DNA from: Rhodospirillales bacterium
GTDB taxonomy: Bacteria; Pseudomonadota; Alphaproteobacteria; Rhodospirillales; UBA2165
DNA: 64,000 nt
Direction of reading: 5' to 3'
Assembly (NCBI GenBank): GCA_028345065.1
Contig: JAOMCN010000004.1
Location: forward strand, 1-64,000
This document shows positions 1-64,000 of this stretch, piece after piece. The notes below the pieces were generated by a model. That model was not told where the DNA came from and made no database searches. It saw only the letters and a program-made list of their open reading frames with translations. The position numbers were made by a program, and so were the translations under genes. Within the stretch, counting starts at the first letter, position 1. Each line of letters opens with the position of its first letter.

Positions 1-1558
1 TCGGACATTTAAAATGTGCGAGGTTGTTTCGGCTGTGAGTGATAACGTCTTCTTCTGTGGTTCCTGCGTTAGGGTCTTTTAATTCTATAAAAGCACAAGG
101 ACTTTCACCCCATTTTTCGTCAGGTTTGGCTACCACGGCCGCGGTCAAGACGTTTGGATGCATATATAGAGCGTTCTCCACTTCAATGGAGGAGATGTTC
201 TCACCTCCTGAAATTATGATGTCTTTGGACCGGTCTTTTAGTTCAATATAACCGTCAGGATGCATTACAGCTAGATCACCACTGTGGAAATACCCACCTG
301 AAAATGCCTCTTTGGTTGCCGTAGGGTTTTTTAGATACCCTTTCATCAAGTTATTACCGCGGAACATAACTTCACCCATCATTTTTCCATCTGCTTTTAC
401 TCGTTTCATGGTTTTAGAATCACGAACGCTAAGGGATTCTAAAACAGGATATTGAACACCTTGCCTCGATTTTAATCGGGCTTGTTCGGCGATTGGTTCA
501 TTATTCCAGTTATCATGCCAAGCGCAAACGGTTGCCGGACCATAGGTTTCAGTCAATCCATAGGTATGAGTGATATGGAAGCCAATACTTTCTATATTTT
601 TAATCGTAGAAACAGGTGGTGGAGCTCCGGCAGTCATCACTTTTACTGTATGATTAAACTCTTGGCGTTCAGCTTCTTCCGCATTTACTATCATGGAGAG
701 TACAATTGGCGCGCCACAAAGGTGGTCTACTCTGTAGCTTTTGATAGCGTTATAAATATTAGTTGCGTTAACATTTCTTAGACAAATATTGGTACCGCTA
801 ACCGCTGCGATCGCCCAAGGAAAGCACCAGCCATTGCAATGGAACATGGGTAGTGTCCATAGATATATTGGTCCCTGTAACATGTTCCACGCTAAAATAT
901 CTCCTATAGCGTTCATATATGCACCTCTATGATGGTACACGACACCTTTGGGATTACCTGTTGTTCCAGAAGTATAATTGAGAGAAATCGCATCCCACTC
1001 ATTTTCTGGCAATGTCCAGGCGAAATTTGGGTCGCCGTTTGCGATAAAGTTCTCGTAGTTAGTTTCTCCTAATAACTCCCCGTCTGAGGCAAGGGCGTCA
1101 TCAATATCAATCACGATTGGGTTAACTTCAGCAAGTTCTAGCGCGGCTTTTATAGTTTTCGAAAACTCACGGTCCGTAAATAGTACTTTTGCTTCAGCAT
1201 GATCTAAAATGAATGCTATAACTGGTGCATCGAGCCGGATATTTAACGCATTTAAGATTGCGCCTATCATAGGAACACCAAAATGAGCCTCATAAAGTTC
1301 TGGTGTATTTGCTCCCATAAATGCCACCGTATCACCTTTTCTAACACCTTTAGCTTTCAAGGAAGAAGCTAGGCGACGGGCTCGTTCATAGGTCTCAGCC
1401 CAAGAGTACTTTCTGTCCCCGTGTACCACAGCTGTTAAATTTGGATAAATTCGCGAAGTTCTGGCAATAAAACTTAGGGGAGTTAGTGGTGTGTAATTGG
1501 TATCATTCGATTCAAGGTGTTGTTCATAAATATTTACTGGAGATTTTAACCCTGCCAT
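1..1558 (-). CDS. Acyl-CoA synthetase (AMP-dependent ligase), 3' end cut by window edge
   Basis: Activates a carboxylic acid through an acyl-adenylate and transfers it to CoA. The track misses it because the stop lies outside the window, but the minus strand is open from ATG 1558 to base 1 (about 519 residues). Visible motifs are the P-loop YTSGTTGNPKG, the A5 motif TYGLTETYGP, the A7 motif YFHSGDL and the A8 motif KDRSKDIIISGGENISSIEVE. The catalytic-lysine end of the C-terminal domain is missing. The start is ATG GCA GGG with GGAGGAG just upstream; an ATG 13 bases further up is out of frame. The N-terminus (NIYEQHLESND, NYTPLTPLSF) resembles the medium-chain fatty acyl-CoA ligase group, which includes DmdB-type methylmercaptopropionate-CoA ligases. 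Substrate cannot be decided here. The two plus-strand track ORFs inside it are shadows. Confidence 0.93.
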   Translation of the reverse strand, partial: MAGLKSPVNIYEQHLESNDTNYTPLTPLSFIARTSRIYPNLTAVVHGDRKYSWAETYERARRLASSLKAKGVRKGDTVAFMGANTPELYEAHFGVPMIGAILNALNIRLDAPVIAFILDHAEAKVLFTDREFSKTIKAALELAEVNPIVIDIDDALASDGELLGETNYENFIANGDPNFAWTLPENEWDAISLNYTSGTTGNPKGVVYHHRGAYMNAIGDILAWNMLQGPIYLWTLPMFHCNGWCFPWAIAAVSGTNICLRNVNATNIYNAIKSYRVDHLCGAPIVLSMIVNAEEAERQEFNHTVKVMTAGAPPPVSTIKNIESIGFHITHTYGLTETYGPATVCAWHDNWNNEPIAEQARLKSRQGVQYPVLESLSVRDSKTMKRVKADGKMMGEVMFRGNNLMKGYLKNPTATKEAFSGGYFHSGDLAVMHPDGYIELKDRSKDIIISGGENISSIEVENALYMHPNVLTAAVVAKPDEKWGESPCAFIELKDPNAGTTEEDVITHSRNNLAHFKCP

Positions 1559-1683
1559 CCCGCTCCTCCATGTAGAAAAAAATCATCTTTCATGTATCTA
1601 ACACAAGACAATGACACCCAACGGTCAAAATTCTTTAATCCGCTGATATATCTAAATCGAGGGAGGTGTTTTCGATTGGGCGC

Positions 1684-2448
1684 TTAATTTGTAGGTTTAG
1701 TTCCAAAGACCTCCGACACGGATGGCGTATCTTTTTCCTCTACGGAGGAATCCGCCACTGGCATGTCATTCCAAGGGGATACGGGTACATTTTCTGATGT
1801 TTGAGAGGGCGAATTGGTAATGCTTTCCTCAGGAATTTGTGAGGTGTCCCGCGTGGTTTTTGCCAGAAATTCTGCCGGCATTGTGCCCGACTCCGTAGCT
1901 TTCTCAGGAACAGTATCATGGTTTCCAACCCGGGCTCGGGCTATCACAACCATTTTTTCTAGTTCAGAAGCAGAGCATAAACCTAAATATATTGGGCTTT
2001 GCGGTGTAATAGTGGACATGTTTCGATGTGTTTTTTCTCGCACAGCAGTGATGGTGGGTTTAGTCGTACCGATTAAGCGACTAATTTGGGCATCACTTAG
2101 TTCTGGATGAGAACGTAACAACCAAGCTATAGCATCAGGGCGGTCCTGACGTTTTGAAATAGGGGTATAACGTGTCCCTTTCTGGCGTGACTTCGGTAAA
2201 GGTACAGTCGGCTTAGACATTTCAAGACGGGCAGAGGGATCTAACTCACATCGCTTGATTTCTTCCTTTATCAGCTGTCCATTAACGGTAGGATCTAGTC
2301 CTTGCATTCCGGGGGCAACTTCCCCGTCAGCGATAGCCTGCACCTCCAAGCCGTGCAGGCCGCAAAACTCAGAAATTTGCTCAAAAGTTAACATCGTATG
2401 ATCGACTAGCCATACGGCGGTCGCCTTCGGCATTAGTGGCAGCGCCAT
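1684..2448 (-). CDS. trcR: TrcR-type cell-cycle transcriptional regulator (DUF1013)
   Basis: The conserved core runs from MALPLMPKATAVWLVDHT through LTFEQISEFCGLH and RYTPISKRQDRPDAIAWL to HPELSDAQISRLIGTTKPTI, the typical DUF1013/TrcR sequence found across alphaproteobacteria. The family is reported to bind DNA near RNA polymerase and to influence cell-cycle transcription. I moved the start from the track position 2511 to ATG 2448, because MALPLMPKA is the family N-terminus and the 21 extra residues do not look conserved; AGGA lies upstream. The last 75 or so residues are low-complexity, rich in Ser/Thr/Pro/Glu, and look like a disordered tail. It is divergent from the DUF1192 gene, so 2449-2640 should hold both promoters. 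Confidence 0.85.
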   Translation of the reverse strand: MALPLMPKATAVWLVDHTMLTFEQISEFCGLHGLEVQAIADGEVAPGMQGLDPTVNGQLIKEEIKRCELDPSARLEMSKPTVPLPKSRQKGTRYTPISKRQDRPDAIAWLLRSHPELSDAQISRLIGTTKPTITAVREKTHRNMSTITPQSPIYLGLCSASELEKMVVIARARVGNHDTVPEKATESGTMPAEFLAKTTRDTSQIPEESITNSPSQTSENVPVSPWNDMPVADSSVEEKDTPSVSEVFGTKPTN

Positions 2449-2640
2449 TCTTTTAAATCCTAAAGTTACGTGGGGACGTTGATACGAACATGCGCGTTTC
2501 AACCTGAACAAATATACCGTTGGTACCGCAATGCGTCAAACATGACGAGTTAAACTCCTTAGTGAAATTTGTCCGGGGGTGGGTTGATTAGCATGTCATA
2601 GCATAGCATAGATATGGCGTAGACGGAGGAGGGCAATAAA

Positions 2641-2829
2641 TTGGACCTAAATGACCTAGAGCCAAAGAAAGTGAAACCAAAACCTATAAATTTAGAAGTA
2701 ATGTCTGTAGAAGCCCTATACAATTATATTGGGGAACTGGAAGATGAGATAAACCGGACCAAGAACGAAATTTCTGCTAAGGAAGTGGCGAGACAAGGAG
2801 CAGAAAAAGTTTTTAATAAAATAACTTAA
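2641..2829 (+). CDS. DUF1192 family small protein
   Basis: A 62-residue protein starting at TTG with a very strong ribosome binding site (GGAGGAGGG, 7 bases upstream). The sequence starts MDLNDLEPKK, then SVEALYNYIGELEDEINR and a coiled-coil end, matching the small DUF1192 family common in alphaproteobacteria: an acidic N-terminus with Pro/Lys, then a single amphipathic helix. Function is unknown. A (CATAG)3 micro-repeat lies in its upstream region at 2597-2611. Confidence 0.7.
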   Translation: MDLNDLEPKKVKPKPINLEVMSVEALYNYIGELEDEINRTKNEISAKEVARQGAEKVFNKIT

Positions 2830-3750
2830 AGTTTAGAGACTTGGGGCTACGCTATTAGTTAAGCTGTTATCCTCATAGTGCTTTGCCTTTCACTGCCTTG
2901 GAATCTGTTGCTGGGCCGATTTAGATTGTTATACCTCCTACGAAATTGATTTAGTTATCCAACTTGGAATTAGTTTGGCCAAATGCGTGCGCTTAATACT
3001 TGGGTTGCCAGGATCATGGGTCACGTATTTAACAACTTTGTTTGTCCATTACCCCTCTGTAAAAGCATGTATTTCGTGGTCTATGAAATTAGTGTCATGA
3101 GCTTCTCTGGATACAAATTCACAAAGTACCACATGTTTTGCCAAGCCGGCGATCGATACCAATTTGCGCGCTTAAATTGCACCAGCCATACTTGCGCTGT
3201 TTGGCAGGCGATAAACTGCATACCATGAACTTAGTCAAACTCCTCTTTAACTGAGCGATCGCCAAATTGACTAAGTTGAATAAATGGCCCTGGTGTGGTG
3301 TAGGGCGGATGTTGTCCAATTTTCGGACCATTAACACACACTAGTTCTATGGTTACAACGACATGGGTACCAATAGAATATGAAAACATCTAAATTGTCA
3401 TTGGATTTAGAACGTCAATGCCATTAAAATTAGATTTGAAAAACGTATGTGGCGAGCTTGCACCAGTCGGGAGGTCGTCCACATCCTCGGGGTGCCTAAC
3501 AAATTTGGATAGACGCTGTATAGTCTTATCTGTTTTAGTTATTCACTAGTTTTTGGCCTAAAAGATGCTCGCTGCTTGGATACTTCCGGCAGATTTTTGC
3601 TATGTAGCCAATGTAGAAATTCAAAACTCCTCTCTTCTGGCATATCGTTCCAAACAATACGGATACTTTGGTACATTTAGGAGATTGTACGATCTCAACG
3701 CTGCTTATTGGGCCCGTTTATAAGTTTTTCCCCAAATAGAACAATCTTGA
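2830..3750. other. Gene-free stretch of about 0.9 kb
   Basis: No reading frame here looks like a protein. The track ORFs at 2983-3228 (+) and 3119-3337 (-) overlap each other antiparallel, have no ribosome binding site and no recognisable family. The only structured signal I see is the 11-bp inverted repeat at 3228-3277. It may be a decayed gene remnant or hold an unrecognised RNA. Confidence 0.5.
3228..3277. repeat. Perfect 11-bp inverted repeat, 28-base spacer
   Basis: The left arm AACTTAGTCAA (3228-3238) and right arm TTGACTAAGTT (3267-3277) are exact reverse complements. The spacer contains GCGATCGC. It sits in the gene-free stretch and is not followed by a T-run, so it does not look like a simple terminator. 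It could be an operator or an RNA stem. Confidence 0.6.
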
Positions 3751-3981
3751 TCAAATTTCTTTTTTGAGTCCTAAATCTTGAAAACGTTTGTTGAATTTGG
3801 CTACCTGACCACCGCTATCCACTAAACGTTGCTCCCCGGTCCAGGCAGGGTGAGACTTGGAATCTATGTCCAACTTCATAGTGTCGCCGGGTTCGCCCCA
3901 AGTGGAACGAGTTTGAAATTCTGTTCCATCCGTCATTACAACTGTAATTTCATGATAATCCGGATGAATTTCTTTCTTCAT
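3751..3981 (-). CDS. rpmE: 50S ribosomal protein L31
   Basis: 76 residues, starting [19 protein letters not shown], with [24 protein letters not shown], the alphaproteobacterial L31 signature. It is a component of the large ribosomal subunit. No CxxC zinc ligands are present, so this is the zinc-independent (C-minus) form. ATG 3981 is preceded by TAGGAGT. It lies 76 bases downstream of the MFS gene on the same strand. Confidence 0.97.
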
Positions 3982-4057
3982 CGATCAACTCCTAGCAAAT
4001 TGGGTGAGTTATATACAGAAACTGTTGTTTCGGCGCAAGGGCCCAACTTTCAAATAT

Positions 4058-5236
4058 TTAGCCCCATTTGGTTCTTAAATATTTTGCAGAGATACTCACA
4101 GCTACCACTAGAAATATTAGTAACGCACCAACAAAGAATGGCCAATCTTTGCCAAGAAATACGAATACATAACCGCTACCAACAGGACCCATTGCACGTG
4201 CCAATGTCGAGGCCGATCGACCTATCCCCAGTACAGTTCCTTGGTCTTTTTTTGAAACCTGCAAGGACAGGCGACTGGACAAAGCCGGAGATGCCAGGCT
4301 AAAGCCGTAAGTTACGATAGCCATGGCGATTAGCAAAAGTTCCAACGTATCAGAAAACGGGATCATAACGAGGCCTATAAATAGTGCCACGAAACCCTGC
4401 TGAATTAGCGCTGGTTCACCCCATTTTTTCGACATGGGTCCTACAATGACTCCTTGAACTATAGCGCTGAGAATCCCTGTATAGGCAAATATATAGCCGT
4501 TTTGGGCAACTCCCCAGCCAAAAGTACGTTCCGTCCACATCGCAAAAGTGGCTTCCAAGGCAGCAAATACAAATACTGCCATAAAAGTAAGGAAAAGAGT
4601 GACCCGGACTTCGGGTCGAGAGATAGTAAGGCTAAGTCGGGTCCAGCGTTCTGTTGGAGTCTGGCTGGATATATCCGAACGCAACTCCGGTGTCAGAGAT
4701 TCTTTGAGAAAAATAGTGGCGAAAATTAGGGCCAATCCTGAGAACCCTGCTGCAACAAGTGAGGGTAAGATAAAGTTTGTGTTTGCAATATCACTTCCGG
4801 CTAATATTCCGCCAATCGCCGGACCAGCAATAAAACCTAATCCAAATGCAGCACCAATTAGCCCCATTCCCTTTGCACGATCATTCTCACTGGTAATATC
4901 AGCCATACTGGCGAATGCGCATGAAATACTGCCCGCCATAATTCCGCCCCAGGCGCGAGCTAAGTATAGTGAACCGAGGTCGACCGCACTTGCAAGCCAA
5001 ACATAGCCAAGGGCCGTGCCAGCTAAACTAATAAGAAGAATTGGTCGCCTGCCATGTTTGTCACTTAGCCTTCCCCAAAGTGGCGCTGAAACAAATTGTG
5101 CAAAAGAATATGATGCCATTAATAACGTAACTTGATCGGGTGATGCGTCGAAATGCTCACCATAGAATGGCAGTAATGGAATAATGATCCCGAAGCCGAC
5201 CAGATTGATAAATACTAAAGCAAACAGGATGAGCAT
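4058..5236 (-). CDS. MFS transporter, TetA/multidrug-like
   Basis: 392 residues with about 12 predicted membrane helices and the major-facilitator motif A between helices 2 and 3 (PLWGRLSDKHGRRP), plus FGLGFIAGPAIGG, the motif C type of proton-driven antiporters. It begins inside the first helix (MLILFALVFINLVGFGIIIPLLP), as TetA-like exporters do. It probably exports small molecules across the inner membrane in exchange for protons; the substrate is unknown. It lies 33 bases downstream of the MotB-like gene on the same strand and may be co-transcribed. The ribosome binding site is weak. Confidence 0.88.
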   Translation of the reverse strand: MLILFALVFINLVGFGIIIPLLPFYGEHFDASPDQVTLLMASYSFAQFVSAPLWGRLSDKHGRRPILLISLAGTALGYVWLASAVDLGSLYLARAWGGIMAGSISCAFASMADITSENDRAKGMGLIGAAFGLGFIAGPAIGGILAGSDIANTNFILPSLVAAGFSGLALIFATIFLKESLTPELRSDISSQTPTERWTRLSLTISRPEVRVTLFLTFMAVFVFAALEATFAMWTERTFGWGVAQNGYIFAYTGILSAIVQGVIVGPMSKKWGEPALIQQGFVALFIGLVMIPFSDTLELLLIAMAIVTYGFSLASPALSSRLSLQVSKKDQGTVLGIGRSASTLARAMGPVGSGYVFVFLGKDWPFFVGALLIFLVVAVSISAKYLRTKWG

Positions 5237-5269
5237 ATTTATAGATCTACTTTAATGGGAATAATTTTC

Positions 5270-6454
5270 TCACCGCTGAGTGAGTTTTAACTCTATTCGG
5301 CGATTCCGAATATAGGCTTCCTCTGTATCCCGGGGATCGATTGGCTGAAATTCACCAAATCCAGTTGCCGCCAAGTTAGTGGGTGAGATGCCTCGTTGTA
5401 CAAGAAATTTGACAACTGAAATGGCACGAGCGGTTGATAACTCCCAGTTTGAGGGAAAACGTGTTGTTCTAATGGGGATCTGATCAGTATGACCGTCTAC
5501 TCTTAAAATCCAATCGATATTTTTTGGAATTTTAACCGTGATAGCTCTTAAAGTACCGGCAAGTTGCTGAATTTGCTTCTGTCCCTCACTTTCTAGCTGA
5601 TCTGAGCCTTTACTAAAAAGAACTTCTGATTGGAAAACGAAACGATCTCCAACAATGCGTATGCCTGGTTGAGAGCCGAGCACGTCGCGTAATCGCCCGA
5701 AAAACTCAGAGCGATAACGGGCGAGTTCCTGTACTTTACTGGCAAGAGCCGCATTTAGGCGTTTACCCAAATTAGCAATCTTAACACGCCGCTGTTTTGC
5801 AATTTTTTCAGAAGCTTCAAGGGTATTTGCGATCTGTAGAATTTGCTTCCTAAGTGCGGTAACTTGTTTGTTGAGAAGCGCTATTTGCGCGCGAGCTGTC
5901 TGAGATAGTTTTTGCTCGGTTATGAGTTGTTCGTCTTTATTTGACACTTTACTGAGCAATTGTGTGACTTTTTTTTCTAGTTCTTCTCGAAGAGCTTTTA
6001 ACGACTCAACATCATTTCGAAGTGCGCTGATCTGGGTTAATTGGCTCTCAATTATCTCCTCATTTGCGCCTATATTAGAAAGCGAGAGTGCTAACTCGTT
6101 TTTAAGATTGGTGGCCAATTCTTCTGCTGTTTTGGCCTGGAGCTTGAGGTTTTTGACTTGTTTTTTGAGACCATCACTTATTGAGATAGAAGCCTGAAGC
6201 TCGTCTGATAATTTTGCTGTACTTGCCCTAAGCTCCTCATTGGCTTGACGCTCCAAACTTAACAGATCGGCTAAGTCCGATACTTGCACTTTTAAACGTT
6301 CCAGAGCTTCATCACGCCCGGTTAAAGCGTCATTCAAGAAAAACTGGGCGATGACAAACACCATCAAAAGAAATATAATTACCATCAGCAAGGCCGCTAG
6401 TGCATCAACAAAACCCGGCCATATATCGGTGCGGTGCTGATTTCTACTAATCAT
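5270..6454 (-). CDS. MotB/OmpA-like membrane-anchored peptidoglycan-binding protein
   Basis: 394 residues. Residues about 12-40 form one membrane helix (WPGFVDALAALLMVIIFLL) with an Asp near its start, in the position of the proton-binding Asp of MotB-type stators. Residues about 45-235 are predicted long coiled coil. The last ~125 residues are an OmpA/MotB peptidoglycan-binding domain (VDGHTDQIPI, NWELSTARAISVVKFL, NRRIELKL). It is 21 bases from the MotA-like gene upstream and should form an inner-membrane proton channel with it, anchored to the cell wall. This is not flagellar MotB by context: no flagellar gene is nearby and the coiled coil is much longer. The architecture resembles ZorB of Zorya, but no zorC/D/E is present. 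Confidence 0.85.
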   Translation of the reverse strand: MISRNQHRTDIWPGFVDALAALLMVIIFLLMVFVIAQFFLNDALTGRDEALERLKVQVSDLADLLSLERQANEELRASTAKLSDELQASISISDGLKKQVKNLKLQAKTAEELATNLKNELALSLSNIGANEEIIESQLTQISALRNDVESLKALREELEKKVTQLLSKVSNKDEQLITEQKLSQTARAQIALLNKQVTALRKQILQIANTLEASEKIAKQRRVKIANLGKRLNAALASKVQELARYRSEFFGRLRDVLGSQPGIRIVGDRFVFQSEVLFSKGSDQLESEGQKQIQQLAGTLRAITVKIPKNIDWILRVDGHTDQIPIRTTRFPSNWELSTARAISVVKFLVQRGISPTNLAATGFGEFQPIDPRDTEEAYIRNRRIELKLTQR

Positions 6455-6475
6455 AGTAGGCCAATAGTTGTGCCT

Positions 6476-7615
6476 TTACTTGGTGTTCTTGAAACTGGCT
6501 GCAATAGTTCGAGCTAATAGTTTGATTTCACTTCGTACTTGCTTGATCAAATCAGCTCGTCCAGAGGATAATTCTTCCAATAAGCGGGAAACATATACCT
6601 CTATATTTCGAATATTGTCTTGGGTTACCTCATCAAGGCTATTACTGCTATTGCGATTAGTTTCGGCGAGTTGATTAAGAACCAGTTGCAGATCGGTTTG
6701 GTTTTTAGCCAGGCTAACTAAAATATTCTGTTCCGCCCGCATTTGATCTCCCAGTGTGCTAAGTCCATCGGTAAGTTTGATAAGATTGGTGCTACTTGCG
6801 ATGTTACTTTCTTCCCCGCGAACCAATGTCCTCTGAAGGTTTTCGAGACTCTCTGCCGTTTGTTCTAGGAGAGCTTGAACATAGGCGGGCACGGATGCTT
6901 CTCCGTCGCCGGTCAGAGCGCCAGAAGAAAGACGAGTAAGGCTGGACAGCCATTCTTCCAAATCGTTATAAAATCTGTTCTGAGCTTGGCTGGCCTGAAG
7001 GTCTAAGAAACCAAGAACAAGTGAACCCGCTAAACCGAAGAGGGAAGATGAAAATGCCGTGCCCATACCATCTAAAGGTGCGGTCAGACCTTTTTTTAAA
7101 TTTGAAAATACCGCGGTAACATCATCACCGCCGACGTTTAAACCACCAATGACATTTCGGATGGATCCAACCGTTTCTAATAACCCCCAGAAAGTGCCAA
7201 GCAAGCCTAAAAAGATTAGAAGTCCTATGGTATAACGTGACAAGTCCCGTGATTCATCTAGCCTGGAAGCAATACCATCGAGAAGAGAACGCATCGATTG
7301 AGCGGAAAGGCTGAGTGTATCCTTTCGTTCACCCAACATGGTTGCCATCGGAGCTAGTAAGCGCGGATTTCTAGCCAACGATAGACCGGGTAGATTTTTT
7401 CGAAATAGTTCTATCCAGGTGACTTCAGGAAAAAGAACCAAAACTTGACGCAAATTATAAATTATTCCTAAAAATAGAACGCCAAGTATAATTCCATTTA
7501 AGAATACGTTTGCCTGAAAGGCTCGTTCTAGAGGGGAAATTAAAAAAATGCCCATTACAGCCAGCGCCAAAATGAACAACACCATTCTAACGACGAAGCG
7601 CTGGGGAGAAGTCAC
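6476..7615 (-). CDS. MotA/TolQ/ExbB-family proton channel protein
   Basis: 379 residues. Two helices lie near the N-terminus (residues about 8-28 and 36-58). The MotA/TolQ/ExbB core has helices near 128-150 (IGLLIFLGLLGTFWGLLETVGSI) and 190-212 (MGTAFSSSLFGLAGSLVLGFLDL). A C-terminal cytoplasmic tail of about 150 residues is predicted helical and coiled. It partners the next gene (MotB-like). Proton flow probably drives a movement or force in the envelope; the target is unknown. A core-genome pair of this kind recurs in alphaproteobacteria (from memory). Confidence 0.85.
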   Translation of the reverse strand: MTSPQRFVVRMVLFILALAVMGIFLISPLERAFQANVFLNGIILGVLFLGIIYNLRQVLVLFPEVTWIELFRKNLPGLSLARNPRLLAPMATMLGERKDTLSLSAQSMRSLLDGIASRLDESRDLSRYTIGLLIFLGLLGTFWGLLETVGSIRNVIGGLNVGGDDVTAVFSNLKKGLTAPLDGMGTAFSSSLFGLAGSLVLGFLDLQASQAQNRFYNDLEEWLSSLTRLSSGALTGDGEASVPAYVQALLEQTAESLENLQRTLVRGEESNIASSTNLIKLTDGLSTLGDQMRAEQNILVSLAKNQTDLQLVLNQLAETNRNSSNSLDEVTQDNIRNIEVYVSRLLEELSSGRADLIKQVRSEIKLLARTIAASFKNTK

Positions 7616-7692
7616 GCGTTCACTCCTGGAGGTTCTCGCAAGAGTTTAAATCAGACCTAACGACCCAAAAACCTAGTTCTTCTTGTATTTTC

Positions 7693-8751
7693 CTATTGCC
7701 CAATAACACGTAGATCAACTCTGTTTGGTAATCCAGAGGATACTTTGTTGCCCAATGCTCTAACATCGATCCGTGTGCCCCGAACACCCTTTTCTATTAG
7801 GTATGAGCGAACGGCCAAAGCTCTCGACAGTGATAAACGCCTTGCTTTACTAGCAGCCATTTTGTTTTCACCAGCATAAGCCATCAATTGCATGCGTACA
7901 TCTTTTTTACTGTTTAATTCGGTTGCAATTAGGTCGAGGGCTTTCTGAGCGCTCGAACTCAATTGCGAGCCTCCAGGAGCAAACACCACGTTTACTGAGC
8001 TTTTACTAGCAACAGCTTGGGGCAGCGTAGCTTGTTGTTTCTCTTGAGGTTCCGACACGACAGGTGCTGTTTGTTTCAATGTTACCCCATTCGTTGTTGG
8101 GGTAAGCTTTGAAACCACTTTTGATGGTGGAGGTACAGGTAAAATAGTCGGGGGTGGCGGCATTTCACCGGTCTTCACGGTTTGCTGTTTGAGGGCTAAA
8201 TCTGAGTTTTTGGGTGTGATTGGCTTCGAATTATTTTTAGTATTAGGTTTGATTTTGGTGGCCTTTTTTGCAGTGGACGGTTTGTTTTTCGTAGCCTGTT
8301 TTGAACTGGACACTTTTCGCTTTATCGCTGCCAATTTACGTTTTGATATGGCGGTGCGTTTGTTGTAATTCCGAGGCGAGGTCGATTTAAAGTTTAAACG
8401 TTTTATTTTCTTTGCCGCTTTTATTTTTGGGGCTCGATTTATCAAAAAACTGCTGGCAGGAGTTTTCTTAGGTGGGCTGAGCAATTGGCTGCTGGGGTTA
8501 GGTAAGTTCGACAACCTCCTCGCAAAGTTTCTTGGTTTAGGTAAGCCGGAGATACCAACATGCGGGGCAAATCCACTAAGGCTGCTAATCTCATCAAGAA
8601 TGCTTAGATCTACCAAAACTTGATTGGAATGATCCCAGGGCTTTAACTGAGCCTGAACCGTTGAAGGGGTTATAAACATTATGTTTATGACAGAGGCGAC
8701 AAATACCCACGAAAGCCAACTGCCTCGCCCAAATTTATTGCGACACTTCAT
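7693..8751 (-). CDS. Periplasmic OmpA-domain protein with Lys/Pro-rich linker
   Basis: 352 residues. The N-terminus has a signal peptide ending near TVQAQ. Residues about 90-230 are low-complexity and rich in Lys, Pro, Thr and Ser. The C-terminal ~100 residues form a divergent OmpA-like domain (VNVVFAPGGSQLSSSAQ, ARRLSLSRALAVRSYLIEKGV, GLPNRVDLRVIG). The GHxD-type peptidoglycan residues are poorly conserved, so cell-wall binding is uncertain. It is the first gene of a four-gene minus-strand run (this gene, MotA-like, MotB-like, MFS) and may be a periplasmic partner of the proton channel. Confidence 0.75.
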   Translation of the reverse strand: MKCRNKFGRGSWLSWVFVASVINIMFITPSTVQAQLKPWDHSNQVLVDLSILDEISSLSGFAPHVGISGLPKPRNFARRLSNLPNPSSQLLSPPKKTPASSFLINRAPKIKAAKKIKRLNFKSTSPRNYNKRTAISKRKLAAIKRKVSSSKQATKNKPSTAKKATKIKPNTKNNSKPITPKNSDLALKQQTVKTGEMPPPPTILPVPPPSKVVSKLTPTTNGVTLKQTAPVVSEPQEKQQATLPQAVASKSSVNVVFAPGGSQLSSSAQKALDLIATELNSKKDVRMQLMAYAGENKMAASKARRLSLSRALAVRSYLIEKGVRGTRIDVRALGNKVSSGLPNRVDLRVIGQ

Positions 8752-9007
8752 GGTTTAATTTCTCCTTTAACCATTGCATCAACAGAGGTACAGCCCGAAC
8801 CCCTACACACGACCATTGGGGATAAGGTAGGTAGTTTGCAAAATGACTTCAACATAAACAAGCCCCTCAATGCTGACAACGGGTGGAAAATAGCATGACC
8901 ACAATGGATATACCTTGAAATAGGACACTTTCAAAGATCTTTGATATGATATGATAGGATCAATATGTGTTTAAATTATGGTTAGAGAAAAACAACTTTA
9001 GGTTAGG

Positions 9008-9814
9008 CTAATTTCTCGCGCTAAATATCATATCTAACAGCGGTTTATGTAAAACTGGATTGGCGGCGACAATGCTACCCGTATCTAGCATTTTGTCTTG
9101 TCCCGTAAGGTCACTTACAATGCCCCCAGCTTCACGGACAACTAAGATTCCTGCTGCGATATCCCACGGCTTTAATCCACTTTCCCAGAATCCATCAAAT
9201 CTCCCGGCAGCCACGTAGGCTAAATCCAAAGCCGCACTGCCAAAGCGGCGTATACCTGCAGAAGCTGACATCACTGCACCGATTTCCTTAAGAGAAGTCT
9301 CGTGGTCAAAAGGTGTACCACGACCATTAAATGGAATACCCGTGGCAAATATAGATTGGGAAAAGTTGGTTCGAGCTGAGGCTCTAATACGACGATCATT
9401 AAGGAATGCGCCTTGGCCTTTTTCAGCCCAAAAAAGTTGCTCATTAATGGGGTCTAATATTACGCCAGCGGTGATTTGGCCCAGTTCCTCAAGGGCTATA
9501 CAAATAGCAAAATGAGCAATGCCGTGGATAAAATTAGTGGTGCCGTCAATGGGGTCGACGATCCACCGACAATTGGGGTCAACACCTTTAACTTCACCTG
9601 CCTCTTCCATTAAAAATCCAAAATTTGGGCGGGCACGAGTAAGTTCTTCTTTAAGTATTCTCTCCGTTCGAACATCCGCAGCAGTCACAAAATCGCTAGG
9701 TCCTTTCTGGGATACTTGAAGCTGGTCAACTTCACCATAATCTCTTTTGAGACGAATAGAGGCTTTGCGGGCTGCTTGCTTCATTACGTTAATAATTGCC
9801 GATTGTAGGGCCAT
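9008..9814 (-). CDS. suhB: Inositol-1-monophosphatase family protein
   Basis: 268 residues with the metal-binding motifs of the Mg-dependent IMPase fold: MEEAGE, WIVDPIDGTTNFIHG and the late motif GLKPWDIAAG. It hydrolyses inositol or related sugar phosphates; in E. coli SuhB also binds RNA polymerase/NusG complexes. It lies immediately downstream of efp on the same strand, an order common in alphaproteobacteria. The ATG at 9814 has AGGAT upstream. Confidence 0.95.
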   Translation of the reverse strand: MALQSAIINVMKQAARKASIRLKRDYGEVDQLQVSQKGPSDFVTAADVRTERILKEELTRARPNFGFLMEEAGEVKGVDPNCRWIVDPIDGTTNFIHGIAHFAICIALEELGQITAGVILDPINEQLFWAEKGQGAFLNDRRIRASARTNFSQSIFATGIPFNGRGTPFDHETSLKEIGAVMSASAGIRRFGSAALDLAYVAAGRFDGFWESGLKPWDIAAGILVVREAGGIVSDLTGQDKMLDTGSIVAANPVLHKPLLDMIFSARN

Positions 9815-9870
9815 GTGGTGTTTGCATCCTGAACAATTTAAATTGATTCAAGCAGATTGGTAAATGATTC

Positions 9871-10440
9871 TTAGTCTTTAGCCCGTTCAACGTAACATCC
9901 GTCTTCCGTTGAAATAACGATGCGTGAACCGGGTTCGATATGTGGCGGAACCATAGTGCGAAAGCCATTTTCTAAGACAGCGGGCTTGTATGAAGACGCC
10001 GCAGTCTGACCCTTAACTACCGCATCAGACTCCACGACCTCGAATACTACATGAGGTGGTAACTGCACCCCTATGGGATCCTCTTCAAATGTTTCAATCT
10101 TTACTTGCATGCCTTCTTGCAGAAACGTCACTTGTTGTTCACCAATTAAATCGGCGTGAAGGGAAACTTGTTCAAAGGTGCTTCCATGCATGAACGTGTA
10201 CATATCACCATCTGCAAATAGGAATTGATAATCGTTCTGTTCCAAACGGGCGCGTTCGACCGTTTCAGATGCACGAAAGCGCTCATTCAATTTTGTCCCA
10301 TCGCGAATATCCTTCAACTCTACTTGAGCATATGCACCCCCTTTTCCCGGCTGGGTATGTTGAATTTTTACCACGCGCCATAAACGGTCTTGGTGTTCTA
10401 TCACCATACTCGGACGGATCGCATTACCGTTGATTTTCAT
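9871..10440 (-). CDS. efp: Elongation factor P
   Basis: 189 residues from MKINGNAIRPSMV. EF-P enters the ribosomal E site and relieves stalling at polyproline. The acceptor loop QPGKGGA places the modifiable lysine at residue 33. The C-terminal OB domain ends in GSRIVISTEDG. The track starts at TTG 10449, three codons up; ATG 10440 gives the family-standard N-terminus. Neither has a convincing Shine-Dalgarno. It is likely co-transcribed with suhB. Long proline runs occur in TolA and the OmpA-like protein of this window, which are plausible EF-P clients. Confidence 0.96.
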   Translation of the reverse strand: MKINGNAIRPSMVIEHQDRLWRVVKIQHTQPGKGGAYAQVELKDIRDGTKLNERFRASETVERARLEQNDYQFLFADGDMYTFMHGSTFEQVSLHADLIGEQQVTFLQEGMQVKIETFEEDPIGVQLPPHVVFEVVESDAVVKGQTAASSYKPAVLENGFRTMVPPHIEPGSRIVISTEDGCYVERAKD

Positions 10441-10564
10441 CGCAAACAACTATTACATTTAACTGGAATATTAAGGGCGGGGAACCTATCAGGTTGACTT
10501 TATTGCTGCAATGGGCTTTGGGAACTTAGTTCTCGGTAAATACCAACCTTCACAATTAAATATA

Positions 10565-10592
10565 ATCTAATTAGTAAAAATGATCTAATTAG
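10565..10592. repeat. Paired CTAATTAG palindromes upstream of efp
   Basis: The 10-mer ATCTAATTAG occurs at 10565-10574 and again at 10583-10592, 18 bases apart. Each holds the self-complementary octamer CTAATTAG. They lie about 125-150 bases upstream of efp, on the same face of the helix within error. A dimeric operator is possible; AT-rich chance is the alternative. Confidence 0.35.
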
Positions 10593-10729
10593 CGATTATA
10601 GTGTTTAAAGGAAAAGAGCAGAGCCAAGCATCGTAATTATTTATTAGATCATCTCTGAATCATTCAATACCAACCTAAGTTAGACGATATTCTATATTTA
10701 AATAGCCCTATTCTATCAGCATTATTAAG

Positions 10730-11368
10730 CTAATTTTCTGACGATTGAATAATTTGATTGAACTCTTTAACGGCTACGGATGGACCTAAGGGGTGATCCC
10801 AGATAGCTGAAACAACGGCCAGAAAATGGGCGCCAGCGGAGACCAGTGTTGCACAATTCTCAGGCCTAATGCCACCTATAGCGACACAGGGGATAGTTGT
10901 GATGGTGTTCCAAGTTGTTAAAATATCCGAAGAGGGTCGTCCCTTAGAAACCTTTGTTTTTGTCTCGAAAAATGCACCGAATGCAACATAGTTGGCCCCT
11001 TGTTCAGCCGCCCTCATGGCTAGATCAATTGAGTCGAGACACGTTACCCCAACAATGGCATCTTTTCCCACGAGTGCGCGAGATTTCTCATACGACGTAT
11101 CGGACTGTCCTACATGTACACCATCGCATCCCGTGTTGGCGGCTAGCTCTGGGTCATCATTCAATATGAATGCGACATCCCTATCTTGAACTATAGGTCG
11201 CAGGATCTCTATTGTCCGTGCCAACCAGTCCCGAGAAGCATTTTTGACACGTAGTTGCACGCATGCAACGTTACCAGCATCGACAGCAGCAGCAAGATGA
11301 GTTGAGAAAACATTAGGTTCTATAATATCGGGCGTAATCAAATATAATTTGCAGCCGTTGTTAGACAA
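10730..11368 (-). CDS. thiE: Thiamine-phosphate synthase
   Basis: 212 residues of TIM-barrel ThiE: YLITPD at the N-terminus, VQLRVKN, FILNDDPELA, GCDGVHVGQSD, VGVTCLDS and VAIGGIRPEN. It joins HMP-pyrophosphate to thiazole phosphate to give thiamine phosphate. The start is TTG at 11368 with GAGGAAG upstream. thiD, which makes the HMP-PP substrate, is at 31.0 kb. No TPP riboswitch is visible upstream. Confidence 0.93.
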   Translation of the reverse strand: MSNNGCKLYLITPDIIEPNVFSTHLAAAVDAGNVACVQLRVKNASRDWLARTIEILRPIVQDRDVAFILNDDPELAANTGCDGVHVGQSDTSYEKSRALVGKDAIVGVTCLDSIDLAMRAAEQGANYVAFGAFFETKTKVSKGRPSSDILTTWNTITTIPCVAIGGIRPENCATLVSAGAHFLAVVSAIWDHPLGPSVAVKEFNQIIQSSEN

Positions 11369-11714
11369 TTTGACTTCCTCTTCTCGTACTTTACATGCAG
11401 TCTAAGTAATTGGGTGCAGAAAAGTCGATGTTAGATATGGGTTATCAGGTCACGACCCAACTCAAACCGTCGGGTCTATGGTCTATATTTAAAATCCTCT
11501 TTTTAGCACCCATCTGTAAAATAGTATTATTCTTTTACTGGTTCTAACCAGCTTAAGTATGGACGTGATATAAGTGTTTTAATACAGCAATTTTCGACGA
11601 ATACGTAATCTATAAATTCTCGTCAAACCAATATTTCTATTATGTTTTTGCTAGATTATAAGAAGTTTATGATTACGCTAATACCAACAATTATTTGCGC
11701 AAGGGCCGTAATTG
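11369..11714. other. Intergenic stretch between gap and thiE, nothing recognised
   Basis: About 346 AT-rich bases between the thiE start and the gap stop (both minus strand). I see no reading frame or hairpin that I can support. It should contain the thiE promoter. Confidence 0.5.
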
Positions 11715-12722
11715 TTAGAGCAGATTACCCATGGCTTTAGCAGTGTCGATCATTCGGTTTGAAAAACCCCACTCATTATCATACCAACTCATCACTCGGA
11801 CGAACTGCGACTCTATTACTTGGGTTTCCGCCAAGTCAAATATTGAACTGTGCGGATTGTGGTTAAAGTCTACAGAAACAAGAGGCATTTCATTGGTGCT
11901 TAAGATTCCTTTTAGTTTTCCTTCGGAAGCATCCTTTATAGCATCGTTTACGGAATCAATATCGGTTGCTTTAGTTGGAACAAATTTAAAATCAATTACC
12001 GAGACGTTTGGCGTGGGCACCCGTATGGATGTCCCATCTAGCTTGCCCTCCAGTTCCGGTAAAACTAGACCAACAGCCCGGGCTGCACCGGTTGAGGTTG
12101 GGATCATCGAAACGGAAGCGGTCCGGGCCCTATGGAGATCGCCGTGCAAAGTGTCGACTGTTCGTTGATCCCCGGTAAATGAATGTATAGTAGTCATAAA
12201 ACCCCGTTCTATCCCCAGCGCCTCGTGCAATACGTGAGCCACTGGTGCAAGACAGTTGGTTGTACATGAAGCGTTGGAGACAATCCGATGATCTGGGGTC
12301 AACTTATCGCTATTGACGCCATATACAACGGTAATATCGGCTTCTGAAGCTGGCGCGGAAATCAGCACCTTTTTGGCACCTGCATTAAGGTGTGCTGATG
12401 CAGCTAATTTGCTAGTAAATAGACCGGTACATTCCAGTGCAATATCAACGCCCAATTCCTTCCACGGAAGCTTCGAAGGATCTCTCTCCGCGGTAACCTT
12501 AACTGGCCTGTGATCAACTAATATATTATCACCTTCCACTTCTACATTATGAGGTAGTATGCCGTGGATGGTATCAAATTTTAGCAAATGAGCATTGGAA
12601 TTAGGAGGTCCCAAATCATTTATGCAAACTACGTTTATATCTTTGTCATCGTTCTCTAGTATGGCCCTGTAAACTAGTCTCCCAATCCGACCAAAACCGT
12701 TTATCGCAATTTTTAGCGCCAT
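11715..12722 (-). CDS. gap: Glyceraldehyde-3-phosphate dehydrogenase, type I
   Basis: 335 residues. NAD(P)-binding start KIAINGFGRIGRLVYR and catalytic motif SNASCTTNCLAP with the active-site Cys. Converts glyceraldehyde-3-phosphate to 1,3-bisphosphoglycerate in glycolysis, or the reverse in gluconeogenesis. GGAGAA lies before ATG 12722. Divergent from the DUF4164-zapA operon; 12723-12929 should carry both promoters. Confidence 0.97.
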   Translation of the reverse strand: MALKIAINGFGRIGRLVYRAILENDDKDINVVCINDLGPPNSNAHLLKFDTIHGILPHNVEVEGDNILVDHRPVKVTAERDPSKLPWKELGVDIALECTGLFTSKLAASAHLNAGAKKVLISAPASEADITVVYGVNSDKLTPDHRIVSNASCTTNCLAPVAHVLHEALGIERGFMTTIHSFTGDQRTVDTLHGDLHRARTASVSMIPTSTGAARAVGLVLPELEGKLDGTSIRVPTPNVSVIDFKFVPTKATDIDSVNDAIKDASEGKLKGILSTNEMPLVSVDFNHNPHSSIFDLAETQVIESQFVRVMSWYDNEWGFSNRMIDTAKAMGNLL

Positions 12723-12929
12723 TATATTCTCCGTTTAAGGTGGAAAACCAAATTTAAAGTTTATAAATGCGAACCCATTCGAGGTGCCTTCTTTACTCCG
12801 GCGCAAAATTGGCATGAAAATTAGACACGTCAACCGTGAATTTTAAAATACTTTTGTAACACGTGTGCAGTTGACGGCATCATAGCCCACAGCATATTGT
12901 AGTTTGTGGTAATTAGGAATGACGTAACC

Positions 12930-13187
12930 GTGGTAACTGAACCAACTAAACGCTCTTCTGCTAAAATGTCTCCAGTTGGCAAAGCAAAATTGAGGCTTGA
13001 AATAGCTTTGGCCAGCCTTGAAGAGGTTTTGAAGGAAAAAGTCGCCATTGCTCCAGAGGCTGATGACCTTGGCAAGCATCTCGACACGGCTAAACGGGAA
13101 ATAGCAGACTTACAAAAGAAAAATCTCACCATTGCAACACGTCTAGACAAAGCCATCGAAAAAATGAAGGTAATAACGGGTGATTGA
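12930..13187 (+). CDS. DUF4164 family coiled-coil protein
   Basis: About 85 residues. Thr/Lys-rich N-terminus, then a long helix (LRLEIALASLEEVLKEK, LGKHLDTAKREIADLQKKN) matching the small DUF4164 proteins encoded just before zapA in alphaproteobacteria. The track starts at GTG 12906; I prefer GTG 12930, because TTAGGAA lies about 10 bases upstream of it. Its stop overlaps the region just before zapA, so the two are likely translationally coupled. It may act with ZapA at the division septum, but that is inference from the linkage. Confidence 0.7.
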   Translation: MVTEPTKRSSAKMSPVGKAKLRLEIALASLEEVLKEKVAIAPEADDLGKHLDTAKREIADLQKKNLTIATRLDKAIEKMKVITGD

Positions 13188-13192
13188 TAAAA

Positions 13193-13543
13193 ATGTCTCA
13201 AGTCACCGTTACAATTAATGACCGGGATTATGAAATAGCCTGTGATGATGGACAAGAAAATCATCTAATTAAATTGTCTCAATTTGTTGATAAACGGTTA
13301 AGAGAATTGACTGACGTAATCGGTCAAGTTGGAGATGCTCGATTACTTGTGATGGCAAGCTTATTGTTAGCAGACGAGTTGTCTGAAGTTTATACGGAAC
13401 TGGATTCAGCGCAGAATCAACAGCTAACAAGTAGTAAATCAACTTCCAATTTCGGCCTGAATAGTGATGACTTGGACCTTTTTACCTCTAGAATAGAAAA
13501 GATTGTTGAGAACCTCCAACAATCAAAACGAAAATTTGGTTAG
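13193..13543 (+). CDS. zapA: Cell division protein ZapA
   Basis: 116 residues from ATG 13193 (the track's TTG 13184 overlaps the preceding stop). VTVTINDRDYEIACDDGQE and a helix LLVMASLLLADELSEVY define ZapA, which crosslinks FtsZ filaments at mid-cell. The C-terminus is a predicted coiled coil. It is followed by a 202-base gap and the 5-formyl-THF cyclo-ligase gene, the usual proteobacterial arrangement. Confidence 0.92.
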   Translation: MSQVTVTINDRDYEIACDDGQENHLIKLSQFVDKRLRELTDVIGQVGDARLLVMASLLLADELSEVYTELDSAQNQQLTSSKSTSNFGLNSDDLDLFTSRIEKIVENLQQSKRKFG

Positions 13544-13601
13544 ACGCTTTAGGGATTGTAAGGCCTATTATTTGTAGGGCCAAAAATAGTAAATAAAGCA
13601 A

Positions 13602-13643
13602 ACAATAGTTCTTTCAATTCAGGTATCATACTGAAAGTATTGT
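13602..13643 (+). other. Stem-loop between zapA and the 5-FCL gene
   Basis: ACAATA (13602-13607) pairs with TATTGT (13638-13643), and inside it TTCAG (13618-13622) pairs with CTGAA (13631-13635). In many proteobacteria the 6S RNA gene (ssrS) lies exactly between zapA and ygfA. This interval (13544-13745) has structure, but I cannot recognise the conserved 6S central bubble, so I do not call ssrS. Confidence 0.3.
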
Positions 13644-13745
13644 CTAAATCTTGATCTCGTATGGATCTAGTTAAAATTTTTTTTAAGTCTGCAATATCCT
13701 TAGTGTCATTGTTTTAGGGCACTTTGTAGGGGGTTAGGGTTTAAC

Positions 13746-14351
13746 TTGGGAAATACGTTAAAAAATGTCCGATTATTAAATCAAAAGCGCCGGATGCGTA
13801 AAATTGCGCTTGAACGTCGAGCAAATTTAGTCGCGTCAATAGACATCTCTAAATCGGCCGAATTGTTAAAGGCAAATGTCATATCATTATGCAAGCCGTC
13901 ACCAAAAACATCTATTGCTGTTTATTGGCCGTTTCGTGATGAGATAGACGTCACACCTTTACTCAACCAACTTATTTCCATGGGATGTTGTTGTTTATTG
14001 CCAGTTATTATGCGACGTAAAGAACCTTTGCAATTTTGCGAATGGAAACCCGGTGACATTTTACAAGTTTCTCGGTTTGGCACATTGGAACCCAATTTAA
14101 CTCATTCTACGGTTACACCGGAAATACTGATTACTCCTTTATTAGCATTTGACAGTGCAGGATACCGGCTCGGTTACGGCGGAGGATATTACGATCGCAC
14201 CCTAGCAGAATTACGAAAACATTTTAGTGTTTTTGCTATTGGTGCGGCTTATGGCTGTCAGAAGTTTGAGAGTATTCCCCACGATCAATTTGATCAACGC
14301 CTTGATGCAGTGGTTACAGAAAAAGGTATCCACCATATTAGCAAAGATTAA
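13746..14351 (+). CDS. ygfA: 5-formyltetrahydrofolate cyclo-ligase
   Basis: 201 residues from TTG 13746 with GGGGGTTAGGG upstream. Motifs: VYWPFRDEIDVTPLL near the middle, and LAFDSAGYRLGYGGGYYDRTL, the ATP/folate-binding signature. Converts 5-formyl-THF to 5,10-methenyl-THF with ATP, returning stored folate to one-carbon metabolism. It overlaps no neighbour; the ymdB start follows 13 bases after the stop. Confidence 0.93.
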   Translation: MGNTLKNVRLLNQKRRMRKIALERRANLVASIDISKSAELLKANVISLCKPSPKTSIAVYWPFRDEIDVTPLLNQLISMGCCCLLPVIMRRKEPLQFCEWKPGDILQVSRFGTLEPNLTHSTVTPEILITPLLAFDSAGYRLGYGGGYYDRTLAELRKHFSVFAIGAAYGCQKFESIPHDQFDQRLDAVVTEKGIHHISKD

Positions 14352-14364
14352 AGCGCGGAATGGC

Positions 14365-15177
14365 ATGAAAATTATTTATTTGGGCGATGTGGTAGGTAAG
14401 TCTGGTCGAACGGCTGTAATGAAGCACCTACCGATGCTACGGGAAAAATATAATTTTGACTTCTTAATACTGAATGGCGAAAACGCTGCTCATGGTTTCG
14501 GTATTACTCCGAAAATTTGTGAAGAATTTTTTGAAGCGGGAATTGACGTGATCACACTTGGAAATCACGCTTGGGATAAGCGTGAAATTCTGAATTATAT
14601 TCAAAAAGAAAATCGATTGATACGTCCGCTTAATTATCCCGAGAATACTCCTGGTAAAGGGTCAGAATTATACAAGACAAAATCTGGTGATAAGATTTTT
14701 GTCGCCCAAGTCATGGGTTGTTTGTTCATGGAACCGCTAGAGAATCCATTCAATGAAGTTGAGAAATGTTTGAGTAAAATTACCTTGGGTGTGGATGTTA
14801 ATTGTATAATTTTGGATATCCATGCCGAAGCTACGAGCGAGAAGATGGCTATGGGGCACTACTTGGACGGCCGAGTCTCAATGGTGATTGGTTCCCACTC
14901 TCATATTCCAACGGCGGACACACAAATCTTACCCGGCGGAACTGCTTACCAAACGGATGCAGGGATGTGTGGAGATTACGATTCGGTCATTGGTATGAAG
15001 AAAGAACCTTCGGTCAACCGGTTTTTGCAAAAATTGGATAATCAACGGCTGGAACCTGCAGAAGGGGAGGCAACTGTGTGCGGGGTATTATTGGAAACGG
15101 ACGATCTTTCAGGCTTAGCCATTCGAGTACATGCCATCAGGGTAGGCGGCCGATTGACTGCGACAAAGACTGCATAG
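14365..15177 (+). CDS. ymdB: YmdB-family metallophosphoesterase
   Basis: 270 residues from ATG 14365 (MKIIYLGDVVGKSGR); the track start at 14227 adds 46 residues read from within the previous gene. Metal-ligand motifs: GDVVG, LNGENAAHGFGI, TLGNHAWDKRE, DIHAEATSEK and IGSHSHIPTAD. The family (TIGR00282) hydrolyses 2',3'-cyclic nucleotides in Bacillus and influences RNA turnover. In alphaproteobacteria it commonly sits between the folate ligase and yebC, as here. Confidence 0.92.
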   Translation: MKIIYLGDVVGKSGRTAVMKHLPMLREKYNFDFLILNGENAAHGFGITPKICEEFFEAGIDVITLGNHAWDKREILNYIQKENRLIRPLNYPENTPGKGSELYKTKSGDKIFVAQVMGCLFMEPLENPFNEVEKCLSKITLGVDVNCIILDIHAEATSEKMAMGHYLDGRVSMVIGSHSHIPTADTQILPGGTAYQTDAGMCGDYDSVIGMKKEPSVNRFLQKLDNQRLEPAEGEATVCGVLLETDDLSGLAIRVHAIRVGGRLTATKTA

Positions 15178-15460
15178 CGTAGGATTGGGACTGCTCGTCG
15201 GCGCATTGGTTCTTTGTATCTTTGTACTTTAGACCTATCATAATGTGCTTCCAGTAATGACGGAAACTTGTGGTAATTTATTTCTTTTGTAAGCGGTAGA
15301 CTGTAATTATTAAAAGGTGAATAGAATAGTTCAATTTAACTGACAAACTCAGAAGACGAGTTCCTTTTTCGAGACGAAAAAATTTACTGAGTGCGGTGAT
15401 TTAAAAATCTGTGCCAAGTTAATAGTAAATTCTTCTAACCAGTTTTGTTTAGGAAAAAAT

Positions 15461-16087
15461 ATGGTAAAAAATGAGCAAAAACAAACACTTGAACAACTTC
15501 AGTACGTATCGGAACTCCCATTTCCCGAACCAGAAATGCTTCCTCAAGATCTGCAAAAATATATGCATGTTTGTAAAGAGAAACTCGGATTTGTCCCAAA
15601 CGTCATCAAGGCGTTTTCCTTGCGCCCCGAAAAACTTCGTACTTTTATTTCCAAATACAACGAATTAATGCTGAATGATGATACAACTTTAACACGCCTT
15701 GAACGAGAAATGATCGCGGTGGTAGTTTCTTCCTATAATCATTGTGTCTATTGTATTACCTCTCATTCTCAGGCTGTCAGGGAGTACTCTAGTGATCCCG
15801 TTCTTGCGGATATCTTGGTTACAAACTATTCCTCAGCGGAATTAACAAACCGTCAAAGAGCTATGCTGGATTACGCCTGGAAAATGACCGCAAATGTAGC
15901 CGAGACCGGCGATGCCGAGAGGCAACAGCTATTTGATGCTGGATTCACGGCTGAAGAAATTTTCGATATTACCGATATTGTAGCCTACTTTAATTATACA
16001 AATCGGATGACCCATGGTCTCGGTATACAGCCCAACAAGATTTATTTTGGTTTGAACCGGCAACAGGCTGGAAATATCAAGAATTAA
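15461..16087 (+). CDS. Peroxidase-related AhpD/CMD-family enzyme
   Basis: 208 residues. The AhpD-like core has the redox pair HCVYCITSH at about residue 89-97 and a C-terminal part (FDITDIVAYFNYTNRMTHGLGI) typical of the uncharacterised peroxidase-related family TIGR01926. It probably reduces a peroxide or disulfide; the partner is unknown. ATG 15461 follows TTAGGAAAAA. It stands alone between ymdB and yebC with gaps of 283 and 182 bases, so it is likely its own transcription unit inserted in a conserved order. Confidence 0.88.
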   Translation: MVKNEQKQTLEQLQYVSELPFPEPEMLPQDLQKYMHVCKEKLGFVPNVIKAFSLRPEKLRTFISKYNELMLNDDTTLTRLEREMIAVVVSSYNHCVYCITSHSQAVREYSSDPVLADILVTNYSSAELTNRQRAMLDYAWKMTANVAETGDAERQQLFDAGFTAEEIFDITDIVAYFNYTNRMTHGLGIQPNKIYFGLNRQQAGNIKN

Positions 16088-16269
16088 CGAGTTTTGGCAC
16101 GGGCTGAAATCTTTCATGGTTTAAAAAACCTGGGTCGCCCCAATCTCGCCACATTGCCTCGATAGCACAGGTTCAGTATATGATATTTATTGGTCATACG
16201 GACGTGCGTTGCTCAGCGAATCATGTTAATGAACCAGCCGTCTTCGAAACAAAAAACCTAGCGAGAACG

Positions 16270-17025
16270 ATGGCAGGTCACTCTCAGTTCAAGAACATTA
16301 TGTATCGCAAAGGTGCGCAAGATGCGAAGCGTGCCAAGATTTTCTCGAAACTTATCCGTGAAGTCACGGTGGCAACTAAAACAGGACTACCTGATCCAGA
16401 AATGAACCCGCGGTTAAGGGCCGCCGTTTCGGCAGCCCGAGCGGCCAATATGCCCAAAGACAATATTGACCGAGCTATTAAGAAGGCTGTCGGCGGCGAT
16501 GAAGGGGAAAATTTTGAAGAGATACGTTACGAAGGATATGGACCTGGAGGTGTTGCCGTGATCGTTGAGGCACTTACTGATAACCGTAATCGGACGGCCT
16601 CAGAAGTTAGGGCAGCTTTTACCAAGTACGGTGGAAGTTTGGCTGAAACTGGTGCCGTCAGTTTTTTGTTCGAAAGGGTGGGGCTGATAAATTATAATTC
16701 GGAAAAAGTTGATGATGACCTAGTCTTTGAAGCAGCCCTGGAAGCTGGAGCCCAGGATGTGGAATCGGATGGCCCCACGCACAATATTTACTGTGCTCCG
16801 GATGATTTCAGTGTGGTTAGAGATGCGCTTGAGAAAATTCTCGGAGAGCCAGAGATTGCCCGCCTCGACTGGCGTCCCCAGAATACCGTTCCGGTTGAGG
16901 ACACGGGAGCAGAGCAACTAGTTAAGTTGCTCGATACTCTTGAAGATAATGATGATGTACAACGCGTCGCTGCCAATTTTGATATTGCCGATGATGTAAT
17001 GGCGCGTCTAAGTGCCGGGATCTGA
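16270..17025 (+). CDS. yebC: YebC/PmpR-family translation/transcription factor
   Basis: 251 residues from ATG 16270 ([26 protein letters not shown]). The track start at 16180 adds 30 unconserved residues. Core motifs: [36 protein letters not shown] and the acidic end. The family acts as a transcription regulator and, in more recent work, as a ribosome factor for hard-to-translate motifs. It leads the ruvCAB cluster, 4 bases before ruvC. Confidence 0.95.
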
Positions 17026-17029
17026 ATAG

Positions 17030-17548
17030 GTGAAACAGACTTTAAGGTTTCTTGGCATAGATCCTGGTTTACGTAACACCGGTTGGGGTGTCATTGAAGC
17101 CTGTGATAATATTATTTCACATGTTGCAGATGGTCGGATTGTCAGTAAAGACAAGGCCCCAATGGCGGACAGGCTGCTGCAAATTTTTGATGGCCTCGAG
17201 TGGGTGATTAACACTCACAAGCCTGAAGAAGTGGCGGTAGAGGAAACCTTTGTTAATATCAATGCAGCATCAACACTAAAGCTGGGGCAAGCGAGAGGAG
17301 TGGCAATGCTGGTGCCTGCAAGGTTTTGTCTGCACGTTGCTGAATATTCTCCCAATAAGATCAAGAAGTCGGTTGTTGGGACTGGGCATGCGGCCAAAGA
17401 ACAGGTGCAAATGATGGTGAAAATGCTTTTACCAGGTTGCTTATCGGATTCTGCGGATGCTGCCGACGCTCTAGCTGTTGCCATTTGCCATGCTCATCAC
17501 CGGGATTTGGTTCAAATTACAATGCAAACATCGGGAGTTGATGCATGA
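17030..17548 (+). CDS. ruvC: Holliday junction endonuclease RuvC
   Basis: 172 residues from GTG 17030. Catalytic acidic residues are visible in [23 protein letters not shown] and [15 protein letters not shown]. It resolves Holliday junctions with RuvAB. Its TGA stop overlaps the ruvA ATG (ATGA). Confidence 0.97.
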
Positions 17549-18195
17549 TCGCACGCCTCACAGGTCTACTTGACCATTCGACTGAAGGCTCGGTGATCAT
17601 CAACGTTGGAGGAGTGGGTTATCTGGTATTTTGTTCTACAAGAACATTAGAACTCCTTTTAGCTGAGAGGGAAATGGTCAGCGTTTACATTGAAACACAT
17701 GTACGGGAGGATCATATTCATCTTTACGGTTTCATAGATCAGTTAGAGCAGGAGTGGTTCAAGCTCTTGACAACGGTCCAGGGTGTTGGGGCGAAGGTTG
17801 CTCTTGCAATCCTTTCAGTTGTCGTTCCCGAAACCTTGGCCCAGACAGTAGCTGCGGCTGACAAGGCTGTGATTAGCCAAGCGCCTGGTGTTGGACCCAA
17901 GCTCGCAACCAGGATAATTAGCGAATTGAAAGACAAGATCGGTGATTTGGATATTAGCATGGGTCCTTTTGAATCGAGGACTGGTTTAAATGCAGATTTG
18001 ATTAAAGATCCCAACGCCAATCAAGCGACAGCGGATGCAGTTTCCGCATTGGTTAATTTGGGCTATGGGCGAAACGAGGCATATACAGCCGTTGCCCAGG
18101 CTGTTCAGAGACTCGGGGATTCAGCAGTTGTGGAAATGTTGATCAAAGATGGCCTCTTAGGACTGGCCGCGTCTAAACCAGGAGATCCCCAGTAA
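17545..18195 (+). CDS. ruvA: Holliday junction DNA helicase subunit RuvA
   Basis: 216 residues: OB-fold N-terminus ([11 protein letters not shown]), two helix-hairpin-helix motifs ([13 protein letters not shown] and [19 protein letters not shown]), and a C-terminal domain III ([21 protein letters not shown]) that contacts RuvB. It binds the four-way junction. Four-base overlap with ruvC and one-base overlap with ruvB suggest translational coupling. Confidence 0.97.
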
Positions 18196-19241
18196 TGGTC
18201 GATGACCGCCTTATTGCGGGCAGTGAGCAACTAGATGACACTAGCGAGAAAAAAATTCGCCCGCAAGAACTAGACAGTTTTATCGGTCAGACCCAGGTTC
18301 GGGAAAATTTGCGAGTGTTTGTAGATGCAGCACGGGGGCGAAGTGAGGCCATGGATCACGTGCTTCTGCACGGCCCGCCGGGATTAGGCAAAACAACCCT
18401 CGCCCAAATTATTGCTCGGGAGCTCAAAGTTGGTTTTCGGGCCACATCCGGCCCAGTGATAGTTAAGGCGGGTGATCTTGCTGCTATACTCACCAACCTG
18501 CAAGCCTGCGATGTCCTATTCATTGATGAAATCCATCGTCTAAACCCAGCGGTGGAAGAAATTCTTTATCCGGCGTTGGAAGACTTTCAACTCGATCTCA
18601 TTATTGGCGAGGGCCCGGCGGCGCGCTCTGTCCGAATTGATCTACAGCCATTCACGCTTATAGGGGCAACTACACGATCGGGACTAATCACGACGCCGCT
18701 TCGAGATCGCTTTGGCATATTATTACACTTGCAATTTTATGCCGTGGAAGACTTGAAAGAGATTGTCCAGAGAAGTGCGGCTATACTTGGTTTAAATCTC
18801 CGGGAAGAGGGTGCGAGGGAAATTGCTAAACGGGCTCGCGGCACCCCTCGGGTCGCAGGAAGGCTCCTTCGGCGGGTAAGGGATTTTGCCGCGGTATCTG
18901 GTATTGACTCAGTGGATGCTGAAGTTGCGGATATGGGGCTTAAAAAACTGGAAGTAGACGCTAGGGGGCTCGACGCCCTGGACCGCCGCTATCTAGCATG
19001 TATTGCCAATAACTATGCGGGGGGACCGGTAGGTGCGGAGACTTTGTCTGCCGCTTTATCTGAAGAACGGGATACGATTGAGGAAGTAGTTGAACCATAT
19101 CTGATTCAGCAAGGACTACTCATGCGGACGCCTCGAGGCCGTGTGCTGGCTGAGGGCGCTTACCATCATATAGGTGTGAGCGCACCTAAGAACATTCACC
19201 AGTTAGAATTGCTGGCTCAAGAAGGGGAAGGGAGTGAATAA
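18195..19241 (+). CDS. ruvB: Holliday junction branch migration ATPase RuvB
   Basis: 348 residues. Walker [13 protein letters not shown], Walker [12 protein letters not shown], sensor GATTRSG, Arg-finger region RDRFG, and a winged-helix C-terminus ([19 protein letters not shown]). It is the hexameric motor that drives branch migration. Starts on the last base of ruvA (TAATG). A short polar tail follows the winged helix. Confidence 0.98.
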
Positions 19242-19695
19242 AATCGACGCGCAAAAGGGTAGCTTCAGTATCGCAGGTTTTCATACGCTCCCTGTTCGTG
19301 TTTACTATGAAGAAACGGACGCTGCTGGCATCGTTTATTATGCAAATTATCTGAGATTTGCCGAAAGGGCGCGTACAGAGCTATTACGTGAAATTGGTGT
19401 GGCCCATGAAAGTATCAAAAAAACATGGGGTGTAGAGTTTGTCGTACGAAACTGCAACGCCAAATATATAGCGCCGGCATTTCTGGATGATATTCTAGAG
19501 GTGCGAACGACCTGCACCAAAATAAGGGGTGCCTCGATTTCGTTGCGCCAGTCAGCAGTGAGAGATGGAGAAGAGTTGGTAGTGATGGATGTAATTATTG
19601 CAAGCCGCAGCCATACAAGCGGCAAAGCTGTGAGGATTCCCAAAGAAGTGCGTGTTGCATTTCAACAAATTACGGAACTAGAAAATGAGGTTTAG
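19234..19695 (+). CDS. ybgC: Tol-Pal-associated acyl-CoA thioesterase YbgC
   Basis: 153 residues from GTG 19234, overlapping ruvB by 8 bases. Hot-dog fold with the catalytic Asp in [26 protein letters not shown]. It hydrolyses short acyl-CoA/ACP thioesters and is the usual first gene of the tol-pal operon. Confidence 0.95.
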
Positions 19696-19697
19696 GA

Positions 19698-20420
19698 ATG
19701 GAGACTGAAGCGGTAAATGCCGCAGGTTTAGTGGCTGCATCTCAGGAATTAAATTTTTCGGTCTGGAACTTGTTTTTAAAAGCGGACTTGATCGTGAAGC
19801 TCGTGATGCTTGTATTGATAGTGGCGTCTGTTTGGTGTTGGGCCATAATAATTGAAAAAAGCCTGCGTCTGAAGCGCCTTAACAGCGACGCTGCTGAGTT
19901 CGAGGGCTCTTTTTGGTCAGGCGGATCATTAGATACACTTTACGATAAGATAGGCGCTCTGCCAAAAGATCCAATGGCAGCCATATTCGTCTCTGCAATG
20001 AAGGAATGGCGAAGGTCAATTGACTCGGGTGTAACCAGCGCGGATCACGGTTCAAGTTTGACTGACCGCATCGACCGTGTGATGGACGTTACATTGAATA
20101 GAGAAATTGAGAGAGTTGAACGTCAGATAACTATTCTCGCATCCACTGGATCAACTGCACCATTCATTGGCCTTTTCGGAACCGTCTGGGGCATCATGAA
20201 TAGCTTTCAGTCAATCGCCATTTCCAAGAATACCAGCCTTGCGGTAGTTGCGCCGGGAATCGCGGAAGCACTATTTGCCACAGCCCTTGGTTTATTGGCG
20301 GCTGTTCCTGCAGTTATTGCTTACAACAAAATTTCTAAAGATGTAGATCGTTATGCGGCCCGTCTTGAAGATTTTTCGAACGAATTCTCCGCTATTATCT
20401 CGCGTCAATTGGATGGATAG
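19698..20420 (+). CDS. tolQ: Tol-Pal system proton channel protein TolQ
   Basis: 240 residues with three membrane helices: near 30-52 (LIVKLVMLVLIVASVWCWAI), then ASTGSTAPFIGLFGTVWGIMNSF, and ALFATALGLLAAVPAVIAY. With TolR it forms the inner-membrane proton channel that energises TolA during outer-membrane constriction. It starts two bases after the ybgC stop. Confidence 0.97.
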   Translation: METEAVNAAGLVAASQELNFSVWNLFLKADLIVKLVMLVLIVASVWCWAIIIEKSLRLKRLNSDAAEFEGSFWSGGSLDTLYDKIGALPKDPMAAIFVSAMKEWRRSIDSGVTSADHGSSLTDRIDRVMDVTLNREIERVERQITILASTGSTAPFIGLFGTVWGIMNSFQSIAISKNTSLAVVAPGIAEALFATALGLLAAVPAVIAYNKISKDVDRYAARLEDFSNEFSAIISRQLDG

Positions 20421-20428
20421 GACTTTTC

Positions 20429-20911
20429 ATGGCAACGGCACCAAATAAAGGAGCCCGGTCTGGTCGGCGTGGTCGTCGAAAACGCCAACAACCAATGTCA
20501 GATATAAACGTTACTCCATTTGTAGATGTTATGCTTGTTTTGCTTGTTATCTTCATGGTTACGGCGCCTTTGTTAACCGTGGGTGTCCAAGTAGATTTGC
20601 CAAAAGCACAAGCTTCGCTTATCCAGGAACCTGATGAACCATTGTCTGTTACTGTTGATTTTGAAGGTCGCGTTTACCTCCAGAATAGTGAAATAGAGCT
20701 CAGAAAACTGACGGCTCGCCTTATAGCTGTTACTGGCGCTAATCCGGATATACGCATTTTCGTCCGTGGTGATAAAACAATTGATTATGGCAGGGTTATG
20801 CAGGTGATGGGTACCATCAATGCTGCAGGCTTCAAAAGGGTAGCTTTGATCACGGAAATGCCTGGTAGGGTGACTTTGCCACAAAAAAAACTTAATAAGG
20901 TCGCTAAGTAA
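20429..20911 (+). CDS. tolR: Tol-Pal system protein TolR
   Basis: 160 residues. A basic N-terminus (SGRRGRRKRQQ) is followed by MSDINVTPFVDVMLVLLVIFMVTAP, the single membrane helix with the functional Asp in the FVDVML motif. The rest is the periplasmic ExbD-like domain. It is the stator partner of TolQ. Confidence 0.97.
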   Translation: MATAPNKGARSGRRGRRKRQQPMSDINVTPFVDVMLVLLVIFMVTAPLLTVGVQVDLPKAQASLIQEPDEPLSVTVDFEGRVYLQNSEIELRKLTARLIAVTGANPDIRIFVRGDKTIDYGRVMQVMGTINAAGFKRVALITEMPGRVTLPQKKLNKVAK

Positions 20912-20916
20912 AGCAC

Positions 20917-21789
20917 ATGCGATCAAGCTTTCTGATGTCATTAGTGCTGCATGTGACAGTAGTATTGTTAAGCGTTATTGGGCTGCCCTATTTACAGCGT
21001 TCTCCCGCAAAGGAAAATATTCCGATGGTTGTGGAATTGGTGTCAATTGGGTCAGAAACTAATCTACCGGCTCAACCTTATCAGAAACCTAAGCCCAAAA
21101 TTAAAGAAGCAAAGCCTCCTAAACCACTACCGCCAAAACCGGAAACAAAAGTGGTATTAAAGCAAAAAATACCCGAACCGAAGCCGACAGTTAAACGTGA
21201 TCTAAAACCCAAACCTGTCGCAAAACCTAAACGCAAATTAAAACAGGTGGCGCCGAAGAAGCTTGCAAAGATTACACCGCGACGTAAACCGACGCCCCCG
21301 GACCCCTTTGCATTGGTGCTCAAAAATCTTGAGAAAGAAATTAAAACGACACAAATGGCTAAAAAACCAAAAAAGAAAAACAAGAGTAAAAAATCAGATT
21401 TTGAACAACAGATTGCTAAAGTTCTGACGAGACGCCCAATCAGTGAATCTTCATCTAGCCGCATCACGATGACCGAGATGCACGCTATGATTAACACGAT
21501 AAGAACCGCAATTATGCCCTGCTGGAATCTTCAGCCCGGTGCTAAAGGAGCTCAGAACATTGTGGTTATTATCGGGGCATCACTAAACCCGGATGGACGT
21601 GTAACAAGAGCATGGGTTAAAAACAGGAGTGTACTAATTGAGGACCCCTTTAAACTAGCGGCAGCCGAGACAGCACAACGGGCGATTTTGAATCAAGCTT
21701 GCCAGCCGTTTAAACTTGATCCAAAGAAGTATGACATCTGGAAAGATGTCACTCTGAATTTTAATCCTAGTGAAATGTTTGGCAGATGA
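20917..21789 (+). CDS. tolA: Tol-Pal system protein TolA
   Basis: 290 residues. The N-terminal membrane helix contains the SxxxH-type motif ([15 protein letters not shown]). A long Pro/Lys-rich region follows (about residues 55-170), then a C-terminal TolA/TonB-like domain ([22 protein letters not shown]) that contacts TolB/Pal. It transmits energy from TolQR across the periplasm. Its stop overlaps tolB by four bases. Confidence 0.95.
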
Positions 21790-23153
21790 ATAGGAAGGTA
21801 ACCGTGCGGAAGAATTTAATTACACGCTTAAAGTCGGTATTTCTTGGTTTTATCGTTTTAGTGCCATTGAATTTCTTGACATTCCAGTCAGCCTTGGGAG
21901 AACTTAGAGTTGACATTACTCGTGGTACGGTAAAGCCCTTACCAATCGCCGTCACCAATTTTATTGGTGAGACACAGCAGGAAATAGAATCGGGCCAAAG
22001 TATTTCTGGTGTCATTAGGGCAAATTTGGAGCGTTCAGGTCTGTTTCAGGCCATTGATAACCAAGCATTTATTGATGTGGAGCGGACTTTGGATACAGTG
22101 CCTCAATTTCAGAATTGGCGTATCCTAAACGCCCAAGCCCTGGTTCAGGGGCAGGTCACGTTAATCTCTAATAATCGTATGAGGGTCCAATTCCGTCTTT
22201 GGGATGTATTCGCACAGCAACAAATGATTGGGCAAGTATATACGACGATTGGTACCAACTGGCGTCGAATTTCACACATAGTGGCGGATGCAATCTACAA
22301 AAGGGTAACTGGCGAAGAAGGATATTTCGATAGCCGAATTGTTTATATCGCTGAGACTGGCTCTTTAATGCGAAGGATAAAGCGGTTGGCAATTATGGAC
22401 CAGGATGGCGAGAACCATCACTTTTTGACAGATGGGAGTTCATTAGTTTTGACGCCGCGTTTTTCTCCGAACCGTCAAGAAATTACCTATATGTCATATC
22501 ACGGCAAGGTTCCAAGGGTTTACATTTTTAACATAGACACTGGTCGACAAGAAGTTTTGGGTGATTTCCCGGGAATGACCTTTGCGCCCCGGTTTTCCCC
22601 AGACGGGAACACCGTTATCATGAGTATGGCGAAGGATGGAAATACAGAAATTTACATAATGGATCTTCGAACCCGGCAGGCGAAGCGCCTGACACGGCAC
22701 TCGGCTATTGATACGTCGCCTCATTATTCGCCCAACGGAAAATATATTGTTTTCAACTCTGATCGTAGCGGCACGCAGCAAATTTATATAATGAATGCTA
22801 AAGGGAAAAAGGTTAAGCGAATTAGTTTTGGCAAAGGTCGGTACGCGACCCCGGTCTGGTCGCCACGGGGAGATCTTATTGCCTTTACTAAAATGGCTGG
22901 AGGAAAGTTCTATATAGGTGTCATTGGTGTCGATGGCAAAGGTGAACGCCTTCTGGCAGATGGGTTTTTGGTAGAATCGCCCACATGGTCGCCTAATGGG
23001 CGGGTAATAATGTTTTTTAGGGAAATTCCAAAAGGAAAACTGGGAGATAAAGAAACGAAGATTTATTCTATTGATCTTACTGGCCGGAATGAGCGTGAAA
23101 TCGTTACACCCATGGAAGCTTCTGATCCAGCTTGGTCCCCCTTGATTCCATGA
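21786..23153 (+). CDS. tolB: Tol-Pal system beta-propeller protein TolB
   Basis: 455 residues. Signal peptide about 1-38 ([19 protein letters not shown]), N-terminal domain ([18 protein letters not shown]), then repeated propeller motifs such as [17 protein letters not shown] and [16 protein letters not shown]. It is a periplasmic partner of Pal and TolA. A 151-base gap without a hairpin separates it from pal. Confidence 0.97.
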
Positions 23154-23304
23154 GATTGGCACCTTATAATCACTCTAGGTCAATTGTTTGTCCAAAGTAT
23201 TAAGTCGGTTTCTTGGCGGCTCTTCCACTTAATTTTAAAGAGGTGGGTTGCAATTTTACTGAAGTTCTAATATCTCATACCTTCTGATCAAGGGGACCAA
23301 TGAA

Positions 23305-23850
23305 ATGCGTTTAAGGAACCTTATATATTTATTAGCGGGTCTTTTCCTTGTGGGCGCCTGTGAGACCATGGAGGAAAAGGGTAGTGCTCAGGGAATTGGC
23401 GAGTTAAAAGCCAAATCCATTGGCGAGTTAAAAGCCAAAACCTATGGTGGGCAGGTTACTAAGAAACCTCAGGGTTTTAGTATCACACCCGGTTCTGGGC
23501 GGGATTTTGTCGTCAATGTCGGTGACCGCGTCTTTTTTGCTGTCGACAAGTCAAACTTGTCGTCTGAAGCTAGGGCAATGCTTGAAAAACAGGCCGCCTG
23601 GCTCAAACGTTACGGCAACGTCAATGTAACCATCCAAGGACATTGTGATGAGCGTGGTACAAGGGAGTATAACCTAGGGTTAGGGGAACGTCGCGCTAAT
23701 TCAGCGAAGGATCTCTTGGTAGCTATGGGTATTAGCCCGAACCGAATAAAAACTATTTCGTACGGCAAAGAACGTCCAGCAGCCCTTGGTCACTCAGAAG
23801 CTTCGTGGCACCAGAACCGTCGGGCCGTTACGGTGATTGCAGGGGGTTAG
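23305..23850 (+). CDS. pal: Peptidoglycan-associated lipoprotein Pal
   Basis: 181 residues. Lipobox LVGAC with Cys19. The C-terminal OmpA domain has FFAVDKSNLSSEARAML, IQGHCDERGTREYNLGLGERRA and the peptidoglycan-binding end NRRAVTV. It links the outer membrane to the cell wall and binds TolB. The region after the lipobox carries an 8-residue tandem duplication (IGELKAK repeated). AGGGGA lies upstream of ATG 23305. Confidence 0.97.
   Translation: MRLRNLIYLLAGLFLVGACETMEEKGSAQGIGELKAKSIGELKAKTYGGQVTKKPQGFSITPGSGRDFVVNVGDRVFFAVDKSNLSSEARAMLEKQAAWLKRYGNVNVTIQGHCDERGTREYNLGLGERRANSAKDLLVAMGISPNRIKTISYGKERPAALGHSEASWHQNRRAVTVIAGG
23395..23439 (+). repeat. 24-bp tandem duplication inside pal
   Basis: A 21-base unit beginning ATTGGCGAGTTAAAAG occurs at 23395-23415 and 23419-23439 with no mismatch, period 24 bases. 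It adds one extra copy of IGELKAKS/T to the linker after the lipid-anchored Cys. Perfect identity at DNA level suggests a recent slippage event. Confidence 0.9.
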
Positions 23851-23862
23851 GGGAGTTAAGTT

Positions 23863-23889
23863 TGATAACGATTTTTTAAGTCGTTATCA
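23863..23889 (+). terminator. Stem-loop after pal
   Basis: TGATAACGA (23863-23871) and TCGTTATCA (23881-23889) are perfect reverse complements with a 9-base loop, 13 bases after the pal stop. There is no immediate T-run downstream, so it could act as a weak terminator or 3'-end protecting hairpin between pal and cpoB. Confidence 0.55.
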
Positions 23890-24094
23890 CTTGATAGAGT
23901 TTTGTGTTGCCCGTTGTTGGGAAGTGTTCCTGATGGCGGGCATCTTAATTTTGACAACATTTCCTCGGAAATTATAGTAAGAGCTTCCTTGAAAGTTAGT
24001 TTAAGGCAGTTGAAAATTATCCGTAAGCTGGTTTTTTTGTTTCCAATGCTATGTGGTCTAAATTGTGATCAGCTCTATAAGTGTTACACTCGAG

Positions 24095-25195
24095 ATGATA
24101 AAATTTTTTTCTTCTATTAAAATTGCGTTCTGTGTGTTGGTCACGTGTTTTGTAATCAATCCTGCTTTGGCGCAAAATCAAAATGCAGATTTTGCTAATC
24201 AGCTTAGCCGAATAGAGCGCGATTTGCGGGCATTAAACCGTCAAGTATTTAAGAATTCTGCTAACGGAAATCAATCCCAAACATTCAACACTGTTAAAGG
24301 CTCATCTTCTAATAATGCATATATTTTGCGAGTTGAAGATCGTCTGAGCCAATTGGAAAACGCAATTAAAGAAAACACCAACACTGTGGAAAACAATGCA
24401 AATACACTTAACCAAATTTCGGCACGCCTAGATAGCCTTGGCAATGATATAAACTTTCGCATTACCTCAATCGAGCAACGTCTGAATATTCTCACCCGTA
24501 ACCCTCAAACGGCCCAGCAGGATATGGCAGTTTCATCAAGTCCTTCATCTGTTCAGCCACTTACACCACCTCGTTTGACAGCCGTACCAAGACCAAAGGG
24601 TGTCCACCAAATTGGAACCTCAACAGGGGGAATTACTTTGGGTAATCCACAAGGAACACTCGGTACGATTACACAAAGGGATCTAAATACTGCTCGTAGA
24701 CAAAATAGTGCTAACGCGTTTGGAACTATTGACCAAGCTCTGCGGCCAACAAATCTGGAGGCTGCCGTCTCACAAAAGTCCAAACTTCCCGAATCAAATT
24801 TGCCAGCAGGGACACCAAAGGAACAGTATAAATTTGCATTCGGTTTGGTTCGCAAACAGGAATTTCGTGACGCTGTTAAAGCTTTAGAGGAATTTATCAA
24901 AACCTATCCAACTGAGCCCCTGACCACTAATGCTCGGAACTGGCTTGGTCGGACTCACTACGTACGTAAAGATTACCGAAGTGCCATAGAAGTATTTTTG
25001 GCTGCATATAAGGTTCAGCCAAAAGGAAAAAAGGCTGCCGATAACTTGTTTCGTTTAGGTCTTTCTTTAGCAGCTTTGAAAAAGAATAAAGAAGCCTGTG
25101 CAACTTTTTATAAGCTTGATCAGGATTTTCCAGATAGTAATTCAATCATTAAGAAACAGTTGGTTCTGCAACGGAAAAAGATTGGGTGTGGATAA
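24095..25195 (+). CDS. cpoB: CpoB/YbgF Tol-Pal-associated TPR protein
   Basis: 366 residues from ATG 24095; the track start 24065 (GTG) adds ten residues before the signal peptide. Signal peptide MIKFFSSIKIAFCVLVTCF ending ALA|QNQ. A coiled-coil trimerisation part follows (about 20-125), then a Thr/Pro/Gly-rich linker and three C-terminal TPRs beginning PKEQYKFAFGLVRKQEFRDAV. In E. coli CpoB couples Tol energy to septal peptidoglycan synthesis. Its 3' end overlaps tilS by eight bases. Confidence 0.93.
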   Translation: MIKFFSSIKIAFCVLVTCFVINPALAQNQNADFANQLSRIERDLRALNRQVFKNSANGNQSQTFNTVKGSSSNNAYILRVEDRLSQLENAIKENTNTVENNANTLNQISARLDSLGNDINFRITSIEQRLNILTRNPQTAQQDMAVSSSPSSVQPLTPPRLTAVPRPKGVHQIGTSTGGITLGNPQGTLGTITQRDLNTARRQNSANAFGTIDQALRPTNLEAAVSQKSKLPESNLPAGTPKEQYKFAFGLVRKQEFRDAVKALEEFIKTYPTEPLTTNARNWLGRTHYVRKDYRSAIEVFLAAYKVQPKGKKAADNLFRLGLSLAALKKNKEACATFYKLDQDFPDSNSIIKKQLVLQRKKIGCG

Positions 25196-26543
25196 AGGTT
25201 ATAACACTGTTACCAGTAATCTAAATATATCGCCAATCTCGGAACCGGAATTCGATATACTTTTTTCGCCCGTTTTAGTGAAGAAAATATACCATATTGC
25301 CGTCGGTGTTTCGGGTGGTCCCGATAGTTTAGCATTATCCTGGTTGCTTCATCGCTGGTGCAAAAAAATTGGTATACGGCTAATAGCGTTGACCGTCGAT
25401 CACCGCCTGCGGCCAAATTCTAGCAAAGATGCCCGGACTGTATTTTTGTGGCTACAAAGTTGGGGTTTAAATTGTATAATTCTCCCCTGGGTTGGCAACA
25501 AGCCCTGTACGGGTATCCAGGAAACTGCACGGATAGCTCGATATAAATTAATGATAGACTGGTGTATCGAAAACGGCGTTCGGGATTTAGCGCTCGCCCA
25601 TCACGAGGAAGACCAAGCGGAAACATTTTTAATGCGTCTTAGTCGTGGTAGTGGCGTCGATGGGTTAGCCTGTATGCGAAAGGTAACTTTAAGGAAAGGG
25701 GTTCGCCTCCTTCGTCCTCTTCTTACAGTACCCAAAAGTCGGCTCCGGGCTACTCTCAAATCCCAAAATCAGGAGTGGTTGGAAGATCCTGCAAATTCAA
25801 ATCCAGCCTTTACTCGGACATTAATTCGAGACCTATCTATTTTACTAAGTGAACGGGAAGTGGGTGCGCAACGTTTGGCCCACCTATCCGAACAATTTGG
25901 ACGAATAAGAGTTAGATTAGGAGAGATTACACGGTTGGTAGTTGATCGGGCTGCTATAATACATCCTACGGGTTGGGCCACCATTAATGGTGAACTCCTA
26001 ATACAATTGCCAGATGAAATTGGCCGTCGGGTTATGATTTTTCTGTTACAAAGTATTGGAGGGCGAAGTTATCCTCCTCGGCTCAAGCGACTCGACCGCA
26101 TCATGACCTTTATGAAGGATCCAGACCATTGCACGGCCTTTTCATTAGGCGGGTGTTCAATCAGTCGCCAAGATCATCAGTTTACCATTTTACGCGAGGA
26201 ATTACGTCAAACAGCCGGCTCGCCAATAATTTTTGCGGGTTCTGTGATGTGGCGTGGCATTTTTAGGTGCACTTTCGAAGGGGGTCCTGAAGGAGGCTCA
26301 TTACTAACGGCCCTAGCACCCCTTGGTCGAAAGGGGTGGGCGCAGTTAGTTCATGAACAGCCTGAAGTGAGAAATTCCAATATAGCTTATCCTGTTGCTC
26401 TAACCCTTCCAGCTTTGTTTGACGTGCACGGAGTGGTAAACGTCCCACATTTAAATTATACCCGCAAAGATTTCAATACAGGCGTAAATTCAACGAATTT
26501 AAAGTTTATTTCCGCAAAATTCGTATCATTGGAGGAGAGATAA
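25188..26543 (+). CDS. tilS: tRNA(Ile)-lysidine synthetase
   Basis: 451 residues from GTG 25188, with GGAAAAAG upstream; the track start at 25098 lies deep in cpoB. N-type ATP pyrophosphatase P-loop VGVSGGPDS at residues 39-47, VDHRLRPNS, and LAHHEEDQAETFLMRL. It converts the wobble C34 of tRNA-Ile(CAU) to lysidine so that it reads AUA. The C-terminal ~150 residues are divergent. Confidence 0.95.
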   Translation: MDKGYNTVTSNLNISPISEPEFDILFSPVLVKKIYHIAVGVSGGPDSLALSWLLHRWCKKIGIRLIALTVDHRLRPNSSKDARTVFLWLQSWGLNCIILPWVGNKPCTGIQETARIARYKLMIDWCIENGVRDLALAHHEEDQAETFLMRLSRGSGVDGLACMRKVTLRKGVRLLRPLLTVPKSRLRATLKSQNQEWLEDPANSNPAFTRTLIRDLSILLSEREVGAQRLAHLSEQFGRIRVRLGEITRLVVDRAAIIHPTGWATINGELLIQLPDEIGRRVMIFLLQSIGGRSYPPRLKRLDRIMTFMKDPDHCTAFSLGGCSISRQDHQFTILREELRQTAGSPIIFAGSVMWRGIFRCTFEGGPEGGSLLTALAPLGRKGWAQLVHEQPEVRNSNIAYPVALTLPALFDVHGVVNVPHLNYTRKDFNTGVNSTNLKFISAKFVSLEER

Positions 26544-26735
26544 ATTTCTGCTAATACTTGTGGAATTTCTGGTTTAGACTATCTCATTCGTAGTTTGGAA
26601 TTTATAATTAAGAACCGTTAATTGTATTGGTATGTTAATACTGCGAGACTTGGAGTTGGACTATAAACTAGAGTAATTTGAGCAAACGACAAAATTATAG
26701 CAGAATACCGCATATTTTGAAGGAAGGTCTTAGCT

Positions 26736-28670
26736 TTGAATATTCGAAAGAATTTAGTTGTATGGGTTGTGATTGCCCTAGTGGTTTTTACTTTATTCAA
26801 TTTATTCCAGAATAAATCTAATCGTGGACCACATCAAACTACATCCTATTCGGAATTTCTTAGTGCCGTAGGGAGTGGTGATGTAAACGATGTCACTATG
26901 CAAGGTGGTAAAATCACTTATCACGATGGTGCGGGTAGGTCTTTCCGCACCTTTGCGCCTGACGATCCTTCACTTATCCAGGGCCTTACAGAAAAGGGAG
27001 TTCGTATTACTGCTCTACCCGTAGAAGAGGAAGTACCTTCTCTTTTTGGGATTATTCTTTCCTGGCTTCCGATGATAATTATTTTAGGCGTATGGATATT
27101 TTTTATGCGCCAAATGCAGGGTGGGGGCGGCAAAGCTATGGGCTTTGGAAAATCTCGGGCCCGTTTGCTTACGGAACGTTCCGATCGAGTGACATTTGAG
27201 GATGTAGCTGGGATTGATGAAGCCAAACAAGAATTAGAAGAAATTGTCGATTTTCTAAAAGATCCTGCAAAATTCCAACGACTTGGTGGCAAAATACCAA
27301 AGGGGTGCCTCTTAGTTGGACCACCGGGAACTGGTAAGACATTGCTGGCCCGTGCTATCGCGGGAGAGGCCAATGTGCCGTTTTTCACAATTTCTGGTTC
27401 TGATTTTGTGGAAATGTTTGTTGGTGTAGGCGCTAGTCGTGTCCGGGATATGTTTGAACAGGGTAAAAAGAACGCGCCGTGCATCATATTTATTGATGAA
27501 TTAGACGCTGTGGGTCGTCACCGTGGTGCGGGATTAGGTGGTGGTAACGACGAACGCGAGCAAACTCTTAACCAGTTATTAGTTGAGATGGATGGGTTTG
27601 AATCTAATGAAGGGGTAATACTAATTGCTGCGACCAACCGACCTGATGTGCTTGATCCGGCTCTCCTCCGTCCCGGCCGATTTGACCGCCAAGTCGTCGT
27701 ACCCAATCCAGATATTATTGGGCGAGAAAAGATCTTAAAAGTGCATATGCGAAAGGTTCCTCTAGCGCCTAGTGTCGATGCTAGAATAATTGCTCGAGGT
27801 ACACCCGGGTTTTCGGGTGCAGACCTTGCAAATCTGGTTAATGAAGCGGCCTTGTTAGCTGCACGCATTGGCAAACGTATGGTGACAATGTCGGAATTTG
27901 AAAATGCAAAAGACAAAGTAATGATGGGCGCTGAAAGACGTTCAATGGTTATGTCTGATGATGAAAAAAAACTAACCGCGTACCACGAAGCTGGCCATGC
28001 GATTGTCGGTCTTAATGTGGAAAAACATGATCCACTGCATAAGGTAACTATCATTCCTCGCGGGCGTGCTCTTGGAGTGACCATGTCGCTTCCGGAAAAG
28101 GATCGTTATAGTTACTCTAAGCTAGAGTTAATATCAAAACTGGCGGTGATGTATGGTGGTCGTATAGCGGAGGAGTTGATATTTGGCCCTGAAAACGTAA
28201 CTACGGGTGCGGGTAATGATATTCAGCAGGCCACGGAGATGGCTCGCCGTATGGTTACCGAATATGGCTTTAGTAACGAGCTAGGTCCTTTGCGCTATTC
28301 GGATAATGAGGAAGAGATATTTTTGGGCCATTCTGTGGCTCGTAGTAAAAGTGTTTCAGATGAAACTGCTGCCTTGATTGATAAGGAAGTTCGTAGACTA
28401 ATTGAAGACGCCGAGACAACAGCGCGTAGAGTATTAACAGAAAAGTGCCAGGATCTTGAAAATTTGGCGACAGCCTTACTGGAATATGAGACTTTATCTG
28501 GCAGCGAGGTAGATGCTCTCCTTAAGGGTGAACCTATATTTCGTCCGGACCCTGATGATGATTCGGATGGGAAGGTTAAGTCTTCTGTACCCACGAGCGG
28601 GGTGGTTAGTAAGGACTTTGAGGACAAGCCATCTTCCGGGCTCGATCCTGAACCTCAGCCAGAGGGTTAG
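26736..28670 (+). CDS. ftsH: ATP-dependent zinc metalloprotease FtsH
   Basis: 644 residues from TTG 26736 with GAAGGAAGG upstream. Two membrane helices (about 8-24 and 100-120) flank a periplasmic domain. AAA+ motifs: [45 protein letters not shown]. The zinc motif HEAGH lies at about residue 417-421. It degrades membrane and regulatory proteins. A Pro/Asp/Ser-rich tail ends the protein. tilS-ftsH is a conserved order. Confidence 0.98.
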
Positions 28671-28750
28671 GAACTTTATACTTTTGACCATTGAAACCAT
28701 GGTTTTCCTTCTTTCGAACGGCATTTTGCTTTAACCGTAGGTAAAGTTTA

Positions 28751-29581
28751 ATGATGACCGGCCACTTTGCAGGTTTGCCACTGGATCACCCCCTTATTAT
28801 GGGAATCGTTAATGTTACACCTGATAGTTTCTCCGATGGTGGAGAAACATTTGACCATAAACTAGCGATTGAACGTGGATTTAAGCAAATTCAAGAAGGA
28901 GCGGATATCATTGATGTAGGCGGAGAATCTACGCGCCCTGGATCAGTACCCATATCCCTAGAAGAAGAAATTAAGCGTGTTCTCCCGGTGGTAAAAGCCT
29001 TAGCTGAGGAGGGTTCTGTTGTCTCAATCGATACTCGTCGTTCAAGTGTTATGAGAACGGCATTAGATAGCGGTGCTAAAATTATTAATGATATCTCTGC
29101 CTTGACCCAAGATACGTGCTCTTTGAAGATTGCTGCTACTAGTGAGGCCTCAGTAGTACTCATGCATATGAAGGGTTGCCCTCACTCCATGGGCAAAAAT
29201 GCCGAATACGTAAACGTGGTTAAAGAGGTGAATGAGTATCTTGGTAACCGAATTTTAGCTTGTCTAAGTGCAGGTATAGAAAAACACCGTATTTGTATTG
29301 ATCCAGGTATTGGATTTGGAAAATCACCTAAACATAATTTCCAAATACTTGATAATATACCGGAATTTTTGCAGCACTCGTGCCCTGTTATGGTCGGCGT
29401 TTCTAGAAAGTTTGGGTTGCATAAGGCTTCAGATCATCGGCTAAAAGAGTCCATTTCCCTTGCCCTTAAAGCGGTCCAGAATGGGATTAGTATCTTGCGG
29501 GTTCACGACGTTGCAGAAACTCGTCACGCGTTAGACGGTTTGATTGCGGAACGTAATGATATGAAACAAAAGTTTTACTGA
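28751..29581 (+). CDS. folP: Dihydropteroate synthase
   Basis: 276 residues. MGIVNVTPDSFSDGG and DVGGESTRPGS are the pterin-binding signatures; VSIDTRR and CIDPGIGFGKSPKHN follow. It joins p-aminobenzoate with dihydropterin pyrophosphate in folate synthesis and is the sulfonamide target. Lies between ftsH and glmM as in many proteobacteria. Confidence 0.96.
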   Translation: MMTGHFAGLPLDHPLIMGIVNVTPDSFSDGGETFDHKLAIERGFKQIQEGADIIDVGGESTRPGSVPISLEEEIKRVLPVVKALAEEGSVVSIDTRRSSVMRTALDSGAKIINDISALTQDTCSLKIAATSEASVVLMHMKGCPHSMGKNAEYVNVVKEVNEYLGNRILACLSAGIEKHRICIDPGIGFGKSPKHNFQILDNIPEFLQHSCPVMVGVSRKFGLHKASDHRLKESISLALKAVQNGISILRVHDVAETRHALDGLIAERNDMKQKFY

Positions 29582-29653
29582 CGAGGTCACCTTCCTACTG
29601 TATTACCCAAGATAGTATTTTTTAAATATCATCAACCGATCCGGAACTCTGGG

Positions 29654-30997
29654 ATGCCAAATAAGCTATTCGGAACTGACGGTATTCGCGGTACAGCGAA
29701 CGTTGAACCTATGACAGCTGCAACGGCATTGAAGGTTGGCATGGCTGCCGGGTTTCTGTGTACGCGAGGTAAACATCGTCACCGGGTAGTGATTGGTAAA
29801 GATACCCGGCTGTCCGGTTATATGATCGAACCTGCATTAACTTCTGGCTTAGTTTCTGCCGGTGTAGATCCTATTTTAGTGGGGCCAATGCCAACACCCG
29901 CGGTTGCGATGTTAACTCGCAGTCTTCGAGCCGACTTAGGGGTCATGATCTCTGCTTCTCACAACTCCTACGAAGACAATGGGATAAAAATATTTGGGCC
30001 AGACGGGTATAAAATTTCAGATGAAATGGAATCAATTATTGAAAAGCGCATTAATAATGAAATGTCTTTGGATTTGGTGTCACCTCGTGATCTTGGGCGA
30101 GCTCTTCGGCTTGATGACGCTCAGGGCCGTTATATAGAATTTGCAAAACAGACTTTTCCCAAGGGCCAAACACTTGAAGGACTTAAGGTGGTAATTGATT
30201 GCGCAAACGGCGCGGCCTACAAAGTTGCTCCGACAGTGTTGCAAGAACTCGGGGCTGAGGTTGTCCCGTTAGGTGTTACACCCGATGGTATAAATATAAA
30301 TAAGGGATGCGGTTCAACTTACACCGAATTAATGACTGACTGTGTAGTGGCCAGCGGGGCTGATGTTGGTATTGCCCTTGATGGCGATGCGGATAGGTTA
30401 TTGATTGCGGATGAGAATGGCGAACTGGTTGATGGTGACTTGATAATCGGGGTAATTGCGGCGTCTTGGAAAAAAGAAAACAGGCTGACGGGCAAGACCG
30501 TGGTTGCAACTGTCATGTCCAACTCGGCTTTGGAGGATTATCTTCGAGATGAAGGGTTAACTTTACAACGTGTTCAGGTCGGCGATCGTTATGTTGTTCA
30601 AAAAATGCGTTCAGGAAATTATAATCTAGGGGGTGAACAGTCTGGTCATATTGTCCTGTCGGATTATTCTACAACTGGCGATGGGCTAATGGCTGCTCTT
30701 CAAGTTCTGCATATTATCCAAGCTTCAGGAAAGCCGGCTAGTCAGGTATGTCGTCCCTTTGAACCAAGACCTCAATTGCTTGAGAACGTTAAACTGAACA
30801 TTGGAGACCCATTAAGGGCAGACGCGGTTAAACAAGTGATAGCAGAAAGTGAGAAGAGATTATTAGGCAAAGGTAGACTTTTGATTCGAAAATCAGGAAC
30901 TGAACCGTTAGTCCGAATAATGGCGGAAGGTGAGGATAGAACTTTGATTGCATCAGTTGTAAACGAGATTGTTAGAGAAATTGAGAGGGTTGTCTAA
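29654..30997 (+). CDS. glmM: Phosphoglucosamine mutase
   Basis: 447 residues. [10 protein letters not shown] at the N-terminus, the phosphoserine loop MISASHN with Ser102, the metal loop [10 protein letters not shown] and the phosphate-binding end [13 protein letters not shown]. It converts glucosamine-6-P to glucosamine-1-P for UDP-GlcNAc, feeding peptidoglycan and LPS. Confidence 0.97.
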
Positions 30998-31033
30998 GGT
31001 AGTTAATGTATCAAAGTCTAAAAGGTTGCTAAA

Positions 31034-31834
31034 GTGAAAGGACGCGTTCTAATCGTGGCTGGATCAGACTCCGGTGGAGGTGCTGGCATACAGGCAGACA
31101 TTAAAACTGTTACAGCCCTCGGCGGTTATGCCATGACGGCCATTACAGCTCTGACGGCGCAAAATACTGAGGGGGTGTTTGGGATACACGGTGTTCCCGC
31201 ACCATTCGTTGCCCAGCAGATGAAGGTCGTGCTGGATGATATTGGTGCTGATTGTATCAAGATTGGCATGCTTCATCGTCCTGACATTATTAGAGCTGTA
31301 GTGGATGTCATTAACGCAAATTGTATGAACGTTCCTGTGGTAGTGGACCCTGTCATGTTTGCTAAGGGCGGGGCATCGTTATTGGACGACGATGCCGTGA
31401 CAGCGTTAAAACAGTCAATTGTCCCTATCGCTACTTTACTGACGCCAAATATTCCAGAAGCTGAAGCGCTGGCAGAAATCATAGCTAGCAATAAAGATCA
31501 GGCAGAAATGCTCGCTCGGAGGCTAATGACCCTAGGGGCGCGGTCGGTCCTTTTGAAGGGTGGCCACAGAGATGGTGATGTGGTGCATGACCTTCTGATA
31601 AGACCCAGTGGTGCTGCAGATATATTTTCTACTTCGAGAATAAACACTGTTAACACCCATGGAACTGGATGCACACTGGCATCAGCAATTGCTGTCGGTC
31701 TAGCGCAAGGTATGGAGCTTCATAATGCAGTTAGACGCGGCCGTAATTATGTGGTTGAAGCCATACGTACGGCTCCCGGCTTTGGCCAGGGTCATGGTCC
31801 CTTGAATCACACTCATCCTGTACCTAACTTTTAA
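31034..31834 (+). CDS. thiD: Hydroxymethylpyrimidine/phosphomethylpyrimidine kinase
   Basis: 266 residues from GTG 31034. Ribokinase-fold motifs VAGSDSGGGAGIQADIKT, VVDPVMFAKGG, LTPNIPEAEAL and the anion hole NTHGTGCTLASAIA. Makes HMP-PP, the substrate of ThiE. It is 36 bases after glmM and may be the last gene of that transcription unit. Confidence 0.96.
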   Translation: MKGRVLIVAGSDSGGGAGIQADIKTVTALGGYAMTAITALTAQNTEGVFGIHGVPAPFVAQQMKVVLDDIGADCIKIGMLHRPDIIRAVVDVINANCMNVPVVVDPVMFAKGGASLLDDDAVTALKQSIVPIATLLTPNIPEAEALAEIIASNKDQAEMLARRLMTLGARSVLLKGGHRDGDVVHDLLIRPSGAADIFSTSRINTVNTHGTGCTLASAIAVGLAQGMELHNAVRRGRNYVVEAIRTAPGFGQGHGPLNHTHPVPNF

Positions 31835-31936
31835 ATATTGTTAGGAAGAACTTATCAATTTAGAAGTTGACTGAATGTGCGCATTCATCGAATGTGCCAG
31901 CGTCAACTAATCTGTTTTTGGACTCTGTGGAACGAT

Positions 31937-32908
31937 ATGCCCGAGAAGGCGACCCTAGCCCAATTGGAAATGGCCCAGGCAGTGGTCTACGATTACTTGA
32001 AGCCGACGCCTGAAATTTGTTGGCCTTTATTATCCCAGCGTTGTGGTTGTGAGGTTTGGGTTAAACACGAAAATCACACGTCGATTGGAGCATTCAAAGT
32101 TCGAGGGGGTCTCAACTACCTAAATGATTTTTGCAAAAATAATACACCCGTTTCCGGCATAATCTCCGCTACACGGGGTAATCATGGACAAAGCCTGGCT
32201 TTCGCGTGCGCCCAGAAAGGCGTTCCTCTTACGATAATTGTCCCAAATGGAAACAATCCGGAAAAAAACCAATCAATGAAAGCGCTTGGTGCCGAGTTAC
32301 TAGTATACGGTGAGGATTTTCAGGAAGCGCTAGAACGTGCTGAGGTCATTGCTGCCGATAAGGGACTTCATTTAATTGGTGCATTTCATCCGCTCTTGAT
32401 GAGAGGAGTGGGGACTTATGCTATGGAGTTATTCTCTCAAGTTTCTGACTTAGATAAAGTTTATGTACCCATCGGCCAGGGATCGGGTATTTGTGGTACC
32501 ATCTCGGCACGGGACGCTCTCGGCCTTACAACAAAAATTGTTGGTGTTGTCGCGGAAAATGCCGCTTGTTATGCCTTATCCTTTGAACAAAAAACGTCTG
32601 TTTCTACGGAAACAGCCGATACCATAGCTGATGGGCTAGCTTGTCGAGTACCTGACCAAGCTGCATTGGAGATAATCCTGCAAGGTGCTGATAATGTCGT
32701 CACGGTTAGCGAGCAAGAAATTCTATGTGCCATGAAATATTATTATACGGATACTCACAATGTTGCCGAGGGAGCGGCAGCAGCTCCTTTGGCTGCCTTG
32801 TTAAAAGAAAGGGAACAACTTTCTGGTAAAGCTGAGAAGAAAGTCGGCTTGGTGCATTCTGGTGGCAATGTCGATACTAAACTTCTTGTATCGGTATTGG
32901 GAGATTGA
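31937..32908 (+). CDS. Threonine/serine dehydratase-like PLP enzyme
   Basis: 323 residues from ATG 31937 with TGTGGAACG upstream; the track start 31877 adds 20 unconserved residues. Fold-type II PLP lysine in SIGAFKVRGGLNYL, ATRGNHGQSLAFAC, and the phosphate-binding loop near IGQGSGICG. HSGGNVDTKLL ends the domain. No C-terminal ACT domain is present, so it is the catabolic, unregulated form. It probably deaminates threonine or serine to the 2-oxo acid; related enzymes act on 3-hydroxyaspartate. Five bases before AlaX. Confidence 0.88.
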   Translation: MPEKATLAQLEMAQAVVYDYLKPTPEICWPLLSQRCGCEVWVKHENHTSIGAFKVRGGLNYLNDFCKNNTPVSGIISATRGNHGQSLAFACAQKGVPLTIIVPNGNNPEKNQSMKALGAELLVYGEDFQEALERAEVIAADKGLHLIGAFHPLLMRGVGTYAMELFSQVSDLDKVYVPIGQGSGICGTISARDALGLTTKIVGVVAENAACYALSFEQKTSVSTETADTIADGLACRVPDQAALEIILQGADNVVTVSEQEILCAMKYYYTDTHNVAEGAAAAPLAALLKEREQLSGKAEKKVGLVHSGGNVDTKLLVSVLGD

Positions 32909-32912
32909 AGTT

Positions 32913-33623
32913 ATGACTGAAGAGTTATTTCGAGCTGATTCTTATTTAACGTCATGCGAGGCCTTTGTAGTCTCTGCAGATGAGACAGGGATAGAACTTG
33001 ACCGTACTGTTTTTTATTCAATGGGAGGCGGACAGCCAGGTGATCAGGGTATTTTAAGATTAAAAAATGGCAAAGAAATACAAGTAGCTGATTGCCTTAA
33101 GGATCGAGATACAGGCCGACACCTTCATATACCTGTGGGGGAAGTTATCCTCCCGGAACCGGGGGATGACGTTACAGCGATTTTAAATTGGGATCGGCGC
33201 CATCGCCTCATGAAAATGCATTCTTGTCTTCATCTCCTTTGCTCATTGATTGATGGCGGCGTTACCGGAGGTCAAGTGGGTGAATGGAAAAGTCGCCTTG
33301 ATTTTGACCTTCCAGATACATCACTTGATAAAGAACAGTTGACCATAGAGCTCAACGAGTTGATCGCAGAGGACCACCAAGTCACCTGTTCGGCAATTAC
33401 TAACGAAGAGTTAATCGCCAATCCCGAACTGGTGCGCACAATGTCGGTTCAACCACCAACTGATGCTGGTAGCATAAGGGTGATCGGTATATCAGATGTG
33501 GACTTACAACCCTGTGGTGGTACTCATGTGAAGACAACTGCAGAAATTGGTAGAGTCAGGATTGGAAAAATAGAAAACAAAGGGAAACATAACCGCCGGA
33601 TCAATGTTCATTTAGAGGAGTAA
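32913..33623 (+). CDS. AlaX-type alanyl-tRNA editing protein
   Basis: 236 residues from ATG 32913, with GGGAGATTGAAG upstream; the track start 32862 lies inside the previous gene. Zinc ligands are visible in HSCLHLLCSL and in PCGGTH near residue 200, as in the AlaRS editing domain. It hydrolyses mischarged Ser-tRNA(Ala), acting in trans. Packed between the dehydratase and the GNAT gene. Confidence 0.92.
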   Translation: MTEELFRADSYLTSCEAFVVSADETGIELDRTVFYSMGGGQPGDQGILRLKNGKEIQVADCLKDRDTGRHLHIPVGEVILPEPGDDVTAILNWDRRHRLMKMHSCLHLLCSLIDGGVTGGQVGEWKSRLDFDLPDTSLDKEQLTIELNELIAEDHQVTCSAITNEELIANPELVRTMSVQPPTDAGSIRVIGISDVDLQPCGGTHVKTTAEIGRVRIGKIENKGKHNRRINVHLEE

Positions 33624-33627
33624 ATTA

Positions 33628-34101
33628 ATGGCTTTGAAAATCAAGGGAGCACGTGTGCCATGGGACATGGAGGCTGTTAAAGGACTTTTTATCGAATATC
33701 AGAAATGGCTTAAGCTTGATCTGTGATTTCAAGGCTTCGAGGAAGAACTGGCAAGTTTGCCAGGAAAATATGCGGAACCAGATGGTAAGGTTTTACTCGC
33801 TTGGGATAATGACAAGATCGCCGGCGGGGTTGCGCTTCGACCGTTAGATGAGGTCGGTGTTTGCGAGATGAAGCGGCTTTTTGTGCGTGAACCATGGCGG
33901 GGACAGTCAGTAGGTTATAGACTTACTGATCAAATTATAGAAGTAGCGAGAGGGTTGGGTTATATAAGGATGCGGCTGGATACAGAAAAACGTCTGGAGG
34001 CCGCCATCAATCTTTATCGGAAATTTGGGTTTTCACAAATCGACCAGTATTATAATAACCCTCTCGCAGACATCCTTTATATGGAAAAAGAATTAAATTG
34101 A
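33628..34101 (+). pseudogene. GNAT N-acetyltransferase with one in-frame UGA (codon 33)
   Basis: Reading from ATG 33628, which has GAGGAG 8 bases upstream and begins 5 bases after the AlaX stop, gives MALKIKGARVPWDMEAVKGL, then KLDL-UGA-FQGFEEELASLPGKYAEP, and stays open to 34101 (157 codons plus stop). The UGA is at 33724-33726. From memory, homologs often read DLCFQxFxxELAxLPG there, which would put the UGA at a Cys codon. The acetyl-CoA motif FVREPWRGQSVGYRLTD and the C-terminal GFSQIDQYY are intact. The track shows only the part from TTG 33757, which has no ribosome binding site. Three readings: recent nonsense mutation, sequence error, or selenocysteine. Typed as pseudogene because that is the conservative reading. 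Confidence 0.75.
33748..33763 (+). promoter_or_regulatory. Hairpin 21 bases after the GNAT UGA, SECIS-like geometry
   Basis: CTGGCA (33748-33753) pairs perfectly with TGCCAG (33758-33763) around the loop AGTT. The loop begins 27 bases after the UGA and has G as its second base. This meets the loose bacterial SECIS rules (short apical loop with a G in the first two positions, roughly 16-37 bases from the UGA). The pairing is partly forced by the conserved peptide LAxLPG, so it may be coincidence. Confidence 0.4.
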
Positions 34102-34125
34102 TTTGAGCTAAAGGCCATATTTGTC

Positions 34126-35184
34126 ATGAGCGATTACAAGATTTCCGTTATCCCGGGTGACGGGATCGGTAAGGAAGTAATACCGGAAGGAGTTCGGGTT
34201 TTAGAGGCCGCCGGTCGTAAGTTCGACATCCAATTTAGTTGGAAGGAATACGATTGGAGTTGCGAGACGTTTCATAAGACTGGGCGTATGATGCCGGAAG
34301 ATGGCATTGAACATGTGCGCTCGTGTGATGCTATCTATCTTGGTGCCGTCGGTTACCCGGGCGTGCCTGACCATGTCTCTTTGTGGGGGCTACTTATTCC
34401 CATCAGGCGTGAATTCAACCAATATGTCAATTTGAGACCGGTGAGACTGTTTCATGGCGTACCATGCCCACTGGCGGGTAGGGAGCCAGGTGAAATTGAT
34501 TTTATGATTGTTCGGGAAAATGTGGAGGGAGAATATTCGGAAGTAGGAGGAAGACTGAATAGCGGTACTGACGATGAAATGGCAATTCAAGAAAGTATCT
34601 TTACGCGCAAGGGGGTGGATAGAATTCTAAAATACGCATTTGACCTGGCGGAAAGCCGTTCCGCTAAGCACTTGACTTCTGCCACCAAGTCTAACGGTAT
34701 TATCCACACCATGCCCTTTTGGGATGAGCGGCTGGTAGCCATGGGTAAGAATTATCAAAATGTCACTTGGGACAAGTTTCATATCGATATATTGACGGCA
34801 CATTTTGTTCAGCACCCCGATTGGTTTGATGTAGTTGTTGGATCCAATTTATTTGGAGATATCCTGTCAGATTTAGGTCCTGCAATTACTGGTACAATTG
34901 GTATCGCGCCGTCGGGAAACATCAATCCGGAGGGAGTGCATCCGTCCATGTTTGAGCCCGTTCACGGCTCAGCGCCGGATATTGCCGGTCAGAATATTGC
35001 GAATCCGATCGGACAAATCTGGTCTGGCGCCATGATGCTGGATTATTTAGGAGAGGGCGCCGCGGCTGCAGCGATTGTCCGCGCTATCGAGGTCGTGTTA
35101 GAGGATGGCTCCTGTAAAACACCTGACATGGGTGGCACAGCCACTACTACTGATCTCGGAAAATCTATTGCAGGTAGTCTTTAG
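34126..35184 (+). CDS. Tartrate / D-malate dehydrogenase (IDH/IPMDH family)
   Basis: 352 residues. ISVIPGDGIGKEVIPEG start, REFNQYVNLRPVRL substrate segment, IVRENVEGEYSEVGGR, GDILSDLG metal-binding region and FEPVHGSAPDIAG. The YVNLRP and VEGEYSEVGG forms are those of tartrate/D-malate dehydrogenases (TTC/DmlA type) rather than LeuB. It oxidatively decarboxylates 2-hydroxy acids such as D-malate with NAD. The SLC13-type carrier downstream could supply such acids. Confidence 0.88.
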   Translation: MSDYKISVIPGDGIGKEVIPEGVRVLEAAGRKFDIQFSWKEYDWSCETFHKTGRMMPEDGIEHVRSCDAIYLGAVGYPGVPDHVSLWGLLIPIRREFNQYVNLRPVRLFHGVPCPLAGREPGEIDFMIVRENVEGEYSEVGGRLNSGTDDEMAIQESIFTRKGVDRILKYAFDLAESRSAKHLTSATKSNGIIHTMPFWDERLVAMGKNYQNVTWDKFHIDILTAHFVQHPDWFDVVVGSNLFGDILSDLGPAITGTIGIAPSGNINPEGVHPSMFEPVHGSAPDIAGQNIANPIGQIWSGAMMLDYLGEGAAAAAIVRAIEVVLEDGSCKTPDMGGTATTTDLGKSIAGSL

Positions 35185-35277
35185 GAAATTTTCTGCATAA
35201 TGCTATCCTCCTGCCGTGTGGCATTCTCCTTTACCGTGATATGTTGAATTCAGACCAATACGTTGAAAGGTGAGCTT

Positions 35278-37131
35278 ATGCACGTCGTTGCTCTAGAGAC
35301 CAATCACGTCGCCATGTGGATTACCTTCGCTCTAATCATTGGTGCTCTAGTTTTATATGCATTTGAATACCTGCCAGTGGAGATCACGTCGCTAGGGGTG
35401 CTTGGCGCATTTATGGTCTATTTCCACTTTTTTCCGATTGCTGGAGCCGATGGTCGTAATCTTCTAAGCGCAGAAAGAATTATCTTGGGCTTTGCAAACT
35501 CAGCATTGATTACAGTGTTGGGGCTTTTGGTGATTGGCTATGGAATGGTTAGAGCCGGGATCCTAGATAGAGGCGCTCGAATTGTCATGGCAGCTGGTGG
35601 AGGGCGAGGTTGGGTCACCATTTTGATAACTCTAGTGGTCGTTTTAGTAGTAAGCGGTTTTCTTAATAATATCCCGGTAGTGGTAATTTTCATTCCTATC
35701 ATGGAAGCTGTCGCAGCCCGATATGGAAAATCACCCAGTAAAGTAATGATGCCCCTAAGTTTTGTAGCAGTTTTGGGAGGCATGACTACTCTTATTGGAT
35801 CTGGAACCAATCTGCTTGTCTCAGGTGCGCTTGAGGAGCTTGGTGAAAAACCGTTTTCGTTTTTCCAATTTGTCGTACCGGGTGTCGTGATGGCGTCAGT
35901 TGGATTGGCATTTATTTTTATCGTAGTACCAAGATTATTAAAAGATCGTGCATCCTTCTCACAGAATTATATGGAGGCTGATGGCAAGCATTTCCTTGCT
36001 CAGATTACAGCAGGCGCAGGATCTGACTTAATTGGACTTGAGTCCAAAAACGGTATCTTCGGTGCCTATCACGATATGACGCTACGCGTCATTGAGCGGG
36101 GTGAAGAAGCATATTTGCCACCATTTGAAGATATTACCCTTGTTGAGGGGGACGTATTGGTGGTTTCTGCGACCCGAGCAGCACTACAAGAGGCTTTGGC
36201 ACATGATCCTCACCTTCTGGTACCAGAACTTCAAGACGGTAAAGAGGAAGAAGATCTGCGTTGGCAGGAAGGGGACCGGGTGTTAACCGAGGTGATGGTC
36301 AAGCCGGCCTCACGTATGGTTGGGCAAAACCTATCTATGATAGGTTTTCGATACAACACCCATTGTGTCGTGTTGGGGGTCCAGCGTCGAGCCCGCATGA
36401 TGAGAACACGGATTACCGAAATTCTGTTCGAGGAGGGCGACATCCTTTTGGTTCAGGGACAGCCACAGGATATTACTGCACTGCGGAGAAGTGATGACGT
36501 AGTATTACTGGAGTGGTCGGCTGAAGAATTGCCAGCTTTGGATCACGCCAAACGAGCAATTCTTATTTTTGGTACGGTGATCATTTGCGCGGCAACCGGT
36601 CTTTTACCAGTGATGGTTGCTTCTCTATTGGGCGCTGCAGCCATGGTTGCTGCGGGCGTAATGAGTCTGGAGATGGCGGTTCGCTCCTTAGATTCCAAAA
36701 TTTTTACCATGATCCCAGCGGCTTTATCCATGGGTCTTGCAATGCAGGTAACGGGTGGTGCGGCTTATCTTGCTCAACATCTAATCTCAGTTCTTGACGG
36801 CGCACCCATACCCGTTATTCTTTCCGCGTTCTTTCTTTTGGTGGCAGTTATATCCAACATCATTAGTGCAAAAGCGGCGGCAGTTTTATTCACACCAATA
36901 GCAGTAGGTATCTCTCGAGAGCTCAACGTTCCGGTGGAAGCCTTTGCTGTGGCTGTGGTATTTGCTGCAAATTGTGCAATCGCGACACCAATCGGCTACC
37001 AGACAAGTTTGATGGTCATGGGACCTGGCCACTATACATTTTTAGATTTTGCCCGTGGTGGTATTCCTTTAATTATAGTCTTATGGGTTGCCTTTACATT
37101 GTTCGCACCTTGGTACTATGGATTAAGCTGA
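35278..37131 (+). CDS. SLC13-family permease with two TrkA-C domains
   Basis: 617 residues from ATG 35278, with AAGGTGAG just upstream; the track's TTG 35263 is five codons earlier. About a dozen membrane helices in two halves separated by a soluble part (about residues 205-415) holding two RCK_C/TrkA-C domains (MTLRVIERGEEAYLPPFE and CVVLGVQRRARMMRTRITEILFEEGD). Helix motifs NNIPVVVIFIPIMEA and GSGTNLLVSGALEE are typical of the divalent anion:Na symporters. The substrate is unknown; sulfate or dicarboxylates are usual. Confidence 0.87.
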   Translation: MHVVALETNHVAMWITFALIIGALVLYAFEYLPVEITSLGVLGAFMVYFHFFPIAGADGRNLLSAERIILGFANSALITVLGLLVIGYGMVRAGILDRGARIVMAAGGGRGWVTILITLVVVLVVSGFLNNIPVVVIFIPIMEAVAARYGKSPSKVMMPLSFVAVLGGMTTLIGSGTNLLVSGALEELGEKPFSFFQFVVPGVVMASVGLAFIFIVVPRLLKDRASFSQNYMEADGKHFLAQITAGAGSDLIGLESKNGIFGAYHDMTLRVIERGEEAYLPPFEDITLVEGDVLVVSATRAALQEALAHDPHLLVPELQDGKEEEDLRWQEGDRVLTEVMVKPASRMVGQNLSMIGFRYNTHCVVLGVQRRARMMRTRITEILFEEGDILLVQGQPQDITALRRSDDVVLLEWSAEELPALDHAKRAILIFGTVIICAATGLLPVMVASLLGAAAMVAAGVMSLEMAVRSLDSKIFTMIPAALSMGLAMQVTGGAAYLAQHLISVLDGAPIPVILSAFFLLVAVISNIISAKAAAVLFTPIAVGISRELNVPVEAFAVAVVFAANCAIATPIGYQTSLMVMGPGHYTFLDFARGGIPLIIVLWVAFTLFAPWYYGLS

Positions 37132-37218
37132 ACCTGAATCCTCACATAATTTTCTTGTGATAAATATTATTCATGTGATGTGTTTTGCCACAGCTGTAAA
37201 TATAAGAGACACCGGGAA

Positions 37219-38028
37219 ATGCTGAAGCTCTATAAATTTGGTAATTCTGTTTGCGCACAGAAGGTTCTAATGACCCTGGACGAAAAAGGGCTAGATTTTG
37301 AAACCCAGGACATCAATCTATTCAAGAACGAACAATACAACCCAGAATATCTAAAACTTAACCCAAAAGGTGTGGTACCTACCTTGGATCACGACGGTAA
37401 TATTATTATAGAGTCTACACTAATCTGTGAGTATTTAGACGATACATTTCCTAACCCTTCACTTGTACCAGAGGATCCATTCCTGCGGAGCCAAATGCGG
37501 CTTTGGAGTAAGGTCGTTGATGAAGGGATTTTTGAAGCAACTCGTGAAATCACATTTGCATCTGTCTTTCGGGAAAAAATGAAGGATATGTCCCCGGATC
37601 AGCGAGAAAAACGTTATCAAAATGTAGGAGATCTTGAACGTCGTGCGCGCTACATTTCAACCTATGAAAACGGCGTCGAATCGCCTTATGTTTGGGACGG
37701 CATAGCGAAATTTGAAAAACTCTTCAAAAATATGGAAACGACGTTAGCCGATGGACGGAAATGGCTTTTAGGGGATGACTACACTTTGGCTGATATTTCT
37801 ATAACCCCGTTTATTGCAAGGTTATATTATCTGGCCCTGTTGGAAGTTTGGTTGGAAGAACGTCCCTGCGCAACAGCCTGGTGGGAGCGAGCCAAATCAC
37901 GACCAAGTTATGAAGTTGCTGTTGGCCATGCTCTGACCGAAATTCAAAAAATTGAAATGGAAACCCATGGGGTGAAAGCGCGTGAAACAATAAGATTACG
38001 ACGGGATCAATACCTGGGGAGTAACTAA
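37219..38028 (+). CDS. Glutathione S-transferase family protein
   Basis: 269 residues from ATG 37219 (MLKLYKFGNSVCAQKVLMTLDEKG); the track start at 37180 adds 13 residues lacking a ribosome binding site. Thioredoxin-fold N-terminal domain with NPKGVVPTLDHDG and ESTLICEYLDD, then the helical C-terminal domain with LLGDDYTLADISITPF. It is longer than usual because of an insert near residues 110-150. The last base of its TAA stop is the A of the next gene's ATG. Confidence 0.9.
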   Translation: MLKLYKFGNSVCAQKVLMTLDEKGLDFETQDINLFKNEQYNPEYLKLNPKGVVPTLDHDGNIIIESTLICEYLDDTFPNPSLVPEDPFLRSQMRLWSKVVDEGIFEATREITFASVFREKMKDMSPDQREKRYQNVGDLERRARYISTYENGVESPYVWDGIAKFEKLFKNMETTLADGRKWLLGDDYTLADISITPFIARLYYLALLEVWLEERPCATAWWERAKSRPSYEVAVGHALTEIQKIEMETHGVKARETIRLRRDQYLGSN

Positions 38029-38526
38029 TGGCACCTTGGGTTTGGGCATTTGTTGGAGGCCTAGCTGGAACTCTTGTAATAGGATGTAGGTGCCCGAGGA
38101 CTTGCTAGGTTAGGTGTCAATGATGCTCTTGGGGGTCTTCTTGGCCGTTGGGTGGTTGGTTTTGCCCGGTTCGAATTCGTTATTGATGGTCATAAGGAGA
38201 TGGAATCCCCAGAAACACTTTTTGAATCGCGTCTGGGCGTTGCATTTCACTATATTTTCGGTGGAGGGGGAGTGGCACTGGTTTATCCGGTTTGGTTTGC
38301 CTACACAGATTTTGCATTTCCAGATAATCAAATCGTTCCGGGTTTAATTTTCGGGGCCCTGTCTGTTGGGTTAACTTGGTTCTTACAATATCCTTGTTTT
38401 GGTTTTGGTGTTTTTGGCCAACGGGAACCTGAAGGGTCTAGTACAATTTTTCCGCCTATTTTTCTACATTCGTTGTATGGACTTACTATTGGTATCGTCT
38501 TGCAAACCAGGCTTCAGGTATGCTGA
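38028..38526 (+). pseudogene. DUF2938-like membrane protein gene with a frameshift
   Basis: From ATG 38028 one frame gives MAPWVWAFVGGLAGTLVI and then runs into TAG. Shifting by one base at about 38081-38083 (GG in ATAGGATG) gives DVGARGLARLGVNDALGG and continues to 38526 through HYIFGGGGVALVYPVWFAY and FLHSLYGLTIGIVL. The joined protein of about 165 residues matches the four-helix DUF2938 pattern (GRW, GxxxHYxxG, and a late H-x-x-x-G helix). A single inserted G would explain it, either real or an assembly error. Only the second part appears in the track (38152-38526). Confidence 0.65.
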
Positions 38527-38655
38527 TAAGTTGATTTTGTAAAACTACACAGAAATTTGACTGCTCTTCGCGCAAAGGCTAACCCGATGGACTAAATCTT
38601 TTTTAAAGACTTTCAATTTTATATTCTTCGCTAGTTAACGCCCCGGGGGCAATAT

Positions 38656-39591
38656 ATGTCTGTTGTTCTTGAAATTTCACTGCCGGTCTTTGGGTTAATA
38701 TTGTGCGGATATGTGGCCGGCATAACCGGCATATTAGGGAAGCAGTCTGCTGCTGCGTTGAACGGTTTTGTTTTTTATTTTGCGTTACCGGCTCTATTGT
38801 TCGGATTTACCGCCCAAGCTCCCCTAATCGTAATTCTTAACTGGAACTTTATCGGATCAATTTTCTTTGGTTCTCTAGCCACTTATATCGTTGCATTAAT
38901 CATTGGATGGAGCGTATTTGGTTTTCGATTACCAATTATCGGAATTGCAGCTCTTAGTAGTGTATTTGCCAATACAGGGTATTTGGGAATACCACTATTC
39001 CTTACAGCTTTCGGTCCAGATCAAGCAGGCCCAGCAATTGTCGCTACAGTAACTGTAAATATCGTGTTTGTGGGTGGAACAATTTGTTTTCTGGAATTAG
39101 CAGGAAATAATAAAGCAACACCAGCGGTTACAATGATTAACGTTTTCAGAGCGCTCGCTAAAAATCCGTTAATTAGTGCCCCAGTTTTAGCTCTACCGTT
39201 TACAATTTTCGGCATTCAACTACCGGTATTAGCATCTCGTTTTCTTGATTTGCTGGGCTCCGCCGCTGCACCTGCTGCCCTTTTCGCTATTGGAATGTCC
39301 TTCGTTGAAAGAACTGTTAAATCGCGGCAGAGAGAAATAGGTGTTTTTGTTATGATTAAGATGCTCGTTCACCCATTTCTTACTTGGGTAATGGTGACCT
39401 ATTTTTTTGAACTTGAACCTTTCTGGGCATCTTCGGCAATTTTGCTTTCCGCCCTCCCTACAGCTGCCATGGCATTTGTGATTGCTCAAGAGAAAGAGGC
39501 ATATGTCGGCGAAGTTTCTAGCACTATTGTACTATCAACAGTCATTTCGGTAGTTACTATTTCAGTCCTGCTAGTGATACTGCCGAATTGA
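38656..39591 (+). CDS. AEC-family (auxin efflux carrier-like) transporter
   Basis: 311 residues, about 10 membrane helices. Typical AEC features: two halves, LPALLFGFTAQAP near residue 48-60, and SSVFANTGYLGIPLFLTAFG in the first crossing region. The bacterial members export or import organic acids such as malonate or malate; the substrate is unknown here. GGGGGCA lies upstream of ATG 38656. Confidence 0.9.
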   Translation: MSVVLEISLPVFGLILCGYVAGITGILGKQSAAALNGFVFYFALPALLFGFTAQAPLIVILNWNFIGSIFFGSLATYIVALIIGWSVFGFRLPIIGIAALSSVFANTGYLGIPLFLTAFGPDQAGPAIVATVTVNIVFVGGTICFLELAGNNKATPAVTMINVFRALAKNPLISAPVLALPFTIFGIQLPVLASRFLDLLGSAAAPAALFAIGMSFVERTVKSRQREIGVFVMIKMLVHPFLTWVMVTYFFELEPFWASSAILLSALPTAAMAFVIAQEKEAYVGEVSSTIVLSTVISVVTISVLLVILPN

Positions 39592-39644
39592 ATCGGATTA
39601 GATCCCCGTTGCTTGTTGAATATGTCAAGTCATGACTTAGTATT

Positions 39645-39663
39645 GAACAATTCGGCGTTGTTC
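39645..39663 (+). terminator. Small hairpin after the AEC gene
   Basis: GAACAA (39645-39650) and TTGTTC (39658-39663) pair around a 7-base loop, 54 bases after the stop. The palindrome AAGTCATGACTT lies just before it. There is no T-run, so terminator function is weakly supported. Confidence 0.3.
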
Positions 39664-39783
39664 GTGCGGTTGACATTAATCTGGTTAGAAAAAAATAAAT
39701 CCAGGATACATCAACAAATTTCTCAATACTAATCCAGCAATTGTAATTTGACGCTGATCCTATAACTCTATAGAAGCAACGGC

Positions 39784-39837
39784 GGGCCACGACCTCCCAA
39801 CGGGTCGCGACCCATCTGTGAGGATGGGAGAAGCTTT
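39784..39837 (+). promoter_or_regulatory. Orphan serC-leader-like RNA (duplicate)
   Basis: Two hairpins: CGACC (39790-39794) with GGTCG (39803-39807), and CCCATC (39811-39816) with GATGGG (39823-39828). The second covers the ribosome binding site GGGAGA of the truncated serC frame. This is the arrangement of the alphaproteobacterial serC leader. Here it now precedes a small unrelated ORF. Confidence 0.7.
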
Positions 39838-39949
39838 TTGAATACAATAGCCAAACCGGATGTTCGCCCGGTAAACCCTAATTTTTCTTCTGGACCATGC
39901 GCAAAACGGCCTGGCTGGACTTTAGCCGGACTCAGTGATGCCGTGCTTG
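39784..39949 (+). repeat. Left copy of a 166-bp direct repeat (serC leader plus 37 codons)
   Basis: This block matches 43035-43200 without gaps at an offset of 3251 bases; I count 8 mismatches in 166. Similarity stops sharply after CCGTGCTTG on the right and fades gradually on the left. The sharp right edge is the likely junction of whatever event separated the two copies. Confidence 0.95.
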
Positions 39950-39969
39950 TAAATCGGCTAAAAAAATAA
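39838..39969 (+). pseudogene. Truncated serC 5' fragment (43 codons)
   Basis: From TTG 39838 it encodes the same N-terminus as SerC ([21 protein letters not shown] and onward) for 37 codons, then unrelated VNRLKK and a TAA at 39967. The stop is 2 bases before ATG 39972, so translation of this fragment could feed the next ORF. Confidence 0.9.
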
Positions 39970-39971
39970 GA

Positions 39972-40199
39972 ATGGCTAGGGTAGATGCACAGGCTAAACG
40001 CCAAGACTTATATTCAGTGATGTATTCTGATCCCGCATTTGAACTTCAATTGATTGAACTTGAGAATGCCAGAGCTGAACTCGCTCAAAAGAGAGCTGAA
40101 CTTGCAATTACCAATGCAGAGGCTCAACGCGCTAATAAAGAAACGTTAGCTAATATGGCCACATTTGGAATAGAAACCCGACAGGCTAATCAGGAATAA
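39972..40199 (+). CDS. Small hypothetical coiled-coil protein
   Basis: 75 residues, not recognised. MARVDAQAKRQDLYSVM is followed by a Glu/Ala-rich helix with heptad spacing (ELENARAELAQKRAEL). The same frame continues past the TAA for 15 sense codons ending GLGRRKKS, a plausible original C-terminus, so the stop may be premature. Its only nearby ribosome-loading signal is the duplicated serC leader and fragment immediately upstream. Confidence 0.5.
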   Translation: MARVDAQAKRQDLYSVMYSDPAFELQLIELENARAELAQKRAELAITNAEAQRANKETLANMATFGIETRQANQE

Positions 40200-40533
40200 A
40201 TCAACAGGATGGCAATGGCCGGGCTTGGCCGACGAAAAAAGTCATAGAAGTGCCATATCCAAAATTGCGCATGTCCGCTTCACCCCCTAGACCAAACGAA
40301 ACCGATGAAGGCAATTTCGGCTCCTGTTGACCCAATTCGGACTCACGTTTTAATTCCAATTTGCCCAACCCACTTGCCTATTAATATCCTCAATAGAATA
40401 TAAGCACACCAGAATATAAGCACACCGGTCGCTAACCGTTTTCATTCCGATTTCGGTCTCAGAATAGTATTGCAAAATGGACAATTGTATTGTTTTTAAA
40501 TTGATGAGAATTGCTCCAGGGGATATTCTGTAA
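40200..40533. other. Non-coding stretch with short repeats
   Basis: No gene seen. It contains ATGTCCGCTTC at 40271-40281, a half-copy of the palindrome at 42347-42377, and the 16-bp tandem repeat at 40395-40426. It precedes the TPR-methyltransferase gene and should carry its promoter. Confidence 0.5.
40395..40426 (+). repeat. Perfect 16-bp tandem repeat
   Basis: AGAATATAAGCACACC at 40395-40410 is repeated exactly at 40411-40426, about 110-140 bases upstream of the TPR-methyltransferase start. Confidence 0.9.
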
Positions 40534-42048
40534 ATGAATAATATTCATCAGCTTTTAACTTCTGCAACCCGGGCTTATGAACAGAACCGGCTAACGGTCG
40601 CCAAGCAGAAAGTCAGAAATATCCTCAACGTGCAACCTGACCACCCTGAAGCCCTTCATTTGTTGGGTACTATTTCCTATCAAAATGGAAACCTTGAACA
40701 TGCGGAAGAATGTATGCTCCGTTCACTTGAGTTAGACCGCACGAACAATGATGTACGGGTCAAATTAGCGACCCTCTATAGGGAAAGTGGTCAGCTCAGC
40801 CAAGCTCTTGAGCAATTTCAGATTTTATCCCAGTTTAATCCGGAATCCCCAGAAATTCTTTATAACATTGGAAATGCCCTGAATGATTTGGACCGCCAGG
40901 AAGAAGCCGTCAGCTTTTTTCGTCAGGCACTAATCCTCCGGCCCAAATTTGTCGAAGCGATTTTCAATTTGGGGAATATCTACGATGCGCTAGAGCAGTG
41001 GTTTGAGGCAATCGGCTGCTACAAACAGGTAATTGAAATTAAACCTGATTTTGTCCCGGCTTATTCCAATTGCGGATATTGCTACATAAAATTGGGGCAA
41101 ATCAGAGAAGCCTTCGAATGCTATCAAACCGCTGTATCTTTGGCGCCAAATGATACCTGGAGTTACGTAAATTTGGCTAATGCTCAGCGTGGAATTGGCT
41201 TGTTGGACGAAGCGAAATTAAGTTTTGGAACGGCCATTGAACAAGACCCGGACTTCACATTGGCCCATTTAAATCTTCATGCCTGCCTCTATGGAGAAGA
41301 TAAAGAAAAAGCGTCACGGTGTCTGGAACAAGTCCTTAGGATCGAACCGAATCATCAGCGAGCGAATTTTTATCTGGGAACTATTCGGGATTTTCAGGGG
41401 CGTGCGGACAGCGCAAAAAATCACTTTAAAATCGCCCGTAAGGGAAACTCCAAGATCGATTTTCTCATCGACTCCTGGGACTATGTTTGTTCAGTCGAAT
41501 CATCCACCTACCGGCTACTAGGAACCAACCGGGAAATGTGGGAATGGGCATTGGAAAATGCGAATGTTGACGGATTGATGCTGGAGTTCGGGGTCAGGTT
41601 CGGAACATCTATCCGTCAGATTGCCGAAATAACTGATCAAATCATACACGGATTTGACTTGTTTGAAGGTCTACCCGAAGAATGGGGGGATCTGCCAAAA
41701 GGTGCCTATACCACTCGCGGAGTAATTCCGGATGTGCCAGATAATGTCGAACTTCACGTCGGATTGTTCGAGAATTCGCTTCCCCAATTTGTCGAATCTA
41801 ACCCAGCCCCGATAAAGTTTATGAACGTGGACTGCGATCTATATAGTGCAACCAAAACTATTTTTGATAATCTGGCGGGCCAAATCGTACCCGGCACCGT
41901 AATCATCTTCGATGAATACTTCGCCAATCCTACATGGCGTGAAGACGAATTCAAAGCTTTTCAGGAAGCCGTTCAGTCCAACGGCTGGTCATACGATTAT
42001 CTGGCTTTCAGCCTGCCAACACGGCAGGTTTCCGTTAAAATCCGGTAA
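40534..42048 (+). CDS. TPR protein fused to a TylF/MycF-like methyltransferase domain
   Basis: 504 residues. About eight to nine TPR units fill residues 5-320 (for example LGNIYDALEQWFEAIGCYKQ). The C-terminal ~170 residues look like a class I SAM-dependent methyltransferase of the TylF/MycF or macrocin-O-methyltransferase type: MLEFGVRFGTSIRQIAE, GFDLFEGLPEEW, and the metal-binding stretch FMNVDCDLYSATK followed by VIIFDEYF. Such fusions are often linked to surface glycan or secondary metabolite modification, but no glycan gene is next to it. It is the main gene between the two serC repeats. The long 5' and 3' non-coding flanks differ from the tightly packed neighbours. Confidence 0.85.
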   Translation: MNNIHQLLTSATRAYEQNRLTVAKQKVRNILNVQPDHPEALHLLGTISYQNGNLEHAEECMLRSLELDRTNNDVRVKLATLYRESGQLSQALEQFQILSQFNPESPEILYNIGNALNDLDRQEEAVSFFRQALILRPKFVEAIFNLGNIYDALEQWFEAIGCYKQVIEIKPDFVPAYSNCGYCYIKLGQIREAFECYQTAVSLAPNDTWSYVNLANAQRGIGLLDEAKLSFGTAIEQDPDFTLAHLNLHACLYGEDKEKASRCLEQVLRIEPNHQRANFYLGTIRDFQGRADSAKNHFKIARKGNSKIDFLIDSWDYVCSVESSTYRLLGTNREMWEWALENANVDGLMLEFGVRFGTSIRQIAEITDQIIHGFDLFEGLPEEWGDLPKGAYTTRGVIPDVPDNVELHVGLFENSLPQFVESNPAPIKFMNVDCDLYSATKTIFDNLAGQIVPGTVIIFDEYFANPTWREDEFKAFQEAVQSNGWSYDYLAFSLPTRQVSVKIR

Positions 42049-42653
42049 GCTATGATCAAAACAAACAGCAAAAATCGGTTACACTTTGCAAAGTTATTCT
42101 GGTGGCTCGAATGATACCTCGTAACAGCATGGCAACAGGACTAAGCTTCAAACCACCTTGCCAGCCCAGCAAGATAGTTTTCAGGGAGACCTCGACCGGC
42201 GCGGTGGTTATTGCATTATCTAAAATGCTGCTTTTGATGCTGTGGACGACTCCCACCGCCGACATCGCAATGTGCCAAAATTAGCATAGCCAACCCGTAC
42301 GGATGGCGGTTTTTGGTTAAAAACGGAAGTCAAGCGCAAGGAAATTAATGTCCGCTTCGCCCTCGTAAGCGGACATTCAGCGGGCTCGAGTTATGGGATA
42401 AATCTGGGATCACCCGGTTCTTAAAGACCATGTTTATACTCTCTTTGCCCGGCTATATACGATCCATTTCTCTAATTACCGTTTAACTTGGTGGTGATTT
42501 TCCCGGCTGTAGGTTGCTTGCCGCCGACTACAATAACGCCAACACCCTGGCTACAACTCATGAGCGTAAATCAGCGAAATTGATTATATTCCGAGTTTTA
42601 GCGCGGCCTCTGCGATTTCGGAGATTTCACATTTCAATTACCGTAAATTGCAG
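42049..42653. other. Non-coding stretch, about 0.6 kb
   Basis: The antiparallel track ORFs at 42056-42265 (-) and 42102-42284 (+) overlap and match no family I know. The one clear structure is the 11-bp inverted repeat at 42347-42377. No transposase remnant recognised. Confidence 0.45.
42347..42377. repeat. Perfect 11-bp stem-loop palindrome
   Basis: AATGTCCGCTT (42347-42357) and AAGCGGACATT (42367-42377) around the 9-base loop CGCCCTCGT. The first arm plus loop resembles 40271-40287 (15 of 17 bases equal). It looks like a dispersed intergenic repeat family; a missing T-run argues against a plain terminator. Confidence 0.8.
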
Positions 42654-42803
42654 TTATTCAATTTCCTCATCCGCATCAGTAGCGCAGTGAGTACGATAGA
42701 TTTCTTCAATCTCCGCGCGGAACCTTTCTTTCACTTTTTCCAGAGGCGGATGGCCACAAATTCTAGCGTATGCAATTTCTATGTCTTCAAGTATAATTTT
42801 CAT
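42654..42803 (-). CDS. Possible 49-residue acidic/helical protein
   Basis: Below the track's size cut-off. ATG 42803 to TAA 42654 encodes MKIILEDIEIAYARICGHPP, then a charged helix LEKVKERFRAEIEEIYRTH and an acidic end DADEEIE. The amphipathic pattern looks protein-like, but there is no clear ribosome binding site and I do not recognise a family. Confidence 0.35.
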   Translation of the reverse strand: MKIILEDIEIAYARICGHPPLEKVKERFRAEIEEIYRTHCATDADEEIE

Positions 42804-43034
42804 AGAAGTATTTAAGAATTAATGCTGAAAGTTTGTGTTGGCGCATTCGCTCGCCAGAAAATGAGCCCAACAATTTGCCCCTTAGTTACTGCTTAGCTGG
42901 CATCCGAAAAATTCCATTGTGCTAGCTGGCTGTAGCACGTAGACAATGCTCGCTGCACAAAAAGGGTCCCAACTATAGTTTGATTAAAGTTGGAAATCCG
43001 CTTGACTAATCCTTTAGAAACAATAGGTTGCAGT

Positions 43035-43088
43035 GGGCCACGGTCCCCCAACGGGTCGCGATCCATCTGTGAGGATGGGAGAAACGTT
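43035..43088 (+). promoter_or_regulatory. serC leader RNA
   Basis: The alphaproteobacterial serC leader is a cis-regulatory RNA upstream of serC-serA whose last stem covers the ribosome binding site. Here CGGTC (43041-43045) pairs with GGTCG (43054-43058), and TCCATC (43062-43067) pairs with GATGGG (43074-43079), which includes part of the Shine-Dalgarno GGGAGA. Compared with the left copy, A to G, C to T and C to T changes all keep pairing as G-U wobbles. It probably controls serine synthesis, but the ligand or mechanism is unknown. Confidence 0.75.
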
Positions 43089-43200
43089 TTGAATACAATA
43101 GCCAAACCGGATGTTCGCCCGGTAAACCCTAATTTTTCTTCTGGTCCATGCGCAAAACGGCCTGGTTGGACTTTAGCCGGACTCAGTGATGCCGTGCTTG
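43035..43200 (+). repeat. Right copy of the 166-bp direct repeat
   Basis: Matches 39784-39949 without gaps, 8 mismatches. This copy is in place at the head of intact serC. Confidence 0.95.
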
Positions 43201-44258
43201 GGCGGTCACACCGTTCGTTGGAGGGAAAGGCTAAGCTCCAATTGGTTCTCGATAAAACACGAGCGCTACTCAATATACCTAAGGAATTTAGGATCGGTAT
43301 TGTGGCGGCATCTGATACGGGAGCTATTGAGATGTCTCTTTGGTCGATGCTTGGAACGAGGGGAGTTGATATTTTAGCCTGGGAAAGTTTTGGTCGGGGT
43401 TGGGTTTTGGATGTGGAGAATCAATTAAAACTTCCAAATTCTCGAGTTCTAGATGCTGAATATGGTAAATTGCCTGACCTGTCTGAAGTTGATTTTAGCC
43501 GTGACGTCGTTTTTTTGTGGAACGGAACTACTTCGGGTGTCCGGGTTCCAAATGGCGACTGGATCCGGGTTGATCGGCAAGGATTAACCATTTGCGATGC
43601 GACTTCGGCAATTTTTGCCATGGAGTTGCCTTGGGAGAAATTGGACGTAATTACCTATTCCTGGCAGAAGGTCATGGGAGGGGAGGCACAGCACGGAATG
43701 CTTATTTTGAGTCCGCGTGCGGTGGAACGTCTTGAAACATATACACCACCTTGGCCAATACCAAAAATATTTCGTTTAACTTCAGACAGCAAACTGATTG
43801 AGGGCATATTCACGGGCGCTACCATTAACACCCCATCCATGCTGTGTGTGGAGGATGCTTTAGATGGCCTCAATTGGGCTGAGAGCGTCGGCGGAGTTCA
43901 GGCGTTGATCGTCCGTTCAGAAGCTAATTTGACAGTTTTGAGAAAGTGGGTAGAAGGATCAGAAGATGTTGACTTTCTCGCTGAAGATCCTGAAACGATT
44001 TCTAGTACATCCGTATGTATCAAAATTACAGCACCTTGGTTTTGTGGGTTAGGGTTAAAAGAACAAAGACGCATAACAAACAAAATTAGCACACTCTTGG
44101 AAGAAGAGGCTGTTGCTTACGATATTAATGCCTACCGGGACGCCCCGCCTGGGCTTCGCATTTGGGCTGGCTCCACTGTAGAAGTGACAGATCTTGAAGC
44201 TTTGACGCCTTGGATTGATTGGGCAATTTCTTTAGCACAATTAGAATGTACATCTTAG
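43089..44258 (+). CDS. serC: Phosphoserine aminotransferase (alphaproteobacterial long form)
   Basis: 389 residues from TTG 43089, with GATGGGAGA upstream; the track start 42990 would translate the leader [35 protein letters not shown] and the PLP lysine region [17 protein letters not shown] fit the TIGR01365 type of SerC. Converts 3-phosphohydroxypyruvate to phosphoserine with glutamate. It is 22 bases before serA, so the two form an operon. Confidence 0.95.
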
Positions 44259-44280
44259 AGAGAAGTTGAGGATGGTTACG

Positions 44281-45858
44281 ATGCCAAAGGTCTTAATTTC
44301 CGACACCATGAGCCCCCGAGCGGCTGAAATTCTTAAGGAGCGGGGTATTGAGGTAGATGTTATCCCCGACATGAGCCCCGATGACTTGAAAGCTTGTATA
44401 GGTGGGTATCATGGTTTGATAGTTAGGTCTGCAACTAGCGTCACATCCCAAATATTGGAAGGTGCTAAAAATTTAAAAATAATCGGCAGAGCGGGGATTG
44501 GTGTCGATAATATTGATATTTTGGCTGCTTCAGCCAAAGGTGTCGTTGTAATGAATACACCCTTCGGCAATTCAATTACGACAGCAGAGCATACTATCGC
44601 GATGATGTTCGCCTTAGCCAGAAATATTGCTGCGGCAAGTGTATCAACACATGCCGGTAAATGGGAAAAAGCCAAGTTTGTTGGGATCGAACTTTCCGGT
44701 AAAACACTTGGTATTATTGGTTGCGGTAATATTGGTTCTATTGTCGCAGAAAGGGCTATTGGACTAAAGATGAAAGTCGCGGCTTATGATCCATTTCTAT
44801 CGCCTGAAAGGGCAACTAAAATCGGTGTAGATAAAGTAGAGTTGGACGACCTATTTGCACGTTCTGATGTTATTAGCCTTCACACACCTTTGACCGACGC
44901 TACCCGCGGTATAATCAATCGCCGCGCAATTGAGAAAATGAAAAATGGTGTTCACATCATTAACTGCGCGCGAGGTGGTCTCATCGATGAGGGAGATCTA
45001 AAGATAGCTGTCGAATCTGGAAAGGTTTCTGGCGCAGCGTTAGACGTGTTCTCCAAGGAGCCTGCAACAGAAAATGCCCTATTCGGAAATCAAAAAATTA
45101 TAGCTACTCCTCATTTGGGAGCTTCGACGAATGAAGCACAGATCAATGTTGCCATCCAGATTTCTGAACAAGTTTCCGATTATTTGCTAAATGGTGCGGT
45201 CGTACATGCTTTAAATATGCCTTCAGTAAGCGCTGAAGATGCCCCCAAATTGTCTCCGTATTTGAAGCTTGCGGAACAATTGGGAAGCTTTGCCGGTCAA
45301 GTGACAAATACCGCAATTAAGAAGGTTAGCGTAGATTATTGTGGTCACGTTTCCGGGCTTAACACGAAGCCTTTGACGGCTATAGTATTGAAGGGCTTAC
45401 TCACGCCTCTTTTAGAGTCAGTCAACATGGTTAGTGCACCGATAGTGGCAAGGGAGCGCAATATCGAAATTACCGAAGCTACAAGCGAAACGTTGGACGA
45501 ATTTCAAACCTTGATTAAATTAACAATTACTACGGAAAAACAGGTGCGTTCGGTAGCTGGAACTTTGTCTCACGGAGATCGGCCCAGAGTAGTTGAGATA
45601 AAGGATATCGCTATAGATGCCGAGCTAGGCCCCAATATGCTATATATTACCAACGAGGATAAGCCAGGTTTCATTGGTAATCTTGGTACGACATTAGGGG
45701 ACGCGGGAATAAATATCGCAACCTTCAATTTAGGTCGACAAAAGACCCATGGCAATTCCATAGCCCTGATTGAAACTGATGGACCGGTACCAGACGAGAT
45801 AGCAGAAAAGGTCCGCCGCCTACCCCACGTAGTTCAGGTTGTCCCGCTAACCTTTTAG
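44281..45858 (+). CDS. serA: D-3-phosphoglycerate dehydrogenase
   Basis: 525 residues from ATG 44281 (MPKVLISDTMSP), GAGG upstream; the track adds five residues. NAD domain LGIIGCGNIGSIVAERA, catalytic His region TPHLGASTNEAQ, NCARGGLIDEGDL, an intervening domain, and a C-terminal ACT domain (MLYITNEDKPGFIGNLGTTL). First step of serine synthesis from 3-phosphoglycerate. The ACT domain suggests allosteric control. Confidence 0.97.
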   Translation: MPKVLISDTMSPRAAEILKERGIEVDVIPDMSPDDLKACIGGYHGLIVRSATSVTSQILEGAKNLKIIGRAGIGVDNIDILAASAKGVVVMNTPFGNSITTAEHTIAMMFALARNIAAASVSTHAGKWEKAKFVGIELSGKTLGIIGCGNIGSIVAERAIGLKMKVAAYDPFLSPERATKIGVDKVELDDLFARSDVISLHTPLTDATRGIINRRAIEKMKNGVHIINCARGGLIDEGDLKIAVESGKVSGAALDVFSKEPATENALFGNQKIIATPHLGASTNEAQINVAIQISEQVSDYLLNGAVVHALNMPSVSAEDAPKLSPYLKLAEQLGSFAGQVTNTAIKKVSVDYCGHVSGLNTKPLTAIVLKGLLTPLLESVNMVSAPIVARERNIEITEATSETLDEFQTLIKLTITTEKQVRSVAGTLSHGDRPRVVEIKDIAIDAELGPNMLYITNEDKPGFIGNLGTTLGDAGINIATFNLGRQKTHGNSIALIETDGPVPDEIAEKVRRLPHVVQVVPLTF

Positions 45859-46063
45859 ATAATTTAACTCGTCAGGTTGAGACAGCGGGCTATTGCAACG
45901 TTTCTAATTGTCCATCAGAAAATCAAAAAGGCATTTGATTTTTGACTTGCATTTATAAGTATTTCCAAAGTAACTGCAGAAGAAAATTACCTTGTTCTCA
46001 TCTTGTCGTTTGATTCTTAATAAGTTTTTTTACTTATCCACTTGATTTACCAACTGAGTCAGA

Positions 46064-46078
46064 CCAAACTTCGTTTGG
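46064..46078 (+). other. Short hairpin in the serA-coxS gap
   Basis: CCAAAC (46064-46069) pairs with GTTTGG (46073-46078) around TTC, about 205 bases after serA and 75 before coxS. The 296-base gap holds no gene. The hairpin could be a terminator remnant or part of the cox leader. Confidence 0.3.
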
Positions 46079-46154
46079 CTAACAAAAACTTCATAAAGTG
46101 GCCAAAGATAAATTAGTTAAGTAATCGTTGGTCACCAAAACGGGGAGAAATACA

Positions 46155-46622
46155 ATGGCAACCGTTTCCCTTACGGTAAACGGGAAGGTTATGTCGGCTG
46201 AGGCTAGTGCCGATACACTTCTCGTAAATTTTATCAGAGAAAATCTTGGGATGACTGGCACTCATGTAGGATGCGATACCAGCCAATGCGGTGCTTGCGT
46301 GGTAATGGTCAATGGAGATTCCGTAAAAAGCTGCACAATGCTTGCAGTTCAGGCTGAAGGCACCGAAGTGACCACAGTAGAGGGTTTGGCATCCAACGGA
46401 GACCTTCACCCTATGCAGCAGGCATTTCATGATAATCATGCATTGCAATGTGGGTACTGTACACCAGGTATGTTGATTAGTTCTATTGATCTGGTGACCA
46501 AGAACCCCAATGCCACTGAGGCGGAAATCAGACACGGCCTCGAAGGTAACCTCTGCCGATGCACAGGCTATCACAATATTGTTAAAGCCGTTCAGGCCGG
46601 CGCAGCAGAGATGAAGGGATAA
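46155..46622 (+). CDS. coxS: Molybdenum hydroxylase iron-sulfur subunit (CoxS-like)
   Basis: 155 residues from ATG 46155 with GGGGAGAAA upstream (the track start 46128 adds nine). Plant-type [2Fe-2S] motif [12 protein letters not shown] in the N-terminal half, and the second cluster ligands QCGYCTPG and [10 protein letters not shown]. It passes electrons between the molybdenum site and FAD. First gene of an S-L-M-D-E operon. Confidence 0.95.
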
Positions 46623-46627
46623 AAATC

Positions 46628-48988
46628 ATGCCAGACGGAAATACAGGAATTGGTGCCGCGGTTAAACGTAAAGAAGACGGGCGTTTTTTAACGGGTAAAG
46701 GAAGATTTACGGATGATATTAACCGTCCAAACCAGACTTTTGCCTATTTTCTCAGAAGCTCTGTTGCCCATGCCAATATTAAGAATGTAGATACAAGTGC
46801 TGCGTTAACCGCTGAAGGTGTGGTTGCTGTCTACACGAATGGAGACATGGAAGGTGTTGGCGGAGTTCCTTGTGGATGGGGCCTCACATTTCAAAATGGC
46901 GATCCAATGGTTGAGCCGGTCCATCCGATCTTAGCTGCGGGTAAAGTCCGCCATGTGGGTGATCCCATTGCCGTCGTAATAGCGGAAACAAAAAAACAAG
47001 CGAAAGCTGCGGCGGCCCTTATCAAAATTGACCTAGAAGATTTGCCAGCAGTAGTCAATATGACAAATGCCGTTGAAGGTGGTACCTTGGTCCATGAGGA
47101 AGCTGCTAATAATATTTGCTATGACTGGGCAATTGGCGACAAGGACGAAGTTGATAAAGTTTTTGATGGCGCAGATCATGTCACCAGCATCGAGATCATT
47201 AACAACCGACTGATTCCCAACGCTATCGAGCCCCGTGTTGCTATTGGCGATTATGATGCAGTTAGTCAAAAATATACTTTATATACCAGCACCCAGAGTC
47301 CGCACGTAATCAGGCTATTAATGGGAGCATTTGTTTTGCAGATACCTGAGCATAAGCTTCGCGTGGTGGCACCCGATGTGGGAGGTGGGTTTGGTTCTAA
47401 GACATTCCATTATGCTGAAGAAGCCATGGTAACCTGGGCAGCCGGGCATCTGGGACGTCCCGTGAAATGGACGGCAGAACGTTCAGAGAGCTTTGTCTCT
47501 GACGCCCATGGACGTGATCACGTGACGACAGCTGAACTTGCTTTAAGTAAGGACGGAAAGTTCCTGGCCCTCCGGGAAAAGACCTACGCCAATATGGGTG
47601 CTTACCTTTCCACATTCGGTCCTGCAATTGCTACCTACCTGCATTCTACACTTTTGGCTGGCGTCTACACGACGCCATTAATTTATAGTAACATCATAGC
47701 GGTATTCACTAATACGGTTGCGGTAGATGCTTATCGAGGGGCTGGCCGACCTGAAGCAACCTATATATTGGAACGCCTCGTTGACCGTGCTGCTCGTGAA
47801 CTGGGAATTGATCAGGTGGAAATTCGGCGCAAGAACTTTATCCCGCCTGATGCGTTTCCGTATCAGACACCTGTTGCGCTGGAATATGATTCTGGAGATT
47901 ACGAGGCCACTCTTGCTTCTGCATTAGAGGGCGCGGACGTGGATGGATTTGAGGCTAGAAAATCGAAGGCAGCGAAGAATGGCAAACTCCGTGGTGTCGG
48001 TTACTCCACCTATGTCGAAGCATGTGGTGCAGCCCCTTCAGCGGTCGCTGGTGCGTTAGGCGCGCGCGCCGGTTTATATGAATCGGCTAATGTTCGTGTT
48101 CACCCGACAGGTAGTGTAACCGTCTTTACGGGCAGCCATTCCCATGGGCAAGGGCATGAAACAGCCTTTGCTCAACTCGTTTCAGAACAAATTGGTGTCG
48201 ACATAGATAGCGTTGAAATTGCTCACGGCGATACGGATCAAGTACAATTTGGCATGGGGACTTACGCCTCACGGTCACTTGCGGTGGGGGGATCGGCTAT
48301 TGTAAAGGCCCTGGATAAAATTATCGATAAATCCAAGAAAATCGCTGCACACATCATGGAGGCTGCCGAGAGTGATATTGAATTCGAGGATGGTACGTTC
48401 AAGGTTGCAGGGACCGACAAATCGATGGGATTTGGTGAAGTGGCTCTTGCAGCTTATGTACCTCATAATTACCCATTGGACGTGCTGGAGCCTGGACTTG
48501 AAGAATCGGCTTTCTACGATCCAGCTAACTTCACCTATCCTGCAGGGTGCCACATATGTGAAGTGGAGATTGATCCAACCACAGGGGTCGTGGAGATTGT
48601 AAACTTTACAGCGGCTGATGATCCCGGGATCGTAATTAATCCTATAATCGTGGAGGGTCAGATCCACGGTGGCGTAGCCCAGGGTATCGGCCAGGCTCTT
48701 CTAGAGGGTTGCGTCTATGACGATAACGGGCAGTTGATTACTGGCACATATATGGATTACACGATGCCACGGGCGGACGATTTACCGTCGTATGTGGTAA
48801 GTACCGAATCTTCCAGGTGTACGCACAATCCGTTAGGCGTAAAGGGTGTTGGTGAGGTTGGAACCATAGGTGCAACACCGGCCGTAATTAACGCCATTGT
48901 GGACGCTTTGTCGGAACTTGGTGTTACAGATATGCCTATGCCTGCGACACCACAGACAGTCTGGCGTGCGATCCAGGAAGCATCATAA
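46628..48988 (+). CDS. coxL: Molybdenum hydroxylase large subunit, form II CoxL-like
   Basis: 786 residues. Mo-MCD binding motifs such as [12 protein letters not shown] and [10 protein letters not shown], and the late [17 protein letters not shown] with the conserved catalytic Glu. The active-site loop reads [12 protein letters not shown] at about residue 367, the form II signature, not the AYxCSFR of proven form I CO dehydrogenases. CO oxidation is therefore not assured; form II enzymes may act on other small substrates. Five bases after coxS. Confidence 0.94.
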
Positions 48989-49002
48989 AGGAGGAGAGGA
49001 AG

Positions 49003-49797
49003 ATGTCAGAATTTAATTATGCAATGGCCTCTTCGGCCGATGACGCGTCAACTCAGGTAAAAGGGACCGGTGACGGTTCTTTAATTGCCGGTGGAATGAC
49101 GTTAATTCCGTCTATAAAATTGGGGTTAGCCACTCCCACCGATCTGATCGATTTGGCCGGGGCAGGCCTTAGCGGTATTTCAGTGGAAGGCACAACCGTT
49201 ACCATTGGAGCGATGACACGGCATGTGGATGTAGCATCATCAAAGGAAGTTGTGAATGCTGTACCGGCTTTGTCGGGCATGGCCAGCGGGATTGGAGACC
49301 CACAAGTTCGTAACCGAGGGACCATTGGAGGATCTGTTGCAAATAATGATCCAGCTGCCGATTACCCTGCGGCATGCTTAGGGTTGGGAGCAACGATTCA
49401 AACAAACGATAGGGAAATCTCTGCAGATGATTTTTTTACGGGCCTATTTACAACGGCGTTAAAAGAAGGGGAAGTAATTACCTCGGTCGGTTTTCCGATA
49501 CCGGAAAGGGCTGCCTACGTTAAGTTTCCCAACCCGGCAAGTCGTTATGCGTTGGTGGGTGTGTTTGTCTCCGACGGTCCTATGGGTATTCGTGTTGCGG
49601 TGACCGGAGCAGGCATTAATGGTGTTTATAGAGAATCTAGTTTCGAAAGCGCTTTATCAGGAGCTTGGGAATCAGCCACATTGGATGGTGTTAAAGCCGA
49701 TGAAAGTTCAATGGCGTCAGATATTCACGCGGCAGCAGACTATAGAGCACACTTGGTTGGTGAAATCGCTCGTCGGGCGGTTGCCGCTAGCGTATAG
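49003..49797 (+). CDS. coxM: Molybdenum hydroxylase FAD subunit (CoxM-like)
   Basis: 264 residues with a very strong ribosome binding site (GGAGGAGAGG). FAD-binding motifs LIAGGMTLIPSIKLG and TIGGSVANNDPAADYP, and the C-terminal CODH FAD domain. Passes electrons to a quinone or other acceptor. The S-L-M order fits form II clusters. Confidence 0.94.
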   Translation: MSEFNYAMASSADDASTQVKGTGDGSLIAGGMTLIPSIKLGLATPTDLIDLAGAGLSGISVEGTTVTIGAMTRHVDVASSKEVVNAVPALSGMASGIGDPQVRNRGTIGGSVANNDPAADYPAACLGLGATIQTNDREISADDFFTGLFTTALKEGEVITSVGFPIPERAAYVKFPNPASRYALVGVFVSDGPMGIRVAVTGAGINGVYRESSFESALSGAWESATLDGVKADESSMASDIHAAADYRAHLVGEIARRAVAASV

Positions 49798-49824
49798 TTA
49801 ACTCAAATAGTTTTTTCCTTTAAT

Positions 49825-49860
49825 TTCCCCACCTGTCCAAATTTATGGACAGGAGGGGAA
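49825..49860 (+). terminator. Strong GC-rich stem-loop between coxM and coxD
   Basis: TTCCCC-A-CCTGTCC (49825-49838) pairs with GGACAGG-A-GGGGAA (49847-49860) except for one A-A mismatch, with an 8-base loop, followed by GTGTTTTCT. It should reduce transcription from the structural genes into the maturation genes or stabilise the upstream mRNA. Confidence 0.75.
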
Positions 49861-49910
49861 GTGTTTTCTATGCTTCTCATAATCCTCAATAAACGGAAAT
49901 AAGGATAAAT

Positions 49911-50828
49911 ATGACTGAGCTCCCCCAATCGGTGGACGCTACATCTGATTTGTTGCGTTCTGGTGATTATCTCGCCAATCGTAGTCTGGCTACCGCGCTC
50001 TACTTGTCTCTTACCCTCGGACGTCCGTTGTTTCTAGAAGGGGAAGCAGGGGTGGGTAAAACAGAAATAGCGAAGGTGTTATCTGAAACATTAGGCCGAA
50101 AATTATTACGTTTGCAATGCTATGAAGGTCTTGATGTTACGACGGCAGTTTATGAATGGAATTATTCTCGCCAAATGGTGGAAATTCGAATGGCAGAAGC
50201 TGCGGGAGAACGAGATAGGGATAAACTTGAAGCTGATCTCTTTGGCGACGCATTTTTGATTAAACGACCGCTTTTGCAGGCATTGGAAGCACAGCCATCG
50301 GGACCGCCAGTTTTGTTGATTGATGAACTCGATCGTACCGACGAGCCTTTTGAAGCCTATTTGTTAGAGGTTCTTTCTGATTTTCAGGTTACCATACCCG
50401 AACTTGGTACCATAACGGCTAAGGACCCCCCGCTGGTTGTGATTACTTCCAATCGAACTCGCGAGATTCATGATGCTTTGAAACGCCGTTGTTTCTACCA
50501 TTGGGTGGATTATCCGACTGCCAACCTCGAATTAGAAATCATAAAGATAAAAGCTCCGGCAGCATCGGAAACATTGTCGGCAGAAGTTGTGGGTTTTGTT
50601 CAGCAGTTACGTGGGATGGATTTGTTTAAGCAACCGGGAGTGGCCGAAACTATAGACTGGGCTCACGCTCTTACCCAACTTGACTGCATGGCACTCGATC
50701 CAGAAATGGTTAACGATACTTTGGGTACTTTATTGAAATATCAAGACGATATTGCCAAAATAGAAGGTAGCGAAGCCAGTCGTATCCTCAAGGAAGTAAA
50801 AATGGAAATCGCAACGGCAGGTGCTTGA
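49911..50828 (+). CDS. coxD: MoxR-type AAA+ ATPase (CoxD-like)
   Basis: 305 residues. Walker A LEGEAGVGKTEIAK, Walker B LLIDELDRTD, and the sensor region VVITSNRTREIHDALKRRCFYHW. In Oligotropha CoxD is needed to build the [CuSMoO2] site; in form II clusters it probably matures the Mo site. Coupled to coxE 4 bases downstream. Confidence 0.93.
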   Translation: MTELPQSVDATSDLLRSGDYLANRSLATALYLSLTLGRPLFLEGEAGVGKTEIAKVLSETLGRKLLRLQCYEGLDVTTAVYEWNYSRQMVEIRMAEAAGERDRDKLEADLFGDAFLIKRPLLQALEAQPSGPPVLLIDELDRTDEPFEAYLLEVLSDFQVTIPELGTITAKDPPLVVITSNRTREIHDALKRRCFYHWVDYPTANLELEIIKIKAPAASETLSAEVVGFVQQLRGMDLFKQPGVAETIDWAHALTQLDCMALDPEMVNDTLGTLLKYQDDIAKIEGSEASRILKEVKMEIATAGA

Positions 50829-50831
50829 TCT

Positions 50832-52097
50832 ATGACTGTCAGATCCTTTGAGGATGATGGCCGTAAGGATAATAACCGCGGTTTGCCTCGTATCGGTATA
50901 GGTGGTCGCCTTTCAGAAAATATCATGCATTTTGGTCGGGTTTTACGCCGTGCCGGTCTTCCCATTGGCCCGGGTCAGATAATAGGTGCTATCAATGCTG
51001 TGAGCGAAGTTGGTCTTGGAAACCGAGGGGACTTTTATTGGACCCTTCATTCTGTATTTGTAAACCGACAAGACCAGCGTGATATTTTCGACCAGGCATT
51101 TCATATATTTTGGCGCAACCCCGAAATCTTGGAAAAGATGATGCAAATGATTTTACCGGACATCGGGTCACCAGAGGCTATGGCAAATACAGATGAGATC
51201 TCTCGGCGAGTTTCTGAAGCCTTGTCTCAGAACGAGAAGGAGGCATCTGGAGAAGAGCAGCAGGAGGAAAAGGAGTTTGATGCGGCTCTGACGTGGAGTG
51301 CTGGAGAAGTTCTAAGTCAGAAAGATTTTGAAAAAATGTCTTCAGATGAAATGGTAGAGGCAAGAGAGGCTATTAAACGTTTGCGTCTGCCGATCATGGA
51401 AGTGCCAACGCGACGATTTCGTTCATATTCTTCAGGCCCACGCGTAGACATGCGCCGAACACTTCGGGCCGCTTTACGGTCGTGTAACGGCTACATACCG
51501 CTGATGCGTAGGGAAAGGCGAACCCGCCGTCCACCTTTGGTGATAATTTGCGATATTTCTGGGTCTATGGAGCGCTATTCCCGGATGATTCTCCACTTCA
51601 TGCACACGATAATTAATGATCGGGATAGAGTGCATACATTCGTTTTCGGAACGCGACTAACAAATGTAACACGTTATTTGCGTTACAAAGACGTAGATAT
51701 GGCTTTATCTAGAATAGGTGAAGAAGTAGTGGACTGGTCAGGGGGTACGAGGATCGGCAGGTGCTTACACGATTTTAACCAAAATTGGTCTCGGCGAGTT
51801 TTGGCACAGGGAGCGGTGGCCATCATCATCTCAGACGGTCTTGACCGTGATGAGGGAACGGGTCTGGAGTTGGAGATGATACGTCTACACAAGTCCTGTC
51901 GAAGACTTATATGGCTAAATCCACTTCTCAGGTATGAAGGTTTCCAACCAAAGGTTATTGGAATTAGAGCCATGCTCCCTCATGTGGACGAATTTAGGAC
52001 GGTTCATAATTTAGAAAGTTTGCAAGATCTTACTCGCGTTCTGGGAGATGAACCGGTTAGCCACTTGAATAGCACTCAGTCAGTGATGATCAATTAG
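50832..52097 (+). CDS. coxE: VWA-domain protein CoxE-like
   Basis: 421 residues. The von Willebrand A domain has the metal site DISGSME at about residue 239 and further MIDAS residues in SGGTRIG and ISDGLDRDEG. An acidic Glu-rich linker lies near residues 130-155. It works with the MoxR ATPase upstream in cofactor-site assembly. Confidence 0.93.
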   Translation: MTVRSFEDDGRKDNNRGLPRIGIGGRLSENIMHFGRVLRRAGLPIGPGQIIGAINAVSEVGLGNRGDFYWTLHSVFVNRQDQRDIFDQAFHIFWRNPEILEKMMQMILPDIGSPEAMANTDEISRRVSEALSQNEKEASGEEQQEEKEFDAALTWSAGEVLSQKDFEKMSSDEMVEAREAIKRLRLPIMEVPTRRFRSYSSGPRVDMRRTLRAALRSCNGYIPLMRRERRTRRPPLVIICDISGSMERYSRMILHFMHTIINDRDRVHTFVFGTRLTNVTRYLRYKDVDMALSRIGEEVVDWSGGTRIGRCLHDFNQNWSRRVLAQGAVAIIISDGLDRDEGTGLELEMIRLHKSCRRLIWLNPLLRYEGFQPKVIGIRAMLPHVDEFRTVHNLESLQDLTRVLGDEPVSHLNSTQSVMIN

Positions 52098-52187
52098 TTC
52101 GATTTCTGGGAGTTTTTAATAAAGACGATAATGTCCATATAGAATAGGGCTATTATTGTTATTTAAAGTCGGATTTGGGAGTTAATT

Positions 52188-53561
52188 CTATTTATAGGGG
52201 TTGTTTCCTTGTCTTACGAGCAACCGGATTGGAATACCCGGTAGTTCGAAACTTTCTCTAATTCCATTTACTAAATATCGGCGGTAATCTTCTGGGAGAG
52301 AATTTCCTCGGCTTGAAAATACGACAAAAGTTGGGGGACGCGTCTTCGCTTGGGTCATATAGCGTAGACGTATGCGACGGCCGCTGACTAAGGGGGGAGG
52401 GTGCCTTTCTAACATTACTTCAAGCCACCGATTGAGTTGGCCTGTTGGTATACGCTGGTTCCAAATATCGAAATACTTGAACGACTCCGGTAATAACTTC
52501 TGTACTCCTTTTCCCGTTAAAGCCGAGAGTATTACTATAGGTACACCGCGGATCTGGGGTAGTGATGTTTTTAGGCGGTATTCGAGATCTTTTAGTGACG
52601 ATGCACGGTTTTTAACACTATCCCATTTGTTAACAACTACAACCAAAATCCGGCCCTCGTCGATAACCTGTCTGGCTATGGTCAAGTCCTGTTTTTCCAG
52701 CATGGAATTTGCGTCTAGAACTAAATGTACTACCTGAGCAAACTGGATAGCTCGATAGGTATCAGATGTTGATAAACTCTCAACCTTATCAGTTACTTTG
52801 GACTTGCGTCTCAGTCCTGCCGTGTCTATCAGCCGGATTGGCCGGCCCTTATAATCCCACTGAACGGTGATGGCATCACGGGTGATCCCAGCCTCAGGCC
52901 CCACGAGTAGGCGTTCGTCACCAATTATTTGATTGGCAAGGGTTGATTTTCCAACGTTTGGTCGCCCCACAATTGCCATATGGAGGGGTGATTCTGCCAT
53001 TTGATCTGGCAATATTTGACCGAACTTAATATTGTCTTCGAAGTTACCGCCATCCAACTGGGTGTAATCCTCGATAAATGGTGCGAGCGATTCATATAAG
53101 TTTCCCATACCTTCGCCATGCTCTGCAGAGATCGCAATCGGTTCACCTAAACCAAGTCTCAAGGTCTCAGATAAAGCATATTTATTAATAGATCCCTCGC
53201 ATTTGTTAGCAACTAAGATGATGGGAATCTCTTGCTTGCGAAGCCAATTGGCAAAATATTCATCGAACGGCGTGATGCCCGTCCGGGTATCAACTAAAAA
53301 AAGAGCCACATCCGCTTGTTTGATAGCTAGATTGGTCTGTTTGCGCATTCGAGCTTCGAGACTATCATCATTATAGTCTTCAAACCCGGCTGTATCTATT
53401 AATGTTAATTCTAAATCACCTAATTTTCCTTCAGCTTCACGGCGATCTCTCGTAACACCTGAAGTTCGATCAACGATGGCTAATTTTTTTCCAGCTAGGC
53501 GATTAAACAAAGTAGATTTGCCGACGTTGGGGCGCCCGATAATTGCGAGGCTTAAACTCAT
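52188..53561 (-). CDS. der: Ribosome-associated GTPase Der (EngA)
   Basis: 457 residues. Two tandem GTPase domains with GRPNVGKSTLFNRL at the start and GRPNVGKSTLANQI near residue 200, each with a DTAG and NK(C/W)xS/D motif, and a C-terminal KH-like domain (RLRYMTQAKTRPPTFVVFSS). Needed for 50S assembly. Last gene of the yfgM-bamB-der run. Confidence 0.97.
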   Translation of the reverse strand: MSLSLAIIGRPNVGKSTLFNRLAGKKLAIVDRTSGVTRDRREAEGKLGDLELTLIDTAGFEDYNDDSLEARMRKQTNLAIKQADVALFLVDTRTGITPFDEYFANWLRKQEIPIILVANKCEGSINKYALSETLRLGLGEPIAISAEHGEGMGNLYESLAPFIEDYTQLDGGNFEDNIKFGQILPDQMAESPLHMAIVGRPNVGKSTLANQIIGDERLLVGPEAGITRDAITVQWDYKGRPIRLIDTAGLRRKSKVTDKVESLSTSDTYRAIQFAQVVHLVLDANSMLEKQDLTIARQVIDEGRILVVVVNKWDSVKNRASSLKDLEYRLKTSLPQIRGVPIVILSALTGKGVQKLLPESFKYFDIWNQRIPTGQLNRWLEVMLERHPPPLVSGRRIRLRYMTQAKTRPPTFVVFSSRGNSLPEDYRRYLVNGIRESFELPGIPIRLLVRQGNNPYK

Positions 53562-53583
53562 GAGTTAAGGGATACTGGAACTA

Positions 53584-54915
53584 TCAGCGATAGGCAATGA
53601 GGTCTGCATCGTCACTGAGGAAATATATTGTATCTCGCGCAACTATAGGTCCGATAGTAACACCGTCTGGCATTTCTACCCTACCAAGAATTTGACCGCT
53701 ATAGGGTGAAATTGAAAGAGCTTCGCCGGTCGACCCTGCTACAATCAGTCGATCACTGGTAAGGACTGGGCCAGTCCAGATAATTCTTCCAGTTCTGTCC
53801 TCTGGATCTTCCCATTTTGCAAGATGATTGACCCAGTAAATATTTCCTTTTTGCCGCGAAAGTGCCACAAGTTCGGAATTGTTAGTTAAAAGAAATATAA
53901 AATCACCCGCTACCCATGGGCTTTCTATACCACCGATACTTCGTTCCCAAATACGTTTGCCAGTTCGTAAATTTATTGCCGTGAATCGACCATTATTGCT
54001 GATGACGAACACTAAGCCTCTGTCAATTATAGGGCGACCTCGAATAGTTCTAAGTGTTGTTGCCGAGTTTGTCTTTTTCGCACCAGCTAGAGAGTCCGTC
54101 CACAATTCTTTTCCATTTTCAACCTTGAGAGCGGCCACCTCACCAGAAGAGTAAGTTACAACAACAACGCCTGCATCGACGGCGGGGTTAGCACCGCCAA
54201 TTAAATTGGTGGTTTCTTCAACGCCCGAATGGGTCCATATAGTTTGACCGTTAGATCCATTCGTAGCATATAGTTTATTAGCCAATGTCACTGCATATAC
54301 CCGGTTGTTACGAACGGTTGGCGCTGTCCTAAAGGGGTTGTCCATTTTGCGACGCCATATAATTTTACCCGTGCTGGCGTCCAGACATATTAGTTCTGCA
54401 AATCCTGTGGCGACAAAAACCCTACCAGCTTCGAAAGCTAATCCACCACCGACGTAGCCTTCTTCTTCATCGTCAGGAGCTAATTCCAAGCGCCATATCT
54501 CGTCCCCTGAGATGGCGTTAAAGGCGGTTACTTCTGTTTCGGCATCCATGGTGTACACGCGCCCATCGGCCATAATCGGCTGGGTGACTAGCCAATCCGT
54601 ATCATCAGTCCCCGATCCAATATCGATGCTCCAAGATTCTTTAATATTAGGGCTAATTTTGATGTGGTGCATAGCATGGTTGGCGTATCCACCCGCTTGT
54701 GGCCATTCATTGTTCGAAGTTGGAGCGGGCAAGAGGATTCGTTTTCCGGTAGTAATCGAATCGGCTTCTAACGTCTGTTCTTGAACCAGAATTGAAATTC
54801 GTTTTCCGGGAAGTGGGGGTTTTTCGGTAGTACCAAGAAAGGGTAACGAATCGCATCCAGAGACTAAAAGAATGCCCGCAAAGATTATGAAATGTCGTAT
54901 TATGAAATAAATCAC
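53584..54915 (-). CDS. bamB: Outer-membrane assembly lipoprotein BamB
   Basis: 443 residues from GTG 54915 with TAGGAATT upstream. Lipobox LVSGC with Cys21. Eight-bladed propeller of PQQ-like repeats (VYTMDAETEVTAFNAISGDEIW, ICLDASTGKIIW, TAINLRTGKRIWER). Supports BamA in inserting outer-membrane proteins. 22 bases before der. Confidence 0.95.
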   Translation of the reverse strand: MIYFIIRHFIIFAGILLVSGCDSLPFLGTTEKPPLPGKRISILVQEQTLEADSITTGKRILLPAPTSNNEWPQAGGYANHAMHHIKISPNIKESWSIDIGSGTDDTDWLVTQPIMADGRVYTMDAETEVTAFNAISGDEIWRLELAPDDEEEGYVGGGLAFEAGRVFVATGFAELICLDASTGKIIWRRKMDNPFRTAPTVRNNRVYAVTLANKLYATNGSNGQTIWTHSGVEETTNLIGGANPAVDAGVVVVTYSSGEVAALKVENGKELWTDSLAGAKKTNSATTLRTIRGRPIIDRGLVFVISNNGRFTAINLRTGKRIWERSIGGIESPWVAGDFIFLLTNNSELVALSRQKGNIYWVNHLAKWEDPEDRTGRIIWTGPVLTSDRLIVAGSTGEALSISPYSGQILGRVEMPDGVTIGPIVARDTIYFLSDDADLIAYR

Positions 54916-54927
54916 TAATTCTAATTC

Positions 54928-55596
54928 CTAGTTGCCCAAAGTGGCCGACATTTCCGCAGCGCGAGTCCGGATACCTGCCGGGGCTGTAACATCATCTGCT
55001 AACTCTTTATATAATTTGTCTGCCTGCTTAATATCTCCGGACTTTTTTGCAAGGAGTGCCACCAGTTCCCTAGCGGTATGTCGCCAAGGGTTAGAGGGTA
55101 AAATCAAGTGCTGGATCTGTTCGGTTAATTCAACTGGATCACCAATATCCAGATTATGCATCGTCGATAGAATAAGTGCCAAGTCACGGAAAATCTCATT
55201 TATTCTGGTGTCATTTGCAATAGACAAGTAGGCTTCAGTGGCCCCAGTGGCGTCGCCAGAGCGGGCAATCAATCCCGCTTGATTAAGCTGAGCAAGAATT
55301 GAATATCCTGTAGTACCGTCCTTAGTAAGGTGAGCTAAAGCTGAAGTAGCGTCATTCGTTTTGTTTTGGCTTATTGCATTGAGAGCAGAGGCATATAGTG
55401 CACTGTCATCGCTACGTCTACTTAGGTCATACCCTGACCAACCTTGGTATGCGGCAACGGAAGCAACAAATATAACCGCAATACCAATCAAGTATTTACC
55501 ATACTTTTTCCAGAGTTTGGCATAACTTTCTTGTCGCAGTTCTTCATCTATCTCTTTAAAAAAACTATCTTTTTCCGGATTTTGGTCCGCCATCAT
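54928..55596 (-). CDS. yfgM: YfgM-like TPR membrane protein
   Basis: 222 residues. Cytosolic start, one membrane helix at about 34-52 (YLIGIAVIFVASVAAYQGW), then a periplasmic TPR-like helical domain. YfgM is an ancillary subunit of the SecYEG translocon that helps hand proteins to periplasmic chaperones. Position before bamB-der supports the call. Confidence 0.87.
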   Translation of the reverse strand: MMADQNPEKDSFFKEIDEELRQESYAKLWKKYGKYLIGIAVIFVASVAAYQGWSGYDLSRRSDDSALYASALNAISQNKTNDATSALAHLTKDGTTGYSILAQLNQAGLIARSGDATGATEAYLSIANDTRINEIFRDLALILSTMHNLDIGDPVELTEQIQHLILPSNPWRHTARELVALLAKKSGDIKQADKLYKELADDVTAPAGIRTRAAEMSATLGN

Positions 55597-55860
55597 CGTA
55601 CCTTATGTGCAGACAAGTAGACGGTTGAAAAATATAAGGGTTAATGCGACTGGATTTTAGTGGACGTATAAATAACTTGCAAACGTTGATAACGCAAACC
55701 CTGGACCAAAATAAGCTAGGTTGTTTTGATTAGAATAATAGTTAGCCACTTAAGTTGTCACTTAGGTCGCAATAATGTTTTGAGAGATTAAAGGTTCTTT
55801 AAGTTTGCAATATGTATAACAAAGTTTAAACGGGTATGCTGTTACTAATGGCTTGTTAGA

Positions 55861-56235
55861 ATGAAACAAAACCTTTTAATGCCTGCAATTTTGATTGCAA
55901 CGGTGGTTTGGGTCTCCGGTTGTACAGAGACTGCTGCGACAGCACCTTCATTTTTCCCTTTTCCCCAAGCGATGGGTTTAGAGGGGGCGGCTGTTTTGAG
56001 TACGGGAAAAACAATTAGTGACCACATTGTATCATTTTCAACTGGTAAAAATTGTTCCACCGTCCGAAAAAACATAGGACAACACTACTGCGAAGAGGAT
56101 GAAGTGAAGAACCCAGATGAAGTTTTTTGCTACAATACGCTAGGTAATGTCACCTGTTACGCGTCACCGGCACCCCATGGAGAAACCCAACGTCATCTTG
56201 GGCAAACGCCAGGCGGTAATGGGTTGTCACGCTAA
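55861..56235 (+). CDS. Small cysteine-containing lipoprotein, unknown function
   Basis: 124 residues. Lipobox WVSGC with Cys21. The mature part has four more cysteines in two close groups (NCSTVRKNIGQHYCEEDE and VFCYNTLGNVTCYASP), suggesting two disulfides. The pattern GKTISDHIVSFSTGKNCSTVR recurs in hypothetical alphaproteobacterial lipoproteins (from memory). It stands alone between divergent yfgM and the RND genes. Confidence 0.8.
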   Translation: MKQNLLMPAILIATVVWVSGCTETAATAPSFFPFPQAMGLEGAAVLSTGKTISDHIVSFSTGKNCSTVRKNIGQHYCEEDEVKNPDEVFCYNTLGNVTCYASPAPHGETQRHLGQTPGGNGLSR

Positions 56236-56579
56236 TTCTCTCCTTTTCTCAATTATTTGCCTCTTAAATTGTTAAGAAACTGAAGCGCCGTGTCGACCTG
56301 TTTTTGATGGCCAGTAGAGGCTTCAGGTAGTTACCAAAGTCGACTTCACTAATCTGGGTCTGAAGGTGTTACTGTGGCATTGGTGTTCGCGAATGATACT
56401 AAAAACTTTTACAATTGGATTGCTTATTTAGGTGGAGGTATAATTTTGAGATGCAAATACTACTGTCGATGATATTGTTTTGGTTCTTTCTGCGCGTAGA
56501 AGCACTTGCCTCAAATTAGTCAAACCAAAGTTTGTTAGCATTCTCTAATTTGCCAAAAAAAACTTGTTGGGAATATTGC
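56236..56579. other. Intergenic stretch, nothing recognised
   Basis: About 344 bases between the lipoprotein stop and the RND permease stop (convergent). No gene or strong hairpin seen. Confidence 0.5.
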
Positions 56580-59500
56580 CTAAGATTCGACTAAAGCGTC
56601 TTGGCGTTTACCTGATTTTTCAATCAAACCCAAAGAAAAAGACATGATTGGCGGAATAAGTGCCATGGTCAGTACGGCGGATAGGGATAAGCCTCCGAGT
56701 ACTACAGATCCTAAACCGCGGTATAGCTCAGAACCAGAACCTGGAAAAATTACTAGTGGCAACATGCCGAATACTGAGGTTAAAGTTGACATGAATATTG
56801 GTCGAATTCTATTGCGAGTAGCTTCTTCAATGGCTGCAGAAGCCTGCTTACCCTCTTCGCGGATGTGATATAACGTCTGGTGTACAAGCAAAATCGCGTT
56901 ATTGACTACAATACCAACTAAAATGATGAAACCCATCATAGTAAGCATGTCCAACGATTGGTCGACGAACATATTAAGTATTGCTAAACCCATAAGGCCA
57001 CCCGCGGCTGCGACTGGAACGGAGAGCATTACAATTAAGGGGTAAATAAAGCTCTCAAATAGAACCGCCATTACTAAATAGACAATGACTATCGCTAATA
57101 ATAGGTCGAATGTGATTTCTTGCCACGTTTCGGTCAGCTTGTCGGCGCTTCCTGAAATACGCAGGCGAACACCATCAGGAAGTCCCTTGCTAATCATCGG
57201 TTGGACAACACCGTTTCGAATTGTGTCAATTGCTTCCTGCAGCGGAATATTATCACGCGGGCTCAACTGTATTGTGACGGTTCGATACCGATCTATTCTT
57301 CGAATTTGAGTAGGACCATTTGTAACGATAATATCACTCAAACTCTCCACCGGCATTATGCGTCCATCACGGGTTACCATAGGTAGTTCATTGATGCGTT
57401 GCGTGTGTTCTTTCCCTTCTCTTGGTCCCATCAACGTTAAGTCAATGCGTTTTCCCTCGAACGTTACTTCGGTAACGCGCAGGCCGTCATTGAATGCATC
57501 AATCGTTTGACCAAGTTCACCGGCTGATACCCCATTATCGGATAACTTAAGTCGGTCAGGTATTACGCGAACTTCCGGTTCTCCAAGCGCGAGACCTGGT
57601 TTTGGCCGAATTCGATTTCCTTGAGATGGAGGGAACTTACCTAAAAGTCGGAAGAATATCGACCGAGCAACTGTGTAATTGGTTTCTAAGTCTGGTCCCG
57701 ATACATCTAAATTAATTCCTCTACCCGAGCCAATAGATCGGCCCCACAATGTGGGTTGAAAGACAAAGGCGAGTGCACCGGGTTCTTCTCTCGCAGGATT
57801 TTGCAGGAGTGGGATAAGTTCGTGGGCCTTGTTAGGATCGACATGCGATGCTGCCATAAACGCCCGTCCGCGAAGTGATACTACAAAAAATCGGTCGATC
57901 TTCCCTTCCACATCCGCAGCTACTTTTCTTACCGCTTTATCTGCCTGCGCTAGAGTTGTAGACCAGAATTTACGAGTTTTCTCCTGGACCCGTGTCATGA
58001 TGGCGTCCATTGTGTCCAGATTGTAACCGGCAGGTGGTTGCACAAAACCGATGACGAGGTTGCGGTTGCCAGTCGGCAAGTAGTCAATCTTGGGCATTGC
58101 AATCCAAGAAAAAATAGTTGCAGCTAATGTCATTACAAACACGATCACCCCAGCTTGGATCTTATTTTTAACAACATAGATAGCGAACCTACTCCAAAAT
58201 GCGGCAAACCCCACGGCAAATGGGTCAAGTAAGGGTATCCTGGTCCTTAGTTTTGAGCCGAAAGATTCAGATTGAAAGATCCGGTTAGAGAGCGCTGGTA
58301 TTAAGGTTACAGAAATTAGCAAAGACAATGTTACAGATACTGAAATCGCCACGCCGATATCACGAAAAAGCTGCCCAGCTTCTAATTCCATATAAAGGAT
58401 TGGAATAAACACCATAACCGTGGTCAGTGAGGAGACCAATACTGCCGGCCATACTTGAGCAGTGCCTTTATACGCTGCTTCGCCTGCCGACATACCACTT
58501 TGCCGTAGTCGAAATATATTTTCTAGAACAACAATAGCGGCGTCAACAACCATACCTACAGCAAATGCGATCCCAGCTAGGCTAACTACGTTCAAAGAAC
58601 GACCGAGGATAGCCATGGCAACAAATGTGCCAATAACAGAAACTGGAATAGCAGCGGCTATCACAATTGTCGGGCGCCAGGAGCGAAGAAACAACAGAAG
58701 TACGATAATTGCTAGTGCGCCGCCATAATAAATATTTTGGGTCACTAGGGAGATAGATGAATTGATATACTCTGTCTCGTCATAAATCTGGCGTAAAATC
58801 AAACCGGCTTGCTTGATTGGGCCTTCAGCAAGTTCTTTAGTGACTGAACGAATTTCTTTCATTGTTTCCAATACGTTGGCACCTTGTTCCCGGGTCAGAT
58901 TAAAACCTAGTGCCGGCACACCAAGTTGACGAGCGCGAGCAAAGCGCTCCTTGTATGCGACATGTACGGTAGCTACGTCGCCGACGGTTACTCGGCCAAA
59001 GCCACCTTCAAACCTCTCAGATCTTTCACTCCCCGACCTCGCTGATTTTTCGCTTCGGAGCAAGATGTTACGCACATCACTAGGGGTATTTAACTCTCCA
59101 TCAGTGCGGACTACGTAGCGTCTCTTCCCCTCATTGACATCACCCCCTGTTACGGCAGTATTCTCTGCTCGTAGCCGCTGTATAACCTCCGGAATGGTTA
59201 GACGATAAAATGCCAGTTTTGAAGGATCTATGATTACCTGTAATTCACGCTCGTTATCGCCGTAAAGGTTCACGCCGCCAACCCCATTTATCCGCTCATA
59301 ACGTCCTTCTATCACGTCTCTCAAAAAGTCGCCGTAAGTACCCATTGAACGTTCGTTATCTTTGGTTCGGGTAAGTGTAAACCATGCAATAGCGTTATCG
59401 TCGGTTCCGGATGTGCTGATGGTTGGTTCATCCGCCTCTTCGGGGTAACCTGTCACTCTATCAAGGCGATTGGCTGTGAGCAGAAGTATCCGGTTGAAGT

Positions 59501-59798
59501 CAAGTCCAGGGCTAAACTCTAGGGTTACGACACCTTGGTTGTGTTTGGCTTCACTTACAATGCGTTTTACGCCTTCCAGTCCCTTAAGTTCTTCCTCCTG
59601 TTTTGTCACGATCTCTCGTTCCACTTCCGACGGTGCCGCACCGCGCCAGCTGGTTTTTATTATGATAACTGGTTGGCGTACATCAGGAGCCATTTGGATT
59701 GGGACCTTTTGGAGAGATACCCAACCAAACAGCAGAATCATCAAAACCATTGCTACAACGGCTGTTGGTCTTTCAATGGAGAGACGTATTAAATTCAT
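56580..59798 (-). CDS. RND-family efflux permease (AcrB/MexF-like)
   Basis: 1072 residues from ATG 59798; the track's GTG 59816 adds six. Twelve membrane helices in two halves with two large periplasmic loops. The proton-relay Asp pair lies in GIAFAVGMVVDAAIVVLENIFR. NAILLVHQTL and a final helix GLSLSAVLTMALIP are typical. It forms a tripartite pump with the adaptor encoded upstream and an outer-membrane channel not present here. Substrate unknown. Confidence 0.94.
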   Translation of the reverse strand: MNLIRLSIERPTAVVAMVLMILLFGWVSLQKVPIQMAPDVRQPVIIIKTSWRGAAPSEVEREIVTKQEEELKGLEGVKRIVSEAKHNQGVVTLEFSPGLDFNRILLLTANRLDRVTGYPEEADEPTISTSGTDDNAIAWFTLTRTKDNERSMGTYGDFLRDVIEGRYERINGVGGVNLYGDNERELQVIIDPSKLAFYRLTIPEVIQRLRAENTAVTGGDVNEGKRRYVVRTDGELNTPSDVRNILLRSEKSARSGSERSERFEGGFGRVTVGDVATVHVAYKERFARARQLGVPALGFNLTREQGANVLETMKEIRSVTKELAEGPIKQAGLILRQIYDETEYINSSISLVTQNIYYGGALAIIVLLLFLRSWRPTIVIAAAIPVSVIGTFVAMAILGRSLNVVSLAGIAFAVGMVVDAAIVVLENIFRLRQSGMSAGEAAYKGTAQVWPAVLVSSLTTVMVFIPILYMELEAGQLFRDIGVAISVSVTLSLLISVTLIPALSNRIFQSESFGSKLRTRIPLLDPFAVGFAAFWSRFAIYVVKNKIQAGVIVFVMTLAATIFSWIAMPKIDYLPTGNRNLVIGFVQPPAGYNLDTMDAIMTRVQEKTRKFWSTTLAQADKAVRKVAADVEGKIDRFFVVSLRGRAFMAASHVDPNKAHELIPLLQNPAREEPGALAFVFQPTLWGRSIGSGRGINLDVSGPDLETNYTVARSIFFRLLGKFPPSQGNRIRPKPGLALGEPEVRVIPDRLKLSDNGVSAGELGQTIDAFNDGLRVTEVTFEGKRIDLTLMGPREGKEHTQRINELPMVTRDGRIMPVESLSDIIVTNGPTQIRRIDRYRTVTIQLSPRDNIPLQEAIDTIRNGVVQPMISKGLPDGVRLRISGSADKLTETWQEITFDLLLAIVIVYLVMAVLFESFIYPLIVMLSVPVAAAGGLMGLAILNMFVDQSLDMLTMMGFIILVGIVVNNAILLVHQTLYHIREEGKQASAAIEEATRNRIRPIFMSTLTSVFGMLPLVIFPGSGSELYRGLGSVVLGGLSLSAVLTMALIPPIMSFSLGLIEKSGKRQDALVES

Positions 59799-59880
59799 CT
59801 TTGTTAACCAATCCACATGAAAACAAAAATACTTTTTATTTTAGCACGATCAAATGACGACAAACTGATTTTAAGTAGGT

Positions 59881-61272
59881 TTATCGAACAACTCTAACTT
59901 TACCCCCACCGCCGAGACGTTCATTGCCTCGTACCACTACTTTCTCACCGGCTTTAAGGCCACTTAATATTTGGAAATGATCCCCAATTCCCCGTCCTAC
60001 ACGAACACTTCTCATTGAAGCGGTAGCTCCATTTACCACATAGACAACATTACCATTTGCCCGGCGAATTACCGCATCTTTGGAGACAGTGAGAACGGGC
60101 CGGTCAGAAGTCAGTGGTAATTCAACAAGGACGGCCTGATTGTCGGCGAGTGGTTTAGTGGTGGGCTTCACTTGGGGTCTCAAACGAACCGGTCGTGTGC
60201 GGGTTCTCAAATCTTCTCTGGGGATTATAGCCCGCACAACCGCTGATAACCTGTTACCATCATCAAGTATTACACTTGCCAGGGTATTCGTTTTCAATGT
60301 GTTGATACGGGCACTTGGGACGTCGACCTCTATTTCTAATAAGCGGTCATTTATAAGAGTTACAATTGGTGCTCCGGTGTTTACATAGGTCCCCACCTCG
60401 ACGTGTTTCTGAATAATAATACCCTCAAAAGGCGCTCGAATTGTTGCGTCACGAATATCTATATCTATGCGCTCGAGTGACGCCAAAGCCTCCGAAACCT
60501 GGGCATTCTTCTCTAAAACCTGGGCTGTCTTTTCTGATACAAGTCCCTCAAGATCTTCAAAACGCGCACGCGAAAAAGCAGCTGACTTAAGTAAACTCTT
60601 CATTCTGCTGAATTCCCGTTTTGCATTTTTAAGCGCAGTTTTTTGGACTCTGAGTACAGCATTCTGGCGGTTTAACAAAGCTACCGCTCTTTTGCGGTCT
60701 GTGATCAGACGACCAACTGCCAATTTCGCTACCATTGAACCTTTTTTTACTCTTTCTCCGACAGCAACAGAGACGAGGTTAATGGTGCCACTTATCCGGG
60801 CAGATAATACTCCTGATTGCAGGGCGACAACTCTACCAACGATTTGATAGGTTTCACTACTAAGACTTGATATCACGTCATCTAGCTTGACGGCCTGGGG
60901 TGGTCGACCTCGGCGAGCAGGATTTTTGCCCTGTGCCGGTTTAATTTTTGTTTTAACCTCCGTTGTTTTTTTTGCAATTTTCTTTGGGCATCCAGATCCG
61001 CTGAAGAAACCGCTAATTTCAGCACCGTCCAGGCCGCCATTTTTATCGCAATCCATGTCGTCAAAATTGGCTGCAAGTGGCCCCCGAGCCTCACTTTCCT
61101 GGATCAGTCCATCTTTATTCGTATCTGCCGCCTTTCCCCTCTCTGAAAGTTCTTTTCCCTGAGCATTAACAGGCTTTGGGGTAATAACTAAGATCGATGT
61201 TCCGAAAAACAACGTTAATAAGATCACAAAACTGGAATGCAGAATTTTCGTTATTTTCATCGTCATTCTCAC
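59881..61272 (-). CDS. RND efflux periplasmic adaptor with N-terminal EF-hand pair
   Basis: 463 residues. Signal peptide ending about VNAQG. Residues 50-61 (DTNKDGLIQESE) and 74-85 (DCDKNGGLDGAE) are both canonical 12-residue EF-hand loops with Asp/Asn ligands, Gly6 and Glu12. A Lys/Pro linker follows, then the membrane-fusion core: lipoyl half-motifs GVLSARISGTINLVSV and IRAPFEGIIIQKHVEVG around a coiled coil (about 210-285), and beta-barrel and membrane-proximal domains to the end. Usual adaptors are 350-400 residues and lack EF-hands. It is 82 bases before the permease and should be its partner; calcium could tune assembly. Confidence 0.92.
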   Translation of the reverse strand: MRMTMKITKILHSSFVILLTLFFGTSILVITPKPVNAQGKELSERGKAADTNKDGLIQESEARGPLAANFDDMDCDKNGGLDGAEISGFFSGSGCPKKIAKKTTEVKTKIKPAQGKNPARRGRPPQAVKLDDVISSLSSETYQIVGRVVALQSGVLSARISGTINLVSVAVGERVKKGSMVAKLAVGRLITDRKRAVALLNRQNAVLRVQKTALKNAKREFSRMKSLLKSAAFSRARFEDLEGLVSEKTAQVLEKNAQVSEALASLERIDIDIRDATIRAPFEGIIIQKHVEVGTYVNTGAPIVTLINDRLLEIEVDVPSARINTLKTNTLASVILDDGNRLSAVVRAIIPREDLRTRTRPVRLRPQVKPTTKPLADNQAVLVELPLTSDRPVLTVSKDAVIRRANGNVVYVVNGATASMRSVRVGRGIGDHFQILSGLKAGEKVVVRGNERLGGGGKVRVVR

Positions 61273-61482
61273 ACCTTTAACGTTCTAGGTGTTGGTTCGT
61301 TAAAGATATTGAATAATGTTTTTAAAGCTCGTAACCACTGTTCGTACGCTAAATTTCAATTTACAGATCACATTTCAAATTCTTACAGTACTAAATATTT
61401 ATTTTTTTTCTGTTGACTAGCTACGTACGAAAAGCTTCGGAACTTAAACATACCGCGTGTGAACAGTAAAACCCTAGATTGC

Positions 61483-62208
61483 CTATTTTGGGTTGACCGC
61501 CGTTACTATTTCTCCATTAACCGCAAATGAAGGGAGGGTCATCTTAACAATTTGATCGGCAACATATTCGGGCGTTTTTAGTGTCATAGGATCTTCTCCT
61601 GGAAAGGCTTCTGCGCGCATACGGGTGCGAGTGCCTCCAGGATTAAATAAATTGACGTTTATATTAGTTTTTTCCACTTCATGAGCGTAAGTTTTAACCA
61701 GCATTTCTAAGCTTGCCTTGCTGACAGCATAGACACCCCAATAGGCACGAGAACGATGACCTGCTGTTGATGTAATGAAAACAGCTCGACCTGAACTAGA
61801 TTGACGGAGTAAGGGGTCAAGGCTTCTGATCAACCACCAGTTGGCGGTAAGATTAACGTCCATTGTTTGCTGCCAGACTTTAGGGTCAATATGGTTAATA
61901 GGCCCAAGAGTGCCTAAAAGGCCTGCATTGCCGATTAAAATATCCAGCTTTTTATAGCGCTCGAATAGGGCGGAACCCAATTGGTCAATCTTAACGCCTT
62001 GAGACAAGTCTAGTGGGGTCAAAGTCGCGGTACCTCCAATCGAGCGGATTTTGTCGTCGACTTCTTCGAGGCCAGCTTTAGTGCGGGCGACAAGTATTAA
62101 GTGTGCACCAAGTTCAGCAAGTCGGACGGAGACGGCTGCCCCAATCCCTCGCGAAGCACCTGTTACTAGCGCGATACGGTCTTTCAATGGTTTGCTGTTT
62201 GCTGTCAT
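61483..62208 (-). CDS. Short-chain dehydrogenase/reductase
   Basis: 241 residues. Cofactor motif TGASRGIGAAV, NAGLLG, and catalytic Ser with YxxxK (ITSTAG, YAVSKASLEML). Substrate unknown. It begins 2 bases after the purF stop and this linkage is common in alphaproteobacteria. Confidence 0.92.
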   Translation of the reverse strand: MTANSKPLKDRIALVTGASRGIGAAVSVRLAELGAHLILVARTKAGLEEVDDKIRSIGGTATLTPLDLSQGVKIDQLGSALFERYKKLDILIGNAGLLGTLGPINHIDPKVWQQTMDVNLTANWWLIRSLDPLLRQSSSGRAVFITSTAGHRSRAYWGVYAVSKASLEMLVKTYAHEVEKTNINVNLFNPGGTRTRMRAEAFPGEDPMTLKTPEYVADQIVKMTLPSFAVNGEIVTAVNPK

Positions 62209-62210
62209 AC

Positions 62211-63674
62211 TTATTCGGCTAAAAGCGAGAGTTGAGCAGTTAATGGGCCACCGTTTCGGTCAGTCAATTCTATAGGATATTCCCCAGAGAAACAGGCGTC
62301 GCAGTATTGTGGATTTTCAGAGTTTCTATCAGTTTCTCCGACGGCCCTATAAAGCCCCCGCATTGAAATGAAAGCAAGGCTGTCGACACCTATATGTTTG
62401 GCCATTAAATCGATATCCATTCTTGATGCTAAAAGCTGTTCAGGCTCAGGAGTATCAATTCCGTAAAAGCATGAATGGATTGTTGGTGGACTTGAGATTC
62501 GCATGTGGATTTCTTTTGCGCCTGCGGCTCGAACCATTGATACTATTTTTTCTGATGTAGTTCCCCTCACGATAGAATCATCTACTAAGATGACACGCTT
62601 TCCTTCGATGTACCCGCGGTTAGCATTGTGTTTTAGACGTACACCAAGATGTCGGATTTGGTCCGTTGGTTCAATAAAAGTGCGGCCCACATAATGATTC
62701 CGTGTAATCCCAAGTTCGAAATTGATGTTGCTTTGTTCTGCATATCCGATTGCTGCAGGGACCCCGGAATCTGGCACTGGAACGATTATATCTGCGTCCA
62801 CATGGCTCTCTTTTGCTAGTTCTGCGCCAATACATTTTCGCACGTCGTAAACATTGCGGCCTTCAACCTGACTGTCAGGCCGGGCAAAATAAATATATTC
62901 GAATATGCAGAAACGCTTATTTTTCTTGTTAAATGGCTTTATACTGCGTATGCCCTCTGCCGAAATGACAACAATTTCGCCGGGTTCTACGTCACGTATG
63001 TATTCGGCTCCGATGATATCTAGTGCACAGGTCTCAGAGCAAAGGATATGAGCACGATCTATCCGGCCCAGAACCAACGGGCGAACACCTAGCGGATCCC
63101 TCAAACCGATCAGCGCATCTTTCGTCATTGCGACTAAAGAATATGCTCCCTGTATTTGATTCAAAGCATCTATCATCCTGTCTAAAACGTCGGAGAATTG
63201 GCTAATCGCTATTTGATGAACAATAATCTCTGTATCTAGCGTGGACTGAAAAATACAACCGCGTTTCACTAATCCTTTGCGGAGAGCGCGGGCGTTGGTA
63301 ATGTTTCCATTATGTCCAATAGCGAGACCACCAAAATCAAATTCAGCAAATAACGGTTGAACATTTCGTAGAGTAGTTTCACCTGTTGTAGAGTATCTAT
63401 TATGTCCGATTGCTACCTCGCCAGGTAAGCGTTCCATCACTTTCTCGGAACTAAAGTTGTCTCCAACTAGTCCCAGTGATCTGTGCGCGTTGAAGTGCGT
63501 ACCATCATAACTAACTATTCCAGCAGATTCCTGACCACGGTGCTGAAGGGCATGAAGGCCCAGGGCGGTGTGTGCGGCGGCATCCTTATGGCCGAATACA
63601 CCAAAAACACCGCATTCATCGTGAAACTTATCTTCTTCCAAATCATTTGGATGTAATGGATGTGTTGTAATCAT
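62211..63674 (-). CDS. purF: Amidophosphoribosyltransferase
   Basis: 487 residues from ATG 63674 (MITTHPLHPNDLEEDKFHDECGVFG); the track adds 32 residues from the intergenic region. Cys21 in DECGVFG becomes the N-terminal nucleophile after a 20-residue propeptide is removed. Glutaminase part with ALQHRGQESAGI and IGHNRYSTTG; PRPP motif RVILVDDSIVRGTT. First committed step of purine synthesis. CPxC-type cysteines for an FeS cluster are seen near the end (CFYGID, CDACF). Confidence 0.97.
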   Translation of the reverse strand: MITTHPLHPNDLEEDKFHDECGVFGVFGHKDAAAHTALGLHALQHRGQESAGIVSYDGTHFNAHRSLGLVGDNFSSEKVMERLPGEVAIGHNRYSTTGETTLRNVQPLFAEFDFGGLAIGHNGNITNARALRKGLVKRGCIFQSTLDTEIIVHQIAISQFSDVLDRMIDALNQIQGAYSLVAMTKDALIGLRDPLGVRPLVLGRIDRAHILCSETCALDIIGAEYIRDVEPGEIVVISAEGIRSIKPFNKKNKRFCIFEYIYFARPDSQVEGRNVYDVRKCIGAELAKESHVDADIIVPVPDSGVPAAIGYAEQSNINFELGITRNHYVGRTFIEPTDQIRHLGVRLKHNANRGYIEGKRVILVDDSIVRGTTSEKIVSMVRAAGAKEIHMRISSPPTIHSCFYGIDTPEPEQLLASRMDIDLMAKHIGVDSLAFISMRGLYRAVGETDRNSENPQYCDACFSGEYPIELTDRNGGPLTAQLSLLAE

Positions 63675-63687
63675 AAAATGTGTAATT

Positions 63688-64000
63688 TCACTGTGATTTA
63701 TTATTGAAAAGGTCAATAGCACGTTCCAAATTATTGCGCTCTTTTTTATCATACCCGGCGCGATCTTCATTCAAGGAGTTTATTGGGTCTGGACGGACCA
63801 GACGGTCATAGACACCTTTTTCTAATACCTTCTTTGCTTGGTCGGCGGTTCGTTCAATAGATCCAGTGCCAAGATGTTCAAGGTTTTTTGGCAGTGCTCC
63901 GCTTAAAAAACGAGCACTAGCTATAACGATGGGCAATGATCTTGCCTCCTTAACAATCTCCAGTCTTTTGTCTCCCGGCAATATGTTTTCCATAATTATG
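63688..64000 (-). CDS. cvpA: CvpA-family protein, C-terminal part, cut by window edge
   Basis: No stop lies upstream in this frame, so the gene continues past base 64000; the track's ATG 63993 is probably internal. LPGDKRLEIVKEARSLPIVIASARFL resembles the end of CvpA proteins, where a W/I-x-x-ARSLP segment follows the last membrane helix. The remaining ~70 residues are a charged tail. cvpA-purF is a standard order; CvpA is a membrane protein needed for colicin V production and envelope function. Confidence 0.7.
   Translation of the reverse strand, partial: IIMENILPGDKRLEIVKEARSLPIVIASARFLSGALPKNLEHLGTGSIERTADQAKKVLEKGVYDRLVRPDPINSLNEDRAGYDKKERNNLERAIDLFNNKSQ

Follow-up and report, generated by a model that had tools for sequence, protein, structure and literature searches.

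A small GNAT acetyltransferase gene in a 64,000-nucleotide stretch of a Rhodospirillales genome (the window) very probably encodes a genuine selenoprotein, in which the UGA at codon 33 would be decoded as selenocysteine (Sec) by means of an in-frame SECIS hairpin. Judged from its sequence, the gene represents a new selenoprotein family, namely a putative Sec variant of a GNAT acetyltransferase that is itself widespread. Directly observed were that the UGA is conserved, that the hairpin is frozen, that coding selection acts both before and after the UGA, that the gene co-occurs with Sec genes and that the UGA form had a single origin. The features of the locus were as follows.

31937..32908, + strand: threonine/serine dehydratase-like PLP enzyme, operon neighbour (NF004771, over cut-off)
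32913..33623, + strand: AlaX-type alanyl-tRNA editing protein, operon neighbour (PF07973; AlaXM profile 206.7 bits, below the equivalog cut-off of 300); neighbour of the GNAT gene in UGA and Cys relatives
33614..33620, + strand: ribosome binding site AGAGGAG, overlapping the end of alaX (from the sequence)
33628..34101, + strand: gene for a predicted selenocysteine-containing GNAT acetyltransferase, 157 aa when UGA is read as Sec (GNAT fold; both sides of the UGA conserved in 12 species)
33724..33726, + strand: predicted recoded UGA (Sec33), aligned with Cys in 82 of the 91 homologous rows that lack the UGA
33748..33763, + strand: predicted bacterial SECIS hairpin CTGGCA-AGTT-TGCCAG, within the limits of the published bSECIS model; CTGGCAAGTTTGCC invariant in 12/12 species
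34126..35184, + strand: tartrate dehydrogenase-like protein, next downstream gene (TIGR02089, over cut-off)

The sequence agreed with the first-pass annotation on the layout of the gene: an ATG start 5 bases past the AlaX stop codon (33621-33623), the preceding ribosome binding site, one in-frame TGA at codon 33 and a frame that was otherwise open through the GNAT fold to the terminal TGA at 34099-34101. The read-through product was classified as a GNAT acetyltransferase since it scored above the curated cut-off in a profile search (Pfam PF00583, 65 bits versus 20.7) and had the GNAT fold; no specific NCBIfam model exceeded its cut-off for this protein. Its AlphaFold2 model was confident (pLDDT 91.8) and its top PDB matches were GNATs, with uncharacterised GNATs and PaiA as the closest solved folds. 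The protein was similar to GNAT family acetyltransferases, of which 3d8p, 1tiq (PaiA) and 2q7b were the nearest structures, in its fold, the region of the AcCoA site and the domain architecture. At the same time, it shared only 19-25% identity with the nearest solved structures, and a predicted Sec replaced Cys at column 33. In the model, residue 33 opened a short helix of the alpha1-alpha2 region, within the least confident block (about 75).

The UGA was carried by 12 species, including that of the window, from six genera that all belonged to the window's own GTDB family. This family consisted of uncultured, apparently marine bacteria. In a search of 60 related genomes, 12, all from the window's family, had the GNAT gene with a single internal TGA, and the matching homologs from other families had no internal stops. 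The TGA occupied the identical alignment column in 12/12 carriers, with protein identity among them down to about 52%. The expectation that the UGA stood at a Cys codon was borne out by column 33, where Cys (TGC or TGT) was present in all but nine of the non-UGA rows (a few of which were duplicates from one genome); those nine had Ser, Thr, Phe, His or Asp. Thus, the gene had the conserved in-frame UGA opposite Cys that is characteristic of bacterial selenoproteins. Moreover, a DNA pattern of TGA in the FQxFxxE context matched 12 of 317 genomes of the order, which were precisely the UGA carriers, and across 385 genomes of the class it matched only the window and three loci that were not GNAT homologs. 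In a maximum-likelihood tree, the UGA clade had a single origin (support 100/96). A Cys enzyme probably gave rise to the UGA form a single time, within one alphaproteobacterial family.

A single internal stop in a draft assembly, close to a frameshifted DUF2938 gene, could also be explained by a nonsense mutation or an assembly error, so that the GNAT gene would be a pseudogene or its true codon TGC or TGT. This explanation was ruled out by the presence of TGA at the same codon in 12 species-level assemblies with divergent proteins, and its probability was negligible. In distant pairs with the window, pN downstream of the UGA was 0.21-0.31 versus a pS of 0.67-0.87, indicating that the downstream protein was under purifying selection, and pS was 0 across the frozen hairpin codons versus about 0.7-0.9 over the remaining gene. 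Relatives did not display the variety of stops and frameshifts that the annotation had named as refuting a selenoprotein: there was no other stop at codon 33, and the one frameshift, in the Cys relative G004, was of the sort that decay or errors in a draft assembly would produce. The annotation had also pointed to a broken gene 4 kb away; the DUF2938 gene was indeed broken, but by a frameshift near 38085, which is a different kind of lesion.

The segment upstream of the UGA was likewise conserved and under purifying selection, and the Cys homologs were full length. Both observations argue against the UGA being a regulatory stop, in which case the real product would be either the short peptide encoded before it or a 114-aa fragment initiated downstream. 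Although a TTG-initiated frame of 114 aa was present downstream, neither a 32-aa peptide nor an N-truncated GNAT would need a hairpin at the bSECIS spacing, and we considered this explanation extremely improbable.

The hairpin described earlier was found where it had been placed, with its loop beginning 27 nt past the UGA and G at loop position 2. The published bSECIS model specifies a stem of 4-16 bp, a loop of 3-9 nt, a UGA-loop distance of 16-37 nt, G in the first two loop positions (G followed by G or U near the start) and an MFE of at most -7.5. The apical stem of 4-6 bp, the AGUU loop and the 27-nt distance were within these limits, and the MFE of the window hairpin was -7.9 kcal/mol when 16 nt were folded and -9.5 with 28 nt. 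Across the carriers, the 28-nt values were from -8.3 to -9.5 and those of the 16-nt core by itself from -4.5 to -7.9, so reaching the MFE threshold depended on the outer stem. The combination of the UGA, hairpin and spacing was repeated in 11 further species and, therefore, did not arise by chance. An Rfam scan of the window returned no match at the GNAT locus.

It had been cautioned that the conserved LAxLPG peptide partly forces the hairpin. This was weakly true, but only 1.9% of the synonymous encodings of LASLP yielded the stem and the loop G, which were present in 12/12 UGA genes versus 6/87 non-UGA homologs (Fisher p = 2e-11, relatedness ignored). In the 12 UGA genes, there were 31 columns with an invariant amino acid and at least 3 synonymous codons available. 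The codon was invariant in only four of them, namely Leu41 CTG, Ala42 GCA, Ser43 AGT and Leu44 TTG; together these four span the 5' stem and the loop and run into the 3' stem. Non-UGA homologs used 4-6 codons in the same columns, and the chance of four frozen columns landing at 41-44 was 1 in 31,465, assuming exchangeable columns. The proposal that the hairpin is conserved in UGA relatives thus held for all 12, in the form of freezing rather than covariation: the apical hairpin was invariant, which left its inner stem without compensatory covariation. In the outer stem, Gly46 was GGC in all three cases where Pro45 ended in C or U (p = 0.018), a hint that this wobble exchange may permit an alternative outer stem. 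Separately, one homolog that has TGC (Cys) and falls outside the UGA clade (region L105 of G027) carried ATGGCAAGTTTGCCAG, in which 15 of 16 bases were the same as in the window hairpin. The G027 genome was 99% complete and no tRNA-Sec over the cut-off was found in it; this sequence may be the relic of a former SECIS or may be coincidental (by our own estimate, about 0.1 such cases expected).

Genes for the use of selenocysteine, as expected for a bacterial selenoprotein, were found in the carrier genomes. At least one of them was present in 11 of the 12 carriers, and all four (selA, selB, selD and tRNA-Sec) in six, namely G003, G005, G011, G013, G015 and G020. Individually, selD was present in 11 carriers, selA in nine and selB in eight over the cut-off, with fragments in a ninth (G010). 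Seven carriers had a tRNA-Sec above 73 bits, and ARAGORN agreed in 7/7, with a UCA anticodon. SelD alone was recovered from the draft assembly of G021. Lack of this machinery in the genome had been named as refuting a selenoprotein. In the window's own assembly, which was only 66.75% complete, selA, selB, selD and tRNA-Sec were not found and the tRNA-Sec search gave only sub-threshold matches, the best two being tRNA-Ser. The six carriers above had the full set, and the window's congener G001, a draft assembly in which selA and selB were not found, had tRNA-Sec and a UGA-containing SelD. The 8.5-kb SelD region of G001 had only matches of 64-70% identity in the window's assembly and a same-genus copy was not among them, so this region was missing from the assembly or from the genome. 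In two genomes, G002 (100% complete) and G012 (90%), selA was absent, neither selB nor selD exceeded the cut-off, and tRNA-Sec gave only a marginal 47-bit match; a GNAT ortholog was not found in either. Among the Cys-carrying relatives in the order, some had tRNA-Sec and some did not.

Since the inserted residue is not identifiable from sequence alone and the sel genes were not recovered from the window's own genome, we also considered that the UGA is read as another amino acid, by a suppressor tRNA or programmed read-through that the hairpin serves. The predominance of Cys in column 33, the Sec genes in nearly all carriers, the fit of the hairpin to the bSECIS model and the same pattern in SelD of the same genomes make this highly improbable. 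SelD was chosen as the comparison because formate dehydrogenase, intended as a second one, had no over-cut-off match with a UGA in the carrier family. It was a UGA gene in 18 of 19 cases, and the 16-nt TAGCACCGTCGGTGCT was identical in every UGA copy. Similar to GNAT, the UGA of SelD was followed by an invariant hairpin, and this hairpin was lost where the codon was Cys: in G008 (region L159) the codon was TGC and TAGCACCGTCGGTGCT was destroyed. On the other hand, SelD had a different fold, a different loop (C-GUC-G versus A-GUU-U in GNAT) and a shorter spacing. Despite its Cys-SelD, G008 kept selA, selB and the UGA-GNAT gene, which makes the latter a candidate reason for retention of the Sec system after SelD had gone to Cys. 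The GNAT gene of G008 (region L198) was located outside the usual gene cluster.

According to the selenoprotein model that we favor, UGA-33 would be read by Sec-tRNA and SelB, and the SECIS hairpin, which begins its loop 27 nt further on and lies within the coding sequence, would position decoding, as its conservation suggests. Insertion of Sec at residue 33 would then allow full-length production of a small GNAT N-acetyltransferase with Sec in the alpha1-alpha2 segment, where most homologs have Cys. The ancestor would have been a Cys enzyme within a dehydratase-AlaX-GNAT-(tartrate dehydrogenase) cluster. Annotation that takes UGA solely as a stop would split the GNAT gene in 12/12 species, and the strictly frozen 14-nt hairpin offers a clean putative SECIS for the study of alphaproteobacterial SelB.

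In GNATs generally, the alpha1-alpha2 segment is on the acceptor-substrate side, and most of them probably transfer acetyl directly. Sec may have a role in catalysis or regulation of this GNAT. Tentatively, the most likely one is that Sec makes the residue on the acceptor side more reactive or harder to inactivate, and that it is not an obligatory nucleophile carrying the acetyl group; such a Sec33 would be redox- or electrophile-responsive, or substrate-binding. A position in a segment that generally contacts the acceptor would also suit Sec33 as a covalent acetyl carrier in ping-pong catalysis. However, the nine homologous rows without Cys indicate that Cys or Sec was dispensable for the fold or chemistry, which together with the usual direct transfer makes such a carrier unlikely in an otherwise real selenoprotein. 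A Sec33-Cys79 selenenylsulfide was rejected as a general feature: C79 was nearly invariant, but the UGA form of G003 had Ala79.

The first-pass annotation had regarded a new selenoprotein family as possible, and the UGA in 12 species, the frozen hairpin and the Sec genes supported it strongly. A 2026 inventory lists 119 prokaryotic selenoprotein families and subfamilies, among them no acetyltransferase or GNAT fold (PMC13188914). The main texts of the deep-Sep (PMC12013277), GOS (PMC2398784) and Sargasso Sea (PMC1088965) surveys and of a 2022 review (PMC9312934) contained no acetyltransferase. A GNAT selenoprotein was not found in the open-licence literature, and an unnoticed report elsewhere is possible. 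Known bSECIS selenoproteins, such as formate dehydrogenase and SelD, have the UGA at a Cys column, a hairpin directly downstream with a small apical loop containing G or GU, the Sec machinery in the lineage and widespread Cys homologs, all as observed here. In contrast to this GNAT acetyltransferase, most of the 119 families are Trx-like or redox enzymes (PMC13188914). Known prokaryotic selenoproteins being mostly thiol-redox or metal enzymes, a Sec-GNAT would place selenium in an acyl-transfer fold and raises the testable question of what an enzyme gains from Sec when its homologs can do with Cys, and a few of them with Ser, Thr, His, Asp or Phe. More speculatively, these proteins might be the first GNAT-fold acetyltransferase selenoproteins, with Sec directly in acyl transfer or acetylation made redox- or electrophile-responsive, and might thereby carry selenium biochemistry beyond mainly redox enzymes.

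In most carriers, AlaX and/or the threonine/serine dehydratase-like gene were located upstream of GNAT and the tartrate dehydrogenase-like gene downstream. In other families of the order, AlaX was likewise near several Cys orthologs, and the dehydratase near some. Since these neighbors were shared with several Cys orthologs, the UGA form most likely took over from the Cys form in situ. The cluster at 31937-35184 (dehydratase, AlaX, GNAT and tartrate dehydrogenase) was conserved in the family and partly retained elsewhere in the order. The association of a dehydratase, a tRNA-editing protein and an acetyltransferase may mean that the cluster handles an unusual amino acid; a search for the AlaX/GNAT/dehydratase cluster in the literature found nothing relevant. 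Further downstream in the window, the DUF2938 gene (38028-38526) was not broken by a UGA, and its frameshift was either a true lesion or an indel introduced in assembly. Two matches to the serC-leader RNA (Rfam RF00517) were present on the + strand at 39780-39832 and 43031-43083, 3.2 kb apart.
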